64,000 bases of DNA from an uncultured Mollicutes bacterium (lineage in GTDB: Bacteria; Bacillota_I; Bacilli_A; Acholeplasmatales; Anaeroplasmataceae). Below the pieces are notes generated by a model, which was given only the letters and a program-made list of their open reading frames with translations, was not told the DNA's origin and ran no database searches. Below are positions 1-64,000 of the stretch, piece after piece. Each line of letters starts with the position of its first letter. Positions within the stretch are counted from its first letter, which is position 1. The position numbers and the translations under genes were made by a program. The stretch is from NCBI GenBank assembly GCA_945923475.1, contig CAMELE010000002.1, positions 62,001 through 126,000 of the forward strand. The letters run 5' to 3'.

Positions 1-780
1 ATCCGTTGCTCCATCAATTGAAACCTCAAGTAAATTTGAATGAATTGCCTTACGAGCAGCCTCAACAGCACGATTAGGTCCAGTCGCAAGACCAATACCC
101 ATAAGTGCGGTACCCTTATCCTTCATTACAGTTGTTACATCGGCAAAATCGACATTAATTAATCCTGTGAAATTGATTATTTCGGCCATACCTTGAACAC
201 CTTGACGTAATACGTCATCAACCTCACGGAAGGCTTGAAGCAATGGAGTTCCTGGATCAACTATTGAAAATAAACGTTGATTTGGAATTACGATTAATGT
301 ATCAACATATTTTTTTAATTCCTCTAGTCCTGCTACAGCCTTTGCCATGCAATCTGGACCCTCAAAGAAAAATGGCTTTGATACAATCGCAACTGTTAAG
401 CATCCTAATTCTTTACATATTCTTGCAATAACTGGTGAAGCACCTGTACCTGTACCTCCACCCATACCACAAGTGATGAAAACCATATTAGCACCACTAA
501 TTGCAGCTCTTAATGAATCCTCATCCTCTAAAGCAGCATTTCTTCCTACCTCAGGCTTTGTTCCAGCTCCAAAACCTCTATTCGAATTTTTACCAATGAT
601 AATTCGAGTATTAGCTTTGGATAGTCTTAAGTCTTGAGCATCAGTATTAACCGCAATAAATTCAACACCCTTAACATCGTAATCAATCATACGATCAACG
701 GCATTACCACCAGCTCCACCAACACCGATTACCTTAATAACTGGCTTTAATGAAAAACTTTCTTCTTCTCCAAATAACAT
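1..780 (-). CDS. ftsZ: Cell division protein FtsZ, N-terminal 260 residues (cut by window edge)
   Basis: Tubulin-like GTPase that polymerises into the division ring under the membrane. Translating from the ATG at 780 gives an open frame to the window edge. It has the N-terminal [11 protein letters not shown] glycine loop near residue 18, the tubulin signature GGGTGTG at about 107-113, and the conserved stretches NTDAQDL and [13 protein letters not shown] ribosome site precedes the ATG by about 7 bases. The 3' end lies outside the window. In most Bacilli ftsA sits directly upstream of ftsZ; here murB does, across about 160 bases holding the promoter. Identity is near certain. Confidence 0.98.
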
Positions 781-839
781 ATTAATACCTCCAAACTAGT
801 AAAATTCGACAAAAATCGAAATATGACTTTTATGCTTAT

Positions 840-868
840 ATTTTACCCTAGAAAGTATCTATTTTCAA
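840..868 (-). promoter_or_regulatory. Probable sigma-A promoter of ftsZ
   Basis: Reading the minus strand, TTGAAA (863-868) and TAAAAT (840-845) are separated by 17 bases, close to the sigma-A consensus. About 60 bases of leader follow before the ftsZ ATG, including a small hairpin with TTCGA/TCGAA arms near 805-820. ftsZ can therefore be transcribed independently of murG-murB. This is a sequence match only. Confidence 0.6.
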
Positions 869-943
869 GTTAATTAAGCAAATTAGATTAGTAAAATAGA
901 TAAAATTTATTTAAAATAATTTTAAACTATTATGTACTTTTTA

Positions 944-1831
944 TTAATTAAGTCTAATAACCTCTTCTTTAATTTTAATATTTGTTTTTAACAAAACTAT
1001 AAGCTTAATGATAAATATAAGCCTATCAAAATCTAAAGCGGATCCATTTCCTTCATTTATTATAAAATTAGAATGTATATTCGATATCCTAAAACCCTTA
1101 TAAGAAAATCCTTTTAAATTACAGCTATCTATTAATTGCCATGCCTTATATGAATCTGTATTAAGAAAAACAGAACCTAAGGAATTACCCTTAGGCTGAT
1201 TTTTCCTTTTATCTAATAAATATAAATACTCATCTATTGTATTATAGCTATAATGCTTTTTAAATATAGCTTTATAAATAATATTGCTTTCCTTTATACT
1301 TGTATTACGATATTTCATTTCTATATTTTTAGCTTTTAAACATTTCTTTTTACCTTTTTCAGTTATTACATAAATCTTTTTTAAATACTTATTAATTGAT
1401 AATTCACCTATAGATGCATTTATTTTAATACCCGCACCAATACTACCTGGTATCATTGTGCCACCTAAAAATGAATCAATTCCTTCTTTTTTATAATAGC
1501 TTGAAAGATATGACATTCTTTGATTACCAGAAACACATATACTTTTATGTCTTGTTTTGTTAATTAGCTTTAAATTTTTCAAATTAATTAGTATTAAATT
1601 AGGATTTGTAACATATGAATTAGTTCCATATGTAAAGAAATTAAATTTAATATTATTTTTATAAAATAGTTTTATAATCTTTTTTAGCTTATTAATCGTT
1701 TTTGGTTCTATAATACAATATACAAAAAAGGAAGCCTTTAAGGATGAATAATTAGCAAATTCTTCATTATATTTTACTAAAGCATATTTTCTTGATATCT
1801 TATCTAATATCTTTAAAGATGATTTTTTCAT
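944..1831 (-). CDS. murB: UDP-N-acetylenolpyruvoylglucosamine reductase MurB, divergent
   Basis: FAD-dependent cytosolic enzyme that reduces enolpyruvyl-UDP-GlcNAc to UDP-MurNAc, the second committed step of peptidoglycan synthesis. Recognisable MurB landmarks in order: GTNSYV (FAD loop), GTMIPGSIGAGIKINAS, KYRNTSIK, LGSVFLN (holding the proton-donor serine), HSNFIINEGNGSALD and a C-terminal EEV. About 295 residues, normal for the family, but poorly conserved and very Lys/Asn/Ile-rich. I chose the ATG at 1831 because GGAG lies 9 bases before it; the in-frame TTG at 1846 overlaps that site. It overlaps the end of murG, so the two are probably translationally coupled. Confidence 0.88.
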   Translation of the reverse strand: MKKSSLKILDKISRKYALVKYNEEFANYSSLKASFFVYCIIEPKTINKLKKIIKLFYKNNIKFNFFTYGTNSYVTNPNLILINLKNLKLINKTRHKSICVSGNQRMSYLSSYYKKEGIDSFLGGTMIPGSIGAGIKINASIGELSINKYLKKIYVITEKGKKKCLKAKNIEMKYRNTSIKESNIIYKAIFKKHYSYNTIDEYLYLLDKRKNQPKGNSLGSVFLNTDSYKAWQLIDSCNLKGFSYKGFRISNIHSNFIINEGNGSALDFDRLIFIIKLIVLLKTNIKIKEEVIRLN

Positions 1832-2765
1832 ATGGATCAGCTCCAATATTTTCTAAATATTCATTTTGCGATTTCAAAATACTACTAAAATCATATTGCT
1901 TAATATTAATTAAAGTATCAACATCAAAGTTTTTTTCATTAATATAAATTCCAAGATTTTGTTTAGAAAACTCTTTAGCGTTTAATACCTGATGATTACC
2001 TTTAGTTTTTTTAGATGGTACCATTAATATTTTTTTATTTAAAGCTATTAGCTCAAAAAGCGTTGATGAGCCACATCTTGTGATTATTACATCACTAGAG
2101 GAAAACTCTTTAATTGTATCTCCAAATTTAATGACCTTTAAATTATCATTTTCATATTTCTTATATTTTTCATATTTATTTCCAGCTATTAGTAGGGTTT
2201 GATATGGTAATTTACGCATTTTAATAGCTGTATTTGCTATTATATCACTACCAAGAGAGCCTCCGATAAATAAAAAATCATATTTTTTAGGGTGTTCTTC
2301 TTTATTTATAAGTGCTGATGGATTTAATGCATGAACATATTTTTTATTTTTCTTAATATTAAAAGCTGTAAATACAGTTTTACTTTTCTTTTTAAAAAGC
2401 TTATTAACGCTACCAAATATTATATTCTCTTCTAATAAATAATATGGTATTTTTTTTATGACAGCATATAAAAGCCCATGAAATGAATGCCCTCCCCCAG
2501 TTGAAATAACTATATCAATTTTTATATTCTTAAGCTTTGTTTCTATTTCCTTGTATATTTTTTTACTTAATATAAATTTATACTTATTTTTGGGTCGATT
2601 AATTGAAATAAAATCAATATTTTTTGGCACTATTTTTTCCTCTATATATCCTTTAAAGCCTAAATAATACGATTTAAAGTTATATTTATCTTTGTAATAT
2701 TCAATAAATCTTAAATTTGGGATTATATGACCTGCTGATTTACCACCTAGAAATAGGATATTAAT
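1800..2765 (-). CDS. murG: UDP-GlcNAc:lipid I transferase MurG, apparent ATT start
   Basis: Membrane-associated glycosyltransferase that adds GlcNAc to undecaprenyl-PP-MurNAc-pentapeptide to make lipid II. It has the N-terminal glycine-rich loop LGGKSAGHIIP (canonical GGGTGGH altered to GGKSAGH), the middle GGSLGS loop, and the C-terminal donor motif running TRCGSSTLFELIALN through NHQVLNA. MurG proteins normally begin one or two residues before the ILF-GG strand. Here that point is ATT (2765), three bases after GGTGAT. The only conventional in-frame alternative is TTG at 2780, which has no ribosome site and would add five residues. Downstream overlap with murB suggests one transcript. Confidence 0.9.
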   Translation of the reverse strand: MNILFLGGKSAGHIIPNLRFIEYYKDKYNFKSYYLGFKGYIEEKIVPKNIDFISINRPKNKYKFILSKKIYKEIETKLKNIKIDIVISTGGGHSFHGLLYAVIKKIPYYLLEENIIFGSVNKLFKKKSKTVFTAFNIKKNKKYVHALNPSALINKEEHPKKYDFLFIGGSLGSDIIANTAIKMRKLPYQTLLIAGNKYEKYKKYENDNLKVIKFGDTIKEFSSSDVIITRCGSSTLFELIALNKKILMVPSKKTKGNHQVLNAKEFSKQNLGIYINEKNFDVDTLINIKQYDFSSILKSQNEYLENIGADPYEKIIFKDIR

Positions 2766-2788
2766 AATATCACCAATCAATTATATGA

Positions 2789-2826
2789 TAAAAAAGGATG
2801 ATTAATTCATCTTTATTAATCATCCT
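2789..2826 (-). terminator. Rho-independent terminator of mnmA
   Basis: On the minus strand GGATGATTAAT (2816-2826) pairs with ATTAATCATCC (2796-2806) and is followed by TTTTTT. It lies directly after the mnmA stop and ahead of murG. Confidence 0.85.
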
Positions 2827-2827
2827 A

Positions 2828-3964
2828 TTAATACATTCTTTTTTCTCCATTATTATAAGCAGAATCTATGATTGCTCCACCCATACAAATATCATTATCA
2901 TAAAAAACAACAGCTTGACCAGGAGTGCAGGCTCTAATTGGCTCGAGGAATATAACCTCTATTTTATTATCACCAAGCTTTTTAACCTTAACAGGGTGGT
3001 CAGAATCACGATATCTAAATTTTGCTTGATATATTTTATCCTCTTCAATTGGATCTGTTATTTCATTTAAATCAGATGCTTGGCATGAAGTTGAATATAA
3101 AAATTCATTATAATATCCTTGACCAACTATTAATTGATTTTTATTTAGATCTTTACCAATTACAAACCAAGGACTATTATCATAATTCTTAAGTCCACCA
3201 ATATCAAGACCCTTTCTTTGTCCAATTGTATAATACATTAAACCATCATGATGTCCAACTACATCACCAGACATTGTAACCATATCCCCTGGCTTTGCAG
3301 GTAAATAATTATGTAAAAATTGCTTAAAATTTCTTTCACCAATAAAGCAAATCCCAGTCGAATCCTTTTTATCCTTAGTAGCCAAATCTAGTTCATGAGC
3401 AATTTTACGAACCTCTGGTTTATCAATTTCACCAAGAGGAAATAAAGACTTTTTTAGTTGAGCTTGGCTAAGCATACACAAGAAATAGGTTTGGTCCTTA
3501 TTTGTATCATGTGCTCTTAATAAATAGGATTTTTCTGGTTTGTGAAGTACCTTAGCATAATGTCCCATTGCAATGTAATCAGCATTTTGCTTCAACGCAT
3601 AATTTAAGAAGGCTTTAAATTTAATATTTTTATTACACATAATATCAGGATTAGGAGTTCTTCCTTTTTTATATTCACTTAAAAAATAAGAAAAAACCTC
3701 ATTCCAGTATTCTTCTATGAAATCTATTCTTTGACATTCAAGTCCAAGCTTTGTAGCTACCTTAACTGCATCTTGATAATCAACCTCTTGAGGACATACA
3801 TTATCATTGATTGTTGGGTTGCCTAAATAATCATTATTTAAAGCTGAATCCCAGTTACGCATAAATGCACATATAACATCATATCCCTTTTCCTTTAAAA
3901 GGTATGCAGATACTGAAGAATCAACTCCTCCTGATAAACCTAATATAACTTTCAAATTAAGCAC
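2828..3964 (-). CDS. mnmA: tRNA-specific 2-thiouridylase MnmA
   Basis: Cytosolic ATP-dependent enzyme that puts the 2-thio group on wobble uridine 34 of tRNA-Lys, -Glu and -Gln. The PP-loop SGGVDS is at residues 11-16, the nucleophile C110 lies in NPDIMC, and the second catalytic cysteine, C206, in STGICFIG. The C-terminal beta-barrel ends with PGQAVVFYD. Length 378 is normal (about 360-375). It is followed by its own terminator and is divergent from ftsW, with about 50 bases between them holding both promoters. Identity is secure. Confidence 0.97.
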   Translation of the reverse strand: MLNLKVILGLSGGVDSSVSAYLLKEKGYDVICAFMRNWDSALNNDYLGNPTINDNVCPQEVDYQDAVKVATKLGLECQRIDFIEEYWNEVFSYFLSEYKKGRTPNPDIMCNKNIKFKAFLNYALKQNADYIAMGHYAKVLHKPEKSYLLRAHDTNKDQTYFLCMLSQAQLKKSLFPLGEIDKPEVRKIAHELDLATKDKKDSTGICFIGERNFKQFLHNYLPAKPGDMVTMSGDVVGHHDGLMYYTIGQRKGLDIGGLKNYDNSPWFVIGKDLNKNQLIVGQGYYNEFLYSTSCQASDLNEITDPIEEDKIYQAKFRYRDSDHPVKVKKLGDNKIEVIFLEPIRACTPGQAVVFYDNDICMGGAIIDSAYNNGEKRMY

Positions 3965-4013
3965 CTTCTTTTAATATTTTTTATCTAATTGAATATAATT
4001 TATTGGTGATATA

Positions 4014-5111
4014 ATGAAGCATTATCATAAATATGTACTAGCCATCCTATTTTTACTTATCATAGGTAATCTAATGGTTTATAGTTCTTCTATGATATGG
4101 TCAAATTATATCTATAATAATAAATATCATTATTTAATACGTCAATTAATTTTTACTTTTTTATCATTAATTTTTTTTGTTTTTTTTAGTAATTATGATT
4201 ACAAAAAATTAACAAAATTCATAAATCCTTTATTAATTATTTCAGTTGTTCTTTTAGTTTTAGTTTTAATTCCAGGAATAGGTATGCAAAAAAATGGAGC
4301 AAGAAGCTGGATTGGTATAAATGATTTATCTTTTCAACCTTCTGAAATCACAAAAATAGTATTAATTTTATTTACAGCAAAATTTTGTGCCAGAAACGAA
4401 GGTGAATTTGCAAAAACAAAATCATTAATTCTATACACTATATTTTTACTACTTATTTTTGGATTAATAATGCTTGAGCCAGATTTTGGTTCAGGATTTA
4501 TTTTAGTAATTACCATCCTAATAATGATGTATAAGGATTTAATAAAGCATAAATTCATTATTATCGGGGTTGTACTAGCCCTAGCCGCAATAACAGTTTT
4601 AATAATTATCGCACCCTATCGAATGGATAGAATTAATTCATATATTAATCCATGGTCTGATCCACTAGGAAGCGGATTTCAAATTATTCAATCATTATTT
4701 TCAATAAGTCCATCAGGATTATTTGGAACGGGTCTTTTTAAAAGTAGACAAAAGTTCTTTTTTTTACCAGAGCCCCAAACAGACTTTATCTTTGCTATAA
4801 TAATTGAGGAATTAGGATTAATAGGTGGAATTATCATCATTTTGATATTTTTCTACATTATTTTTACTGGCTACAGAGCAGCAATTACTAATTCTGATCC
4901 CTTTGGAAAAAATATTATTTTTGGCTTTACAACACTATTATTTATTCAATCCTTCATTAACATGGGAGTTGTAACTGGATTACTTCCCGTTACCGGAGTA
5001 ACTCTTCCTTTTTTATCATATGGAGGTTCAAGCTTAATCATAACTATGTCAATGATGGGAATTAATCTAAATATATTAAAAAGCAAGGCAGTTATGCCTT
5101 ACCTTTTTTAA
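4014..5111 (+). CDS. ftsW: SEDS-family peptidoglycan glycosyltransferase, FtsW/RodA type
   Basis: Polytopic membrane protein that polymerises lipid II into glycan strands with a partner class B PBP. About ten hydrophobic segments are visible. Conserved SEDS blocks include NGARSWI near residue 95, FQPSEITK, LLMLEPDFGSG-like sequence, and the C-terminal GLLPVTGVTLPFLSYGGSS. Length 365 fits FtsW or RodA. I prefer FtsW because ftsZ, murG and murB are adjacent, but RodA cannot be excluded from sequence alone. The ATG follows GGTGAT by three bases. The gene ends head-to-head with the reductase gene, whose last bases it overlaps by 4. Confidence 0.88.
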   Translation: MKHYHKYVLAILFLLIIGNLMVYSSSMIWSNYIYNNKYHYLIRQLIFTFLSLIFFVFFSNYDYKKLTKFINPLLIISVVLLVLVLIPGIGMQKNGARSWIGINDLSFQPSEITKIVLILFTAKFCARNEGEFAKTKSLILYTIFLLLIFGLIMLEPDFGSGFILVITILIMMYKDLIKHKFIIIGVVLALAAITVLIIIAPYRMDRINSYINPWSDPLGSGFQIIQSLFSISPSGLFGTGLFKSRQKFFFLPEPQTDFIFAIIIEELGLIGGIIIILIFFYIIFTGYRAAITNSDPFGKNIIFGFTTLLFIQSFINMGVVTGLLPVTGVTLPFLSYGGSSLIITMSMMGINLNILKSKAVMPYLF

Positions 5112-6016
5112 TAAAGTTTTTCAATGGCCTTAATTGCATTTAATACAAACTCATTGTATGGAGCACTTACATTATATTTATAGGCTAAGTTTACAATTTG
5201 TCCATTAATTTTTTCAATTTCTGTAAAACGTTTATTTACAACATCTTGATACATAGATGTATAGCCTTTACCTACGTTGAAAATAGTATTTTTAATATCC
5301 TCTAGTACTTCTTCGTAATCAAATTCACATCCATCAAGCTTTGCAATCTCAATCGCTTCTTTAGTAATTGCTTCTATTAAATACCAAATATTTTTATTTT
5401 CGTAGCAAACCTTAATCTTACAATTAAATAATGCAGTTAATGGATTTAAGGTTGAGTTTACAAATATCTTATGCCATACAACCTTTTTAATATCATCAGA
5501 AATTTCTGTTTTAAATCCTGATTGATCTAGACAAAGCTTTCCTGTAAGAACAAGCTTCTTATTGTCAACTAATGATCCGATAACAGTTAAACCTTCTCCT
5601 GATTTTTTTACAACACCTAAATCTTGAGTAACACAATTAATTAATGTGTTACCTATGATTATATTTTCGTTATCAACAAAGCGGGAAATTTCGCGATCAT
5701 TACCAAATCCATTTTGAAGTGACATAACAATTGTATGCTCGTTAAATAAATCTGCATTTTGGCTTAACGCAGCCATATTTTGAGTTGATTTAACAAATAA
5801 TAGTACCATATCTACTGGTTCTTTATACTTCCCTGATAGGAATGCATCTGCCTTATAATTTGTACTTGTTTGATTATCAATAATTGTGATACCATTTTGA
5901 TTAAGTGCATCAACAGTTTTTTGAAATGTATCTATGTATACCACTTCATTTTTTACTGAAAGCTTAGCTCCAAAATAACATCCCATAGAGCCACAGCCGA
6001 TTACTGCAATTTTCAT
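5108..6016 (-). CDS. Ketopantoate reductase family protein (ApbA/PanE)
   Basis: NADPH-dependent reductase of the 2-dehydropantoate 2-reductase family, which makes pantoate for CoA. The N-terminal Rossmann motif IGCGSMGCYFGAKL is at residues 6-19. VLLFVKSTQN, LQNGFGND and the C-terminal helical domain with KIFVNSTLNPLTALFNCK match the family. Length 302 is typical. Two CoA-pathway genes (coaE, coaD) occur elsewhere in the window, but no other pantothenate genes are near, so the true substrate is uncertain. It overlaps the CBS gene by an ATGA junction, so the two are probably co-translated. Confidence 0.85.
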   Translation of the reverse strand: MKIAVIGCGSMGCYFGAKLSVKNEVVYIDTFQKTVDALNQNGITIIDNQTSTNYKADAFLSGKYKEPVDMVLLFVKSTQNMAALSQNADLFNEHTIVMSLQNGFGNDREISRFVDNENIIIGNTLINCVTQDLGVVKKSGEGLTVIGSLVDNKKLVLTGKLCLDQSGFKTEISDDIKKVVWHKIFVNSTLNPLTALFNCKIKVCYENKNIWYLIEAITKEAIEIAKLDGCEFDYEEVLEDIKNTIFNVGKGYTSMYQDVVNKRFTEIEKINGQIVNLAYKYNVSAPYNEFVLNAIKAIEKLY

Positions 6017-6432
6017 TTTGTTCCTCCATCATTCACGTTTGTTTTAAGAAAAGAAAGAATTATGTCCTTTCTTGTTACTATACCAATAAATTTATTTCTA
6101 TCGTCTACTACTGGTACAAAATTTTGTTCTAATGAGACTCTAATCAGCTCATTTATATCTTTATTAATATTGATTGCTTGGTAGCTTCTTGTTCTTTCAA
6201 CGTCAATTAATTTTCTTTTTTCAGCTAGTTTTATATCAAAATTAGCTTCTTTTTTTATGGCAAAAAGAATATCCGCAGCGGAAATAGAACCAAAATAATC
6301 ACCATTTTTGTCAATAATTGGTAATACCTGATATTTATGCTCCTCCATCTGCTCAAGTGCTTGTCTTATTGTATATTCACTATAAAGGTAGTCAACCTCT
6401 GCCTTAGGTCTTAAGAAAAATAATATATTCAT
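6013..6432 (-). CDS. Two-CBS-domain protein
   Basis: Small cytosolic protein made almost entirely of a tandem CBS pair, which typically binds adenine nucleotides. The two repeats are visible as QVLPIIDKNGDYFGSISAADIL (broken here: IIDKNGDYFG then SAADIL, around residues 35-55) and FVPVVDDRNKFIGIVTRKDI near the C terminus. No attached enzyme or transporter domain. The ATG at 6432 follows GAGGT by about 6 bases; the earlier GTG has no ribosome site. It stops with TGA, which shows UGA is a stop codon here. Its overlap with the PanE-like gene hints at a shared role, which is inference. Confidence 0.85.
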   Translation of the reverse strand: MNILFFLRPKAEVDYLYSEYTIRQALEQMEEHKYQVLPIIDKNGDYFGSISAADILFAIKKEANFDIKLAEKRKLIDVERTRSYQAININKDINELIRVSLEQNFVPVVDDRNKFIGIVTRKDIILSFLKTNVNDGGTK

Positions 6433-6486
6433 TTTGTACCTCACTAAACAATTATATTATATTCTAAATAATTATTTTTTACAATA

Positions 6487-7116
6487 CTAACGTCTAGTAG
6501 AAACTGCAATTCCATCGCCTAAATTAAAGATTGTAGTTTTAAAATTAGGATTATCTAGTAAGAAATTTGTATACGAATTTAATTTTCTTATGAGTCCTCT
6601 TAATGCTCTTGTTTTTGCATCCTCCATTTTTACCCCATGAAATAGCATATTATCAGTCACAATTATACCTGTTGGAGATAAAAGTGGAGAATATAAATTA
6701 AAGAAATTTGTATATTGAGCCTTAGCCGCATCAATAAAAATCATATCAAATTCATATTCCTTAACTAAATCAAAGGCTTCTAAGGCATCCTTAAATATAA
6801 CCTTTACCTTATCAGATAGTCCAAGATTTTCAACATTGAGCATAGCCTGTTCATACATTTTAGCATCTCGCTCAATTGTATAAACTAAACAGCCCTCATT
6901 TGCCATCATAGATGCTGAATAACCAATTGCTGTTCCTATTTCTAGGATTCTTATAGGCTTTTTAATTCTTACTAATGTAAGTAAAAATGCTAAACCTTCA
7001 TCCTGAATAATAGGAACATTATTCTCTTTTGCATATTCCTTCATTTTAAGGAAATAATCAGAGAAATTAATATTATTCATTCTCTTTAAATCATCATCTG
7101 ATATTGGTAAGCTCAT
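6487..7116 (-). CDS. trmR: Class I SAM O-methyltransferase, TrmR (YrrM) type
   Basis: Predicted to methylate 5-hydroxyuridine 34 of tRNA to 5-methoxyuridine, the role known for B. subtilis YrrM; the assignment rests on family and position. SAM-binding motif ILEIGTAIGYSASMMA lies near residue 55, with FDMIFIDAAKAQY and ITDN-like VTDNMLFHG further on, all typical of the catechol-O-methyltransferase-like family. I chose ATG 7116, which overlaps the upstream stop as TAATG, over an upstream in-frame start that would lie inside DUF1292. yrrM also lies close to the alaS-yrrK region in B. subtilis. Confidence 0.88.
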   Translation of the reverse strand: MSLPISDDDLKRMNNINFSDYFLKMKEYAKENNVPIIQDEGLAFLLTLVRIKKPIRILEIGTAIGYSASMMANEGCLVYTIERDAKMYEQAMLNVENLGLSDKVKVIFKDALEAFDLVKEYEFDMIFIDAAKAQYTNFFNLYSPLLSPTGIIVTDNMLFHGVKMEDAKTRALRGLIRKLNSYTNFLLDNPNFKTTIFNLGDGIAVSTRR

Positions 7117-7424
7117 TATTCTTCGATTTCCTCTTCGCACTTATCACAGCTATCACATGAACCTGTGCAGCCATTTTCATTTTGATTGTAAAAATCGTCT
7201 AATAATTCCTCTAAACGATTCCATTCCTCTTCAGAGGTAATTTGTTCAAGTTTTCCTTGACCATTATCAGTTGGGTAGTAAATCGCAGCTGATGCTGTAT
7301 CTGTTCCCTTTTCAACAAATACTACATAATCCTTATTAAACTCTGTAATATGAGTTGTAAATAATATTTCACAAAGAATTTCTTCACCTTTATCAGTAAT
7401 AATTGTTAATGTTTTATCGTCCAC
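7116..7424 (-). CDS. DUF1292 protein (YrzB family) with a cysteine-rich tail
   Basis: Small acidic protein of the DUF1292 family, whose function is unknown. The family core is seen in EILCEILFTTHITEFNKDYVVF and the C-terminal EEWNRLEELLDDF. The last 20 residues carry four cysteines in the pattern CTGSCDSCDKC, then an acidic end, suggesting metal binding. It sits in the conserved Bacilli order alaS-ruvX-DUF1292 and overlaps the next methyltransferase by one base. About 100 residues, usual for the family. Confidence 0.85.
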   Translation of the reverse strand: MDDKTLTIITDKGEEILCEILFTTHITEFNKDYVVFVEKGTDTASAAIYYPTDNGQGKLEQITSEEEWNRLEELLDDFYNQNENGCTGSCDSCDKCEEEIEE

Positions 7425-7437
7425 TTTATTGTCCTCC

Positions 7438-7854
7438 TTAGTGCTTTTGATCTAAAAAATCCTGTAATATGACTACCGCAGCCATTTCATCTTTCTTTTG
7501 ATGTCTCTTTTGTCTTGATAAATTTCCTAAAATCATAGCTTTATCTACTCTTACAGTTGTAAGTCTTTCATCGATTAAATGAACCTTAATATCTGATCTT
7601 TTTTCAATTTCTGCTTTAAAATTATAGCTAATTTGGGATCTTATTCCCTCATCACCATTCATGTGCTTGGGGTTCCCAAGTACTATTTCCTTGATTTTTT
7701 CCTTTTGACAAATCTCAATGGTTTTTTCAATAGCATATTCGTAATCATCATCTTGAAAGCGCAATGTATCATATGCTCTTGAAAACATACCAAGCTCATC
7801 AGAAATTGCAAGACCTAGTGTTCTTGAACCTAAATCTAATCCTAAATATTTCAT
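7438..7854 (-). CDS. ruvX: Pre-16S rRNA nuclease / Holliday junction resolvase-like YqgF
   Basis: RNase H-fold protein required for 16S rRNA 5'-end maturation. The first catalytic aspartate is in YLGLDLGSRTLGLAISD (residues 3-19), a glutamate-bearing strand in EIVLGNPKHMNG, and the DERLTT motif near residue 100 supplies the second acidic residue. Length 138 is exactly typical. It starts at the alaS stop codon (shared base at 7854), so it depends on the alaS T-box transcript. Confidence 0.95.
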   Translation of the reverse strand: MKYLGLDLGSRTLGLAISDELGMFSRAYDTLRFQDDDYEYAIEKTIEICQKEKIKEIVLGNPKHMNGDEGIRSQISYNFKAEIEKRSDIKVHLIDERLTTVRVDKAMILGNLSRQKRHQKKDEMAAVVILQDFLDQKH

Positions 7855-10463
7855 TATAGTGATTCCTTGATTTGCTTAATAATAGAGTCTAGGTTATCAG
7901 GAATTTCACCACCCGCTTGTGCAATATCAGGCTTACCTCCACCTTTACCATTACATAATGCGGCTGCCTTTTTAACGATGTCAGATGCATTAATCGTGCC
8001 ATTTGTTTTAGCTACAAATGTTATACGATTATTATTAATAGAACTAATAAATACTAAAGCTAAATTATATTTATTCTGTAAAGCAGATGCTAAATCCTTA
8101 ATTACATTTGTATCCTTACCATCTAAACTAATAAACAAATATTGATTTTTTTCAATTGCATTTTGATATGAATCAAGATCAGAAAGAGCATTTTTACTCT
8201 TTGCATTTTTAAATTCCTTATCCAAATTCTTACATGCATTTGATAAATAAGCTATATGTTCTTTAAGCTTTAATACATATCTATATCCTACTTCATTACC
8301 ATAGCTAAATTCATCCTTGAATGATAATTTAATATTTTCATTCTTAGCATCATTAATAATAGAATTTATTTTATTATTAATTGTATTAAGCTCATCTTCT
8401 AGGTTCTTAAGATTTTCCTTAAGTAAGCTAAATGCATTAGGACCTGTTGTAGCTAAGCATCTAAATACTCCTGAGCCTATTGATTCAAAGCCTACAATTT
8501 GGAATGATTTTATATCGCTTGTATTAGCTACGTGTGTACCTGCACAAAATTCACGAGAAACACCCATATCTACTACTCTTACCAAATCACCATATTTATC
8601 GTCAAATAATGCCATTGCATCTAGCTTTTTAGCTTCCTCAATTGGTAAAACCTTTGTGTCTACAATATGTGCTTCATTGATATATTGATTTACTAGGTCC
8701 TCAACCTTTATTATTTCTTCATCCTTAAATGAATTATAATTATTAAAATCAAAGCGCATATAGCTTGATGAAACCTGAGATCCTTGTTGATGAATATGAT
8801 GACCAAATAAAGCTTGAAGTGCAGCTTGGAATAGGTGAGCTGAAGAGTGATTTTTACGAGTTAAATTTCTGTTTTCTAAATCAACCTTACAAACTACTTT
8901 GTCACCAACATTAAATTTTTTATCTAAGACAATATGTAAATGCTGTCCATTAGGAAGCTTTGAAACATCTGAAACCTCAAAACCATCAATTGTTCCCTTA
9001 TCGCATAATTGACCACCACTAAATGCATAGAATGGTGTTTTATCAAGAACAATACCATTATCAAATACAGCAATAACTGTTGAATTAGATTCTAAATTAT
9101 CATAACCAATAAATTCTGATTTATCCTTAAATTGCATAAATGATTCATTCTGTGAAGCAAAGGATGCCATATCCTTTCTTGAGCTTCTTGCACGCTCTTT
9201 TTGTAAAGCCATAGCTTTTTTAAAGCCATCTTCATCAACGCTTTTTCCAAGCTCCTCTGCATATTCTTGAGTTAATTCATATGGGAATCCGTATGTATCA
9301 TATAATAAGAATGCGTCTTCACCACTAATTACATCACAATTTTTAGCAATTTCACTAAATCTCTTTTCACCTTGATTAATCGTTTCTAGGAATTTAGTTT
9401 CTTCTCTTGTCATTATTTCCTTTACAATTGATGCCTTATCCTTCAAATATGGATAGAATGGCTCCATTATATCTATTACGACATCAACTAGTTCTGACAT
9501 AAATGGACGATTAATGCCTAATCGTTTAGCATATTTTGTAGCACGTCTTAGAACACGTCTTAGGACATAGCCTCTTCCCTCATTTGACATTGTTGCACCA
9601 TCAGCCACTGCAAATGTTACTGTACGGACATGGTCAGCAATAACCTTAAATGCCATTTGGCCATCATATTTTACTCCACAAATATCTGAAATCTTATTAA
9701 TTAGAGGCATAAATAAGTCAGTATCATAGTTAGTATTAACACCTTGCATTACACAGCATAAACGCTCAAGGCCTGAACCAGTATCAATATTTTTATGAGG
9801 CAATTCCTTATATTCGCTTCTTGGAATACCTGGTTTAGAATTATATTGAGAAAATACAATATTCCAAATTTCAATGAAACGATCATTTTCGATATCATTT
9901 TCTAGTAATTCCTTACCACGAGAATCATATGATGAGCCCCTATCGTAAAAAATTTCTGTATCAGGTCCACATGGTCCTTCACCAATTTCCCAGAAGTTAT
10001 CCTTAAGAGGAATTAAATGATCACTAGCAATACCACATTTTATCCATAAATCTCTAGTTGCACAATCATCTGGATAATATGTGATATATAAATTATTCTT
10101 ATCCATTCCAAACCATTTTTCACTTGTTAATAGCTCGTATGCCCATGGTAGAACCTCATCTCTAAAATAATCACCTATTGAGAAATTACCCAACATCTCA
10201 AAGAATGTATGATGTCTTGCAGTTTTACCGACGTTTTCAATATCATTTGTACGAATACATTTTTGAGCATTTGTGATTCTTGGATTAGATGGAATTACTG
10301 AACCATCAAAGTATTTCTTAAGCGGACTAACCCCAGCATTTGTCCATAATAATGTTGGATCATTTTGAGGAATCAATGATGCAGATGGCTCTACTTGATG
10401 TCCCTTAGACTTAAAAAAGTCTAACCACATTTGTCTAATTTCATAGCTTTTCATTTTTTTCAT
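7854..10463 (-). CDS. alaS: Alanyl-tRNA synthetase
   Basis: Charges tRNA-Ala and hydrolyses Ser- and Gly-tRNA-Ala. From the chosen start the order is: class II catalytic core with HTFFEMLGNFSIGDYF, tRNA-recognition helices, editing domain with zinc ligands in NHSSAHLFQAAL and CAGTHV, and the C-terminal DHHA1 domain ending GGGKPDIAQAGG. About 869 residues, normal. ATG 10463 was chosen because AAAGGAGA precedes it by 8 bases; the open frame runs on upstream into the T-box and is not coding there. Expression is controlled by the T-box leader just upstream. Confidence 0.98.
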   Translation of the reverse strand: MKKMKSYEIRQMWLDFFKSKGHQVEPSASLIPQNDPTLLWTNAGVSPLKKYFDGSVIPSNPRITNAQKCIRTNDIENVGKTARHHTFFEMLGNFSIGDYFRDEVLPWAYELLTSEKWFGMDKNNLYITYYPDDCATRDLWIKCGIASDHLIPLKDNFWEIGEGPCGPDTEIFYDRGSSYDSRGKELLENDIENDRFIEIWNIVFSQYNSKPGIPRSEYKELPHKNIDTGSGLERLCCVMQGVNTNYDTDLFMPLINKISDICGVKYDGQMAFKVIADHVRTVTFAVADGATMSNEGRGYVLRRVLRRATKYAKRLGINRPFMSELVDVVIDIMEPFYPYLKDKASIVKEIMTREETKFLETINQGEKRFSEIAKNCDVISGEDAFLLYDTYGFPYELTQEYAEELGKSVDEDGFKKAMALQKERARSSRKDMASFASQNESFMQFKDKSEFIGYDNLESNSTVIAVFDNGIVLDKTPFYAFSGGQLCDKGTIDGFEVSDVSKLPNGQHLHIVLDKKFNVGDKVVCKVDLENRNLTRKNHSSAHLFQAALQALFGHHIHQQGSQVSSSYMRFDFNNYNSFKDEEIIKVEDLVNQYINEAHIVDTKVLPIEEAKKLDAMALFDDKYGDLVRVVDMGVSREFCAGTHVANTSDIKSFQIVGFESIGSGVFRCLATTGPNAFSLLKENLKNLEDELNTINNKINSIINDAKNENIKLSFKDEFSYGNEVGYRYVLKLKEHIAYLSNACKNLDKEFKNAKSKNALSDLDSYQNAIEKNQYLFISLDGKDTNVIKDLASALQNKYNLALVFISSINNNRITFVAKTNGTINASDIVKKAAALCNGKGGGKPDIAQAGGEIPDNLDSIIKQIKESL

Positions 10464-10483
10464 AGTAAAAATCTCCTTTAAAT

Positions 10484-10672
10484 AAAAAAACGTCCTTAAA
10501 TCTAAGGACGAATTATCGCGGTACCACCTTAGTTCAGATATAAAATCTGCCCTCAAAATCCTTAACGCGGATTATACGATTAGCTCCATAGTAGCTTCAA
10601 GCATACTTCCCGGCTTCCACCATCCCGAGTCTCTAGTTTTTGTAGCTTTACTTATCTATTTCAACGCTATTT
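10484..10672 (-). promoter_or_regulatory. T-box riboswitch, alanine specifier GCU, upstream of alaS
   Basis: The conserved T-box core AAGGTGGTACCGCG is at 10517-10530 (minus strand). It is followed by the terminator hairpin CGTCCTTA/TAAGGACG and a T run. Stem I can be folded with AUAG/CUAU below and AAGC/GCUU above an internal loop. The loop has AGUA on its 5' side and GAAGCUA on its 3' side, placing the specifier GCU (Ala) at 10593-10595. Uncharged tRNA-Ala should stabilise the antiterminator. Confidence 0.95.
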
Positions 10673-10678
10673 GCTAAT

Positions 10679-10706
10679 ATTATAACAAATATAATATTTT
10701 TTTCAA
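10679..10706 (-). promoter_or_regulatory. Sigma-A promoter of the alaS T-box transcript
   Basis: Minus strand TTGAAA (10701-10706), 16-base spacer, TATAAT (10679-10684). Transcription would start near 10672, immediately before T-box stem I. Confidence 0.75.
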
Positions 10707-10722
10707 TATTGTTAACAAAAAA

Positions 10723-12408
10723 TTAAATTAATTTATTAATTATTGCAAGAACTTGATTTTTTAAATCCTCAAGAGACTGATAAACATTTTCCTTTGAATC
10801 ACCAGATACACCGTAATATACTTTAAGCTTTGGTTCTGTACCACTAGGTCTTAAAACAAACCAAGTGTTATTAGTTAAATGATACTTAATTACATTAGAT
10901 GTCTCAAGTGGATTTTTAGTTACCTTTTTAGTCTTTAAATCTAAAATTGTACCAAGCTTCATATCCTCTTTAACTAAAATATCATATCCAGTTAAAGAAA
11001 TATCATTATTTCTAAAGTAATCCATTATAAGAGCAATCTTCTTCTTACCCTCTATACCCTTTAATCCAATATTAGAAATATCTTCAATTGTATATCCATA
11101 TTCTTTATAAATATCTTCAAGAACATCAACTAGATCCTTACCTTGCTCATAATAATAAGCTGCGGCCTCACATAGCATAATACATGCTTGAAGTGAATCC
11201 TTATCTCTAACACTATCCTTAATTAGGCAGCCATATGATTCCTCAAAGCCAAATAAATAATGACCTTTACCTTCAATCTCCTTAGCTTTTGCGCCTATAT
11301 ACTTAAAGCCAGTAAGTGTAGTTTCTACGTTTATTCCATGCTTATTTGCAATAAGGCTTGGTAGCATTGATGATACAACAGTAGTAAATAAATAATTATC
11401 CTTTAAGGATTGTCCTTTGCTTACCATATCATTAACAATATAATTAAATAAAACTGTAGCACTTTGGTTTCCTGTAAGTAGTACATACTCGCCATTATGT
11501 AATACTGCAACGCCTAATCTATCTGCATCAGGATCAGTCGCAAGACATAAAGAAGCGCCTATTCTTTTAGCATATTCTATTGATTCATCATACGCTTCTT
11601 TGTTTTCAGGATTTGATGTTTTAACCCCGCTAAAGTTTGGATCCTTTGTCATTTGCTCCATAACTGGATAAACATCATAGCCTAAATTCTTAAGCACATT
11701 AGGAAAGAAAACCTGTCCAGTTCCATGAAGTGGAGTATATGTAATCTTAAAATCCTTTTTACAATTTGGATTTCTAACTATAGTAGTAACATCCTTAACA
11801 TAAGCTTCATCTATTTCTTTGCCTAAAATAGTAATATTATCAAATGAATCAGCCTCAACAACTGAGAAAATATCCGTAATAGCTTCAATCTCCTTAATTA
11901 CAAGATTTGCAGCAGCTGGAAGTAATTGGCATCCATCTTCATCATAAATTTTATATCCATTATATTCTTTAGGATTATGTGATGCAGTAATCATAATTCC
12001 AGCGATGGCGTTTAAATATCTAACTGAATATGATAATTCAGGAGTAGGTCTTAAATCCTCAAAAAGATATACCTTAAAACCTAAATTAGCAAGCACTTTA
12101 GCGCTACTAACTGCAAAATCCCTTGACATATGACGATTATCATGAGAAATGCATACTCCTCTTTTTAATGCATTAGGTTGGTTAAGAAGATATCTTGCAA
12201 AGCCTAGTGTAGCACGTCTTACTGTGTAAATATTCATTCTATTTGTACCTACACCTAGTACGCCTCTAAGTCCTCCTGTCCCAAACTCTAAATCAGTATA
12301 AAAGGCATCCTCTAATTCCTTTTCATTCATTGAATCTAGTTCTTTTTTTAAATCAGGTAATAAATCCTTATAATTTTTCCAAATATTTAAATTATCCAAA
12401 TAACTCAT
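10723..12408 (-). CDS. pgcA: Phosphoglucomutase/phosphomannomutase, alpha-D-phosphohexomutase family
   Basis: Interconverts glucose-1-phosphate and glucose-6-phosphate through a phosphoserine. The phosphoserine loop TASHNPKEYNGYK is near residue 143, the metal-binding loop DPDADRLG in the middle, the sugar-binding FGFEESYG in domain 3, and the phosphate-binding RPSGTEPKLKVYYG at the C terminus. Length 561 matches Bacilli PgcA (about 580). Preceded by AAAGGAAC. It supplies UDP-glucose or envelope-polymer precursors; the exact sugar preference is not visible. Confidence 0.95.
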   Translation of the reverse strand: MSYLDNLNIWKNYKDLLPDLKKELDSMNEKELEDAFYTDLEFGTGGLRGVLGVGTNRMNIYTVRRATLGFARYLLNQPNALKRGVCISHDNRHMSRDFAVSSAKVLANLGFKVYLFEDLRPTPELSYSVRYLNAIAGIMITASHNPKEYNGYKIYDEDGCQLLPAAANLVIKEIEAITDIFSVVEADSFDNITILGKEIDEAYVKDVTTIVRNPNCKKDFKITYTPLHGTGQVFFPNVLKNLGYDVYPVMEQMTKDPNFSGVKTSNPENKEAYDESIEYAKRIGASLCLATDPDADRLGVAVLHNGEYVLLTGNQSATVLFNYIVNDMVSKGQSLKDNYLFTTVVSSMLPSLIANKHGINVETTLTGFKYIGAKAKEIEGKGHYLFGFEESYGCLIKDSVRDKDSLQACIMLCEAAAYYYEQGKDLVDVLEDIYKEYGYTIEDISNIGLKGIEGKKKIALIMDYFRNNDISLTGYDILVKEDMKLGTILDLKTKKVTKNPLETSNVIKYHLTNNTWFVLRPSGTEPKLKVYYGVSGDSKENVYQSLEDLKNQVLAIINKLI

Positions 12409-12454
12409 ATAAATGTTCCTTTCATAAGCATAACTATTTTACCATAATAAGACA

Positions 12455-12502
12455 AGAAAAAACATCTTAATTTTCATTATTTAATAATAAAATGTAAGAT
12501 GT
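12455..12502 (-). terminator. Rho-independent terminator after the LysM gene
   Basis: Minus strand CATCTTA (12495-12501) pairs with TAAGATG (12463-12469), with an AT-rich inner extension, then TTTTTTC. It separates the LysM gene from pgcA. Confidence 0.75.
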
Positions 12503-12524
12503 CTAGATTATATTAATACTATAT

Positions 12525-12929
12525 TTACTTTTTATTCGTATCATCATTATTCTTTTTTATATAATGAGGATAGATTGCATTATTAAAGCCTCTTTTTTTT
12601 ATTTGAGGTTTAACAAAATTAAGTCCTCGAAAGCCAAATCTATTATGGCCTTGATTATCATTCGGCATATTATTTTGTTTCAAATCATCCTTTTTTTCTT
12701 CACTCATAGTAAAGTTTGGTTCATAGTATTGGCTTACTAAAGGTTCAGATTGATTAAGTATTTCTACTGTTTCACTATTAATACTAGGTATCCTTAATTT
12801 TGTTGAAGGCTTTAAATCATTAAAATTAGTAATATGCATATTACATACTTTAACATCATCTAGGCTAACATTATAATTTCTTAATATGTCGTTAATCCTT
12901 TCGTTTTCTCTTACAATATGAATAATAAT
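12525..12929 (-). CDS. LysM-domain protein with apparent ATT start
   Basis: Predicted 134-residue protein with one N-terminal LysM domain (about residues 3-47), a glycan-binding fold. From ATT 12929 the frame reads HIVRENERINDILRNYNVS, then LDDVKVCN and NDLKPSTKLRIPS, a clear LysM. The only conventional start is ATG 12839, which would remove the first two thirds of the domain. Between the upstream in-frame stop and that ATG there is no ATG, GTG or TTG. GGTGAT ends three bases before the ATT. The remainder is hydrophilic and Asn/Lys-rich, without a signal peptide. A spore-coat or cortex role (as in SafA-type LysM proteins) is possible but unproven. Confidence 0.75.
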   Translation of the reverse strand: MIIHIVRENERINDILRNYNVSLDDVKVCNMHITNFNDLKPSTKLRIPSINSETVEILNQSEPLVSQYYEPNFTMSEEKKDDLKQNNMPNDNQGHNRFGFRGLNFVKPQIKKRGFNNAIYPHYIKKNNDDTNKK

Positions 12930-12955
12930 AGTATCACCATATTATATATATGATT

Positions 12956-13537
12956 TTAATTATTACTTAATACTATAAAACCGTTTATTAATTCCATTTT
13001 TAAATTAAGTCTTTTACAAGCTTTAGCAAAGGTTTCTTTCTTAAAAAATGATATGTGGGTAATATCTCTTGTATACCACCAATTTCTAAAATCAGTTTTT
13101 TCATCATAAAGCATAGTATGAATCATTATTTTACCATCTTCCTTAAGCAAATTAGTTAACTCATTTAAAACATCATATGGATTTTCCAAATGTTCGATGA
13201 CTTCAATAATTAAAATTAGATCATATTTATTGAGCTTATAATCTTCATTTGGATAAAAAAATAAATCATAATTTACAAATTTTGAATTTAAATAAATTTT
13301 ACTTAAGCATGGCTGCTGGCCACATCCAAAATCTAAGACAAGTTTATTATTAAAATCAATTTCCCTCGTTAAATTTTTCATATATGAAATATAATTTTCA
13401 TCGTATTTATGAGCCAAATATCTTTTATATTGGGTTTCTTTTGATTCTATCTTTCTTTTTAATGCATATGAGCAGTATGGACAAATATAATAGTCCGTTT
13501 CTTCCTTCATTAACTCATTACATATATTACACTTCAT
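12956..13537 (-). CDS. Zinc-ribbon plus class I SAM-dependent methyltransferase
   Basis: N-terminal zinc ribbon with CNIC (residues 3-6) and CPYC about 20 residues later, followed by a class I methyltransferase domain. The SAM site is LVLDFGCGQQPCLSK and the post-motif LILIIEVIEHLENPYDVL resembles UbiG/Methyltransf_11 proteins. Small-molecule, protein or glycan substrates are all possible; I cannot tell. ATG 13537 follows AGGTGA at 5 bases; the longer frame from 13561 has no ribosome site. It is divergent from the coiled-coil gene, with about 80 bases between them containing TATAAT-like sequence on both strands. Confidence 0.8.
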   Translation of the reverse strand: MKCNICNELMKEETDYYICPYCSYALKRKIESKETQYKRYLAHKYDENYISYMKNLTREIDFNNKLVLDFGCGQQPCLSKIYLNSKFVNYDLFFYPNEDYKLNKYDLILIIEVIEHLENPYDVLNELTNLLKEDGKIMIHTMLYDEKTDFRNWWYTRDITHISFFKKETFAKACKRLNLKMELINGFIVLSNN

Positions 13538-13618
13538 TCTTTCACCTAATCTCTTTGACATTAATATGAGTTAATTATATAATATAATTAAATTAGAAAC
13601 AATAAGGAGGAGAATAAT

Positions 13619-16600
13619 ATGAGCTTTAAAGATGCTATAAATAGCTTTCATCTTGAATATAGCAAATTACATTCAAAGCCAGAATATTCTTCTCTTGCGT
13701 ATGACCTACCTAGTCTTGAATTAATCTATCAAAATTCTTTGAAATCTATTGCTGAATTTGAGAATATTTATCTTGAAGCTAGTAATGATACAATAGATAT
13801 TATTAAAAATTATGATAATTCTATTTTAAAAAATAACGATAAATTTCAACATGATAAAGAAAATTATGAAGCTATATTTCGTTTTAATACAGATAATATT
13901 TCTTCTGATTTAAAAAATAAATTAAACGAAATTAACCAACAAAATATTTCTATTGAGGATAAGGAATATTTAAACACAATAAAGCATCGTGATATTGTTA
14001 ACAATATAGATATAAATAAGAATTTAACAAACCTAGGCTTTCAGGGTTATGAACCAGATATTCATCGGCATTATAATCAAATGATGATTCAGTTTAATAA
14101 AAATCGAGAAACTGATAATAATCAAAGCCATGCAAAAACCTCTAAGGATATATATATATTATCCGAAACTACAAACAAAAAAATAGATGAAATAACCGAA
14201 CAAATAAATAATACCAAAAAGTCAATCAGTGTTATCAATGATGAAATTGCCCTAAGAAAAAACCGAAACATCAATTTGGTATTAGATGAGGACATCAAGT
14301 TTAATGAGCTTATCGATAATACAACAAAAAAATATAATAGTGAAAAAAATCTTAATAATATTCAATCAAATATTGAGATAGATTCATTAAATGAGAACTT
14401 AAATCAAATAACTGAAAAATATAATTCATTAAGGCAAAAAATTTCAAACGATTTACAGAAAAAATTTGAAATCTTAGATAATCAAATCGATACTGAAACA
14501 TTAGAATATAATAAATTACTTGAAGATTTCTATTCTTCTTATTCTCTTAAAAGATATCAATTAGAAAAGCAATACAATGATACTATTTATTTAAATAATG
14601 AATTAGTGTCTAATAATACATTTTCTAAAAAAATGAATAAATATCAAGAAAGAAACGCTAAAAAAGTTTTCTTCCAATATGATAAGCTTATGAAGAAAAA
14701 GGAAAATGAAATCGTAAAATCCTACCAAAGGAATACTAATATATTAAAAAACAACAAATATGTATTAGACAATGATCGTAAATATAAGTTAGCTCTTTTA
14801 GAAATTGATGAGAAAATCGAACGTCATCAGGTTTTAAACAGTATTCAATATGCTAAGTTAGAACAAAAAGAATATGAAAAAATTATCGAAAATAACCTTT
14901 CTATTGAAGCAAATAAAAATCGTATTTCATCGGAAAATTTAAAGTTAAGCTTTAATATTGATTTTAAAAAATTTGAATTAAATATTAAATCCGGTTTATT
15001 TCAATTAGAACGAAAGCTTGCAAATCTAAATAGCCATAAGGAATATCTAATTAGCTTTCTTGATCATACGATTGAGGCTAAGCAAAAAATTGATAATAAT
15101 AAAAAAAGATTAAATGACCTCTTAGCAATTTTAAACATTGAAAAATATAAAAACTTAGTTAAATATAATCAAGGATTAATTACATCAGAGCTTGAAAAAA
15201 CAAATTTACTCCATGATTTCGATGTAGCTAATTACCAAAATGTATATGACAAGGAAAAGGCACTATTAGCCCTTAATAAAGAGCTTAACAGCTTCTCCTC
15301 TGACTATTACAAAAAGGATGCAGAGTTATCAAAAAACCATGAACTGCTTGAATTTAAGTATAATACATTATTATTAAATGAGAATTTATATTTTTCTATT
15401 GAAGAATCAAAGCTTAAGCTTAAAGTAAAAAAGCTTAAAGTTGATTATAAGGTTTTTAATGGCCTATTAGCTTGTTTAGAAAATGTTTTAAGAGGGTATA
15501 CAATTTATTTAACAAATCTTTTAAAAAATATTGTAAACTTTCCTCTAAAAAATGAAATAAAACAAGAATATATCAAAAAAATAATATTAATATTTAATAA
15601 TTTGTTTGATGATTACAGTAATCAAGCTAATATATTAATACAAAAGCTTATAAATGATAGAATTAGCTTTAATATTGGAAATTCATATAATGATGAAATT
15701 ACCGAAGTTAATAATGAACACAAGGAAAACGAAAATAAAATCAATGATAATTTACAATCGTTAAATGAAACTATTTCTAGATATAAAGCAACTATTTATG
15801 CCTACTACAAGGACATAAACCTTTTAAAAACTAAGCTTGAAGCAGTTAAAAATACTATTAGTAATCAAAACATTCGAATTATAAAAAAAGAAATTAAAGA
15901 TAAGACTTTAAAAATTAATAATATTACATCAAAAATTAAGGCTTTAGAGGATCAAATCAGTAATATTCCGCAAAAAAAGCAAATAAACGAAGCTATAACA
16001 GCTAAATCATTAGCAAAAATAAATGAATACAAGCAAGCAGACCTAGCTCCATTTAATCAAATAATTACTAAATATGAAAATATTTTTAATTTAATTGAAC
16101 AAAAAATTGAATATTTGGTTGATTTTAGTAACGGTTTAAATTTTAATCAAAAAAATATAATTAATATTTTAAATAAAGCTTGTACAAGTATAAATAAAGC
16201 CTTTATGAATATCTCAAAAGCGTTAAAAAATATTATTTCAAATTCCTACAATATCGAATTAAATATAATTGAAGACTTATATAAAAACGCTTCTTTAAGT
16301 CATAATAGTAAGCTAAACGTTATCAATAAAAATTATGAAAAATCTCAAAAGTTACTTGAACGTAAAATTAAAACAAATAATATGCTTAATTTTGAAAAGC
16401 AAATTGAAAATAAAAATCAAATCGCTTTAATAGAAAAAAAATATATTCAAAATTCTTATAGCAATATTGATAAAAAGAAATCAAAGGAAATTGAATTGAT
16501 TGAAAAAAATAATAAGCACAAAGAAGATTTTATGAAAGTATTTAATGCTTGTGATGAAAATAGCTCTAGTATTAGAGAGTCTATTATTAAAGAAATCAAA

Positions 16601-16957
16601 GCTATTAACCATAATTATGATCTATCTATTGTTGAACTTGATAATATTAAAAATAATAATCTTAAGCTTCATGATAAGGCTTTAAAGCAAAATAATTTCA
16701 ACCGTAAAAAGCATATGGCTATTTTACCAAAATATGAAAAAATTGAAAGAAAAAAAATTACTGATGAATATAAGCTTAAAAATATTCAGTTAGATAGTGA
16801 AAATAAAATCATTTATGAAAACTTAAAGAATGAAAAGAAAAAGTTTTATGATGAAAACGAAAACTATAAAAAAATTCAACAGAAAGAAAAAATCAAACTT
16901 TCGAAACAATATAGTATTTCTAATAAACTACTAAGAAGAAAATCAAGCTATAATTAA
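13619..16957 (+). CDS. Giant (1112-residue) coiled-coil protein of unknown function
   Basis: Not recognised. The protein is almost wholly charged, Asn/Lys/Glu/Ile-rich heptad-like helix. There is no signal peptide, membrane segment, Walker A or Walker B, so it is not an SMC or Rad50 ATPase. Two less polar stretches may be globular breaks or hinges: about residues 615-680 (KVFNGLLACLENVLRGYTIY onward) and 815-875 (FNQIITKYENIFNLIEQKIE onward). The C terminus is strongly basic (RRKSSYN). A strong AAGGAGGAG site precedes the ATG by 7 bases. It is a monocistronic plus-strand gene between convergent rluD and a divergent methyltransferase. A scaffold, cytoskeletal or chromosome-organising role is only a guess. 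Confidence 0.85.
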   Translation: MSFKDAINSFHLEYSKLHSKPEYSSLAYDLPSLELIYQNSLKSIAEFENIYLEASNDTIDIIKNYDNSILKNNDKFQHDKENYEAIFRFNTDNISSDLKNKLNEINQQNISIEDKEYLNTIKHRDIVNNIDINKNLTNLGFQGYEPDIHRHYNQMMIQFNKNRETDNNQSHAKTSKDIYILSETTNKKIDEITEQINNTKKSISVINDEIALRKNRNINLVLDEDIKFNELIDNTTKKYNSEKNLNNIQSNIEIDSLNENLNQITEKYNSLRQKISNDLQKKFEILDNQIDTETLEYNKLLEDFYSSYSLKRYQLEKQYNDTIYLNNELVSNNTFSKKMNKYQERNAKKVFFQYDKLMKKKENEIVKSYQRNTNILKNNKYVLDNDRKYKLALLEIDEKIERHQVLNSIQYAKLEQKEYEKIIENNLSIEANKNRISSENLKLSFNIDFKKFELNIKSGLFQLERKLANLNSHKEYLISFLDHTIEAKQKIDNNKKRLNDLLAILNIEKYKNLVKYNQGLITSELEKTNLLHDFDVANYQNVYDKEKALLALNKELNSFSSDYYKKDAELSKNHELLEFKYNTLLLNENLYFSIEESKLKLKVKKLKVDYKVFNGLLACLENVLRGYTIYLTNLLKNIVNFPLKNEIKQEYIKKIILIFNNLFDDYSNQANILIQKLINDRISFNIGNSYNDEITEVNNEHKENENKINDNLQSLNETISRYKATIYAYYKDINLLKTKLEAVKNTISNQNIRIIKKEIKDKTLKINNITSKIKALEDQISNIPQKKQINEAITAKSLAKINEYKQADLAPFNQIITKYENIFNLIEQKIEYLVDFSNGLNFNQKNIINILNKACTSINKAFMNISKALKNIISNSYNIELNIIEDLYKNASLSHNSKLNVINKNYEKSQKLLERKIKTNNMLNFEKQIENKNQIALIEKKYIQNSYSNIDKKKSKEIELIEKNNKHKEDFMKVFNACDENSSSIRESIIKEIKAINHNYDLSIVELDNIKNNNLKLHDKALKQNNFNRKKHMAILPKYEKIERKKITDEYKLKNIQLDSENKIIYENLKNEKKKFYDENENYKKIQQKEKIKLSKQYSISNKLLRRKSSYN

Positions 16958-17003
16958 AAAGTATGTCAAATATATTGGGTAACCAACAATTTGACATACT
17001 TTT
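16957..17003. terminator. Bidirectional terminator between the coiled-coil gene and rluD
   Basis: GTATGTCAAAT (16961-16971) pairs with ATTTGACATAC (16989-16999), flanked by AAAA on one side and TTTT on the other, so it can act in both directions between the convergent genes. It overlaps the rluD stop. Confidence 0.9.
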
Positions 17004-17898
17004 ATTTTGAATCATCTCTTAGTTCTTCTATCTTATCTATGAAGTATGAAGGTAAATCATGAGAAAATTCCATATATTCTTGAGTAAATGGATGAATAAA
17101 GCCAATTGTTTTTGCATGTAAAAATTGACCAGTGGTCCCTATAACTTTTCGAGGTCCATAAACAATATCGCCAACTAAAGGATGTCCAATATATTTCATA
17201 TGAACTCTAATTTGATGTGTTCTACCAGTTTCTAGTCGACATTCTACCAAGGTAAAACCTTTAAATCTTTCGAGAACTCTGAAATTAGTTACAGCCTCTT
17301 TCCCTCCTGCGACAACTGCCATTTTTTTACGATCAACTGGATCTCTACCAATTGGAGCTTCTATTCTACCCTTATTTTCTGTAATTTCACCATATACAAG
17401 TGCTACATATACTCGATTGCACGAATGCTCATGAAGCTGTTTTTGTAATGATTTTAGTGCAAGATCATTTTTTGCAATCATTAATAAGCCAGATGTATCC
17501 TTATCTATACGATGAACTATGCCTGGTCTTTTTACATCATTAATAGTATCCTTTAAATCCATTTCATATAAAAGACCATTTACTAAGGTATTACTATCAT
17601 TACCATTAGCAGGATGAACTACCATTCCTTCAGGCTTGTATACTACTGCTACATAATCATCTTCATATACAATCTCGATATTAAGATTTAAAGCCTCTAA
17701 ATTTAAATCCTTAGCTTCTCTTTTTTGAATTTCAAGCTCATCATTTTCCTTTAAAAGATATTTGTTTTTTTCAGTTTTTCCATTAACCTTTACATATCCC
17801 TCATCAATCATCGCTTGAATTGTGCTTCGAGATATTCCAGATATTTCACTAGCAACCTTATCTAAACGTAGTCCTGCTTGTTCTTTAGTTATTTTCAT
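17002..17898 (-). CDS. rluD: 23S rRNA pseudouridine synthase, RluD/RluA family
   Basis: Isomerises uridines in large-subunit rRNA. An N-terminal S4 RNA-binding domain (KITKEQAGLRLDKVASEISG to VKVNGKTEKNKY, residues 1-60) is followed by the catalytic domain. HRIDKDTSGLLMIAKN holds the catalytic aspartate, and RTHQIRVHMKYIGHPLVGD completes the family signature. About 298 residues, typical of Bacillus YlyB. The ATG at 17898 is best spaced from GTGGT; the frame opens 12 bases earlier with GTG. It overlaps the end of lspA, a pairing conserved in Firmicutes. Confidence 0.95.
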   Translation of the reverse strand: MKITKEQAGLRLDKVASEISGISRSTIQAMIDEGYVKVNGKTEKNKYLLKENDELEIQKREAKDLNLEALNLNIEIVYEDDYVAVVYKPEGMVVHPANGNDSNTLVNGLLYEMDLKDTINDVKRPGIVHRIDKDTSGLLMIAKNDLALKSLQKQLHEHSCNRVYVALVYGEITENKGRIEAPIGRDPVDRKKMAVVAGGKEAVTNFRVLERFKGFTLVECRLETGRTHQIRVHMKYIGHPLVGDIVYGPRKVIGTTGQFLHAKTIGFIHPFTQEYMEFSHDLPSYFIDKIEELRDDSK

Positions 17899-18403
17899 TA
17901 TCATTACCACTTAATCTTTCATGCTTATTTTGCTTATGCTTTTTAATTGTATCTAAAACTAAAATTTCTAATACAATTAAGCAAACTCCGGTTACTAGGA
18001 AGAAATCTGCTACATTAAAGGTTCCAGGAAATTCCCATGAACCAAATCTTACAACAATAAAATCAACAACTCCCTTTTGAACTCCAAAAACAGTTAAAAA
18101 ACGATCAATCATATTTCCAGCTGCACCACCAATTAATAATCCAATTGATATGTGAATAAGCTTCTTTTGGTTAAATTTAAAATGCTTGAAGGCAATATAT
18201 ATTAATATAATTGTCGCAATTAAGCTTAAAATTGCTAAAAATAATGTGTTATCATCCATAAAGGAAAATGCAGCACCTGTGTTATATGTTAAATTAAATT
18301 CAATAAAACCATGTCCAGTACCAACTGGTTTAGCCGCAACGATAATAATTTTAGTTATATGGTCTAAAGCAATAACTAATAAACCAATTAATAACGCAAT
18401 CAT
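17885..18403 (-). CDS. lspA: Lipoprotein signal peptidase (SPase II)
   Basis: Membrane aspartyl protease that cleaves prolipoprotein signal peptides. Four transmembrane segments are visible. The catalytic aspartates lie in GAAGNMIDRF and TFNVADFF, and the N-terminal DHITKIIIV matches the family D-x-xTK block. Length 172 is usual. One probable substrate, the lipoprotein at 55294-56247, is in this window. The start overlaps the preceding gene by ATGA, and AAGGAG precedes the ATG. Confidence 0.97.
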   Translation of the reverse strand: MIALLIGLLVIALDHITKIIIVAAKPVGTGHGFIEFNLTYNTGAAFSFMDDNTLFLAILSLIATIILIYIAFKHFKFNQKKLIHISIGLLIGGAAGNMIDRFLTVFGVQKGVVDFIVVRFGSWEFPGTFNVADFFLVTGVCLIVLEILVLDTIKKHKQNKHERLSGNDNENN

Positions 18404-18780
18404 AAAATCAACTCCTTGATTGGAAAAATTAATAATAAATATACAATAATCCCGATAAATATATATATAGTAGCATTAGTAATTAAAATAGGGCTGTATT
18501 TAAATTCTTCAATTTTTTTCTTATAGATACTTAAAATTATGACATTATAAATAAATAATGAACCCAATACTACTACAACTGCAGCTAACGCTACAAAATT
18601 AAAGTATTCCTCAAATAAAAATAAATTAACTATTAATGCAATTGGAGCACTAGCAAAAAACAATGTAAATATTACGGCAATTAAATTATATAATAGCTTA
18701 TCCTTAAATTTTATCCTCTTTTTTCCAGATAATAAAACTTTTTGTGCCTCATAATATGAATTTAGTACTTTATGCATCAA
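18400..18780 (-). CDS. Unknown 126-residue membrane protein
   Basis: Not recognised. After a basic N terminus (KKRIKFKDKL) there are about three to four hydrophobic segments: LIAVIFTLFFASAPIALIVN, FNFVALAAVVVVLGSLFIYN and ILITNATIYIFIGIIVYLLL. It overlaps lspA (ATGA) and the protease gene on the other side, so it belongs to the same operon. It ends with TGA, confirming UGA as a stop. Confidence 0.7.
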   Translation of the reverse strand: MMHKVLNSYYEAQKVLLSGKKRIKFKDKLLYNLIAVIFTLFFASAPIALIVNLFLFEEYFNFVALAAVVVVLGSLFIYNVIILSIYKKKIEEFKYSPILITNATIYIFIGIIVYLLLIFPIKELIL

Positions 18781-19795
18781 GCTCCTCCAAATATTTTACT
18801 GCATCCTCAAACGTATCAACTACATAAAATTTCATTTTACCTTTATTTCTTAAACTATTGTACGCTTTTAATCCATCTGTTGCATTTTCTCTTGGGCAAA
18901 AGAATACATCTACCTTTCTTAAGGATGCTGTATACACCTTTTGTTCAATACCACCAATTGCGCCAACATTACCAGCTACATCAATTGTACCAGTACCAGA
19001 AATTGTTAACCCATGAGTATAATCAAATGATAATAAACGATTAAAAACAGATAGGGTTTGTAGTAATCCTGCCGATGGACCTACAGTTGATGATTTATTG
19101 ATTTTAATTGAAGGCGTTGAATTTTCATAATCAATATCATATATATGATAATATCCATATCTTACATAGGTATGATCATTGCTTTTATAAACATCATCGC
19201 TTGTTAAAACGTGCGTAATAACCTTATTGTCCCTTAAAATATAAAATGTATCACCAACATTTTGATTTAGAAATGCATTTTTAAAATCATCAACATTATC
19301 ATTAACATTATAATTATTTATTTGATATATTAAATCATTAACCTTAAAAGCTAAGCCCTCTGCATAATATGCAATTTTAAAGCCTGTATATTTATACATA
19401 AGGTTAATATTAGAATCACGTTTTGACGCTTCCTTATAGCTATATATTAAAGAATACATAATTGAGGTATCCTTATATAATATACCCTGATCAGATAGTT
19501 CTTTATTAGAATAATATGACTGATACGATATATCATTAGATGTACTTATTTCTGATGTTTCTAACAACATATTTTGAAATATTGTTGTATGAGAGAATGT
19601 TGTAACATATACACTATTAAATGAACCTTCCTCGTTATTTTGAGTATTAATCTCGATTAAATCATTAACATTATTAATATCTCCTGGCATAAGAGCCTGC
19701 CGATCAGTACGAGTTGTAGTAATAACTAAAATATATATGTATGGTACCATTAATACCAATGCTATAATTATTAATCTTTTTAATATTATTCGCAA
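18770..19795 (-). CDS. Membrane-anchored PDZ and Lon-type (S16) protease, YlbL-like
   Basis: One N-terminal transmembrane anchor (residues 7-25) is followed by an extracytoplasmic linker. A PDZ-like region (about 140-205, EGLAFKVNDLIYQINNYNV) and a C-terminal Lon protease domain follow. The catalytic serine is in VGPSAGLLQT and the lysine in GGIEQKVYTA, the Ser-Lys dyad of family S16. It resembles Bacillus YlbL in size (341) and order. The start is TTG with GAGGT 9 bases upstream. Substrates are unknown; YlbL acts in cell-division checkpoint recovery in B. subtilis. Confidence 0.88.
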   Translation of the reverse strand: MRIILKRLIIIALVLMVPYIYILVITTTRTDRQALMPGDINNVNDLIEINTQNNEEGSFNSVYVTTFSHTTIFQNMLLETSEISTSNDISYQSYYSNKELSDQGILYKDTSIMYSLIYSYKEASKRDSNINLMYKYTGFKIAYYAEGLAFKVNDLIYQINNYNVNDNVDDFKNAFLNQNVGDTFYILRDNKVITHVLTSDDVYKSNDHTYVRYGYYHIYDIDYENSTPSIKINKSSTVGPSAGLLQTLSVFNRLLSFDYTHGLTISGTGTIDVAGNVGAIGGIEQKVYTASLRKVDVFFCPRENATDGLKAYNSLRNKGKMKFYVVDTFEDAVKYLEELDA

Positions 19796-20259
19796 GTTAA
19801 ATCTACCTCAATTTTTTTAATTTGCTTATATGTAACACCTGCACTATCAAGCATTCTTCTAGATGCAATTGAAGAATCCTCATCTTTATATTTATCATCC
19901 ATATAATAGATATGCTTTATTCCGCTTTGAATGATTAGCTTAGCACATTCATTACATGGAAAAAGTGTAACATATAAAGATGCATTCTCAAGATTTGAGG
20001 TGGAATTTAAAATAGCATTTGGTTCAGCATGAACAACATATGGATATTTTGTATCAAGATATGGACCGGTTTTATCATTAGTCCATGGATACTTATCATC
20101 ATCACAGCCAAATGGTAGACCATTATAGCCTATTCCTACTATTCTTTTTGATGTATTAACTATACAGGCTCCAACCTGAGTGTTTGGGTCTTTACTTCTT
20201 TTAGCAGAAAGTAAAGCAACCCCCATAAAATATTCATCCCAGCTTATATTTTTTCTCAT
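19786..20259 (-). CDS. Deoxycytidylate deaminase (ComEB-like)
   Basis: Zinc enzyme converting dCMP to dUMP, feeding thymidylate synthesis by ThyA (present at 32973-33839). The catalytic site HAEPNAILN supplies His and the proton-shuttling Glu, and PCNECAKLI supplies two zinc cysteines. QVGACIVN and GYNGLPFGCDD near the N terminus are typical of dCMP deaminases rather than tRNA or cytidine deaminases. 157 residues, normal. No clear ribosome site is seen before the ATG. Confidence 0.92.
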   Translation of the reverse strand: MRKNISWDEYFMGVALLSAKRSKDPNTQVGACIVNTSKRIVGIGYNGLPFGCDDDKYPWTNDKTGPYLDTKYPYVVHAEPNAILNSTSNLENASLYVTLFPCNECAKLIIQSGIKHIYYMDDKYKDEDSSIASRRMLDSAGVTYKQIKKIEVDLTCE

Positions 20260-20353
20260 AAATATTTAAAATAATCACATTGTACCTATGATTATAGTCT
20301 CCTTTTGTAAAGAGTATTTTATTGCTATGAGTACAACATAACATTAAATAATA

Positions 20354-21655
20354 TTAAGGATTTAAGCGATCTGGTCCACGGAATATGAACATAGCATCCT
20401 TAATACCAACATTAAAGATTAGCATTGTTATACGGTCAACACCAATACCAAAGCCGCCATGTGGAGGACATCCATATTTGAAGAAATCTAAATAAAACTT
20501 AACATCATTGTCAAGGCCTTTTTCTTTAGCCTGGGCACATAGTACATCATAACGATGCTCTCTTTGAGCTCCAGTTGTAATCTCACAGCCTTTCCAAATC
20601 AAGTCATAGCCTTGAGGTACACCATGTTCATCACGCATATGATAGAATGCACGGCATTCCTTACTATAGCCTGTTACAAATAAGAATTCATGTCCATATT
20701 TATCCATTGAAAATTGAGCACACATTCTTTCTCCTTCAGTTGTAAGATCTCCCTTTTCCTCCTCAGGAACCTTGTAGCCATATCTTTGCTCTAGCTCATC
20801 ATATAAGTCATGTAAGTCAATTCTTGGGAATGGCTTTTTAGGTACAACAATTTCAAGACCAAATACCTTCTTAATTTCTTCATTGTACTTGTCATGGCAG
20901 GCCTCAAGAGCATATGTTAGCATATCCTCTTCCATTTTCATTACATCCTCATATGATTCAATATATGAAAACTCTAAATCAAAGCCTGTAAACTCTGTTG
21001 CATGCTTACGAGATGCAAATTTTTCGGCTCTAAAAACTGGTCCAGATTCAAAAATACGTTCAAATCCAGCAGCCATTGCCATTTGTTTATAGAATTGAGG
21101 TGATTGAGCTAAATAAGCATTACGATCAAAATAATCTACCTTAAATACTCCAGCACCAGATTCTGACTCTGCACCCTGAAGCTTTGGTGAATGAATTTCA
21201 ATAAAATCATTATTTATTAAAAACTCACGACATTTAGATACAAAATAAGATTGAACCTTAAACATTAATGTATTTTTTTCAGTACGTAGGTCAATCCAAC
21301 GATAATCAATTCTTAAATCAATGTTTGTTTCCTCTCCTTTAGGAGCTACGATTGGATTTGGTGCTGAAATACTATCTATCTTAATTGTATCTGGATACAT
21401 TTCCATACCATTTAGTTTAACATACTCAGATGCTAAAATTAGACCCTCAGCCTCAATAACTGAATCATTTGTAATTTGATCTAAAATATCATTAAGTTCA
21501 GGATGCTTCTCTTTCTCAATTGTAAGTTGTAGCTTACCAGAAACATCTCTTAAAACAATAAAGCACATTGCTTTTTTATTTCTAATTGTTTCAACGAACC
21601 CTGCTACGTGATTTACCTCACCTAATTTGATATTTTTAATTAATTCTCTTTTCAT
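20354..21655 (-). CDS. aspS: Archaeal-type aspartyl-tRNA synthetase, probably acting on tRNA-Asn
   Basis: Class II synthetase. At 433 residues it lacks the roughly 100-residue GAD insertion of standard bacterial AspRS and so belongs to the archaeal/nondiscriminating type. An OB-fold anticodon domain (1-105) is followed by the catalytic core: motif 1 around FIEIHSPKLQG, motif 2 FRAEKFASRKHATEFTGFDL, motif 3 GGFGIGVDRITMLIF. Such enzymes in Clostridia form Asp-tRNA-Asn for conversion by GatCAB. The T-box at the head of this operon can be read with an Asn specifier, which agrees. No gatCAB genes are in the window. A discriminating AsnRS is less likely from motif 2. Confidence 0.9.
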   Translation of the reverse strand: MKRELIKNIKLGEVNHVAGFVETIRNKKAMCFIVLRDVSGKLQLTIEKEKHPELNDILDQITNDSVIEAEGLILASEYVKLNGMEMYPDTIKIDSISAPNPIVAPKGEETNIDLRIDYRWIDLRTEKNTLMFKVQSYFVSKCREFLINNDFIEIHSPKLQGAESESGAGVFKVDYFDRNAYLAQSPQFYKQMAMAAGFERIFESGPVFRAEKFASRKHATEFTGFDLEFSYIESYEDVMKMEEDMLTYALEACHDKYNEEIKKVFGLEIVVPKKPFPRIDLHDLYDELEQRYGYKVPEEEKGDLTTEGERMCAQFSMDKYGHEFLFVTGYSKECRAFYHMRDEHGVPQGYDLIWKGCEITTGAQREHRYDVLCAQAKEKGLDNDVKFYLDFFKYGCPPHGGFGIGVDRITMLIFNVGIKDAMFIFRGPDRLNP

Positions 21656-21658
21656 ATT

Positions 21659-22366
21659 TTATTCCTCCTTTTCCTTACAACCACTGCATTTGTTTAATCC
21701 TTTAATATATGCAAATATGTAAGGATATAATTCATTAATATTAATATCTTGCTCTTCGTTTGTTTTTGTATTGAGGATAGTTAAATTATCTTTGTCATAT
21801 GTACAAATAAACATACTATTTTGGTCATATGCAAAATTAATAGCATCCTCTAAATTGCTAGGATTTATCATGATTTCTGCTTTTAATCCTCCAAGCCTAC
21901 ATACATTTAGCTCTCTTAGGGCTTCATCTATTGATTGGTCATTAAGAGCTATCATATATACATGATAGAACGGTTTTGAATCAAGGCTTCTTTTTTCATT
22001 GGCAATTTGTTCAATAACTAAATCTAAATTAATCTTTAGAATCAAATTATTATCATCATTAATAATACCAATTTGTTCATTATTAACTATATATTTAAGA
22101 TTATAGGTATTTATATTACAATCTAAATTATATTTTTTAAATCCAAAACCCTTATTAATAGCTAAAAGGTAATCATAAATCTCCTTAAATGAATATTTAT
22201 TACTATTACATTTTGCTACAAAAATCATTGATTCTTTTTCTATAAGAAATTTACATTCCTTATTTTGATTGGAAAAATCCTCATTAATAAGTAGATTAAA
22301 GCCATAAAGGTCACTAATTCTTTCAATCATATCAATAATTCTTTTTAACCATCTAGACTTATTCAT
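21659..22366 (-). CDS. Degenerate HisRS-like protein with C-terminal anticodon-binding-like domain
   Basis: 235 residues. Roughly 135-225 (YHVYMIALNDQSIDEALREL, then GGLKAEIMINPSNLEDAINFA, DQNSMFICTYDKDN and TNEEQDININEL) follow the strand-helix order of the HisRS anticodon-binding domain. The N terminus (IIDMIERISDLYGFNLLI) recalls the first HisRS helix. Catalytic motifs 1-3 are not recognisable and about 200 residues are missing. It ends in CSGC and an acidic tail. hisS normally precedes aspS in Bacilli, which fits a relic or HisZ-like regulatory derivative. It sits between GNAT and aspS with 4-8 base junctions under the same T-box. The assignment is from pattern only. Confidence 0.55.
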   Translation of the reverse strand: MNKSRWLKRIIDMIERISDLYGFNLLINEDFSNQNKECKFLIEKESMIFVAKCNSNKYSFKEIYDYLLAINKGFGFKKYNLDCNINTYNLKYIVNNEQIGIINDDNNLILKINLDLVIEQIANEKRSLDSKPFYHVYMIALNDQSIDEALRELNVCRLGGLKAEIMINPSNLEDAINFAYDQNSMFICTYDKDNLTILNTKTNEEQDININELYPYIFAYIKGLNKCSGCKEKEE

Positions 22367-22925
22367 TGATTAACCCCTCATATTCCTCTTTATACATACT
22401 ATAATAAATGATATTTCGTTTTTCATGAGTGTCCTTAGTTTCAAATTCACCGTATCTTGTAAACTCATATTTGAAGCCAACTCGTTTAACTAATCTTTCG
22501 CATTCTTCATTTAAATCAACGTGACCGACAATTATTTTACTTAAGCCCAAATATAAAAAGCCTACCTTAATCATTTCCTTAAGAGCACAGGTCATTATGC
22601 CTTTATGCCTGTAATCCTCTCTTAAAATAAAACCTAGTTCAGCACAATTTGTTTGAACAAAATAGGTATGATACTCAATAATTCCAATCATCTCATCCTT
22701 TTTGTTTACAATTGCATATGCTCCTGGTAAACCCATTTTTTGTCTACTAAAGTAAAATTTATCTAGGCAAAGTCTCGCTTCTGATACATTACTTACCGGT
22801 CCAAATGTTAAATATCTGCAAGTCTCAAACGATGATACAAGAAAAAAATAATCTAATGTATCATTCTCATTAAGCTCTCTAAGCTTAAACAACCTATGAT
22901 TTATAACAGGTAAATTTGATTTCAC
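22359..22925 (-). CDS. GNAT acetyltransferase, RimJ/RimL type
   Basis: N-acetyltransferase of the GNAT fold, likely acting on a protein N terminus or a small molecule. Residues near 95-115 (CAELGFILREDYRHKGIMTC) form the acetyl-CoA-binding motif with R-x-x-G, and LGLSKIIVGHVDLNEECERL is the typical RimJ follow-on. 188 residues. The start is GTG after GAGGAGG. It is the first gene of the T-box operon ahead of the HisRS-like gene and aspS, so its expression should rise when the cognate tRNA is uncharged. Confidence 0.85.
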   Translation of the reverse strand: MKSNLPVINHRLFKLRELNENDTLDYFFLVSSFETCRYLTFGPVSNVSEARLCLDKFYFSRQKMGLPGAYAIVNKKDEMIGIIEYHTYFVQTNCAELGFILREDYRHKGIMTCALKEMIKVGFLYLGLSKIIVGHVDLNEECERLVKRVGFKYEFTRYGEFETKDTHEKRNIIYYSMYKEEYEGLINE

Positions 22926-22935
22926 AATGTCCTCC

Positions 22936-23171
22936 TCAAGAAAAAAAGGTCCTTAAAATATGAAAAATCATATCTATAAGGACGAAATAACCGTGGTGCC
23001 ACCTTACTTCTAGTAAATTTAAACTAGCTCTATCCGTTAACGCCGGCTACGTATTACTCTCGTAATCATTCCAAAAGTGTCATCGCTATCTGATTAATTA
23101 AACCCTTTCACCATCGGTTCTCGCTAATAATTATCACTTATAGTTACTTCTTTTATCATCACTTTAGTATA
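22936..23171 (-). promoter_or_regulatory. T-box riboswitch of the GNAT-HisRS-like-aspS operon, specifier probably AAU (Asn)
   Basis: The T-box core AAGGTGGCACCACGG is at 22991-23005 and the terminator GTCCTTATAGATATGA/TCATATTTTAAGGAC plus T run lies just before the ribosome site. Folding stem I by eye gives UGAU/AUUA below the specifier loop and AAGUG/CACUU above it, with AAGUA on the 5' side. This places AAU (Asn, 23068-23070) followed by G as the specifier. A one-frame shift would read GAU (Asp, 23065-23067). Either fits AspRS; AAU fits an Asp-tRNA-Asn enzyme. Confidence 0.9.
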
Positions 23172-23177
23172 TATCAA

Positions 23178-23206
23178 ATTATAGCAAATTATTAATAACT
23201 TGTAAA
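23178..23206 (-). promoter_or_regulatory. Sigma-A promoter of the aspS T-box operon
   Basis: Minus strand TTTACA (23201-23206), 17-base spacer, TATAAT (23178-23183), placing the start near 23171 at the base of stem I. Confidence 0.75.
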
Positions 23207-23229
23207 GTAATCTATGTCCCGTATATACA

Positions 23230-24468
23230 TTAGTTTAGTAAATCATTAATTACATCATCATTATCAAAATTTGATTCTTCCAATTTATCCAAATTGTCAC
23301 TTGATTGATCTTCACTATTCTCTTCTTCATCCTCTTGACTTGGTTCAGGAATAGTATCAGCAATTTTAATTGAAAAATTGTTCTCAAGCTCATCCCAAAT
23401 ATCCTTTAAATCATATTTTTGCATAGTATTATATAAATCAAATAGATATTTATTAGATGTTTCAAATAAATATCTGTCAATATATCCGTCTTCCGAAGAG
23501 TTTTTATTACAATATTCATAGATTAAATTAACATCATAAAAGACTTTAGCTAACTCATCAACGAATAGATCACCCTTTTCATGTAGATATCTAAATATAT
23601 TATATTCTAATGACGAAAAGGTACAGTATGATTCAGCACATAATGGAATATGCTTTACATTTATATTTCCTTTTTGTAATGTTTTTTTTAACAATTCATA
23701 TAAAATGCCATTTGAAATATAAGTATTTTGACTCAAGCTATGAGATGTAAGTATTTCTAAAATGGGATTTATAATATCCTTAAAGTCATAATCTAAAGTA
23801 TAAAAACTAGCATTATGAGAAGAATCAGATATACATAATACATAAGGATAAAGATATTCATTTCTTCTAGATGATAGCAATGGAAACTCAAAATAGAATA
23901 AATCAATATAGGTAGCCTCTTCATTTGAAAACTTAAATGTATATTCTTTATTTATATTCTTAAATTTATATTTTAACTCCATAGACCTATCAAATGGTAT
24001 TCCCTTTGAACAAAGCAAAGTATAATTTTCAATTACAGAATAATGCATCAAATGATTATCGTTAAATACGTTGCAATATTCATTTTTCAAAATAATATCA
24101 AGATAATCAATTATATCATTAATCTTTTTTATTTCCGCTTTAGTAGCGTCCTTAAAAAAAGAGCCAACCCTTTTATTATAAATTCTTAAATGCTCCTCAT
24201 CATCATAATAGAATTTTAAATTACCAATTCCAAAATAATCTACCTGCATACCAAAATCGAAGTTTTCATTATTTAGCATGTATGATATTATTCTTCTTGC
24301 TTGAGCTGTTTCAAAAATCATAATTGAAAAATCAGAGGCTAAGCAAATAATATATGCACAATCATCCGCAATAACATCAAACCATTTTGCCATAAATTCA
24401 TTCTCAGGCTTATATCTATTAATAAAACTTAAATATTTATCAGTTAAATTCATTATATCCTTATTCAT
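23230..24468 (-). CDS. Unknown 412-residue protein with acidic C-terminal tail
   Basis: Not recognised. No signal peptide or membrane segment. The body (1-360) looks globular and aromatic-rich (Tyr/Phe/Ile), for example VDYFGIGNLKFYYDDEEH and YIDLFYFEFPLL. The last 45 residues are low-complexity and strongly acidic (PSQEDEEENSEDQSSDN). A region near 285-320 (SLEYNIFRYLHEKGDLFVDE) could be a small winged-helix-like fold, but this is weak. Its stop overlaps the rsmD frame start region (24461-24468), so it is translated just after rsmD from the same message. Confidence 0.75.
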   Translation of the reverse strand: MNKDIMNLTDKYLSFINRYKPENEFMAKWFDVIADDCAYIICLASDFSIMIFETAQARRIISYMLNNENFDFGMQVDYFGIGNLKFYYDDEEHLRIYNKRVGSFFKDATKAEIKKINDIIDYLDIILKNEYCNVFNDNHLMHYSVIENYTLLCSKGIPFDRSMELKYKFKNINKEYTFKFSNEEATYIDLFYFEFPLLSSRRNEYLYPYVLCISDSSHNASFYTLDYDFKDIINPILEILTSHSLSQNTYISNGILYELLKKTLQKGNINVKHIPLCAESYCTFSSLEYNIFRYLHEKGDLFVDELAKVFYDVNLIYEYCNKNSSEDGYIDRYLFETSNKYLFDLYNTMQKYDLKDIWDELENNFSIKIADTIPEPSQEDEEENSEDQSSDNLDKLEESNFDNDDVINDLLN

Positions 24469-25009
24469 TAAAATTACCCTCTTTATATATTACTACTCTC
24501 TTTATCCCATAGCTTCTATCTTTAATTATTTCAAAATATGCACTTTCTGGCTTCGTATTCTTTTCCATTTCAAAGGAAATAATTCCATTTTCATTTAATA
24601 GCTTATTTTCTTTAATTAGCTTAAGTATTTCATCTACATTATTCATTTTATAAGGAGGGTCAAGAAAAATAATATCAAATTTTTGATTTGTATTATTTAA
24701 ATAATCAGCATAATCAAGGTTATTAAACTCGCAGGAATCACTAATTCGTAATTTTAAAGCATTACGGCGTGTACAATCTAAGGCTTTTTTATTAATATCA
24801 TTAAACACAGCTCTTGAAGCACCCCTCGATAAAGCCTCAAGTCCCATTGCACCAGAGCCTGAAAAAAGATCAAGGACGACTTCTCCGTCAAAAAACTGAC
24901 CAATTAAATTAAAAATAGCCTGTCTTACCTTATCACTTGTTTCTCTTGTTGTATCTAAATTTGTCATTTCTATATTATGGTTTTTAAATTTACCTGCATT
25001 TATTCTCAT
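24461..25009 (-). CDS. rsmD: 16S rRNA (guanine-966-N2)-methyltransferase RsmD
   Basis: Methylates G966 of 16S rRNA. The N-terminal GKFKNHNI and TRETSDKVRQAIFNLI are RsmD hallmarks, the SAM site is VLDLFSGSGAMGLEALSRGA, and DPPYKMNNVDEIL is the catalytic D/N-PPY motif. 182 residues, normal. In many Firmicutes rsmD is next to coaD; here coaD is about 22 kb away on the other strand, so that pairing has been broken. Confidence 0.95.
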   Translation of the reverse strand: MRINAGKFKNHNIEMTNLDTTRETSDKVRQAIFNLIGQFFDGEVVLDLFSGSGAMGLEALSRGASRAVFNDINKKALDCTRRNALKLRISDSCEFNNLDYADYLNNTNQKFDIIFLDPPYKMNNVDEILKLIKENKLLNENGIISFEMEKNTKPESAYFEIIKDRSYGIKRVVIYKEGNFNE

Positions 25010-25049
25010 AAAAACACCCTTACTTAAAACAAGAATATTATACTTTATA

Positions 25050-25778
25050 TTAACTTTTTTTTAAATGTTTTTTTAGAAAAAATTCATCAGTATAAACCTT
25101 ATCATTTAATATAAAATAGCTTTTTTTACCCTTATATATTATTTTTTTTATATTAATTTGTGATTTTATTTCCTTATTTTTAAGCTTAATGCCCGTTTTA
25201 CTCATTCTTTCAACTAATATTTCATGATACATTGATTTATTTTTTAAGCTATAGATCGAAATATATAAAAAATAAAATCCTAAAATAACCATATAAATGT
25301 TAAAGAAAATTCCCAAAAATAAGATTCCTATACTAATAAATAATGAAATAATTAAGGATATACTATATGCCTTATAAAATGGTAATAATATGGCATTTAA
25401 ATTTAACATTATATAAAAGCCATCAAGAGGCATACATGGCAATAAATTGAATATTAACAAATATTTATTTACAATTATTAAGGAACTATTTTTAATAAAC
25501 ATACCAAAAAGAAATAATATTAGATTAATTATCGGTCCACTTATATATATTAATATATCATCGATTGGGCATCTATTAACCCCTTCAATATTTAATTTAC
25601 CTCCAAATATATTTAATGAGATATCTATTATTTTAACCCTTAAGGCAAGTATTACTACGATATGTCCAATTTCATGAAAAAGAAACGATATGATAAGCGC
25701 AACTAATATCTCATTACCATATATGAAATATGAGCAAATTAAAAAAATAACATATATCAAAGAAATCTTAAATTTCAT
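25050..25778 (-). CDS. spoIVFB: SpoIVFB-like site-2 metalloprotease
   Basis: Intramembrane zinc protease; in Bacillus SpoIVFB releases sigma-K from its pro-form in the mother cell during sporulation. The zinc motif HEIGH is at residues 36-40 within a transmembrane helix. The third ligand region reads LLPCMPLDGFYI (canonical NxxPxxPLDGG, with DGF here). Several more hydrophobic segments and a short cytosolic C-terminal domain follow, where a CBS domain is common; instead a compact KKIIYKGKKSYFILND region is present. Overlaps the SpoIVFA-like gene. The position beside radC matches Bacillus (radC-mreBCD-minCD-spoIVFA-spoIVFB) with mre and min genes missing. Confidence 0.82.
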   Translation of the reverse strand: MKFKISLIYVIFLICSYFIYGNEILVALIISFLFHEIGHIVVILALRVKIIDISLNIFGGKLNIEGVNRCPIDDILIYISGPIINLILFLFGMFIKNSSLIIVNKYLLIFNLLPCMPLDGFYIMLNLNAILLPFYKAYSISLIISLFISIGILFLGIFFNIYMVILGFYFLYISIYSLKNKSMYHEILVERMSKTGIKLKNKEIKSQINIKKIIYKGKKSYFILNDKVYTDEFFLKKHLKKS

Positions 25779-26247
25779 TATAGCTAACCTTATAATTTAA
25801 ATATTCTAAGTTTTTAATATCATTTGAATAAATTAGATAGCTATTTTGATAAGCTAATATTGTATCTGGCGTAACATATTCATATAAAAAGCATGGACTG
25901 TTATCAACATTTAAATAAAATATAATATTTTTTGAAACCTCTACCCCAATTAAATCTTTATTCTTTTTTATAACAATACCAGAAAAAGGTAGTCTTACCT
26001 CATTATTTAAAAGATTAACATAAATACTTTCCTCATAATATGTACATTCCTTAACTGAAATTTCATTAGTTCTTGCGACCTCATTATAGGTATAAGGATT
26101 ACCTACTAATAAAAATGATAATGAATAAAGTGATAATGATTTGCTAATAATATTTTTTATCCATAAAAATATATTAGGAAACAATATTTTTAAAAATACC
26201 ATTAAAGTAGTTAGAAAGCTAAATATAATTATTTTTATCTTTTTAAT
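25768..26247 (-). CDS. spoIVFA: SpoIVFA-like membrane protein with degenerate M23 domain, apparent ATT start
   Basis: An N-terminal transmembrane segment and a possible second hydrophobic stretch (to residue 50) precede an extracytoplasmic domain that looks like a shrunken LytM/M23 fold (VRLPFSGIVIKKNKDLIGVEV, LNVDNSPCFLYEYVTPDTIL). The metal-binding histidines of active M23 peptidases are absent, as in SpoIVFA, which anchors and inhibits SpoIVFB. Identification leans on the overlapping spoIVFB-like gene. The frame opens with GTG 26256, which lies inside the ribosome site AGGTGAT; the properly spaced initiator would be ATT 26247, giving a start KKIKIII. Confidence 0.65.
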   Translation of the reverse strand: MKKIKIIIFSFLTTLMVFLKILFPNIFLWIKNIISKSLSLYSLSFLLVGNPYTYNEVARTNEISVKECTYYEESIYVNLLNNEVRLPFSGIVIKKNKDLIGVEVSKNIIFYLNVDNSPCFLYEYVTPDTILAYQNSYLIYSNDIKNLEYLNYKVSYNEI

Positions 26248-26293
26248 TATAATCACCTAATAATTATATGAGGTTATTATTTAATTAATAATA

Positions 26294-26968
26294 TTAAATC
26301 GAATAAAGTTTTCCATCGTTATATGAATAATATTCACCATTACCAATTATGATATGATCAAATAAAATAAGATTAAATAGAGTTAATTGCTCAATAAAAG
26401 CTTCTGTTGATTCAATATCAGAATCAGATGGATTTGGATTACCAGATGGATGATTATGAGATAAAATTATCCCTCTGGCGCCCAAGATTATAGCTTCCTT
26501 TATGATTTCACTTGCCGGCAGACCAACCTTAAAGGATGTTCCAGAATATTTCTTATAGGATAAAAGATTTAGATTACTATCAAGAAATAAACTTACAAGT
26601 ATTTCTTCTTTTATATTGCTAAGAAGTGGCATTAAAACATTAATACAATCTCTATGATCTGACATCTGAGTTCTTTTTTTCTTATCAAAAATCATTCTTC
26701 TTGTAAGTTCAATTGCGGCTTCAATTGTACAAGCCTTTGCATCCTTTATTCCATCAAATCGCATAAGCTCTTTAATTGATAGATTTAATAAATCTGATAG
26801 ATTATCAACACTATTAATTATTTCATAGCTAATATCAATACTAGATTTCTTCTTGGTACCAGTATGAATTAAAATCGCAAGTAGTTCTTCATTAGACAAA
26901 GAGCTAGGGCCATTAGCCAACATCTTTTCCATTGGACGATTATCCTTTTTTATATCCTTTATATGCAT
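26294..26968 (-). CDS. radC: RadC family JAB1/MPN-domain protein
   Basis: Despite the name, its function is not firmly known. A helix-hairpin-helix region lies at about residues 30-85 and the JAMM metal motif SHNHPSGNPNPSDSD near 175. 224 residues, standard. Start ATG 26968 follows GAGGTG by 8 bases; the upstream TTG in frame lies inside the folC terminator hairpin. That hairpin's 3' arm contains this ribosome site. Position next to spoIVFA/B is conserved with Bacilli. Confidence 0.93.
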   Translation of the reverse strand: MHIKDIKKDNRPMEKMLANGPSSLSNEELLAILIHTGTKKKSSIDISYEIINSVDNLSDLLNLSIKELMRFDGIKDAKACTIEAAIELTRRMIFDKKKRTQMSDHRDCINVLMPLLSNIKEEILVSLFLDSNLNLLSYKKYSGTSFKVGLPASEIIKEAIILGARGIILSHNHPSGNPNPSDSDIESTEAFIEQLTLFNLILFDHIIIGNGEYYSYNDGKLYSI

Positions 26969-27007
26969 AAAAAAACACCTCAAAATAACATATCCATTTT
27001 GAAGTGT
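26968..27007 (-). terminator. folC terminator hairpin that encloses the radC ribosome site
   Basis: Minus strand ACACTTCAAAAT (26996-27007) pairs over 12 positions with ATTTTGAGGTGT (26975-26986), followed by seven T and then the radC ATG. The GAGGTG Shine-Dalgarno is in the 3' arm. Confidence 0.85.
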
Positions 27008-27018
27008 ATTTTAAAATA

Positions 27019-28266
27019 TTAATTATTAAAATAAGAAATTACATTAGATATAAAATGAAGGGAACCAGTAATTAAAATGATATCATCTTTATTTGCAGCA
27101 TCTAATGCACAGGAAATAGCCTCCTTATAATCTACGAATGCTTTATTAGAAAGACTTGTTAATCCAGTAAAGGCTGTTGATTCCAAGGAACGTAAATCAT
27201 CAATTTGAGTAAAATAAAATTTATTGGCTATTTCCTCAAGCTTACCAATCATTTTATCTACTTCTTTATCCTTAAGTGCACAAAATACTACGCTTACTTT
27301 TTTATCGGTAAGCTTTTTAATAGCTTCTACAACCGCATTAATACCGTGGATATTATGTCCGCCATCAATTAGAACACAAGGGTTATTTTGAATCAATTGT
27401 AGTCTTCCTGGCCAAATTGACTTACTTAAGCCTAAATTTATTGTGTCCACATCAATATTCAAATTTAATTGATTTACGGCTTCTATAGCTAAGATAGCAT
27501 TATAAGCCTGAAATTCACCTAATAAAGGTGTTTTGTATTTAGATCCTTTATATTCAAATTCTGTACCATCTATAGTTGATTTTATACTCTTATTTTTGTC
27601 AATGTATATCATTTTAGCATTACAATTATTGCAATATTGCTTAAAATAGCTATATAGGGTCTCTTCAACTGTTGTGACTAGAGTATCATTTTCATGCACA
27701 ATACCAAGCTTTTTAGAGGCGATTTCTTCAAGTGTATTTCCTAAGGAATTCATATGATCAAAGCCAATACTAGTAATACATCTTAAAGCCCCATCAAGAA
27801 CGTTAGTAGCATCTAAAATACCACCCATTCCAACCTCTACTACTGCATAGTCTACATGCTCTTCCTTAAAATATAAAAATCCCATCAATGTAATAAATTC
27901 AAAGAAGGTTACAACATCATCATCCTCTTTTTGAATTGTATTAGCAGCTTCTAAAACAATATTTGCATATTTAACAAGCTTTTCATCTGAAATATATTCC
28001 ATATTAATCATTATTCGTTCATTAAACCTAATTACATAAGGAGAAATAAAGGACCCAACCTTGTATCCAGCCGCACATAAAATATTAGAAATATAGCATA
28101 CTGTGCTTCCTTTGCCATTTGTTCCAGCAACATGGATGGCTTTAAAGCTATTTTGTGGGTTACCAAGTAAGCTTAAGGCCTTTTTCATTCGATTAAGATT
28201 TTCTCTTTTTTCTTTTCTTTTAATATGTTCAATATAGTTAATCGCATCTAAAGCATTTGTAAACAT
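27019..28266 (-). CDS. folC: Folylpolyglutamate synthase/dihydrofolate synthase
   Basis: ATP-dependent Mur-ligase-fold enzyme that adds glutamate to folates. P-loop GTNGKGSTVCYI near residue 48, the folate-specific FEFITLMGFLYFKE and VVEVGMGGILDATNV, and the C-terminal GLxxSIWPGRLQLI, DGGHN sequence are all present. About 415 residues. ATG 28266 follows AAGGTGA; the in-frame GTG at 28275 lies in that site. It works with FolA and ThyA encoded at 32506-33839. Confidence 0.95.
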   Translation of the reverse strand: MFTNALDAINYIEHIKRKEKRENLNRMKKALSLLGNPQNSFKAIHVAGTNGKGSTVCYISNILCAAGYKVGSFISPYVIRFNERIMINMEYISDEKLVKYANIVLEAANTIQKEDDDVVTFFEFITLMGFLYFKEEHVDYAVVEVGMGGILDATNVLDGALRCITSIGFDHMNSLGNTLEEIASKKLGIVHENDTLVTTVEETLYSYFKQYCNNCNAKMIYIDKNKSIKSTIDGTEFEYKGSKYKTPLLGEFQAYNAILAIEAVNQLNLNIDVDTINLGLSKSIWPGRLQLIQNNPCVLIDGGHNIHGINAVVEAIKKLTDKKVSVVFCALKDKEVDKMIGKLEEIANKFYFTQIDDLRSLESTAFTGLTSLSNKAFVDYKEAISCALDAANKDDIILITGSLHFISNVISYFNN

Positions 28267-28325
28267 TTTAATCACCTTATCTTTTACTATGATAGCACAA
28301 CAAATTAATTATGTATATATATAAC

Positions 28326-30017
28326 TTATTTTAAGCATTTTTTTATTTCTATTTCTAGTAAATCTCTTCTAATCGGTTTTTCTAGATATAGATTAATATC
28401 ATTTAAAAATTTTTGGTCTAAATTGTTTTTTGTATATCCACTTAATAAAACAAATTTAATATTCTTTTTATATTCCTTTAATTTGTAGAATAATTCTCTT
28501 CCATTCATTTTAGGCATAATCATATCGGATATAACTAAATCAATTTTATCCTTATTCAAATCAAATATAGAGATGGCTTCGTATGGATTTTTAGAGGATA
28601 TTACATCATATCCTAAATCCTTTAGCATTAGCTCAAGAACTTCTCTAACAACGTCATCATCATCAACTACTAAAATTTTTATTTTATTTACAAATAAATC
28701 AAAGGATAATTGCATTTTATCCTCTTTACAAGGTAAATAAACCCGCATAGTTGTACCATGCTTAACGCATGAGTACATGGATAAAATTCCATTATGCTTA
28801 ATAATTGTGCCTAATGCTTGGGTTAAGCCTAGACCTGATTTTGAGAATTTGTCCTTTGTAGTAAAGAAGGGATCAAATATTCTTTTACATTCATCATAGG
28901 GAATTCCACAGCCATTATCAATAATATCTATTTGTAAATACTTGCCATTTACATGCTCAACTACATTTACAGCATCATTAGGACAGGAATTTAAATATGT
29001 AACCTTAGCGTTCATTATTAAAATATGATCTGGCTTATCAAATGATTCGATTGAATTAGTGATAATATTATTCAAGGCTTCTATTAATAATATTTTTGAA
29101 CCATATACACTAACTCTAGACATTTCATCATTATAGTTTTGAATAAATTCAACATCCTTGTTAAATTTAATATTTATTTTATTAGTTAATTCATCAAATA
29201 GCTCATCAACATTAATCTTTTCAAATTGAACCTGATCCTTTGATGAATATGACAATAGATTTTTAATTAAATTAGACGCATTGCTAGAAGCCCTTAAGGC
29301 ATTACTTAAATAAGTATTTTCTTTAATGTTTAAATTGCGGTAGCATAATTCGATATTCCCATCAATTGCCATAAGCTGATTATTAAGCTCATGAGCGATT
29401 GCGCCAGACATATTTCCCAAGGCTTGGAGCTTTTCAGCCTGAAAGGCTTTAGATATTAATTCTTCTTCCTTAGTTATATCATAAAGATTAATAATAATTT
29501 GATTTGTATTATTGAATTGACCTTTAACCTCAATTACATGATTTTTTTTGTCGATATCTGTAATACTATGCTTAAAGTGAATTGAATTTGTTTTTCTTAG
29601 CATTAGCATATCAATCTCATCAAGTATATGCTCAGTTATATCAAAAAGTTCCTTATATTTTTTATTTACAAATTCTTTAGTTTGGAAATCAGAATATGAA
29701 AGCTCCTTCTTTTTAATATTATACAATATTGTAATTCCTTTCTTCGCATATGTTGATTCAATTGAAGATTCAATATTATATATAACAAAGTATATGTATC
29801 CATTATCATAGATAAATGAAGCTTCTCCACTATTATAGGAATTGACATGATAAAAGGTTATTTTGCTAATATATGGTTTCTGATTTATTAATATTTCCTT
29901 TAGCTCGTCCGTCATTTTTATATGAAAGTCAATATCTTTATCATAGGTATTATTATTAAATTGAATGATTTCAATATCATTTAAGTACTGCATTTTTCCT
30001 GAAATTGTCGTATTCAT
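28326..30017 (-). CDS. Hybrid histidine kinase with C-terminal receiver domain
   Basis: Soluble orphan sensor. Residues 1-190 form a PAS-like sensor (ITLNLYDITKEEE-type end); no membrane segment. The phosphoacceptor box IAHELNNQL has H209, followed by the N box NIITNSIES, DNGCGIPYDE, FFTTKD and GLGLTQALG of the ATPase domain. A receiver domain occupies about 450-563, with the acidic pocket VDDDD, phospho-aspartate in ISDMIMPKMNG, and the LEKP lysine. No DNA-binding output domain or cognate regulator is adjacent, so the output partner is elsewhere or the receiver acts as a phosphate sink. A single gene with a long leader. Confidence 0.9.
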   Translation of the reverse strand: MNTTISGKMQYLNDIEIIQFNNNTYDKDIDFHIKMTDELKEILINQKPYISKITFYHVNSYNSGEASFIYDNGYIYFVIYNIESSIESTYAKKGITILYNIKKKELSYSDFQTKEFVNKKYKELFDITEHILDEIDMLMLRKTNSIHFKHSITDIDKKNHVIEVKGQFNNTNQIIINLYDITKEEELISKAFQAEKLQALGNMSGAIAHELNNQLMAIDGNIELCYRNLNIKENTYLSNALRASSNASNLIKNLLSYSSKDQVQFEKINVDELFDELTNKINIKFNKDVEFIQNYNDEMSRVSVYGSKILLIEALNNIITNSIESFDKPDHILIMNAKVTYLNSCPNDAVNVVEHVNGKYLQIDIIDNGCGIPYDECKRIFDPFFTTKDKFSKSGLGLTQALGTIIKHNGILSMYSCVKHGTTMRVYLPCKEDKMQLSFDLFVNKIKILVVDDDDVVREVLELMLKDLGYDVISSKNPYEAISIFDLNKDKIDLVISDMIMPKMNGRELFYKLKEYKKNIKFVLLSGYTKNNLDQKFLNDINLYLEKPIRRDLLEIEIKKCLK

Positions 30018-30108
30018 GAAAAAACCCCCTTAATTTCAGCTATATTATATACATTCTAACTGTCGAAAGGTGTTAAAATATATTAATAACTAAAAAAAGG
30101 GAGTACTT

Positions 30109-30642
30109 TTATAAATTTTTGACTTCTTTTGTATATAAAAGGGTATTATAGGTTATTACATTAACTCCAAAAACATCGGTTTCAGGATAAATAAATTCAT
30201 ATTCACATTCATTTACAGCACGCATTAATTGTCTTGCGTTAGGATAAACTATAAATAATTTATGAATCTCCTTATCATCTTTTATTTTTGCAAGCATAGG
30301 AGTTTTAATTGACTCAATAAATTTAATAGAATCATCTGTTGGATTGGATTTTGTTTGCCATTTAAGCGGTGAATTAACAAGGATTTCATTACAATTGAAA
30401 TTATCAACGACACAAATGTATATCGATTTACTTTTAGATGTAATTCGATAATTAAATCCCGCAATACTAATTCTTTCTAATTTATAGTCATCAATATCAA
30501 TTATTTCACTAAGCAAATTATAAATTGCTTCATCCTTAATTTTATTTCGGTGCCTATGATATAAACAGACGGATATTGTAATTATTATTGATAATAATAT
30601 AACAACACCTAAAAAAATTAACAATATATAGAAATATTTCAT
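30109..30642 (-). CDS. Unknown membrane-anchored 177-residue protein
   Basis: Not recognised. One strong N-terminal transmembrane helix (YILLIFLGVVILLSIIITIS, about 4-27), then a basic stop-transfer (HRHRNK) and a cytosolic domain of about 145 residues. That domain alternates strands and helices (ICVVDNFNCNEILVNSPLKW, KLFIVYPNARQLMRAVNE) and could be a degraded nuclease-like fold, but no PD-(D/E)xK residues can be assigned. It overlaps the radical SAM gene by 4 bases, so it is co-translated with it. AGGAGG precedes the ATG. Confidence 0.75.
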   Translation of the reverse strand: MKYFYILLIFLGVVILLSIIITISVCLYHRHRNKIKDEAIYNLLSEIIDIDDYKLERISIAGFNYRITSKSKSIYICVVDNFNCNEILVNSPLKWQTKSNPTDDSIKFIESIKTPMLAKIKDDKEIHKLFIVYPNARQLMRAVNECEYEFIYPETDVFGVNVITYNTLLYTKEVKNL

Positions 30643-31466
30643 TTTTTTATCCTCCTATTCTTATATGTACAAAAGCTACATAGCTCATAATAGCAACGAT
30701 TATTCCTAAATTCATTAATTGCGTGTAGATAGTCTTCACTTCTAATAATATTAGAAAAGCTATTATTAAAAACATTTCCAAAGGTAGTATAGCCCTTGGA
30801 ATCAAGACAGCATAATACAGCATTTCCATTTGCTAAAATAGCAACGTGGCTTTTTCCACCTAAGCAATAGCCATCTGTTTTAATTCCATCAAGCTTAGGC
30901 CATTCAAACTCCTCTTCATATGCTAAAATAACTCTTTCCTTAAGACGAATTCTTGGTAATATTTCTCCATCATATTTATAATAATCAAATAGAATTTTTC
31001 TTATTTTATCATTCGAGGCTTTTATTAGCTTATTAGATTCAGCCCAAAGCCTTAGATGAAATGTAGCTTCATATTTTTCTTGATATAATTTTATAAAATC
31101 AAGTAATTCTAATATAAATTCTTCTTGATTTTTCATATCATATGTAGAATGTAAAGATAAATTCCAAGTCTTTATTTTAAGATTAATTAATTCATTTTTA
31201 AGCTTAGGGATTAATCTTGAATTTGTAGATAGCATTATATCAATATCATTATCAATTGTATATTTTACTATTTGTGAAAAATCAGGATGGATTAAAGGCT
31301 CACCAAGTACATGTAAGCAAACCTCTTTTGTATAATTTTTAATCTGATTAATGACATTCTTATATTGTTCTAAGCTCATCATTCGGGAATTTTTTTCTGT
31401 AGGAGTACAAAAAATACAATTAAGATTGCAATAATTTGATAGCTCTACATATATTCTTTTAAACAT
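30639..31466 (-). CDS. Radical SAM protein with SPASM-type C terminus
   Basis: The iron-sulfur motif CNLNCIFC (CxxxCxxC) is at residues 13-20 and binds the SAM-cleaving cluster. HVLGEPLIHPDF and STNSRLI are typical partial-barrel motifs. The C terminus carries further cysteines (YCLGG, VLCC, and NRCYYELCSFC) in a SPASM/twitch-like array that would hold auxiliary clusters. 275 residues, on the short side. Neighbours are two small membrane proteins and no recognisable precursor peptide, so a peptide-modifying role is unsupported. Overlaps both neighbours. Confidence 0.88.
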   Translation of the reverse strand: MFKRIYVELSNYCNLNCIFCTPTEKNSRMMSLEQYKNVINQIKNYTKEVCLHVLGEPLIHPDFSQIVKYTIDNDIDIMLSTNSRLIPKLKNELINLKIKTWNLSLHSTYDMKNQEEFILELLDFIKLYQEKYEATFHLRLWAESNKLIKASNDKIRKILFDYYKYDGEILPRIRLKERVILAYEEEFEWPKLDGIKTDGYCLGGKSHVAILANGNAVLCCLDSKGYTTFGNVFNNSFSNIIRSEDYLHAINEFRNNRCYYELCSFCTYKNRRIKK

Positions 31467-31659
31467 CTTTTCTTGTTCCTTTATATATAAGTATTACTCC
31501 AGCCACAATACATGAAAAGCAAATAAAATAGCATACTATTGAAATAATTACTAAAGCTAAATTCTTATTATATGCGGCTAAAACTAATAATATAGTCGCA
31601 ATAAACGAAGCTATAAAGCTTGCTATACACAAAATAAGACCTTTATATTTAAGATTCAA
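31459..31659 (-). CDS. Small two-helix membrane protein
   Basis: About 66 residues, with two hydrophobic helices (LILCIASFIASFIATILLVL and LALVIISIVCYFICFSCIVA) and a basic end (YKGTRKDV). Not recognised. The frame opens with GTG 31668, but AGGTGA overlaps that codon, so TTG 31659, five bases after it, is the better start. It overlaps plsC and the radical SAM gene, so it belongs to that operon. Confidence 0.65.
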   Translation of the reverse strand: MNLKYKGLILCIASFIASFIATILLVLAAYNKNLALVIISIVCYFICFSCIVAGVILIYKGTRKDV

Positions 31660-32500
31660 GATCTTCACCTACTTCAGTTGGGATAACATCCTTAAAATCT
31701 AAGGTATTAGGTTTTTGAGTATCAATTCCATAATTAACAATTGTAAATATCTTCTGTCCTATAGCTGTCGTGTTATAATCATTATATTCTTCAGGTGTAA
31801 TTGGTCGATGAATAACAATTGTAACCTTTGAAGCCTTATGAGGTGTATTTTCAGATAATAGGCTGGAACCGATAATTGAAATCGGTGAAATAACTGCGTT
31901 AGCTTTAGTAGCGAGCTTATAGGCTCCAGCTCTTAATGCGACCATATGCTCAGTATTTCTAGTTTTTACCCCACCCTCAGGGAAAATTATATAATTTTTA
32001 CCTGATTTAACTTGCTTAATAGCATTAATAATGCTCTTTGCACCTTCTCTATCATTATTACGATCAAGCGCAATAACTCCTAGTCCAGCCATCATTCTTG
32101 ATAAAAATGGAACGGAAACTAAATCACTTTTAGCAATCGCACTTAATATTTTATGATAAGCACTATATACTAATACTGGGTCAAGCTGAGATTTATGATT
32201 TCCATAAATAACGAATGTAGTATTAGGGATATTTTCCTTTCCAATAACCTCAACCTTAATTTTTAATATAATTAAAACAAAATTAACTAATTTATATAAT
32301 ATCCAATGCTTAAGCTTGTTATCCTGCTTAGAAAATGGCATTAGCCATATAAAAATTAAGCAAAATATAGCAAACATTAAAACAGATACTAAAAATCCTA
32401 ATGGAAACCATAGGAAAAGCATATATGGGTTAGCTGATAATAAGGAAAATAGATATGTATATAAAAATCCAAATAGTATGATTACTACAAAGCATAACAT
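31649..32500 (-). CDS. plsC: 1-acyl-sn-glycerol-3-phosphate acyltransferase (PlsC)
   Basis: Adds the second acyl chain to lysophosphatidate at the membrane. Two N-terminal transmembrane segments (1-55) precede the acyltransferase domain. The catalytic NHKSQLD block (HxxxxD) is near residue 103, the glycerophosphate-binding FPEGGVKTRN near 175, and VISPISIIG follows. 283 residues, slightly long because of the N-terminal extension. It follows folA by 5 bases and GAAGGAAG precedes the ATG. Confidence 0.92.
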   Translation of the reverse strand: MLCFVVIILFGFLYTYLFSLLSANPYMLFLWFPLGFLVSVLMFAIFCLIFIWLMPFSKQDNKLKHWILYKLVNFVLIILKIKVEVIGKENIPNTTFVIYGNHKSQLDPVLVYSAYHKILSAIAKSDLVSVPFLSRMMAGLGVIALDRNNDREGAKSIINAIKQVKSGKNYIIFPEGGVKTRNTEHMVALRAGAYKLATKANAVISPISIIGSSLLSENTPHKASKVTIVIHRPITPEEYNDYNTTAIGQKIFTIVNYGIDTQKPNTLDFKDVIPTEVGEDLES

Positions 32501-32505
32501 AATAA

Positions 32506-32973
32506 TTACTTCCTTCTTTGATAAATTGTATATTTAACTAGTGGATGATCATCTACACTAATTAAATCAAATTCCTTTAAATCTAAAAAGTCGATATAGG
32601 TATCTCCTTCATGATGTCCTTTAATATATGATATATATAAATATGTAGCATATGGTAAAAATTGTTTATATACATTTTTACCGCCAACAATGAATACATC
32701 AGAATCAATTTTTAGGATATCATCGATACTTTTTACAACTTCAATTCTTTCATCATTAATTTCCCTATGGGTTAATACAAGGCATTTTACATATGGGAAA
32801 GACCTGTTTTTATAATAGCCTGTCATAGAGATATATGTATTATAGCCCATTACAACAATCTTGTCCTTTGTTTTTTCTTTATAATATAAAAGATCCTCTT
32901 TTACATGCCATGGCACTTTATTATTAGCACCAATAAGATTGTCTTCATCCATAGCCCAAATCATTGATATCAT
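32506..32973 (-). CDS. folA: Dihydrofolate reductase
   Basis: NADPH-dependent reduction of dihydrofolate, regenerating the cofactor consumed by ThyA. MIWAMDEDNLIGANNKVPWHV at the N terminus, broken here as WAMDEDN and VPWHVKEDLLYYK, matches DHFR. VVMGYNTYIS and DVFIVGGKNVYKQFLP give the NADPH site. 155 residues. It overlaps the thyA stop as TAATG, so the pair is co-translated, a common arrangement. Confidence 0.96.
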   Translation of the reverse strand: MISMIWAMDEDNLIGANNKVPWHVKEDLLYYKEKTKDKIVVMGYNTYISMTGYYKNRSFPYVKCLVLTHREINDERIEVVKSIDDILKIDSDVFIVGGKNVYKQFLPYATYLYISYIKGHHEGDTYIDFLDLKEFDLISVDDHPLVKYTIYQRRK

Positions 32974-33839
32974 TATACTGCAACCTTTCCTTTTAAACCA
33001 CTATGGGGATTATAATCCTTAAGCTCAAAGTCCTCATATTTAAAATCAAAGATACTTTTTACATTTGGATTAATCACCATTGTCGGTAATTTTCTTAAGC
33101 TTCGATTAATCTGCTTGTTAATTTGCTCAAGATGATTTAAATAGATATGAGCATCCCCTAATGTATGGACAAATTTTCCAGGCTTTAAGCCACATACCTG
33201 TGCAATCATCATAGTAAATAATGCATAAGATGCAATATTAAATGGAACTCCTAAAAATACATCTGCGCTTCTTTGATATAGCTGGCATGATAATTTCCCA
33301 TCTACAACATAAAATTGCATAAACGCATGACATGGAGGAAGAGCCATATCCTTTACTTCACTTGGATTCCAAGCTGAAATAATTAATCTTCTTGAATTAG
33401 GATTAGTTTTTATTTGTTCAATTAAATCTGCTAATTGGTCTACACCATCAAAATTACGCCACTGCTTACCATAAACAGGACCAAGATTACCCCATTTTTT
33501 AGCAAATTCATCATCTTCTTTTATTTTTGCCGCAAATTCCTCGATGGTTTCATTTTGAAAAGCACTACTTTTCTTATATATTTCATATGGCCATTCATTC
33601 CAAATTCTAACATCATTATCTACTAAATATTTAATATTTGTCGAACCAGAAATAAACCATAATAATTCATGAATAATACTTTTTAAATGGACCTTTTTTG
33701 TTGTAAGTAATGGAAAGCCATCACTTAAATCAAAATGCATTTGATAACCAAATATTGAGATAGTACCTGTACCAGTACGATCCTCTTTTTTGATTCCATT
33801 TTCTAAAATATATTTGCATAAATCTATATATTGCTTCAA
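32973..33839 (-). CDS. thyA: Thymidylate synthase (folate-dependent)
   Basis: Converts dUMP to dTMP with methylene-tetrahydrofolate. The nucleophilic cysteine is in [14 protein letters not shown], dUMP-binding [16 protein letters not shown] and the R-containing [12 protein letters not shown] loop are present, and the C terminus is GLKGKVAV. 288 residues. The start codon is TTG with AAAGGGTG about 10 bases upstream. A TGGTATAAT extended -10 lies at about 33864-33872. Confidence 0.97.
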
Positions 33840-33924
33840 AATAACACACCCTTTACTTTTTCCATTATACCAATTTTAGTAACAATTTAAAATCAAAAAA
33901 TGAAAAATAATTCAAATATTTTCC

Positions 33925-33967
33925 ATTGGTTTTTATATATTATATGAATATATAAGAATTAACCAAT
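33925..33967. repeat. Imperfect 43-base inverted repeat upstream of thyA
   Basis: ATTGGTT (33925-33931) is mirrored by AACCAAT (33961-33967), with inner arms TTATATATT and AATATATAA around ATATG. No T run follows on either strand, so it is not an obvious terminator. It lies between the terminator of the 54-residue gene and the thyA promoter. Confidence 0.6.
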
Positions 33968-33974
33968 AAAAATA

Positions 33975-34002
33975 AAATAAAAAGGCTAGATTTAGTAGCC
34001 TT
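33975..34002 (-). terminator. Rho-independent terminator of the small-protein gene
   Basis: Minus strand AAGGCTA (33996-34002) pairs with TAGCCTT (33982-33988), loop CTAAATC, followed by TTTTATTTTATTTTT. Confidence 0.9.
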
Positions 34003-34003
34003 C

Positions 34004-34168
34004 TTATTGATTTTGATTTTGATTTGAGCATTGATTCGCTTTATTTTCCATGTTTGTACAGGCTTGCTCTACTTTTTTAATTACCTTTGTAAAGTTTTGC
34101 GATTTTGCCATTTCATATAGACAAACTGGAATCATTGCTCCTACAATCATATATAAAATTGGTTTCAT
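34004..34168 (-). CDS. 54-residue membrane-anchored peptide
   Basis: Too short for usual gene calls. The frame starts MKPILYMIVGAMIPVCLYEM (a probable transmembrane helix) and continues with a hydrophilic, Asn/Gln-rich tail with two further cysteines and an ending of alternating Asn and Gln. GGTGA precedes the ATG by 5 bases and a strong terminator follows directly after the stop, which together support a real gene. Function unknown. It follows recD2 by about 30 bases and may be transcribed with it. Confidence 0.6.
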   Translation of the reverse strand: MKPILYMIVGAMIPVCLYEMAKSQNFTKVIKKVEQACTNMENKANQCSNQNQNQ

Positions 34169-34195
34169 TTTTTCACCAATTATAGTATTAGCAAT

Positions 34196-36472
34196 TTACA
34201 TAAAATCATACGGTGAAACATTTTCCATATTTTTTTCACCTAATGTATCAAAAGGAATTTCTGGATCATTTATATAAATAATCTTTTCTTCCTTTTTTAC
34301 AAATTCATTTACAAATGAATATAAGCTAGTTTGCCTTATATCATTTTTTTGCATAACTCCTGATATAAGTGTATCCTTGTTACCTAAAATAATTAATTTT
34401 TCCTTTGCTCTTGTAAAGGCTGTATATATTAAATTAGGCTTAAGCATTATATTAAATGCCGGTACAATCGGAATTATAACATTTTTGAATTCTGATCCTT
34501 GAGATTTATGAACACTAATCGCATAACCTAAGGTTATTTGGTCAATATCCTTAGCGGATAGCTTAACCATAGTTCCGTTAAAGTTAATGTATAAATACTC
34601 CTTATCATCCTTTGCTTCAATTGATGTAATAATTCCATCATCTCCATTCATAACACCAAGTGTTGGATTATTTTGAAGCATTAAAACCTTATCATTTTCC
34701 TTAAATATTCTTTCCCCTCTTACTAAGATCTTATCTGAGGGATTAAACTTTGCTTGAATCATTTTATTAATCGCATCGATTCCACATGTACCACTATACA
34801 TAGGTACAAGTATCTGAATATCCTTTTTGATATCTCCACCCTTTTTAATAAAAAGATTTAAAAGTGATTCAATATTATTTAATACAACCTGTCCATCAGC
34901 TTGATAAAAGAATACCTCTTTATGAGAGTTAAATATTTGGAAATTAATATTTTTATTCAAAACCATTTGTGAAAGCTTAATGATGTTTGAATCAGCCTTT
35001 TGACGCATAATTTCTTTTAATTCGGTTACAGTAAATTTCTTTGAATTAATAAGCTCATATAATACATTTCCAGGGCCCACACTAGGAAGCTGATCCTTAT
35101 CTCCAACAAAAATAAGCTTTGTATAGTCATTGACTGCATCAAGTAAATGATATAAAAGACTTATGTCAATCATTGAAGACTCATCAATAATAATTAAATC
35201 CTTATTAAGCTTATTTTCATTTGATTTGGAAAAATTACCTGCTTCATTATAGCCCAAGGCCTTATGAATAGTCATAGCCTCCATTCCACAAGATATTTGT
35301 AATCTTTTTGCAGCTTTACCTGTTGGTGAAACAAGTAATACCTTTTGCCGAAATGTATCAGAATCTAAATCTAATTTATTGATAAAAGCTTCAAGAATCA
35401 ATAAGCCTTTAACTATTGTTGTTTTACCAGTACCTGGTCCACCAGTTATAATCGAAATTTTACTTGTAGCTGATCTAATTAATGCTTCTTTTTGTAAGGA
35501 AGTCAGACTAAATCCTAATTTTTCTTCAACATTAGGTAATAATCCTTCTACCTTATCCTTTGTAGGAAGCTTCAAACTGTATGTGTTTATTCTATTTAGA
35601 CTTTCTCGAGATTTTTCTTCTGACTCAAATAAATTTTTAGGATAATATCTTTTACCTTGAAGAACAAGACGTCCAAGCTTAACTAGTGATTCGAGACAAT
35701 CTAAAAGCTCAGATTCTATAACTAAATCCTTTTTATTCTTATTTAGTAAGTTTAAAGCGGTAGGAATCAATTGATTTAAATGAAGATAAGTATAGCCATA
35801 CTGATTACAAGCTTCAAATAGTGTATATAGTAATCCTTCCTCTAATCTTTTTTGATTATGCGTTGAAAAACCCATTGACATTGCCAAGGAATCACATTTT
35901 AAAAAACCATATCCTTCAATATCATTTAATAATATATATGGATTTTTTTCAATAATGCTAAGGGTCTTATTTTTGTATATGCTATAGATCTTATTTGCCA
36001 TTTTAAAGGAAATTCCGTAATTATATAGCTTTACAAATGTTTCCTCTAAATCCTCACATTGTTTTAGTTCTTGTTGAATTTGAATAGCTTTATCAGGTTT
36101 AACTCCGATATCTGTTAAAAAATTAATATCTTCTTTTATTTTTGCAATAGCATCTAATCCTAATGAATCAACAATTTTTGTAGCAGTTTTAGGACCAATT
36201 CCTTGAAATCTATTTGATGATAAATAGGCAATTAAACCATCTTTTGTATCATGTAGTATACTACAATATGATGATACATTAAACCTTAATCCATATTTTT
36301 CATTTATACTCATTTCCCCATTAAAGTGATAATTTCCATATAGCTCTACAGTTGGCATTTCACCTATGCAAACATATTTTTGGTTACCAGATTTGACACT
36401 TATTACCTTATATGCTGTATCAGATGCTTCATATAAGATTGATTCAACAATCCCATCTATTCCGTTTGTCAT
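34196..36472 (-). CDS. recD2: RecD2-type (RecD/TraA) DNA helicase
   Basis: Superfamily 1B 5'-3' helicase active in replication fork and mismatch-related repair. Order: N-terminal OB-like region (1-85), helix-hairpin-helix pair (RFQGIGPKTATKIV), helicase core with Walker A GGPGTGKTTIVKG near residue 335, Walker B IIDESSMID, GDKDQLPSVGPG, and motif VI YTAFTRAKEKLIILG. 758 residues. I chose ATG 36472, which directly follows the nadE stop region, over a frame start inside nadE. The C-terminal SH3-like and UvrD-C motifs (TLGYAISVHKSQGSEF) are intact. Confidence 0.95.
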   Translation of the reverse strand: MTNGIDGIVESILYEASDTAYKVISVKSGNQKYVCIGEMPTVELYGNYHFNGEMSINEKYGLRFNVSSYCSILHDTKDGLIAYLSSNRFQGIGPKTATKIVDSLGLDAIAKIKEDINFLTDIGVKPDKAIQIQQELKQCEDLEETFVKLYNYGISFKMANKIYSIYKNKTLSIIEKNPYILLNDIEGYGFLKCDSLAMSMGFSTHNQKRLEEGLLYTLFEACNQYGYTYLHLNQLIPTALNLLNKNKKDLVIESELLDCLESLVKLGRLVLQGKRYYPKNLFESEEKSRESLNRINTYSLKLPTKDKVEGLLPNVEEKLGFSLTSLQKEALIRSATSKISIITGGPGTGKTTIVKGLLILEAFINKLDLDSDTFRQKVLLVSPTGKAAKRLQISCGMEAMTIHKALGYNEAGNFSKSNENKLNKDLIIIDESSMIDISLLYHLLDAVNDYTKLIFVGDKDQLPSVGPGNVLYELINSKKFTVTELKEIMRQKADSNIIKLSQMVLNKNINFQIFNSHKEVFFYQADGQVVLNNIESLLNLFIKKGGDIKKDIQILVPMYSGTCGIDAINKMIQAKFNPSDKILVRGERIFKENDKVLMLQNNPTLGVMNGDDGIITSIEAKDDKEYLYINFNGTMVKLSAKDIDQITLGYAISVHKSQGSEFKNVIIPIVPAFNIMLKPNLIYTAFTRAKEKLIILGNKDTLISGVMQKNDIRQTSLYSFVNEFVKKEEKIIYINDPEIPFDTLGEKNMENVSPYDFM

Positions 36473-36473
36473 A

Positions 36474-38327
36474 TTATCTTTCAATATCTGATGGCATTCT
36501 AAAATCAGAGCGTGGGGATAATGAAACATCTAGAACCTTTGGACCATCGGGTAATGCTTGACGCTTAAATTGAGATTTAAAGAAACGATTAAAGAAGTTT
36601 TTGACTGCAGCATTTGCATTATCAGCAGACATTTTAAATGCTTTTTTAAGTAGCATTGCAATTCTAGCTTCATCATCTCCACATGATAAGAAACGATATA
36701 AAATAAAATCATTTACTTCATATTTGCCGATAAAATCCTCAGTCTTTTGATCATTTGATGCTAATTCTGGAGAAATTGGAGTGTCAACTATATCATATAA
36801 AATATTTGAAATATTAGCGAACTTTGTTTTAGCATAGTTTTCAATCATAAATCTAACTAATGTTTTAGGTAAGCCACAATTAATTCCATACATACTCATT
36901 TGGTCCCCATTATATGTACACCATCCAAGCGCAAGTTCAGACATATCGCCAGTACCTAAAACTATTCCGTTATATTTATTTGCTAAATTCATTAAAATCA
37001 TTGTCCTAAGCCTTGCTTGGGTGTTTTCATATGTTATATCGTGGACTATTGGATCTTGACCAATTGTTTTAAAATGAACTAAGCATTCCTCAACAATTGA
37101 TTTTTCAAGAACTGTAACACCTAGACTTTCCATCATTTTACACGCATTTGATTTAGTTCTACTTGAAGTTGCAAAGCCAGGCATTGTTACTGCAATGATA
37201 TCCTTTAGTGGCTTATTGAGTTTCTTAAATGCCTCAACAGCTACTAATAAGGCTAAGGTTGAATCAAGTCCTCCTGATACACCAATAAGTAATGTTTTTG
37301 ATTTAGTACATTTTAGTCTCTTATATAGTCCATATTCTTGGATTGAAGCTATCTTAAAAAAGCTTTCTAAAGCATTTTCCTTAGGGACAAATGGTAAACA
37401 ATCAATTTGCTGCTCAAACTCATATTGTTTTGCTTCATCTAGCTTAAAGCATATATGATTAAATTTAACATCAAGACCAATTAGATCATGTAAATTTGTA
37501 TTCATTCTTCTTTTAAAATTGATTTCATAAAGGTCTATATCAGCATAAATGATTTCCGAATCAAGAGAAAAATTTTCGGTTTCTTTTATTAAAGTTCCAC
37601 ATGAAGCTACAATATTATGTCCTGAAAATACAGTTTCAGATGTTGATTCATTTACACCTGCAGATGCATATACATATCCACCGCAGTTTCTTCGTGAATT
37701 TTCAATTACAGTAGATTTCCTAATTTCTGATTTACCTAAGGTTTCATTCGAACCCGATAAATTAAATATAAGATTTGCTCCATAATACGCTAATATATTT
37801 GATGGAGCAATTGGAGCCCACATATCCTCACAAATTTCAACTCCAAAATGGAGATTATGAATATTATCATCAAAGATAATATTACCAAAGGGAATCCATT
37901 CATCCATAAAGAAAACCTTATCTACATCTAAAGATGTTGCTGATCTAAACCAACGCTTTTCATAGAATTCCTTACTATTTGGTATACTTCTTTTAGGAAC
38001 AATACCCAAAAGCTTATTTTTATATACTATAAATGCACAATTGTATAAAGATCCGTTTACTTGAAGGGGTGCACCAAGTAGTGATACACCTTGAAACTCG
38101 TTTTCCTTGATGTATCTTTCAATTTCAAGCTTGGCTTCATTTAGAAGCATATCCTGAAAGAATAAATCTCCACATGTGTATCCTGTTACTGATAATTCTG
38201 GGAAAACAGCAAAGGAAGCTTTGTTATCTTTAACAAGCTTAAGCATTTCTGTTACGTTTTCATGTGGATTTCCTACCTTAAGCACTGGAGTAATGGCACA
38301 AACCTTAATAAATCCATTATACATCAT
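36474..38327 (-). CDS. nadE: Glutamine-dependent NAD+ synthetase
   Basis: Last step of NAD synthesis. The N-terminal nitrilase-type glutaminase (1-270) shows catalytic Glu in FPELSVTGYTCGD, Lys in VPKRSIPNSKEF and Cys in GVEICEDMW. The C-terminal synthetase has the PP-loop GVSGGLDSTLALL near 350 and LGTGDMSELALGW. 617 residues matches two-domain NadE. AGGAGATGA precedes the start. It is adjacent to nadD, which makes its substrate nicotinate adenine dinucleotide. Confidence 0.97.
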   Translation of the reverse strand: MMYNGFIKVCAITPVLKVGNPHENVTEMLKLVKDNKASFAVFPELSVTGYTCGDLFFQDMLLNEAKLEIERYIKENEFQGVSLLGAPLQVNGSLYNCAFIVYKNKLLGIVPKRSIPNSKEFYEKRWFRSATSLDVDKVFFMDEWIPFGNIIFDDNIHNLHFGVEICEDMWAPIAPSNILAYYGANLIFNLSGSNETLGKSEIRKSTVIENSRRNCGGYVYASAGVNESTSETVFSGHNIVASCGTLIKETENFSLDSEIIYADIDLYEINFKRRMNTNLHDLIGLDVKFNHICFKLDEAKQYEFEQQIDCLPFVPKENALESFFKIASIQEYGLYKRLKCTKSKTLLIGVSGGLDSTLALLVAVEAFKKLNKPLKDIIAVTMPGFATSSRTKSNACKMMESLGVTVLEKSIVEECLVHFKTIGQDPIVHDITYENTQARLRTMILMNLANKYNGIVLGTGDMSELALGWCTYNGDQMSMYGINCGLPKTLVRFMIENYAKTKFANISNILYDIVDTPISPELASNDQKTEDFIGKYEVNDFILYRFLSCGDDEARIAMLLKKAFKMSADNANAAVKNFFNRFFKSQFKRQALPDGPKVLDVSLSPRSDFRMPSDIER

Positions 38328-38340
38328 ATAGTATCATCTC

Positions 38341-38883
38341 CTAATATAAATGGTTATTTATAATATAATCATAAATATCATCATTTACTAATTTTTTATC
38401 TTTTTTTATTCTAAACTCTGTTGCACTAATATCATTATTATATTCAAAAACAATAAATTTATCTTTATATTTAGCTAGATTTTCATTAATAAAGCCTAAA
38501 ACATCAATATTACTTCTTTTAATGACAATGAAATTGAATTCATTTAATAAAGCTTCGTATTCTATCCATTCCTTAATATGCACAATATTATCCGCACCCA
38601 TACAAAAATATAGACTTGAATATTCCTTACTTAAATACCTTAGCGTATTAATCGTACCACGATATTTATCCTCCTGCTCAAGAGGTAAAACCTTATAATT
38701 CTTAAACGCAAGCTTTGCCATTTCATATCGGTACTTAAATGGGGTAATATTCTTCCAGGTATAGGAATCACCTGTTGGAATAACAAGTATATTTTCAGGC
38801 TTGAATTCTTTATTCAATAAATCTAAAATTTCAATATGCGCCTTGGTTGGGGGATTGAATGAGCCACCAAATACAATATTCAT
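38341..38883 (-). CDS. nadD: Nicotinate-nucleotide adenylyltransferase
   Basis: Converts nicotinate mononucleotide and ATP to deamido-NAD. The nucleotidyltransferase motif GGSFNPPTKAHIEI is at residues 5-18, the FCMGADNIVHIKEW stretch near 92 is typical of NadD, and the ISATEFR motif near 158 corresponds to ISST-x-IR. 180 residues, near normal. There is no fused HD (YqeK) domain. Upstream of nadE on the same strand with 13 bases between. Confidence 0.95.
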   Translation of the reverse strand: MNIVFGGSFNPPTKAHIEILDLLNKEFKPENILVIPTGDSYTWKNITPFKYRYEMAKLAFKNYKVLPLEQEDKYRGTINTLRYLSKEYSSLYFCMGADNIVHIKEWIEYEALLNEFNFIVIKRSNIDVLGFINENLAKYKDKFIVFEYNNDISATEFRIKKDKKLVNDDIYDYIINNHLY

Positions 38884-38887
38884 AATA

Positions 38888-39733
38888 CTATTCCATTTCT
38901 ATAAATGCTGCAATATTTTTAATTCTTGCGATTAAACGATCAGCATTATTGGCACTATTGTCAATTCTAGTATAAAAATCTCTTAATCCATTAATCGTAT
39001 AATTTGATGAAAAAAATACTGGAAGACCCTCTTGTAAGCGGTAGTTTAAAATAGGGCATAAAATCTCGTCCCTGACCCAAGCAGATGGCATCTCAGCTCC
39101 AATATCATCTAGCATTAATACATCAACAGACTTTAGCATATTAATCTTATCCTCAAATTCTCCACTATTTAATAAAGACTTTAATTCTCTAATCATATCA
39201 GGGAGATATATTAATAATGAATCAATACCCTTTTGAGCTAGTAAATTAGCAGTACTTGCAAGAGCATAGGTCTTTCCAATTTGGAAATTACCTGCAATAT
39301 ATAATCCCTTAGTAGAGACATTTTTTTGATAATTATTGGCAAAATCATTAGCAAATTTATAAATTTTTTGTCTAGTTAGATTATTTACATTAAAGTTATC
39401 AAAGCTGGCATCCTTAATAGCTTTAGGCATAAATAGCGTTTGAAATCTTTTCGCTACCTCTTCTTTTCTCTTTTCTTCTTGCATATATTGACAATATTGT
39501 CTTTTAAGCTGATAGGAATTTGGATTTGTAACAATTAAAGCACTCATTCCTACTGGATCATTTTTACATTCAGAAATGCCTTTACAATTCTTACAATTTC
39601 CTACTATTTTAAGATATTGATTAAACATATTACAATTATTTATTGTAACATTATACTCCTTAAGCAGAGGCGATGAGGCAATTTCTTGTAAAAAATTATT
39701 AGATGATGATTTATTTAATTTAATTTTTTCCAT
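38888..39733 (-). CDS. dnaI: Primosomal protein DnaI (helicase loader)
   Basis: AAA+ ATPase that loads the replicative helicase. The N-terminal zinc-binding region has cysteines in NCKNCKGISEC and QYCQYM (residues 45-80). The C-terminal ATPase has Walker A IAGNFQIGKTYALAS near 147, Walker B VDVLMLDDIGAEM, and sensor SSNY. 281 residues. It directly follows dnaB, as in B. subtilis, with the stop and start overlapping as TAATG. Confidence 0.93.
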   Translation of the reverse strand: MEKIKLNKSSSNNFLQEIASSPLLKEYNVTINNCNMFNQYLKIVGNCKNCKGISECKNDPVGMSALIVTNPNSYQLKRQYCQYMQEEKRKEEVAKRFQTLFMPKAIKDASFDNFNVNNLTRQKIYKFANDFANNYQKNVSTKGLYIAGNFQIGKTYALASTANLLAQKGIDSLLIYLPDMIRELKSLLNSGEFEDKINMLKSVDVLMLDDIGAEMPSAWVRDEILCPILNYRLQEGLPVFFSSNYTINGLRDFYTRIDNSANNADRLIARIKNIAAFIEME

Positions 39734-40980
39734 TATAATACCTCCATTCCTTCCATAGCATCCTTATGCTCATTTTCAATTTCATATTTATCTTTTTTCC
39801 TAATAGGTGTCTTTTTCTTATACACTTTTTTAGACTTAGATGAATCATTATCAATTCCTAGTACATACTTGTTATATGCTGTATAAACATCAGTAGTACC
39901 TTCTAAAATCCAATCATCCGCAACCTTTTTAAAATATGATATTGGTGGCATTCTTAAAGGATTATCTACGGTTTCCTTACCCTTTAATATTCGAATTACA
40001 TGCATTATTAGGATTCTTATAACAGATGGATTTAAATTAAGAATATTATTTAATTCATTTAATGTATTTAAATCTTCATTTTTGAAGCTGCTTCCTAATA
40101 TAGATTGTAAGAAATCCTCTCCACTAGCATTTTCAATAGCAAAAATCTCTTCATTACCATTAATTTCTTTATTATTAGAAAATGATGGTAGGTCCTTCTT
40201 ATACTTATATGTATATAATATCTTTGCTTTTCTTTTTAATAACTTATCATCAAAATAGCCTGCATTATTTAATGATTCAAGGAACAATCCAGCCATATCT
40301 CCCTCATCAAAGGAATAAACCTTAGCTGTTTCCATTATTTTAGCCTTAAATTCATCTGTAGGTCCAGTTTCAATCAAGCTTTGATCAATATCATTTAAGA
40401 ACACATTCATATCAAAATCATAATTAGAAATTTTAATATTACGAGAATTCTTCTTATTAATTAAGTAATTATCACTATCATTTGAAATCAAATCATTTTT
40501 AGTATCAACACTAAAAACATCGTCAAATGAAACCGTTACATTTTGATATTTTTTCTTATCAAGCTTTACAACCTTAAAGCTTGAACGTAACTGATTAAAT
40601 ACCTCCATTCCTACCTTACTACAAAGCATTACTCCTAATACTCCATCTGATAAAAATCTTTTTGGACTTAGTGGAGATGAAAGTAAATATACATAAGAAT
40701 CATCATTATAATAGGTTGTAATTAATCCAATAGCCTCAAGTATCTGTCTTAGCTTGAGAAATTTTTTAGTATCATATCCAAGCATATCATATAAAAATAT
40801 ATGACTGAATGTCTCTGAATCAAGGCTCTTACGTAATATTAAAGAATTAAACGTGAAATAAAGAGCCATAGCCTCTGGTCCTATAATCGGCTGATATAAT
40901 AAAACTAGGCAGTTTATATCATCCCAAGATAGAGTAAAGCTTGAACAAATATTAAATTGAGATTTATCTAAATCTGCCAT
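39733..40980 (-). CDS. dnaB: Replication initiation and membrane attachment protein DnaB (Bacillus-type)
   Basis: Not the helicase: this is the Firmicute helicase-loading DnaB with DnaD-like domains. N-terminal winged-helix region (DINCLVLLYQPIIGPEAMALYF) and C-terminal DDBH2 domain with the YxxxIxxxW-like element ISYFKKVADDWILEG near 370. 416 residues. I chose ATG 40980; the GTG at 40989 overlaps the upstream stop. Position between the coaE region and dnaI is conserved in Bacilli. Highly charged C terminus (KKVYKKKTPIRKKDK). Confidence 0.88.
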   Translation of the reverse strand: MADLDKSQFNICSSFTLSWDDINCLVLLYQPIIGPEAMALYFTFNSLILRKSLDSETFSHIFLYDMLGYDTKKFLKLRQILEAIGLITTYYNDDSYVYLLSSPLSPKRFLSDGVLGVMLCSKVGMEVFNQLRSSFKVVKLDKKKYQNVTVSFDDVFSVDTKNDLISNDSDNYLINKKNSRNIKISNYDFDMNVFLNDIDQSLIETGPTDEFKAKIMETAKVYSFDEGDMAGLFLESLNNAGYFDDKLLKRKAKILYTYKYKKDLPSFSNNKEINGNEEIFAIENASGEDFLQSILGSSFKNEDLNTLNELNNILNLNPSVIRILIMHVIRILKGKETVDNPLRMPPISYFKKVADDWILEGTTDVYTAYNKYVLGIDNDSSKSKKVYKKKTPIRKKDKYEIENEHKDAMEGMEVL

Positions 40981-40988
40981 TTTAATCA

Positions 40989-41345
40989 CTAGCCTTCCTT
41001 ATGAAGTGCAAGACCAACTAATTCAAATTTTTGGTTTAGTACTTCGTAAAAATTGTTAATAGTATTTTTTGTTTTACTAAAATCAAACAAGAAATATGAA
41101 TCAATAAAGACGTCAACAGCCGCCTCTTGTGCTTGGACTTGAATAAACCTTATTGTCATATTGTACATTGGGTGTTGAACAGAAATTTCATTATAATTTG
41201 TATCATATGATATAATTTTAATATCCTTCTGTGAAGTAAAATAATCCTTAACATACTCCATTATTAGTAAAATATTAGTTTTATAATAGCGAGTTTTTAA
41301 ATAATCCTTTTTAGCTTGTTCTGAAGTTTCTAATTGTTTAGCCAT
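40989..41345 (-). CDS. Unknown 118-residue protein between coaE and dnaB
   Basis: Not recognised. A soluble alpha/beta protein: helical N terminus (TSEQAKKDYLKTRYYKTNIL) followed by alternating strands (DIKIISYDTNYNEISVQH, YNMTIRFIQVQ) that could form a small sheet. In B. subtilis nrdR and others occupy this slot; this is not NrdR because the zinc ribbon is absent. It starts inside the end of coaE and ends at the dnaB start, so all three are co-translated. TTAAGGAGA precedes the ATG. Confidence 0.75.
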   Translation of the reverse strand: MAKQLETSEQAKKDYLKTRYYKTNILLIMEYVKDYFTSQKDIKIISYDTNYNEISVQHPMYNMTIRFIQVQAQEAAVDVFIDSYFLFDFSKTKNTINNFYEVLNQKFELVGLALHKEG

Positions 41346-41931
41346 TTGTTTTCTCCTTAATAATCTTAATTATTTTTTCAATATTTTGATTTGTTAAATT
41401 AAAATCCTCTTCACTCTTAAGCAATAGATCTGAAAGTTCTTTTTTTCTTTCAAGTGGCATTTGAGCATTAATTCTTTTAAGTGCATCAGTCTCGTTTAAT
41501 GAATCTCTTTGCATTAATCTATTTAGTTGAATTTTTGGTTCTGTATATACACATACTACAAAATCACATAGTGTGTCAAAATGAGCCTCAAATAATAGAG
41601 GAACATCTAAAAATATAATATCATTTTTAGTCTCATTTATCAATTTTTTACATTCATTGTATATAATTGGATGTAAAATATTATTTAATTTTTCTTTAAG
41701 TGAATAATCATTAAAAATGATTTGGCCCAATTTTTTACGATCTAGTATGTCATTATTAAAGGCTTCAGGGAATGAGGCCTTTAATGCTATATATCCAGCT
41801 TGTCCTACTTTAGTTATTTCATGGGATATTTTATCTGTATCTATAACAAGATAATTTTTGTTTTTTAAATAAGTAGATACATAGCTTTTTCCACATGCAA
41901 TTGACCCTGTAATTCCTACTACAATTGACAT
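41338..41931 (-). CDS. coaE: Dephospho-CoA kinase
   Basis: Phosphorylates dephospho-CoA to CoA. P-loop VVGITGSIACGKSYVS at residues 4-19, DTDKISHE, and the LID and substrate regions FLDVPLLFEAHFDTLCD and VYTEPKIQLNRLMQRD are present. 197 residues. ATG 41931 follows the mutM stop and AAAGGTAGTGA. CoaD, the previous enzyme of the pathway, is at 46662-47162. Confidence 0.96.
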   Translation of the reverse strand: MSIVVGITGSIACGKSYVSTYLKNKNYLVIDTDKISHEITKVGQAGYIALKASFPEAFNNDILDRKKLGQIIFNDYSLKEKLNNILHPIIYNECKKLINETKNDIIFLDVPLLFEAHFDTLCDFVVCVYTEPKIQLNRLMQRDSLNETDALKRINAQMPLERKKELSDLLLKSEEDFNLTNQNIEKIIKIIKEKTNG

Positions 41932-41938
41932 ATAATCA

Positions 41939-42751
41939 CTACCTTTGACATTTAGTACAATAATATGAAGTTCTACCACCTATTTTTGATTTACTTATTG
42001 GTGCATTACAATATGGGCATATTGTCTTTGTGTGAACCAATAAGAATTCTTGGAATTCGCCCTTTACACCTAAGCTTGAGGTGTATGTTCTAATAGTTGT
42101 ACCTTTATAGATTATAGCCTTATCAAGTATTTCCTTTGCAGAAGATAAAATTAGCTTAGCCTCCTCTAAATCAATTGAATTAGCCTTTCTCAATGGGCTT
42201 ATATGAGATAGGGCTAGCACCTCATCAACATAAATATTGCCAAGTCCACTAATTATTTCTTGATTTAATAACGCTTCTTTAATTGTATTTTTTCTTTTTT
42301 GAAGCTTATTAATAAAATCATTTACATCAATTGTCTCATCATTAGCATCTGCTCCAAGATTTGAAAGTGGTGGAGTTGTAAATAAAGCATCATTAGTTTT
42401 TAAAACCATGCGACCAAATTTTCTTGTATCTTGATATCTTAGCTCATAATCATTTTCGAATCTAATGATCATATGAATATGCTTATTTACTGGTTCATTT
42501 TTTTGTTGATAAAAGAATTTTCCTTCCATTCTTAAGTGTGAAATTAAATTGATATTATCAAGCTTAAATATCAAATATTTTCCTTTTCTATCAATATTTA
42601 TAATTTTATGACCTATTAGATTATTTTTAAAATCATCAAAATCTCCTTCAACCATTTCAGGATAATTGGAGGTTATTTCTACAATTTTATTATCTAAAAC
42701 ACTTTTTAGTAAGCATCTTCTTACAGTTTCTACCTCTGGAAGCTCTGGCAT
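41939..42751 (-). CDS. mutM: Formamidopyrimidine-DNA glycosylase
   Basis: Removes 8-oxoguanine and formamidopyrimidines; base excision repair. The catalytic N terminus PELPEVETVRR follows the initiator Met, so Pro is exposed after processing. The helix-two-turn-helix QEIISGLGNIYVDEVL is near residue 165, and the zinc finger CPYC...YYCTKC ends the protein. 270 residues. Start overlaps the nitroreductase stop as TAATG. The polA-mutM-coaE order is typical of Bacilli. Confidence 0.97.
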   Translation of the reverse strand: MPELPEVETVRRCLLKSVLDNKIVEITSNYPEMVEGDFDDFKNNLIGHKIINIDRKGKYLIFKLDNINLISHLRMEGKFFYQQKNEPVNKHIHMIIRFENDYELRYQDTRKFGRMVLKTNDALFTTPPLSNLGADANDETIDVNDFINKLQKRKNTIKEALLNQEIISGLGNIYVDEVLALSHISPLRKANSIDLEEAKLILSSAKEILDKAIIYKGTTIRTYTSSLGVKGEFQEFLLVHTKTICPYCNAPISKSKIGGRTSYYCTKCQR

Positions 42752-43269
42752 TAAAACCACTCCTTATGAATACGATTTAAATCTATTTTATTTGTTTTTT
42801 CAATAAATACATCATTATTAATCGGATACCCAAGGGCTAATATAGCACATGCATGATATCCATCCTTAATTCCAAGTACATTATCTACATAGCTAATTCT
42901 ATCCTCATATGGATAAATTCCTATATAGCATGACCCAATTTCTTTGCTAGTAGCCTCAAGTGACATATATGTCATTATATTAGCTAAATCCTGAGATGCC
43001 ATTGCTGGTGTAGATAAATTAGCCTCATCTGCTAAAGCTAAGCAAATAAGAGCGTTGGCATTTTTAATAAATCCACTATTTTTAGATAAGCCTGATAGCT
43101 TTTCTATTGTGTTTTTATTCTTTACTATGATAAAATCACATGTTTTTTGATTTCTTGCTGTAGGAGCATACATTCCTACTTTACATATATCTATTAAAAT
43201 ATTTTCATCAATGTCCTTATCTGTATATTCTCTTATTGACCTACGCTTTAATAAAATTTCGTTATTCAT
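42751..43269 (-). CDS. Nitroreductase family flavoprotein
   Basis: FMN-dependent NAD(P)H oxidoreductase. The FMN-binding RRSIREYTDKDIDE at residues 8-21, the APTARNQKT segment, and the C-terminal ILALGYPINN are diagnostic of the family. 172 residues, on the short side but complete. Natural substrate unknown. It is inserted between polA and mutM and overlaps both by single bases, so it is translated with repair genes; whether this reflects function is unclear. Confidence 0.9.
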   Translation of the reverse strand: MNNEILLKRRSIREYTDKDIDENILIDICKVGMYAPTARNQKTCDFIIVKNKNTIEKLSGLSKNSGFIKNANALICLALADEANLSTPAMASQDLANIMTYMSLEATSKEIGSCYIGIYPYEDRISYVDNVLGIKDGYHACAILALGYPINNDVFIEKTNKIDLNRIHKEWF

Positions 43270-45893
43270 TATTTTACCTCATACCAATTATTACCAAAAT
43301 CATGAGAAACTGATAGCTTAACATTTAGGTCTATTGCGTGCTCCATTTCATATCTTACAAGCTCTTCTAGGGCTTTTTCTTCCCCGTGCTCTACCTCAAA
43401 CAATAATTCGTCGTGAATTTGAAGAAGCATTTTACTCTTAAAGTGATTTTTTGTAAGCTTATTATCAATATTTATCATCGCAATCTTAATAATATCAGCT
43501 GCGCTACCTTGAATTGGTGCATTCATAGCCGTACGTTTAGCAAATTCTCTTAGGTTGTACACCTTAGAATTAATATCAGGAATAAATCTCTTTCGATTCT
43601 TTATTGTACAAACATATCCATTTTCCTTACAAAATTCTATTATATTATCCATATATTCCTTTATTTCAGGATATATTTGATAATATCTTTTAATATATTC
43701 ACTGGCCATAGAAGTTGATATTCCGATATCAGTAGCAAGGCCATAGGCTGAAATACCATAAATAATTCCAAAGTTAACTGCTTTTGCTTTTCTTCTTTCA
43801 TCAGGTGTAATATCATCATGGCCAAATATTTCTCTAGCAGTTTGACTATGAATATCTAAATCATTATTAAATGCATCTTTAAGCTTTGAAACATTAGCTA
43901 GATGTGCTAAAACACGTAATTCTATTTGCGAATAATCGGCTGAGAAAAAACAATTATTTTCATTTGATGGAACAAATAATTTACGAATTAATCTTCCTTG
44001 CTCAGTCTTAATTGGAATATTTTGTAAATTAGGCTCGACAGAGGATAATCTTCCAGTTTGAGTTAATGCTTGTTCATATATTGTATGACATTTTCCATCA
44101 TCAAATATTTGTTCAGATAATCCGATTATGTATGTTTGATATAATTTAGATATTAGTTTATAATTTAAAATATATTCTACAACAGGATGAAGATGTCTTA
44201 CCTCTAGTAAGGCCTGTTGATCAGTTGAATATCCTGTTTTTGTCTTTTTTGATGATGGAAGTCCTAAATGCTCAAATAAAACAACACCAAGCTGTTTAGG
44301 AGATAAAATATTAAATTTTTCCCCTGCAAGACGATATATTTCCGATTCAATAAAGGCTAATCTTTCTTCTAAATCCTTCTTTTGAATATTAAGCTCTTCT
44401 TTAGATATTTTTATTCCTTCGTATTCCATCTTACCTAATACCTTAGATAAAGGAATTTCAATATTAATTAATAAATCATATTGGTTATTTTCCTTTAAAG
44501 AATCAATAATTTTATTTTTTAAAACGTATAAGCAGGTAACCTTTGAAATTACATGATTCATTAAAATACTAGGCTCAGGGATTTGTCTTTTGACCCCCTT
44601 GCCATATATTTCTTCATCAAAACTTAAATTATAATAGCCATAGCTTGAGGCAACTATTTTAAATTCATTTTTAGTTAATGCTGGGTTTAAAATATAAGAA
44701 CCTAGTAGCATATCAAAATCGATACCATTTAATTCAAAACCCATTTTTTTAAGAAGTACATAGGCTCTTTTATAATCATATATCGCTTTTTTATTCTCAG
44801 TATCACTTAAGAATAACTGTAAATCTATTGATTGATAAATTAAATCTGGCATAATGATAAAATTACCATTTTTATTTTTTATTCCGATATATAAAAGCTT
44901 AGCTTTATGATAATTATATTCTGATGCTTCAAATATTAGGCTTGAATTATCAAGTAATGCCTCATGAATATCAACAGGACTAGATATAACCTTATATTCT
45001 TGGCTATATACCTCAGCCTTAGGCATTCTAGCATTTAAATCCTTTAAAAGTGATGGTAGCTCTAAATATTCATAAAATTCTTTAAGGGCAGTAAAATCAG
45101 TATCCTTTTTTACTGTATCATCAAGGGTAAGCTCAATAGGTGCATTCTTTAAAATAGTAACCATTTCCTTACATTTTAAAGCTAAATCCTTATTATTTTC
45201 AAAATTTTCCTTATCCTTACCCTTAAGCTTATCAATATTAGCTATTATACCTTCTACGCTTTTGTATTCAATTAAATATTTTTCAGCTTTTTTAGTACCA
45301 ATGCCAGGAACACCGGAAATATTATCAGATTTATCACCCATTAGCGCCTTTAAATCAATAAATTGACTAACATCTAGATTATATACCTCTTTAAAATGCT
45401 CCTTTGTAAAGTCTTCTAGATCGGTTAAGCCCTTTTTTGTTAAATGAACAGTTGCATTATCATCAATAAGCTGTAGCAAATCCTTGTCTGAGGAATAAAT
45501 ATCGACATGATATCCTTCATCTAAGGCTTTTTTTGCCATTGTACCAATGATATCATCTGCTTCATATAAAGGGATTTCATATCGTTTTACACCTACTAAA
45601 TCTAGGAAATTCTTAATATGAGCAATTTGCATTCTCATTTCATCAGGCATTTGTGAGCGCCCAGCCTTATAGTCGGTCATAATATCATGACGGAAGGTAT
45701 GCTTACCAGCATCAAAGGCTACAAGGATATTATCGAAATCCTCCTTTAATATCGTGTTTATCATTCTAGCAAAGGACATTATAGCATTTGTAAAAATACC
45801 TTTTGAATTTGGTCTTATTGTTGTTACATCAGCAATTCCATAATATGCACGATACATAAGAGAATTACCATCGATTAAAATCATTCTTTTCAT
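43269..45893 (-). CDS. polA: DNA polymerase I, 3'-5' exonuclease domain degenerate
   Basis: Okazaki fragment and repair polymerase. Residues 1-290 are the 5' nuclease (ILIDGNSLMYRAYYG, YEADDIIGTMA, GIPGIG-type VPGIGTKKAEKYL). The region about 300-460 is the proofreading fold, but the expected DxE pair is replaced (FEASEYNYHKAKLLYIGI), so it is probably inactive as in Bacillus PolA. The polymerase (480-874) has DYSQIELRVLAHL, RRKAKAVNFGIIYG and LLQIHDELLFEV. 874 residues. Confidence 0.97.
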   Translation of the reverse strand: MKRMILIDGNSLMYRAYYGIADVTTIRPNSKGIFTNAIMSFARMINTILKEDFDNILVAFDAGKHTFRHDIMTDYKAGRSQMPDEMRMQIAHIKNFLDLVGVKRYEIPLYEADDIIGTMAKKALDEGYHVDIYSSDKDLLQLIDDNATVHLTKKGLTDLEDFTKEHFKEVYNLDVSQFIDLKALMGDKSDNISGVPGIGTKKAEKYLIEYKSVEGIIANIDKLKGKDKENFENNKDLALKCKEMVTILKNAPIELTLDDTVKKDTDFTALKEFYEYLELPSLLKDLNARMPKAEVYSQEYKVISSPVDIHEALLDNSSLIFEASEYNYHKAKLLYIGIKNKNGNFIIMPDLIYQSIDLQLFLSDTENKKAIYDYKRAYVLLKKMGFELNGIDFDMLLGSYILNPALTKNEFKIVASSYGYYNLSFDEEIYGKGVKRQIPEPSILMNHVISKVTCLYVLKNKIIDSLKENNQYDLLINIEIPLSKVLGKMEYEGIKISKEELNIQKKDLEERLAFIESEIYRLAGEKFNILSPKQLGVVLFEHLGLPSSKKTKTGYSTDQQALLEVRHLHPVVEYILNYKLISKLYQTYIIGLSEQIFDDGKCHTIYEQALTQTGRLSSVEPNLQNIPIKTEQGRLIRKLFVPSNENNCFFSADYSQIELRVLAHLANVSKLKDAFNNDLDIHSQTAREIFGHDDITPDERRKAKAVNFGIIYGISAYGLATDIGISTSMASEYIKRYYQIYPEIKEYMDNIIEFCKENGYVCTIKNRKRFIPDINSKVYNLREFAKRTAMNAPIQGSAADIIKIAMINIDNKLTKNHFKSKMLLQIHDELLFEVEHGEEKALEELVRYEMEHAIDLNVKLSVSHDFGNNWYEVK

Positions 45894-45930
45894 ATGATAA
45901 ATCCTTTCTTTTATTAGCTAAATAATAGTG

Positions 45931-45951
45931 AAAAAATCGACTAAGTCGATT
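45931..45951 (-). terminator. Terminator hairpin after yhbY
   Basis: Minus strand AATCGAC/GTCGATT around TTA, overlapping the yhbY stop, followed by TTTTT. It separates yhbY from polA. Confidence 0.8.
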
Positions 45952-46243
45952 ATTTTTCAAAGATAATTGGGTTTTTAGCCTTGTCGCTTTGCTTGTAGCA
46001 AATAATTTGACGACCAATTTTTTGAACAATAAAAATATCTGCTTCTTCTAATATTTTTACTGCTTCATCCTTTGTAATTGGACAATTTTGTAATAAAGAT
46101 ATTTTCATAAGCTCATTTTTATTTAAATAAGCAAGAATATCTCTTAACATATTTTCATTAACACCATCTTTTCCAATTTGAAAAACTGGCTTTATTGTTT
46201 GAGCTAAGCTTCTTAGATAGCATTTTTGTTTTGTAGTTATCAT
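45950..46243 (-). CDS. yhbY: YhbY-type CRM-domain RNA-binding protein
   Basis: Small ribosome-assembly-associated RNA-binding protein. The whole 97 residues are one CRM domain: RSLAQTIKPVFQIGKDGVNENML near the N terminus, with the GxxG-like loop IGKDG, and IFIVQKIGRQIICYKQ at the C terminus. Length and architecture are standard. It overlaps the preceding membrane gene by one base. Confidence 0.94.
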   Translation of the reverse strand: MITTKQKCYLRSLAQTIKPVFQIGKDGVNENMLRDILAYLNKNELMKISLLQNCPITKDEAVKILEEADIFIVQKIGRQIICYKQSDKAKNPIIFEK

Positions 46244-46533
46244 TATTTATCATCACCCTTATGTTTATATTGATAGTTTCTAAAATAGTAAAATACTACT
46301 GAGCCTATAAGTAAAATAACCCCAATAATATTAAATGCGATATAAATAGCATCTGCAAATTCTGCAATTATAAAGAATATAAATGCACCAATAATAATTG
46401 AAATAGATATAATTTCTGATTGCTTATAAAATTTTATATCATCTTTTTTAATTTCATGTGGTAAAACCTTACCAAGAGCACAAAATACTAATAAAGTAAT
46501 TAGTCCTAAAATTATTGCAATATATAAAACCAT
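46243..46533 (-). CDS. Unknown three-helix membrane protein
   Basis: Not recognised. 96 residues with three hydrophobic segments (VLYIAIILGLITLLVFCALG, IISISIIIGAFIFFIIAEFA, IAFNIIGVILLIGSVVFYYF) and a basic C terminus. GGAGG precedes the ATG by 7 bases. It is the first gene of a short yhbY transcript, divergent from coaD. Confidence 0.75.
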   Translation of the reverse strand: MVLYIAIILGLITLLVFCALGKVLPHEIKKDDIKFYKQSEIISISIIIGAFIFFIIAEFADAIYIAFNIIGVILLIGSVVFYYFRNYQYKHKGDDK

Positions 46534-46661
46534 TGTAAAACCTCCATTAGATTTTCTAATAATATTCTATCATATTTTTAGATAATTTAATATTAAAAAT
46601 TAAATTAGATTGCGAATAAATGAAAAATAATGTATACTTTTAGTGAAAGTTTGGTGATACA

Positions 46662-47162
46662 ATGGCTAAAGCAGTTTATCCAGGGACATTTGATCCATTT
46701 TCTAATGGACATTTAGATATAGTTAAAAGAGCATCAAATATTTTTGATGAGGTACATATATTAGTTGGAAATAATATAAAAAAGAATCCAACATTTTCAG
46801 CAGCAGAAAGAGTTTCAATGATTGAAGCTGTAGTTAAAAGCATTCCAAATATAAAGGTTGTAGCTTCTTCTGAGCTTGTTGTTCAATATGCCAAAAGAAA
46901 CAACATTAAAGTCATTATAAGAGGGCTTAGAAACTATCAGGATTATGAATCTGAATTTTCACTTGCTCAGTTTAATAAGGATATTGATTCATCTATTGAA
47001 ACATTACTTATGATGCCAAGTGCTACAAATCAATTCATATCATCATCTGCTATTAAGGAATTTGTAGCCTATAATATTGATATTACACCATATGTTCCAA
47101 AAGAAATTGCACCATATGTTGTAAAGAAATTCCAAGAAAATGGAACTATAGTTAAGCTTTAA
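46662..47162 (+). CDS. coaD: Phosphopantetheine adenylyltransferase
   Basis: Transfers AMP to 4'-phosphopantetheine; the step before CoaE. Nucleotidyltransferase motif YPGTFDPFSNGHLDIV at residues 6-21, RGLRNYQDYESEF in the middle, and ISSSAIKE in the C-terminal third. 166 residues, standard. The ATG follows GGTGAT by three bases, as for ftsW. It is a single-gene transcript ended by a terminator shared with surE. Confidence 0.98.
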   Translation: MAKAVYPGTFDPFSNGHLDIVKRASNIFDEVHILVGNNIKKNPTFSAAERVSMIEAVVKSIPNIKVVASSELVVQYAKRNNIKVIIRGLRNYQDYESEFSLAQFNKDIDSSIETLLMMPSATNQFISSSAIKEFVAYNIDITPYVPKEIAPYVVKKFQENGTIVKL

Positions 47163-47170
47163 ATCAATTA

Positions 47171-47200
47171 ACGGAAGACTTTATAATCTTCCGTTTTATT
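47171..47200. terminator. Bidirectional terminator between coaD and surE
   Basis: ACGGAAGA (47171-47178) pairs with TCTTCCGT (47187-47194), followed by a TTTTATTATTTT run on the plus strand; suits the two convergent genes. Confidence 0.85.
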
Positions 47201-47927
47201 ATTTTATTAAATCTTTTAGCTTATTGTACTCTTCTTCATCTGTTTGTATAACCTTTAGTGGAGTAATGCTTATATAACCATTTTTTGTTAAATAAACATC
47301 AGTTTTAGGATTAGTATCTAAATATAGTCCAGCATCCTCTTGATTATATATATCATTATTTGTATGAACAAATTTTGTTGAATAGGATTTTATTCCTTGA
47401 ATTGAAGCCTTTATTCCTTTTATATTTTTATGCTCTTTAGTTGGGAAATTTACGTTAAGAACGTAATTTTTTGAATATAGTTTTTCATAAATTATTGTTT
47501 TTATGAGTGCATCTAGTTGGGTTTTAACTATATCAAAGGAATCAAAATCAGTACTTATTGCAACACCTGGAATACCTTCTACTACAGCCTCACGTGCCGC
47601 TCCTACTGTACCTGAATATAAAATGTCTGTCCCTACATTTAAACCATTGTTTATACCAGAAAAGACAATATCAAAATCAATATTTAACAAAGCATTCCCT
47701 ATCCTTACGCAATCAACTGGAGTTCCTGATGAATGATAGGCATTTATGTCTTCAAAATTATCCGCTTTAACAAAAGAAATAGGTGATAGCTTAAATGAAT
47801 GACTTGCACCACTCATATGCTTATCAGGAGCAACAACATATACATTACCATATTTTTTTAAAGCGTTAGCTAATATTTTTATGCCTATTGCATTTATACC
47901 ATCATCATTTGTAACTAAAAAATTCAT
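47199..47927 (-). CDS. surE: 5'/3'-nucleotidase SurE
   Basis: Metal-dependent phosphatase of nucleoside monophosphates, linked to stress survival. Metal site NDDGINAIGI at residues 7-16, VVAPDKHMSGASHS, and the signature SGINNGLNVGTDILYSGTVG near 88-107. 242 residues. It follows the DUF1653 gene closely and shares the downstream terminator with convergent coaD. Confidence 0.95.
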   Translation of the reverse strand: MNFLVTNDDGINAIGIKILANALKKYGNVYVVAPDKHMSGASHSFKLSPISFVKADNFEDINAYHSSGTPVDCVRIGNALLNIDFDIVFSGINNGLNVGTDILYSGTVGAAREAVVEGIPGVAISTDFDSFDIVKTQLDALIKTIIYEKLYSKNYVLNVNFPTKEHKNIKGIKASIQGIKSYSTKFVHTNNDIYNQEDAGLYLDTNPKTDVYLTKNGYISITPLKVIQTDEEEYNKLKDLIK

Positions 47928-47935
47928 ATTTACCT

Positions 47936-48193
47936 CTATTTTTTGAAATTTATTGCTTTTGATTCTATATTCTGTAGCTCAAAACGATATTTTTGAGCAA
48001 CATTTGGATATTTTTCATGGTCAACCTCACTTAAAAACATTTCTTTTTTTCTAATCCATAAGGATGAATCACCATAAAGTCGGCGATAAACAACATATTC
48101 TTCCTTTGTTTCACTATCATATGCTACATCCTCAACAAGATAATAATCGCCTTTAAAATGTTTATATATTCCGTTGATTTTTAATTCTCTCAT
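47936..48193 (-). CDS. DUF1653 protein
   Basis: Short protein of the DUF1653 family, function unknown. It contains the family core: [15 protein letters not shown], then [16 protein letters not shown], then [12 protein letters not shown]. 85 residues from ATG 48193, which has GAGG about 8 bases upstream; the frame opens eight codons earlier without a ribosome site. It lies 8 bases ahead of surE on the same strand. Confidence 0.88.
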
Positions 48194-48223
48194 CTTATTT
48201 CCTCGCTTCATTTCCATTATATA

Positions 48224-48247
48224 TAATAAAAGGCTGTTTTAACAGCC
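48224..48247 (-). terminator. Terminator of the sirtuin gene
   Basis: Minus strand GGCTGTT (48241-48247) with AACAGCC (48232-48238), followed by TTTTATTATA. Closes the proS-sirtuin transcript. Confidence 0.85.
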
Positions 48248-48249
48248 AA

Positions 48250-48972
48250 TTATAAATTATATTTCTTTAAATTTTCTATATTTAAGTATTCTTCAACTTT
48301 ACCATTAATAAATAAATCTGCTCTATTAGATATTTGAGTTTCACCCAAATTTATTAAAACTAGCTTTTTACCTTTAAAATAATTTACAAAGCTCGCTGCT
48401 GGATATACAACAAGTGATGTACCAGCCACAATTAACGTATCACAGCTTGAGATAAGATTAATTGCATTTTCAATATCAGAGTAATTTAAATCCTCACCAT
48501 ATAGTACAACATCAGGCTTAATTAATCCACCGCATGAACAAATATATTTATCCTTGCTAATATCATTTAATTCATAGTATTTGTGGCATTTCATACAATG
48601 ATTTTTCCAAATAGTACCATGAATTTCAATAACAGGATTTGTCCCAGCTATTTTATCTAGGGAATCTATATTTTGAGTTACAACGCCACTTATTTTGCCT
48701 TTTTTATTTAAATATGCAACAGCCTTGTGGCACTCATTTGGAAGTGCATTTTTATAAACCATTTTATCAAAATAGAAATCATAAAATTTTTTTGTGTTAT
48801 ACATAAAATAATTGTGACTAACAATTTCCTCAGGAGCTTCCTTATATATACCTCTTGCACCTCTAAAATCTGGAATGCCTGAAGCTACAGATACTCCTGC
48901 ACCACTAAAAAAGACGATTCTATTTGAATTTTTAATGATTTCCATTAGCTCATCTAATTTTGCTTGTTCCAT
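48250..48972 (-). CDS. Sir2 family NAD-dependent protein deacylase
   Basis: Removes acetyl or other acyl groups from lysines using NAD. FFSGAGVSVASGIPDFRG near residue 18 is the NAD-binding GAG-S motif. VTQNIDSL and EIHGT (catalytic His) lie in the middle, and a four-cysteine zinc module (CMKC and CSCGG) lies near 125-150. 240 residues. It starts right after proS (TAAAATG junction) and is probably co-transcribed with it. Confidence 0.95.
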   Translation of the reverse strand: MEQAKLDELMEIIKNSNRIVFFSGAGVSVASGIPDFRGARGIYKEAPEEIVSHNYFMYNTKKFYDFYFDKMVYKNALPNECHKAVAYLNKKGKISGVVTQNIDSLDKIAGTNPVIEIHGTIWKNHCMKCHKYYELNDISKDKYICSCGGLIKPDVVLYGEDLNYSDIENAINLISSCDTLIVAGTSLVVYPAASFVNYFKGKKLVLINLGETQISNRADLFINGKVEEYLNIENLKKYNL

Positions 48973-48973
48973 C

Positions 48974-50680
48974 TTATTTTACCGTTATTTGATTAACAAT
49001 AGTAGCTATTGCAGCCTCACTAGATTGCTCAGTCTTCTCATTTGTACTACGTGTTTTTAATTCAACGATATTTTCATTTGCCTTTTTACCAACAATAATA
49101 GCAAATGGTAAACCAATTAACTCCCAGTCCTTCATCTTGAATCCTAGTCCTTGGTCTCTATCATCAAATATCGCCTCAACACCTTGATTTAATAATTCCT
49201 TATATATTTTTTCTGCTAGAGCTACCTGAGCCTCATCCTTCATGGATACAGGTACAACAACAGCGTGATATGGAGCAATACAAATTGGCCATTTAATACC
49301 AAATTCATCATGATACTGCTCTACAACTGCAGACATAGTTCTTGTAACACCAATACCGTAGCAGCCCATAACCATAGGTATGTTTTTTCCTTCTTGGTTA
49401 GTATATGTACAATTCATAGCACTTGAGTATTTAGTACCAAGCTTAAATATTTGACCAACCTCAATACCTCTTCTTAGCTTCATATGGTCCTTCTTACAGC
49501 AAGGGCATAAATCTCCTTCAACTGCTTTTCTTAAATCAAGCACAATACCATCAAAATCACGACCATAATTAACATTAATTGCATGATAATCCTTTTTATT
49601 AGAACCTGCAACTGCATTTTTCATTTTTGCAACCTCTGTGTCGATATAAACCTTTACCTTAGCATTTTGAGGTCCAACAAATCCATGGATTGATCCAATA
49701 TTTTTAATTTCTTCTTCTGTTGCAAAGGTTAAGAACGCTTCTGCTGTATTCATTGCATTTACAAGCTTAATTTCATTAACCTCTCGATCTCCTCTAACGC
49801 AGGCAATTACAACTTCGTTTGTTTCAGTATCTTTATAAACAACAGATTTGATAAATTTAGATGGTTCTTGCTTTAAAAAGCTAGAAATTTCCTCAATAGT
49901 TCTTTGATTTGGAGTATATACCTCCTCATAAGGCTTAATTTCCTCAGCACATGTATCTAATGCTACTGCATCAGCTTTTTCAACGTCAGCTGCATATCCG
50001 CATGTCTCACAATAAACAACATCTGATTCTCCAGCTTCTGAGAATGCCATAAATTGATGAGATCCATTTCCTCCAATTGCACCTGTATCTGCAAGTACTG
50101 CACGATAATCAAGCCCTAAGCGAGTAAAGATTTTAGAATATGTATCATACATAGTATCATATGCTACATTTAATCCATCCTCATCCTTATCAAATGAATA
50201 TGCATCCTTCATAATAAACTCACGACTACGCATAAGACCAAATCTTGGTCTAGCCTCATCACGATACTTTGTTTGAATTTGATAAATATTAATTGGTAAT
50301 TGCTTAGGAGATTTAATTAAATCACGAGCAAGTGATGTAAATATTTCTTCATGTGTTGGGCCTAAGCAAAACTCTCTATCGTGGCGATCGGTAAAGCGGA
50401 ATAATTCTGCTCCATATTTTGACCATCTTCCTGATTCCTCCCAAAGCTCTTTTGGTTGAATAGCTGATGATAAAATCTCAATTGCACCTGATTTATCCAT
50501 TTCTTGACGAATGATAGCTTCTATTTTATTAAGTACTCGTAAACCTAATGGTAAATAATTATAAACACCAGCAACTAGGTTTTTTATAAATCCACCTCTA
50601 AGTAATAGTTGATGGCTTGCAATTTTAGCCTCTTGAGGCGCTTCCTTTAATGTTGAAATAAGCATTCTTGACGCTTTCAT
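48974..50680 (-). CDS. proS: Prolyl-tRNA synthetase, bacterial type with editing insert
   Basis: Class II synthetase. Motif 1 region GAIEILSSAIQPKELWEESGRW, motif 2 YRDEARPRFGLMRSREFIMKDA (reported in parts RDEARPRFG and SREFIMKDAYSF), the inserted Ala-editing domain at about 225-385, motif 3 GCYGIGVTRTMSA near 445, then the anticodon domain. 568 residues. Unlike alaS and aspS, the roughly 200-base upstream region shows no T-box core. Confidence 0.97.
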   Translation of the reverse strand: MKASRMLISTLKEAPQEAKIASHQLLLRGGFIKNLVAGVYNYLPLGLRVLNKIEAIIRQEMDKSGAIEILSSAIQPKELWEESGRWSKYGAELFRFTDRHDREFCLGPTHEEIFTSLARDLIKSPKQLPINIYQIQTKYRDEARPRFGLMRSREFIMKDAYSFDKDEDGLNVAYDTMYDTYSKIFTRLGLDYRAVLADTGAIGGNGSHQFMAFSEAGESDVVYCETCGYAADVEKADAVALDTCAEEIKPYEEVYTPNQRTIEEISSFLKQEPSKFIKSVVYKDTETNEVVIACVRGDREVNEIKLVNAMNTAEAFLTFATEEEIKNIGSIHGFVGPQNAKVKVYIDTEVAKMKNAVAGSNKKDYHAINVNYGRDFDGIVLDLRKAVEGDLCPCCKKDHMKLRRGIEVGQIFKLGTKYSSAMNCTYTNQEGKNIPMVMGCYGIGVTRTMSAVVEQYHDEFGIKWPICIAPYHAVVVPVSMKDEAQVALAEKIYKELLNQGVEAIFDDRDQGLGFKMKDWELIGLPFAIIVGKKANENIVELKTRSTNEKTEQSSEAAIATIVNQITVK

Positions 50681-50898
50681 ATTTTCACTTCTTCCCTAAA
50701 AAATTCTCTAAAATTATAACACGTTTAGACTAAAAAGAAAAGTATTTCAAAAAAATATATTAAATTTAAATTTATTATTATAAAAATTGAATCACACCTC
50801 TTTTTGAACTTAATTATATTCTCTACTAGAAATTTAATTCTTGTTGTTGTATAATAACTATGTTTGAGATACAAAAATAAAGTTAGGAGGAAAATTTT
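50681..50898. other. Divergent intergenic region proS/rnj
   Basis: Very AT-rich, holding the start signals of both genes. On the plus strand a TGTTGTATAATAAC extended -10 lies near 50845-50860 and TTAGGAGGA precedes rnj. No T-box, tRNA or convincing hairpin was found. Confidence 0.5.
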
Positions 50899-52884
50899 AT
50901 GAGTAACCAAAATATTAAGGGTAAAGACGAAATAGGTGTTTTTGCACTTGGTGGACTTGGTGAAGTCGGAAAAAATATGTATTGTATTGAATATTTAAAT
51001 CAAATATTCATTATCGATTCAGGAATATTATTTCCAGATGAACACCTGTTAGGTGTTGATTATGTTATTCCCGATTATCAATATCTAATTGACAACCAAG
51101 AAAAAATTGTGGGTCTTTTTATTACTCACGGTCACGAGGATCATATTGGTGGAATTCCTTTTATGCTAAAAAAGGTTAAAATTCCGAAAATTTATGCTTC
51201 TGGAGTTGCTGTTGAGCTAATAAAAAACAAATTGGCTGAGCATAAGGATATCAAAGCCCCAACTATTATCGACTTTAAGGCCAATTATAAATATACTTTT
51301 AAGGGTGATGTTGAACTATCATTTATAAGAATGTGTCACTCAATTCCAGATAGCTATGCATTTGTTTTTAAAACTCCTCTTGGTAATATTGTTACAACAG
51401 GAGATTTCAAAATTGATTTGACGCCACTTGGACCAGGAACAGAGTTTGAAAAGCTTGCTAATTTAGGTAATGAGGGTGTACTTCTTCTTATGGCTGATTC
51501 AACAAACGCTACTGTTGAGGGATATACTCAATCTGAAAAAAGAATCGGTGAATCAATTCGAGAGCTTTTTTCTCATATAAATTCAAGAATTATTGTAGCA
51601 ACATTTGCGTCTAACATTTATCGTGTTCAGCAAATTGTTGAAGCATCTGTATCATGTAAGCGTAAGGTCGCAATATTTGGACGTTCAATGAAAAAAACTA
51701 TCGAAGTTGGTCAACAAATTGGATATATCAAGGCGCCAAAGGACACATTTATTGATGAAAATGAGTTAAATCATTATAAACCACATGAATTAACAATCCT
51801 ATGTACAGGATCACAAGGTGAACCAATGGCTGCACTTTCTCGTGTTGCAACTGGTGTCCATAAACAAATTAAATTAATTCCGGGTGATACAGTCGTATTC
51901 TCTTCTTCTCCAATTCCTGGAAACCAAGAGGGTGTCAATAAAACTATCAACCTTTTGTTTAAGGCCGGAGCTAATGTAATTACCCATTCACCTATAACTG
52001 ATACTCATACTTCAGGTCATGCGGCTCAAGGGGATTTAAAGCTAATTCAAACCCTATTAAAGCCAAAATACTTTATGCCTGTTCATGGTGAATATCGTAT
52101 GCAAAAGGTTCATGCAATGCTTGCAATTGAATGTGGATGTAAGCCTGAAAACACATTTATTTTAGAAAATGGTGATGTGTTAGCTCTTTCTCAACGAGGA
52201 GCTAGAATATCTGGCCATGTTCAAGCTGGAGACGTTTATATTGATGGAGATACAATTGGCGATATTGATTCAAGTACTATTAAGGAAAGAAAGATTCTAT
52301 CTGAGGATGGATTATTCTCAATAATATTTACAATTGATATTAAAAAAAGACGTGTAATACTAGAGCCACAGGTTGTTTCTCGTGGATTTATCTACATGAA
52401 GGATAATGAGGCTTTAACAAAGGACTTTGCAAAAAAAGCTAAGGATTACGTTAATAAACAATTTGAAGAAAACACATCTGTTAACCTTCTTCAATTAAAG
52501 CAAGCTTTAATCGAATATGTAAGCAAAATGATTCGTGAAGCTACTGATCGTAACCCAATTGTTATCCCAGTGTTTATGCTTGTACAATCAAAATCAGGTA
52601 AAGCAATTCCTTTAACTAAAGAGCTTCCAAAAAAGAGTGATACTAAGGAAGGCTCTATTAAGCCAGAAATTAAACCAGTCAAAAAAACTATCAAGCCTGA
52701 TTCTTCACAAGAGAGTGATTTAAATTCTACAACGCCAAAGGATACTACTTCTTTTACACCTGTTAAAAAGCGTCCACCTGTAAAAATGATTAAAAAGGAA
52801 AAGCCTCAAACAGAAATGAAACCCAAAAAAATTACAAAAAAGCCACAAAAGCCAATAAAAATGAATGAGCCTAAGGCTAAATAA
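50899..52884 (+). CDS. rnj: Ribonuclease J with long basic C-terminal tail
   Basis: Metallo-beta-lactamase/beta-CASP RNase with 5' exonuclease and endonuclease activity; central to Gram-positive mRNA turnover. Metal motif ITHGHEDHIGG near residue 76, TTGDFKID, the beta-CASP HTSGHAAQGDLK, and HGEYRM follow in order, then the RNase J C-terminal domain to about 565. The final 95 residues are Lys/Pro-rich and low-complexity (KPVKKTIKPDS, PKKITKKPQKP), longer than in Bacillus RNase J1 (555 residues). Such a tail may bind RNA. TTAGGAGGA precedes the ATG. Confidence 0.97.
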   Translation: MSNQNIKGKDEIGVFALGGLGEVGKNMYCIEYLNQIFIIDSGILFPDEHLLGVDYVIPDYQYLIDNQEKIVGLFITHGHEDHIGGIPFMLKKVKIPKIYASGVAVELIKNKLAEHKDIKAPTIIDFKANYKYTFKGDVELSFIRMCHSIPDSYAFVFKTPLGNIVTTGDFKIDLTPLGPGTEFEKLANLGNEGVLLLMADSTNATVEGYTQSEKRIGESIRELFSHINSRIIVATFASNIYRVQQIVEASVSCKRKVAIFGRSMKKTIEVGQQIGYIKAPKDTFIDENELNHYKPHELTILCTGSQGEPMAALSRVATGVHKQIKLIPGDTVVFSSSPIPGNQEGVNKTINLLFKAGANVITHSPITDTHTSGHAAQGDLKLIQTLLKPKYFMPVHGEYRMQKVHAMLAIECGCKPENTFILENGDVLALSQRGARISGHVQAGDVYIDGDTIGDIDSSTIKERKILSEDGLFSIIFTIDIKKRRVILEPQVVSRGFIYMKDNEALTKDFAKKAKDYVNKQFEENTSVNLLQLKQALIEYVSKMIREATDRNPIVIPVFMLVQSKSGKAIPLTKELPKKSDTKEGSIKPEIKPVKKTIKPDSSQESDLNSTTPKDTTSFTPVKKRPPVKMIKKEKPQTEMKPKKITKKPQKPIKMNEPKAK

Positions 52885-52887
52885 TTA

Positions 52888-52924
52888 GAATTAGGAGGAG
52901 ATAATCTCTTCCTATTCTTTTTTT
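52888..52924 (+). terminator. Rho-independent terminator of rnj
   Basis: GAATTAGGAGGAGA pairs with TCTCTTCCTATTC (52888-52917) around TAA, followed by a run of seven or eight T. Confidence 0.85.
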
Positions 52925-52963
52925 ATCCGCTTTTTGTTATAATATATGTATGAGGTGATTCAA

Positions 52964-53854
52964 TTGAAGCAATTATTTTTAGATTCACATAACTATAAAT
53001 TAAATGTCCATGTTTTTGAAGTCGATTCGCCAAAAGCTATAGTTCAAGTTATTCATGGCATGGAGGAACATCAAGAAAGATACGAACCATTTGTTAATTT
53101 TTTAAACGAAAATGGTTATACTGTTGTAACATCTAATATGAGAGGTCATGGTGAAGATGCTCCAGTTTTAGGCTACTTTGCTAAAAAAGATGGTTATAAG
53201 TTTCTTGTAGATGACCAAATTGTAATTAATAATTATATTAAAGATAATTATCCCAATACTGATATTTATTTATTTGCCCACTCAATGGGTACAATTATCG
53301 CAAGAAATGTTTTAATGACCCATTCCTCTTCATTTGCTAAGGTTTGCTTATCTGGATTTCCTAATCCCGACTTTGGAGCATATGCAGGAATACCAATTGC
53401 GAAATTTATTAGTTTATTTAAAGGAAAAAAAGGTCACTCTAAATTTGTTTCCAATCTATCTACTGGCAGATTTAATAAAGCAATCAAAAATGCTAAAACT
53501 GATGTAGATTGGGTTTGTGCTAATGAAGAAACAATCAATGCCTATATTCAGGATCCTTACTGTGGTCATGGCTTTACATTAGGTGGATTTATTGACCTTT
53601 ATCATCTAGTTATAAGAATGAGACACAAAAGTAATTATAAGAATGTAAATTCGATGCCTATTCTAGCATTAAGAGGCGCTAATGACCCATGCACAGGCTA
53701 TGATAAGGGTTCAAAAAAATCACTAAATATATTAAATCATGCCGGATTTAAGGATATTAAAGAGATTAAATACGAAAATATGCGTCATGAAATTCTAAAT
53801 GAAAAAGAAAATAAAATAGTATATAACGATATACTAGAATTTTATAACAAATAA
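52964..53854 (+). CDS. Alpha/beta hydrolase, monoacylglycerol lipase-like
   Basis: Serine hydrolase of the lysophospholipase/monoglyceride lipase group. Family features: VIHGMEEHQERYEPFV near residue 35, nucleophile serine in FAHSMGT near 105, acid in LRGANDPCTGY, and histidine in RHEILNE at the C terminus. About 296 residues. I prefer TTG 52964, four bases after GAGGTGAT, over ATG 52946, which lies upstream of that site. Probably cytosolic as there is no signal peptide. Confidence 0.88.
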   Translation: MKQLFLDSHNYKLNVHVFEVDSPKAIVQVIHGMEEHQERYEPFVNFLNENGYTVVTSNMRGHGEDAPVLGYFAKKDGYKFLVDDQIVINNYIKDNYPNTDIYLFAHSMGTIIARNVLMTHSSSFAKVCLSGFPNPDFGAYAGIPIAKFISLFKGKKGHSKFVSNLSTGRFNKAIKNAKTDVDWVCANEETINAYIQDPYCGHGFTLGGFIDLYHLVIRMRHKSNYKNVNSMPILALRGANDPCTGYDKGSKKSLNILNHAGFKDIKEIKYENMRHEILNEKENKIVYNDILEFYNK

Positions 53855-53857
53855 CAT

Positions 53858-53893
53858 AAATGGCTAAGATAAATTCTTAGCCGTTTATTATTA
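53858..53893. terminator. Bidirectional terminator between the hydrolase and ABC genes
   Basis: GGCTAAGA (53862-53869) pairs with TCTTAGCC (53875-53882), followed by GTTTATTATTAT; AT-rich on both sides, between convergent genes. Confidence 0.85.
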
Positions 53894-53901
53894 TAGAGTA
53901 A

Positions 53902-54549
53902 TTAATCACTCTGCTTATTCAAATACTTTATAATCTCTTGTTTTAATTCTTCTTTATTACCATTAACTTTAAACTCTTTTGTAATACACTTATCTAAAAT
54001 GCAAATTCTATTAGAAAGTACCAAAGCCTCATCTAAATCATGAGTTACAAATATACATCCCTTTGATTTAAATAAATATTTACTTAATAAATTTATTAAT
54101 TTCATCTTTAGTATCGTATCTAAAGATGAAAATGGTTCATCTAATAAATATATATCTGCATCATTTAAGATTGCTCTTACAATATTGATTCTTTGTTTTT
54201 GTCCACCCGATAGCATTTTAGGATATTTATTAACTAAATCTTTTACCTCAAAAGCCTCAAGAAGCTCCATTATTTTATCAAAATCATCCCTAATTAAGGC
54301 TAAATTTTCATAAACTGTTAAGCTATTGATTAGCCTAGGCTCTTGGAATACATATGAGATTTTAAAATCATTAGGAATTACATTCCCAGTATAATCAATT
54401 AATCTTGAAATTATCTTTAAAATTGTTGTTTTACCTGCTCCTGAAGGACCATAAATACAAACAATTTCGCCATCATTAATATCTAAACTTAAATTGTCTA
54501 AAACTATATTATTGTCATATAATTTAGAAATATTTTCAAGCTTAAGCAT
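53902..54549 (-). CDS. ABC importer ATPase, nitrate/sulfonate/taurine type
   Basis: Nucleotide-binding subunit. Walker A GPSGAGKTTILK at residues 34-45, Q-loop YVFQEPRL, signature LSGGQKQRINIVRA, Walker B IYLLDEPFSSLD, and H-loop FVTHDLDEAL are all canonical. 215 residues, short for the family. Overlaps the permease start by 8 bases; the three ABC genes form one operon with a lipoprotein. Resembles SsuB/ThiZ proteins. Confidence 0.93.
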   Translation of the reverse strand: MLKLENISKLYDNNIVLDNLSLDINDGEIVCIYGPSGAGKTTILKIISRLIDYTGNVIPNDFKISYVFQEPRLINSLTVYENLALIRDDFDKIMELLEAFEVKDLVNKYPKMLSGGQKQRINIVRAILNDADIYLLDEPFSSLDTILKMKLINLLSKYLFKSKGCIFVTHDLDEALVLSNRICILDKCITKEFKVNGNKEELKQEIIKYLNKQSD

Positions 54550-55294
54550 TTTGATACCTCACAACATGACGCTTAACGATTTTAACAATAGCTTCTATTA
54601 AAAAGCCAAGAATAACTGCAATAATTGCAAGAGCAAATAGCTTCTCAGTTTCTAAATAAACCTTATCATATTGCATCAAGGTACCAATAGCATTTTTAGA
54701 TAATGCCATTGCCTCAGCCGCAATAACAAGTTTCAAATTAAGGCTTAAATTAGAACTGATAATATCAAAGATAGAACCAAGAGTTTCATTATAATAAATA
54801 TAAACCTTCTTCTTTTTAGTTAAATTATATATGCTTGCCATTTCAAGTAAATCAGCATCAACCATTTTAAAGCTTGATTTAAGAGATTGATAAATAATCG
54901 GTAAGCTTACAATAAACGCTACAATAATTGGAGTTAACGATGACCTCATCCATATAATTAATATCAGGATTATTGCCATAGTTGGGATTCCTCTAATAAT
55001 AGCAATTATAATTTCAAGGATATGATTCACTTTTTGAAATTTTAAGCCTAATAAAACTAACAAAAATGCTAGTATAAATGATAATAAGAATGAAACAAGA
55101 CTACGAATAATTGTAAAAAGCAAGGCTTTATAAAAGGATAATTTTAAAAAATACTTAAAAGCCTCCTTTATACAAATAAAGGGATTAGGTAAAATTAATG
55201 ATGTATTAACTATTAAAGAGCATAAATACCATAGTAGAATTAAAGCAAATAAAATAATGAAAGGATACAGTAAATTAATTAATAATCTTTTCAT
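54542..55294 (-). CDS. ABC importer permease
   Basis: BPD-type permease with about six transmembrane segments. The coupling EAA-like loop is around LEMASIYNLTKKKKVYIYYNETLGSI (key parts MASIYNLTKKKK and NETLGSI). IIRGIPTMAIILILIIWM resembles SsuC/TauC proteins. 250 residues. Stop and start share a base with the lipoprotein gene. Confidence 0.9.
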   Translation of the reverse strand: MKRLLINLLYPFIILFALILLWYLCSLIVNTSLILPNPFICIKEAFKYFLKLSFYKALLFTIIRSLVSFLLSFILAFLLVLLGLKFQKVNHILEIIIAIIRGIPTMAIILILIIWMRSSLTPIIVAFIVSLPIIYQSLKSSFKMVDADLLEMASIYNLTKKKKVYIYYNETLGSIFDIISSNLSLNLKLVIAAEAMALSKNAIGTLMQYDKVYLETEKLFALAIIAVILGFLIEAIVKIVKRHVVRYQNA

Positions 55295-56247
55295 TAAAAA
55301 TTAAAATAAAAATCATCCGTAACTTCTATACTAGTTAAAGAATATATGTAGTTATAAATAGTATCCTTTATATCTACTGCTTTTTCTGCTCTAATGTTTG
55401 ACCTTCTAATTAAATCTAAGCTAAAGCTTGTGTTTTGTAAAGTTGAATCATATTTTTTAAACAATTCACTTAATCTCGTTACATTTTCTTGTAAATAGTC
55501 TACATTGGATTTCATTAAATTAAATACATCAATAATAACATCCTTATGCTTATTAATCATTTCATTCTTCGCAACAAAGCATGCTTGAGGATAGCCATCA
55601 GCTCCAGTTATATCTTCATATAGTTTTTGCATATCAAAGCTAATTTGTAATCCTTCTACCTTATTTATTGCAGAGGTTACAGCAGGCTCTCCTAAAACTG
55701 CATACGCTCTCTTTCCTTGCTTTTTTGCTAATGCTAATAATGGAATTATTTCTGATGCATCAGATTTTGAAATAATTGATGTCTTATTTTCATTTAACTC
55801 AGCTGTTTCTTGATATGAAATATCATTGTTAGTAAGTAAATATTTTAGTAAATCTAAGGTTGTACCAATCGTTGCATAAATTGGACTATTATATAAGTCT
55901 TTTAGGCTATTTCCACCATTTACAGATACAATATATAGATTACCAAAAACATTATTAGAAACCATTTTAATACCAATGTTCTTCTTATATACTAATGTCG
56001 CAGCGGCTGTCGTTGGTAAAATTGCCATATCACAATCATCAATGGCAACTGAAGATGCTATTTCTGAAGCCTTAACAATATGAATATTATACTTATCACT
56101 ATATTCACCCAAAATATTAGCACATGCAAGAGCGGGTGTCCCATCAGGCAAATAAATACTATATTTTTCTTTTTCTTTACAGCTTATAAAAAGAAATAAT
56201 GATATACAAGCTATAAATAATGATAATAATACTTTAATTTTTTTCAT
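55294..56247 (-). CDS. ABC importer substrate-binding lipoprotein
   Basis: The signal peptide has a basic n-region, hydrophobic core and lipobox LFISC with the lipidated Cys at about residue 23. The mature part begins YSIYLPDGTPALACANIL, typical of NMT1/ThiY/SsuA-like binding proteins; AYAVLGEPAVTSAI is the hinge-region strand. 317 residues. The ligand is unknown; the family binds sulfonates, thiamine precursors or similar small organics. It is followed directly upstream by the hydrogenase gene (12 bases apart), so one transcript may carry all four genes. Confidence 0.9.
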   Translation of the reverse strand: MKKIKVLLSLFIACISLFLFISCKEKEKYSIYLPDGTPALACANILGEYSDKYNIHIVKASEIASSVAIDDCDMAILPTTAAATLVYKKNIGIKMVSNNVFGNLYIVSVNGGNSLKDLYNSPIYATIGTTLDLLKYLLTNNDISYQETAELNENKTSIISKSDASEIIPLLALAKKQGKRAYAVLGEPAVTSAINKVEGLQISFDMQKLYEDITGADGYPQACFVAKNEMINKHKDVIIDVFNLMKSNVDYLQENVTRLSELFKKYDSTLQNTSFSLDLIRRSNIRAEKAVDIKDTIYNYIYSLTSIEVTDDFYFNF

Positions 56248-56259
56248 TAAATCACATTC

Positions 56260-57630
56260 CTATTTTTCAACTTTTCCATCAAGTAAGCCGCTACAATCCT
56301 TAAAGGTTGTATGTAATAATTCATGAGCCTTATGAGATCCTGGTTGGCCTAAGAATTCATCATAAAGCTTTACAATCTCTGGATTTTCATGACAATAACG
56401 AAGCTTTTGACTGCTATTATCTGTACTATATAAGCCTTTATTACGATTAAGCCTTGCCTCAGCTATTTCTGGTTTTCTAATTACCTTAGGTTGTCCACCA
56501 CCATTAGCACAGCCACCAGGACAAGCCATTACCTCAACAAAATCTAATTCAATTTCTTTATTTAAAATTTGTTCAATTAGCTTCTTAGCTTCAGACATTT
56601 GGCTTACTGCAGCCACCTTCAGCTTCTTAGCCTTTAAATCAACAGTGGCAAGTTTTAAATTCTCAATACCTCTTATTGGCTCTAATTCCTCTAGTACATT
56701 TTCAGGCATATTTTCATTATTTAGCATATAATATGCTGTTCTTAATGCAGCCTGCATAACTCCACCAGAATTACCAAAGATAAGTCCTGAACTAGATCCA
56801 GTACCAAATAGGGAATCAAAGCTCTTAGAACCAATATTATTAAAATCAATATTAGCTTCCTTTATCATTTCTACTAATTCTAATGTAGTAATAACAATAT
56901 CTACATCAGGGGAATTAGTATTAGCAGCATTTAATTCACTACGTAAAGCTTCTGCTTTTTTAGCAACGCATGGAGCAACAGTAACATTTACAATTTTATT
57001 TGGATCAATTCCCATTTTACTTGCAAAATATGTTTTTACAATTGAGCCTTGCATCGCAATAGGGCTCTTAGCACTTGATAGATTAGGAAGTAGCTGTGGA
57101 TAAAAGATTTCCGCCATTTTTACCCAGGCTGGGCAGCATGAGGTAAACATAGGAAAATGTGGAGAATTATTTTTAATTCTTTCTAAAAGCTCATTGGCCT
57201 CTTCCATTATAGTTAAATCAGCTCCGCAGGCAATATCAAGTACATAATCTGCGCCCAATGCCTTAATTGCACTAACCATTTGCCCTTCAAGGAATTCCCC
57301 CTTTGGAAACCCAAATGCATCTCCAATAGCTATTCGTACTGCCGGTGCAGTGTTAAATACTACAATTTTATCCTTATCATTTAATGCTTTTTTAACCTTA
57401 TCTATATTGCTTACAGGTTTAATTGCATTAAATGGGCAAACCTGAAGACATCTACCACAATTAATACAAATTGCTTTTCCTCCAGTTTTATTTACATCGT
57501 AAAAACCAAATACACCTATCTCATTTTGGCATGCTCTTTGACATATATGACAGTTTTTACATAAGCTATCATCAACCTCTATGCTTGGGTTATCTGGATT
57601 AATTAATACTCTTGCTAATTCTAAACTCAT
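56260..57630 (-). CDS. [FeFe] hydrogenase, single-subunit, two [4Fe-4S] clusters
   Basis: Two ferredoxin-type clusters at the N terminus (CKNCHICQRAC near 26-36 and CINCGRCLQVCP near 55-66). The H-cluster domain has P1 FTSCCPAWVKMAE, P2 VAPCVAKKAEA and P3 VMACPGGCANGGGQP. P2 begins AP rather than the usual MP, which fits group B-like enzymes rather than the classic group A. 456 residues. ATG 57630 follows GGAGGAG at 8 bases. H2 production from ferredoxin during fermentation is the likely role. hydE/F/G maturases are not in the window. Confidence 0.93.
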   Translation of the reverse strand: MSLELARVLINPDNPSIEVDDSLCKNCHICQRACQNEIGVFGFYDVNKTGGKAICINCGRCLQVCPFNAIKPVSNIDKVKKALNDKDKIVVFNTAPAVRIAIGDAFGFPKGEFLEGQMVSAIKALGADYVLDIACGADLTIMEEANELLERIKNNSPHFPMFTSCCPAWVKMAEIFYPQLLPNLSSAKSPIAMQGSIVKTYFASKMGIDPNKIVNVTVAPCVAKKAEALRSELNAANTNSPDVDIVITTLELVEMIKEANIDFNNIGSKSFDSLFGTGSSSGLIFGNSGGVMQAALRTAYYMLNNENMPENVLEELEPIRGIENLKLATVDLKAKKLKVAAVSQMSEAKKLIEQILNKEIELDFVEVMACPGGCANGGGQPKVIRKPEIAEARLNRNKGLYSTDNSSQKLRYCHENPEIVKLYDEFLGQPGSHKAHELLHTTFKDCSGLLDGKVEK

Positions 57631-57654
57631 ACATAACTCCTCCAAATCATAAAA

Positions 57655-58230
57655 CTAAAGATTAATATTTAAAGAAAAAATAGTTTTTAACGATCTATAT
57701 TTTGCTAAAAAAATGGTATTTAAAATTTCATCTATTTCATTATCATAATCACTATTACTTGAAACTCCACAAAATAATTTAAACAATTGCTTAAATCCAG
57801 CCACAAATTCTTTGTAATAGTCCTTTTTTGTCAATGCATCTATTGATGATACTAACATAATAAACGAACTGATTTTAGGCTCAACAATATTATTAGTGTA
57901 ATGAAGGAAGTCCTCATATTCCTCATTAGTCATATGGGCTGAAGATATCGAGCTCCAAGTAAATTTTTTTCCAGAAACACAATTGATATAATCTAATATA
58001 TCCTCCTCAATTGTAATTTTCTTGATATATTTAAGTTCAAGCACAGAAACATCATTATTTAATGCGGCCATATATAAATATATCATTTGAACCATAATAT
58101 CAAATGATTTTAAGGCGTTATCTAAAGAAATAATATTATTTGGCTTACTATTATACATTTGTCTAATTTCTTCTTCAAGTGATAAATATATTCTTGAAGC
58201 TTGTGTAAAATTTTCTTGTAAATCTTTCAT
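57655..58230 (-). CDS. Unknown 191-residue helical protein next to hydrogenase
   Basis: Not recognised. It is predicted mostly alpha-helical and soluble, with motifs such as ALKSFDIMVQMIYLYMAALN and YKEFVAGFKQLFKLFCG. No cysteine cluster or cofactor motif is seen. It lies 24 bases ahead of the hydrogenase on the same strand, so it is likely the first gene of that transcript. Tentative; TerB-like helical bundles look similar, but I cannot assign it. Confidence 0.7.
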   Translation of the reverse strand: MKDLQENFTQASRIYLSLEEEIRQMYNSKPNNIISLDNALKSFDIMVQMIYLYMAALNNDVSVLELKYIKKITIEEDILDYINCVSGKKFTWSSISSAHMTNEEYEDFLHYTNNIVEPKISSFIMLVSSIDALTKKDYYKEFVAGFKQLFKLFCGVSSNSDYDNEIDEILNTIFLAKYRSLKTIFSLNINL

Positions 58231-58311
58231 TTTATCCCTCTATATTAATTATACCATATTTAGTAATTAATGCACAGGAAAAAGAAAATTTGTCTTAATT
58301 TTTTTGATGCC

Positions 58312-58345
58312 TTAAAAAAAATAGGGAAGCAATTAAAGCTCCCCT
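58312..58345 (-). terminator. Terminator of the DUF368 gene
   Basis: Minus strand GGGGAGC (58338-58344) pairs with GCTTCCC (58324-58330) around TTTAATT, followed by TATTTTTTTT. Confidence 0.85.
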
Positions 58346-58369
58346 TATACTATTTAATTTCAAGATAAA

Positions 58370-59236
58370 TTATTTAATTATTTCTTTTTTGTCTACATAT
58401 CTGACTAAAAGATATGAGGTTGCTAAGGATACAATAAATAAAATAATCGAAACAATTATTGTAACTACAATATTGGAAATTAAACTATAATCAAATGATA
58501 CAAATAATGCTATGATTGAACCAATAAAGAAGCCAAAAATAGCCCAATTAGTTGCTCTTTTATATTTAGTAAGTAAATATTTCATAAGCTTTGCAATTGT
58601 AAAGAAGCCAATAATCATACCTATTGCAAATACACCAAGAACTAAGATAGCATGGAAAGGAGTATTCTTAAGCTCAGAAATCATATTTAATATTGGTTGA
58701 TAATAACCAAGTATTAATAAAAGCAAAGATCCACTAATCCCAGGAACAACTAATGCACATGAACCTAATGCGCCTACTACAAATAATAATATCCATTGAT
58801 ACCATGCCATACCAGTTGAAATATTTACATCCTTAAAGCTTGGAATAAAACATAAACCAACTACAATTATGAATGGGATTATAATACTTGCAATATCAAT
58901 CCTTTTGAAGCCGTTTTTTCTTGAATCAAGTAATAATTTAGGAAATGATCCTAACATTAAGCCAGCAAAAACACATGTTATTTCAAAAGGAATATACTTA
59001 AGTGCAAGCTTTAGCGGATAGTACATAGCCGCAAATGCTAACACCATTCCAATAAATATTGGTAATAAAAATTTAACACTTTTTTTGAATTCAGACTTTA
59101 AATTACCAATTGCAGTAATTAAATCCTCATATATATTAAGAGATACTGCAATTGTACCTCCACTTACACCTGGAATTATCATTGATACACCAATTGCAGC
59201 GCCCTTTAAGCAATTAATCAAATTAGTTTTTAACAT
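58370..59236 (-). CDS. popT: DUF368 membrane protein, PopT-type undecaprenyl phosphate translocase family
   Basis: Polytopic membrane protein (about eight segments). It has the family's repeated signatures IIPGVSGGTIAV near residue 22 and VVPGISGSLLLLILG near 165. DUF368 proteins (PopT) are reported to recycle undecaprenyl phosphate across the membrane for cell-wall synthesis. 288 residues. The name rests on family membership. A GGAGG site precedes the ATG. It is an independent transcript between two terminator/promoter gaps. Confidence 0.85.
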   Translation of the reverse strand: MLKTNLINCLKGAAIGVSMIIPGVSGGTIAVSLNIYEDLITAIGNLKSEFKKSVKFLLPIFIGMVLAFAAMYYPLKLALKYIPFEITCVFAGLMLGSFPKLLLDSRKNGFKRIDIASIIIPFIIVVGLCFIPSFKDVNISTGMAWYQWILLFVVGALGSCALVVPGISGSLLLLILGYYQPILNMISELKNTPFHAILVLGVFAIGMIIGFFTIAKLMKYLLTKYKRATNWAIFGFFIGSIIALFVSFDYSLISNIVVTIIVSIILFIVSLATSYLLVRYVDKKEIIK

Positions 59237-59323
59237 AATTCATCCTCCATTAAGCCTCAAGCTTAATTTATATCTACTTCTCTATTGTATCATATATTTA
59301 AATTTTTAAATAAATATTTTTTA

Positions 59324-60922
59324 TTAGCTTTTATTTATATTAATAATTTTAGCATTATCTAAAACACTACCATAGTGATTAATTGAAATTACTATTTTAT
59401 CTTTAGTATTTTCATTAATTATATTAATTATTTTTTTAGCTGTAATAGGATCTATTTTAGCATTCATTTCATCTAAAAAAACAATCTTTGTATCTCTTGC
59501 AAGAACTCTTGCAATATTAAAGAGTGCAAGCTCACCTGAGGAATAATTACTACTAATAAGTTGCTCGTCTAGATTAGCTATATAATCTAGACCAACCTTA
59601 TCTAAGGCCTGTCTAACAATATCCCTGCTTATTCTTTCATCCTTAAGCCTAACCTCATCTAAAATACTACAATTACTAAAGAATGGATCCTGATAAACAA
59701 TAGAGAATAATGAAGCCTTAGCATCATCTGAAAGATCATAAGCCGGACAATTCCCGATTAATACCTCACCACTTGTAGGCTTAATAAGTCCCATCGCAAG
59801 CTTCATTAAGGTTGATTTCCCAGCTCCTGATGGACCTTGGAATACAATTCTTTGGCCTTGTGTAACATTTAAATTAAAATTATTAATTACTAATTTATCT
59901 GAATATCCAAAGGATACATTATTAAATTTAATAGTTACCTCACTAAAATCATTTAAATTCTCTTTATCATCTGCTTGAATTTTAAAGAATTGGTTTATTC
60001 TTTTAACAGATGCTAAGCTTTTTTGAATTGTTTGGATTTCCATTCCTAATGCTTCTATAGGGGTAAATAAATCTGTAATTAGGGAAATTGATGAGATAAT
60101 CATACCAACACTCATACCAAATATATTATGATTAAAGCCACTAACAAGTAATATGGAAACTACAACTATGTTTCTTACTATTTGCATAATTGGGGAAAAC
60201 ATAGCATCATAAAAATTACTAGCCTGAGCAGTTTTAAAATGGTCTTGTAATATTTCTGCATATTTATCCTTGGCATAATTTTCAGCCTTGTTTACTTTAA
60301 TTTGCTCAATATTCTCAACATTTTCAAGTAATACCTTATTAACATTACCCTCAAGCGATTTTGTTTTTAATTGAGCCTTCATCATTCTTTTTCTAACAAA
60401 TGAAGTAAACAATATTAAAAATGGTAATATTGCTAAAACAATTATACCAAATAACCAACTATAAATAATAATAGTCGCTATTATTCCAATCATTTTAAAT
60501 AAATCTGTACAAATATTCACAATTCCTGAGGTGAAAAGCTCATTAATTGAATTTACATCGTTATTAAAATAAGACTCAAGAGTACCAGAATCAGTATTTA
60601 CAAGGGAATTATAATTCATTTTATGAACATGCTTCATCATATTACATCTTAAATTTGCTGTAATATTTTGACTTGTTGAAAGCATTATTATATCCTTGAT
60701 AAAGGTAATTATTCCAATTAGTAAATAGATAAGGGAATATGTAATTGAAAATACTATTAACGTTTTTATTTTTGAATTACCAATTGCATCATCAACAATT
60801 ATTCTTAATACCTGAGCAGGAACTAATGAAATTAGAGTAACTGCTATAATCATAAAAACAATTAATCCTAATTTTAGCTTATGCTCTTTAAAATACAATA
60901 CTATTGTTTTAAAAACACTCAT
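59324..60922 (-). CDS. ABC exporter half-transporter A (consensus ATP site, degenerate signature)
   Basis: Six-helix transmembrane domain (1-310) fused to an ATPase domain. Walker A GPSGAGKSTLMKLA is near residue 355, Walker B IVFLDEMNAKID with the catalytic Glu, and the H-loop is ISINHYG. The signature, normally LSGGQ, reads YSSGE. 532 residues. It follows the partner gene by one base. The pairing of a good Walker B here with a canonical signature in the partner is the pattern of heterodimeric exporters such as BmrCD and TM287/288. Confidence 0.92.
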   Translation of the reverse strand: MSVFKTIVLYFKEHKLKLGLIVFMIIAVTLISLVPAQVLRIIVDDAIGNSKIKTLIVFSITYSLIYLLIGIITFIKDIIMLSTSQNITANLRCNMMKHVHKMNYNSLVNTDSGTLESYFNNDVNSINELFTSGIVNICTDLFKMIGIIATIIIYSWLFGIIVLAILPFLILFTSFVRKRMMKAQLKTKSLEGNVNKVLLENVENIEQIKVNKAENYAKDKYAEILQDHFKTAQASNFYDAMFSPIMQIVRNIVVVSILLVSGFNHNIFGMSVGMIISSISLITDLFTPIEALGMEIQTIQKSLASVKRINQFFKIQADDKENLNDFSEVTIKFNNVSFGYSDKLVINNFNLNVTQGQRIVFQGPSGAGKSTLMKLAMGLIKPTSGEVLIGNCPAYDLSDDAKASLFSIVYQDPFFSNCSILDEVRLKDERISRDIVRQALDKVGLDYIANLDEQLISSNYSSGELALFNIARVLARDTKIVFLDEMNAKIDPITAKKIINIINENTKDKIVISINHYGSVLDNAKIININKS

Positions 60923-60923
60923 A

Positions 60924-62600
60924 TTAAGCCTCCATTAATTCTTTGAAGGATTTATCATGCATTAGGTTTTCATATGTATCAAATAATGTTTCATTATTAT
61001 TTATATACATAATTTTATTAGTTTCCTTTAAAACATTTCGATTATTAGAAACTAAAACAATTATGCTATCCTTATAGCTCTTTAGTTTTGTTATCATTTT
61101 ATCCACAAGATCCTTATTGACACTTTGGAAAGGATCATCTAATAAAATTAGGCTACAATTAGGATATAAAGCTCTTGCCATTTGCAGCCTTTTTTGTTGG
61201 CCACCACTTATATTGGCATTTGTATGCGATAAGGACGCATCAAGTCCACCCATTTCCTCTAAATCATCACTAAGGGCTGATACCTCTAATGCTTTATCCA
61301 AATTACCTTCTCTTGCTAAAGTAATATTATTTTTTATCGTATCAGAAAAAAGAGCTACATCTGATGCACAATAGGTAATATATTGGGTTTTATTACTTGC
61401 AAATTGAGTTATCTCATATCCACCAAGGGTGGAACTTCCATCATATTGGTAAAGACCTGATAAGGCTCTAAGTAATGTTGTTTTACCGCATCTTACTCTT
61501 CCACATATACCTATAATTTCTCCTCTTGAAGCAGTAAATGAGATATTAGCTAATTTAAATCCATTACCATATTGATAGGATAAATTCTTAACAATTAAAG
61601 AATCATCCTTTAATTCAAAATTTAAAGCATTATCATTAAAAGGCTTTAAATAGTCCCTACAACGAATCCAAGATACCTTAAATGCTTGATAAGCATTAAA
61701 TAGTTTACCTACTTTACCTGCTTTTCTTGCAATAAGCATATAGGTAGTTATAAATGCCGATAAAACACCTACTGTATATATTCCATCAATGTCGTTTATT
61801 ACCTTTCTACCACCAAAATATGTTATTAATCCAAGTCCACATAAGCCAATTGAATAATATAATGGCTCGAGGCTACTTTGGAAAAGGAGAGCTATAAAAT
61901 TCTTTCTTTTTAAAATATTAACAGATTTTTGATAGTCTTCATAATATAAATAGCTACAGCCAAAGCCTCGATAATATAATTCATTGTTAAGTCTAGTTAA
62001 AGTAATATCCTTATTTTTAGATAAATACTCCTTATATTCTTTGTTTTTCTTATATACAATTTTTTTCATATAATGAGATGATAATATCGATAAAATAATA
62101 AATGGTAAAGATATTAACGAAAGACGCCAATCAGTTATAAGCATCATTGTAATATAGCCAATTAGCAATACAAATGTATCAAATACTTCTGTAGTTATTT
62201 TTCTTATTCCTTCTGTTGTATCATAGATATCAGAAAGATTTCTATTTAATATATCACCTGTATTATTTACTGCAAAGTAGTTTAAATCCTTAGAAAATAA
62301 GCTTTCAAGGCTTATTTGACGCATCTTAAGCGCCATTTTATTACCAAAGACTCTAACTAAGTAGCGTTTAAAAAAACGATTTATTTGAACAAAAAGCACA
62401 AGTGAAAAAAAGATAATACAATATTTTAAGACAATACTAAAGTCATTACTATTTAATGAGTCTATTGTTTTACCCTCTAAAACGGGAATAAAGCACATTA
62501 AACCATCAAATAATAACGCTGTAATACACATAGGAATAACGATGTGTAGATTTAAAATAAAATAGGTTCTTATTCTTCCATAATCTTTATTTTTCATCAT
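60924..62600 (-). CDS. ABC exporter half-transporter B (degenerate catalytic site)
   Basis: Six-helix domain (1-325) plus ATPase. Walker A reads GRVRCGKTT near residue 368, the signature ISGGQQKRLQMARAL is canonical, Walker B is LILLDDPFQSV with Asp replacing the catalytic Glu, and the H-loop His is replaced (LVSNNRNV). So this half is expected not to hydrolyse ATP at its own site. 558 residues. It begins within the end of the marR gene, so regulator and exporter form one operon. The substrate is unknown: drug, peptide or lipid. Confidence 0.92.
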   Translation of the reverse strand: MMKNKDYGRIRTYFILNLHIVIPMCITALLFDGLMCFIPVLEGKTIDSLNSNDFSIVLKYCIIFFSLVLFVQINRFFKRYLVRVFGNKMALKMRQISLESLFSKDLNYFAVNNTGDILNRNLSDIYDTTEGIRKITTEVFDTFVLLIGYITMMLITDWRLSLISLPFIILSILSSHYMKKIVYKKNKEYKEYLSKNKDITLTRLNNELYYRGFGCSYLYYEDYQKSVNILKRKNFIALLFQSSLEPLYYSIGLCGLGLITYFGGRKVINDIDGIYTVGVLSAFITTYMLIARKAGKVGKLFNAYQAFKVSWIRCRDYLKPFNDNALNFELKDDSLIVKNLSYQYGNGFKLANISFTASRGEIIGICGRVRCGKTTLLRALSGLYQYDGSSTLGGYEITQFASNKTQYITYCASDVALFSDTIKNNITLAREGNLDKALEVSALSDDLEEMGGLDASLSHTNANISGGQQKRLQMARALYPNCSLILLDDPFQSVNKDLVDKMITKLKSYKDSIIVLVSNNRNVLKETNKIMYINNNETLFDTYENLMHDKSFKELMEA

Positions 62601-63033
62601 TTATGCCCTCAAATCTTATTTTACGATATCTTTTAGATTCTAAATATATTTTTGAAATTAATTCATCTAGTAATAAAAGCTCTTCTTTTGTTAAAACCTT
62701 GAAAATTGCATTATAGAATTGAATTTCTTCGTTTCTTTCTGTTTCTTTAATTAAATATGCCTTTTGGCAAGGTTTAATAAGCTTTTTCCTAGAATCGATG
62801 GGATCAGGAAAAACAGATATATATTCTTCTTTTACGAGTCTTTTAACCATTCTTGTAACTAAGGCTTTATCTACATTAAGATATAAAGCAATATCTTTAG
62901 CATATAATCCATCAGAATGCTTAGTTGTATATCTTACCAGCTCAAATTCGTTATTATTAAGATCACTTTTATTTTCTTTATTTTTGTAAAGCATCATATT
63001 TCTTACTATTTTAGTAATATTTCTTCCATCCAT
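62587..63033 (-). CDS. MarR family transcriptional regulator
   Basis: Winged-helix repressor. The recognition region KDIALYLNVDKALVTRMVKRLVKEEYI (key part VDKALVTRMVKRL near residues 60-72) and the wing FPDPIDSRKKLIK are typical. 148 residues. ATG 63033 follows GGAGG by 4-5 bases; the TTG at 63045 overlaps that site. It is first in an operon with the two ABC half-transporters and faces two palindromic sites that overlap its own promoter, so autorepression relieved by a ligand is likely. Confidence 0.92.
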   Translation of the reverse strand: MDGRNITKIVRNMMLYKNKENKSDLNNNEFELVRYTTKHSDGLYAKDIALYLNVDKALVTRMVKRLVKEEYISVFPDPIDSRKKLIKPCQKAYLIKETERNEEIQFYNAIFKVLTKEELLLLDELISKIYLESKRYRKIRFEGINDEK

Positions 63034-63045
63034 AACGTCCTCCAA

Positions 63046-63098
63046 TTAGTTGACTTATCAACAATATTGTATTCTTTTTTAGTTGATATGTCAACTAA
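63046..63098 (-). promoter_or_regulatory. marR-ABC promoter flanked by two palindromic operators
   Basis: Plus-strand TTAGTTGATATGTCAACTAA (63079-63098) has perfect 8-base arms. A second copy, TTAGTTGACTTATCAACAAT (63046-63065), keeps TTGA/TCAA cores. Minus-strand TTGACA (63089-63094) and TACAAT (63066-63071) with a 17-base spacer make the promoter: one operator covers the -35 and the other the start region, next to the ribosome site. Confidence 0.88.
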
Positions 63099-63109
63099 AT
63101 ATTAGATTT

Positions 63110-63136
63110 AATAAAAGTTGGATGTGAAAATCCAAC
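63110..63136 (-). terminator. Terminator downstream of the alcohol dehydrogenase relic
   Basis: Minus strand GTTGGAT (63130-63136) pairs with ATCCAAC (63117-63123), followed by TTTTATT. It closes the yhcG-side transcript ahead of the marR operon. Confidence 0.75.
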
Positions 63137-63148
63137 ATATAAATACTT

Positions 63149-63286
63149 TTATCTTTTTGCAACTAATGTATTTAAAGCCTATGTTGCTATCCACATAATA
63201 TTACTTCTTGCTTCATAATCATTAGGATTTTTCTTTGCAATTAGACTTGAATGTATTAAAGAACGCATTAATGTTCCAATTAACAT
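63149..63286 (-). pseudogene. C-terminal relic of an iron-containing alcohol dehydrogenase
   Basis: From ATG 63286 the frame reads about 35 codons including KKNPNDYEARSNIMWIAT, then an in-frame TAG at 63179-63181, then ALNTLVAKR and TAA. The block NPxDYEARxNxMWxxTxALN is a hallmark of YqhD/BDH-type iron alcohol dehydrogenases, where a leucine-like residue would stand in place of the stop. Only about 45 codons of an approximately 390-residue enzyme remain. It begins two bases after the YhcG stop. Confidence 0.75.
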
Positions 63287-63288
63287 AT

Positions 63289-64000
63289 TTATTCAGTATC
63301 TTTATGATTCAACTCAATTAATAATTTACGAACTTCATTTTCTAAAACTTCTTTATCAGGAATTACGCTCGTATATTTAGTTGCGTAAATATTATTTTCT
63401 AAGCCTTGCATTGACATTTCAGCTACTTCTTTTTCTTTATCAGCACAGAGAATAATTCCGATTGGCGCAGCATCTAAATCATCGTTAACTTCATTTTTAT
63501 AATAATTAACATACATATTCATTTGTCCAAAATTTTCTGGTTTTAATTTTCCAATTTTTAAATCGATTAATACATACGCTCTTAATATTTTATTATAAAA
63601 AACCATATCAACATAATAATTCATTCCAGCAACACTTATTCTTTGTTGAGAGCCAACAAACATAAATCCTCTACCTAATTCTAATAAAAAATCTTCAATA
63701 TGGTCAATTAAAGCTCTTTCCAAATCACTTTCTAACATTGGTTTATCTTCTGGAATACCAATGAATTCAACCACCATAGGATCTTTTATAAAACTATCAG
63801 GTGTTTGATACGTAATACCTTTATTTGCTAATTCAAGCACTACTTTTTTGTTATGTTCACCTTTTGACAACAATAGTCTTTCATAAAGTGAGGAATCAAT
63901 TTGTCGTTCTAATTCTCTAACACTCCAATTTGAGTTTTCACACTCATGTTCATAAAATGATCTGGCATTTTTATCTGACACACCTAATAATAACAAATAA
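63289..64000 (-). CDS. YhcG/DUF1016 PDDEXK-type nuclease, C-terminal part (cut by window edge)
   Basis: The frame stays open to the window edge, so the 5' end is missing. The visible 236 residues hold the junction SFYEHECENSNWSVRELERQIDS (parts ARSFYEHECEN and WSVRELERQ) and the catalytic domain. LERALIDHIEDFLLELGRGF, YYVDMVFYNKILRAYVLIDLKIG (metal Asp and the D-x-K pair) and GQMNMYVNYY match DUF1016 nucleases, often found in defence or recombination islands. The N-terminal winged-helix half (DUF1016_N) should lie beyond 64000. Downstream is a dehydrogenase relic, which suggests an insertion in accessory DNA. Confidence 0.92.
   Translation of the reverse strand, partial: YLLLLGVSDKNARSFYEHECENSNWSVRELERQIDSSLYERLLLSKGEHNKKVVLELANKGITYQTPDSFIKDPMVVEFIGIPEDKPMLESDLERALIDHIEDFLLELGRGFMFVGSQQRISVAGMNYYVDMVFYNKILRAYVLIDLKIGKLKPENFGQMNMYVNYYKNEVNDDLDAAPIGIILCADKEKEVAEMSMQGLENNIYATKYTSVIPDKEVLENEVRKLLIELNHKDTE

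Follow-up and report, generated by a model that had tools for sequence, protein, structure and literature searches.

A non-catalytic relic of histidyl-tRNA synthetase, probably retained for another function, in a T-box operon of Anaeroplasmataceae

Results

We analysed a window of 64,000 nucleotides from the genome of an uncultured Mollicutes bacterium (Anaeroplasmataceae), in which a T-box leader on the reverse strand is followed by three closely spaced genes. The first (22359..22925(-), GTG start) encodes a GNAT acetyltransferase of 188 amino acids (Acetyltransf_3, Pfam PF13302, E 8e-17). It overlaps by 8 nt the second gene (21659..22366(-)), which has an intact frame and encodes a HisRS-derived protein of 235 amino acids without catalytic motifs, hereafter pseudo-HisRS; the probability of a chance ORF of this length at the same base composition is ~1e-11. 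The third gene, aspS (20354..21655(-)), begins 3 nt downstream of the pseudo-HisRS gene, whose 3' end contains the aspS Shine-Dalgarno sequence, AGGAGG. It encodes an archaeal-type AspRS of 433 amino acids (NF003483 'aspartate--tRNA(Asn) ligase', 420.6 bits against a cut-off of 353). The coordinates and the Rfam match described below agree with the earlier note on this DNA, which placed the HisRS-like gene between a GNAT gene and aspS under one T-box. Relatives have the same GNAT-hisS-aspS slot; this order is ordinary for Anaeroplasmataceae (the alternative being T-box-hisS-aspS) and the GNAT gene is optional, present at this place in most relatives, not all. Gene packing at the relatives' hisS-aspS loci is similarly tight. 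Downstream of aspS lie genes for a dCMP deaminase and a Lon-like protease (18770-20259(-)), an order kept family-wide, even in lineage f9, where hisS is lost.

The T-box leader (22975..23168(-)) matches the full RF00230 model (positions 1-219; E 4.8e-20) with 88.2 bits, slightly below the Rfam gathering score of 93. The orthologous leaders of seven relatives pass this score, leaders at the same place in relatives scoring 94.6-111.2 bits, and the leader of the operon is genuine. An intrinsic terminator located in the sequence (22940..22983(-)) consists of a hairpin, also seen in the predicted RNA fold, and a T7 run. The specifier region, read from the sequence and compared with relatives, is GACAC (23077..23081(-)), in which GAC (Asp) overlaps CAC (His). 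It is present in all four genomes of the family that carry a hisS remnant (see below) and in nearly all genomes with intact hisS; a loss of His sensing is thus rejected for the remnant genomes. The GAC register is suggested by a second, ordinary T-box of the window, that of alaS (leader 10501-10673(-), 97 bits; gene 7854-10556(-)), which shows GAA-GCU-A with the specifier GCU. Variants of the specifier region are GGCAC in G016 (L092), which keeps CAC, and GACAA in G008 (L097) and GACAG in L131, which keep GAC. These may reveal which tRNA the T-box senses.

By sequence search, pseudo-HisRS had no match in Pfam or the PDB, and the HisZ model TIGR00443 did not match it up to E 1. The NCBIfam hisS model TIGR00442 matched residues 115-204 only (model positions 306-400; E 3.7e-4), and the 19.6 bits of this match do not reach the model's cut-off of 286.75 bits, against 455-501 bits for the relatives' full HisRS. 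Full HisRS of family members align to the C-terminal half of pseudo-HisRS with E down to 5e-18. Since these proteins match it and occupy the same slot, and since HisRS is its best Foldseek match, pseudo-HisRS shares ancestry with the native HisRS. The earlier note had taken the gene for a decayed hisS in the slot before aspS, and relatives indeed carry a full hisS there.

We modelled pseudo-HisRS with AlphaFold2, a check proposed in the earlier note, using an alignment of the remnants with pieces of HisRS; pieces were chosen because MAFFT placed the N-terminal half wrongly when HisRS of full length were used. The model (mean pLDDT 84.4) has a shrunken HisRS fold. Its best match in Foldseek was the S. 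aureus HisRS (1qe0_B, E 4.7e-10, TM 0.63 by query length), with an alignment spanning both domains. A second model, made from the four family remnants only, reproduced the succession of helices and strands (pLDDT 74.8) and was again nearest to HisRS, at a lower TM (0.36). The fold of the anticodon-binding domain is predicted with pLDDT >90. An unrelated fold is ruled out by the two models together with Foldseek. The N-terminal half is predicted to be a shrunken scaffold of the catalytic domain; the homology of the C-terminal region to HisRS, as described in the earlier note, is therefore real, but the protein is not a C-terminal domain alone.

The alignment, less certain in the N-terminal than in the C-terminal half, reveals what the four family remnants have lost and kept. 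Class II motifs 1, 2 and 3 are gone from all of them, as the earlier note had read for the 235-residue protein; at motif 3 the native G and R (window-protein positions 113 and 116) are lost. Also lost in all are the RGLDYY (HisA) loop, the segment between motifs 1 and 2, most of the motif 2 loop and the insertion domain. In the anticodon-binding domain, K173, K177 and D180 of the native K-x-Q-F-K-x-A-D consensus are kept in none of the four. Because this otherwise invariant motif is lost throughout, anticodon reading by pseudo-HisRS appears unlikely, and the tRNA-binding role put forward in the earlier note is, as far as the anticodon is concerned, not supported. In contrast to these losses, R157, G160, L161, F186, I197, I208, Y214, Y216 and both cysteines of a C-terminal C-x2-C (C227-C230, codons at 21677..21688(-)) are kept in 4/4, as are the N-terminal helix and core strands. 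The majority of the family's native HisRS, though not all, have the Cys tail. Their C-termini (for example L004, L042 and L055) are mostly Cys-rich with C-x2-C, and those from f2 genomes can hold as many as seven Cys.

We surveyed 55 Anaeroplasmataceae genomes, including that of the window (G000). Native hisS is intact in 49 (split over two contigs in one) and adjoins aspS in every genome whose neighbours were read. Four genomes carry remnants in the hisS slot, of 235 (G000), 252 (G028), 278 (G038) and 298 amino acids (G011), and the slot is unassembled in G002 and G005. The earlier note had proposed a search for a separate full hisS, and the window genome does contain a second HisRS gene (G000:C30:197-1468(-); L031, L090), which we call HisS2. 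It has motif 2, RGQGYY and motif 3, and scores 291.8 bits against the hisS cut-off of 286.75. HisS2 is carried by G000, G002, G028 and G038 in differing neighbourhoods, and none of the 55 genomes combines it with an intact native hisS. The HisS2 proteins are 70-83% identical to each other and about 25% identical to native HisRS. The working HisRS of G011 was not found in its 75% complete genome. Taken together, sequence comparisons indicate that native HisRS has been replaced by the shorter HisS2 in several gut-dwelling Anaeroplasmataceae.

Six HisS2-type proteins tested (including those of G455, G220 and G424) gave no match to HGTP_anticodon (PF03129), which native HisRS do match. Proteins of this type (also L087, L088, L089 and L239-L245) are 402-423 amino acids long, have the full catalytic motifs and are scattered across four families of the class. 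HisS2 is found without a detectable remnant in genus g85 of f9 and in G424 of f14. Contamination as the source of HisS2 is unlikely, as the congener G002 carries an 83% identical copy. Changes of tRNA-His do not explain the replacement: G000 and G002 keep G-1 and C73, like intact lineages, and a flipped 31:39 pair occurs in G003 too but not in G028 or G038.

The remnant genomes lie scattered over the aspS tree, with G000 beside the intact G001 (support 93) and G011 beside the intact G015 (support 100). On aspS, a grouping of all four was rejected (p-AU 1e-5), which rules out a single origin by descent; a grouping of three of them was rejected at 0.015, and G028 and G038 as a pair were not rejected. 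The tree of the HisRS proteins groups the four remnants (support 99), but we do not trust it because its end branches reach 1.4 to 5.6 changes per site. The trees of GNAT and dCMP deaminase neither group the four nor exclude such a group. The deletions of the four remnants are similar, a pattern that might point to a shared origin involving transfer.

A fifth case lies outside the family. G455 (family f26) encodes a HisRS-like protein of 353 amino acids (L275:1810-2871(-)) directly before a bacterial-type aspS, and has a HisS2-type gene elsewhere in its genome. The protein has neither the insertion domain nor RGLDYY, and it lacks the arginines of motif 2, the arginine of motif 3 and the Cys tail. 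Its deletion pattern differs from that of the four family remnants and is milder, and it appears to be at an earlier point of the process seen in the family. Among the listed matches of a profile search across 395 genomes of the class, there was no further clear remnant. The replacement of hisS with retention of a remnant thus seems to have occurred several times independently.

All five remnant frames are open and free of stop codons. In a neutral simulation starting from native genes, the probability of no stop was 0.0035-0.012 at 0.1 change per site, practically zero at 0.2 and at most 0.001 at the observed divergence. GC content still varies by codon position in the remnants (p 7e-4 to 7e-8), with GC at position 1 below that of native genes. 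We also analysed a core of 46 C-terminal-region columns that are hydrophobic in native proteins. The remnants are hydrophobic in 160/180 core cells, against 20% at polar columns, and none of 5000 permutations matched this. Per lineage, 38-42 core residues are hydrophobic against a neutral expectation of 30-33 (P 0.001-0.0035 each), in a simulation run to the remnants' identity. Because this simulation takes every change to be neutral, it makes the evidence look stronger than it is. Open frames and core retention thus argue, as the earlier note did, against simple decay, which is unlikely.

Discussion

The above results suggest that pseudo-HisRS is probably the product of a displaced native hisS, retained for a non-catalytic protein function. 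The sequence data establish its ancestry, the replacement, the repeated occurrence and the preservation of a code for the fold. HisS2 would have taken over the charging of tRNA-His, freeing the native, T-box-controlled hisS from this duty. The freed gene would then have lost motifs 1-3, the RGLDYY loop, the insertion domain and K-x-Q-F-K-x-A-D, while its product may have persisted as a compact folded protein with the core sheet, the scaffold of the anticodon-binding domain and the C-x2-C tail. Pseudo-HisRS would be made together with AspRS upon induction of the Asp/His T-box operon. It most likely acts as a binding protein, working through protein contacts, perhaps metal-assisted via the Cys tail; candidate partners are AspRS, HisS2 or another protein. 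The retained job may be one that native HisRS already had beside aminoacylation. It would not be universally needed, because the HisS2 lineages of f9/g85 and G424 manage with no detectable remnant. This counts against the explanation, as do two further points: the Cys tail is absent from the G455 remnant and from a few native HisRS, and the tight coupling to aspS could by itself keep the frame open.

We weighed three alternatives, of which cis translation coupling ranks first, followed by a trans subunit serving HisS2 and then slow decay. According to the first, the ORF persists only to let ribosomes pass to the aspS start, and the protein is idle. The position of the aspS Shine-Dalgarno within the ORF, the 8-nt overlap with GNAT and the tight packing in relatives as well are what such coupling would produce. 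Coupling, however, requires an open frame and not a hydrophobic core, R157/G160/Y216 and C-x2-C in independent lineages, and two HisS2 lineages have dispensed with the remnant gene, so we regard this explanation as unlikely.

The second alternative, by analogy with HisZ and short HisG, is that pseudo-HisRS supplies the short HisS2 with an anticodon-binding-domain scaffold or an assembly surface. The lack of a Pfam HGTP_anticodon match in HisS2-type proteins, against its presence in native HisRS, would fit such a subunit, as would the presence of HisS2 in each remnant genome whose second HisRS could be found. This co-occurrence is, however, expected anyway, because HisS2 permits native hisS to degrade. 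Furthermore, K-x-Q-F-K-x-A-D is lost in 4/4 family remnants, and the related HisS2 of f9/g85 and G424 function where no remnant is found. We therefore consider a trans subunit improbable, and equally so a two-part HisRS in which a short HisS2 works with the dead remains of its predecessor, a pairing that would have formed independently several times. A general requirement of all HisS2 for an anticodon domain in trans is rejected, as f9/g85 and G424 have none.

Ordinary decay, in which a pseudogene is being lost with its frame open by chance, would account for the fast evolution, the large deletions, the graded lengths from 353 to 235 amino acids and the lower GC at codon position 1, but is very improbable, since 5/5 frames are intact where neutral survival of even one would be no more than ~1% at 0.1 change per site, and lower still at the observed divergence.

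Among known proteins, the direct ancestor of the retained pseudo-HisRS is the bacterial HisRS (HisS, TIGR00442; the native hisS of Anaeroplasmataceae), with which it shares slot, leader, scaffold and C-x2-C tail; it differs in its missing motifs and insertion domain and in its length (235 versus about 440 amino acids). T-box operons of hisS and aspS with overlapping GAC/CAC specifiers and the same gene order are known from Bacilli such as Bacillus, whereas in the window hisS is dead and aspS is of the archaeal type. POLG2, the accessory subunit of the mitochondrial DNA polymerase, is a non-catalytic class II synthetase relative that acts as a protein partner. It appears among the Foldseek matches of the pseudo-HisRS models. 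SLIMP, a SerRS-like protein of insects, is likewise non-catalytic and acts as a protein partner, and is described as having arisen by duplication (PMC9437257). Both are eukaryotic, whereas the relic described here would be the original gene, left after a second enzyme took over. HisZ, the regulatory subunit of ATP phosphoribosyltransferase, is a HisRS paralogue without charging activity and the sole entry for HisRS in a 2022 review of synthetase duplications (PMC9437257). Unlike pseudo-HisRS, HisZ keeps the catalytic-domain fold, and its model TIGR00443 gave no match to the window protein. We found no report of such a HisRS relic in these bacteria in literature searches that covered mostly open-access papers.

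The replacement of hisS in these lineages gives a clear view of the fate of an essential gene after its replacement, and draws attention to short HisRS without a recognisable anticodon-binding domain. In bacteria, it is difficult to tell the second jobs of aminoacyl-tRNA synthetases apart from charging. Here, charging would have been removed several times with the rest of the protein kept, and the conserved parts would therefore point to the second job. The retention of pseudo-HisRS thus suggests that it has such a job, undescribed so far.
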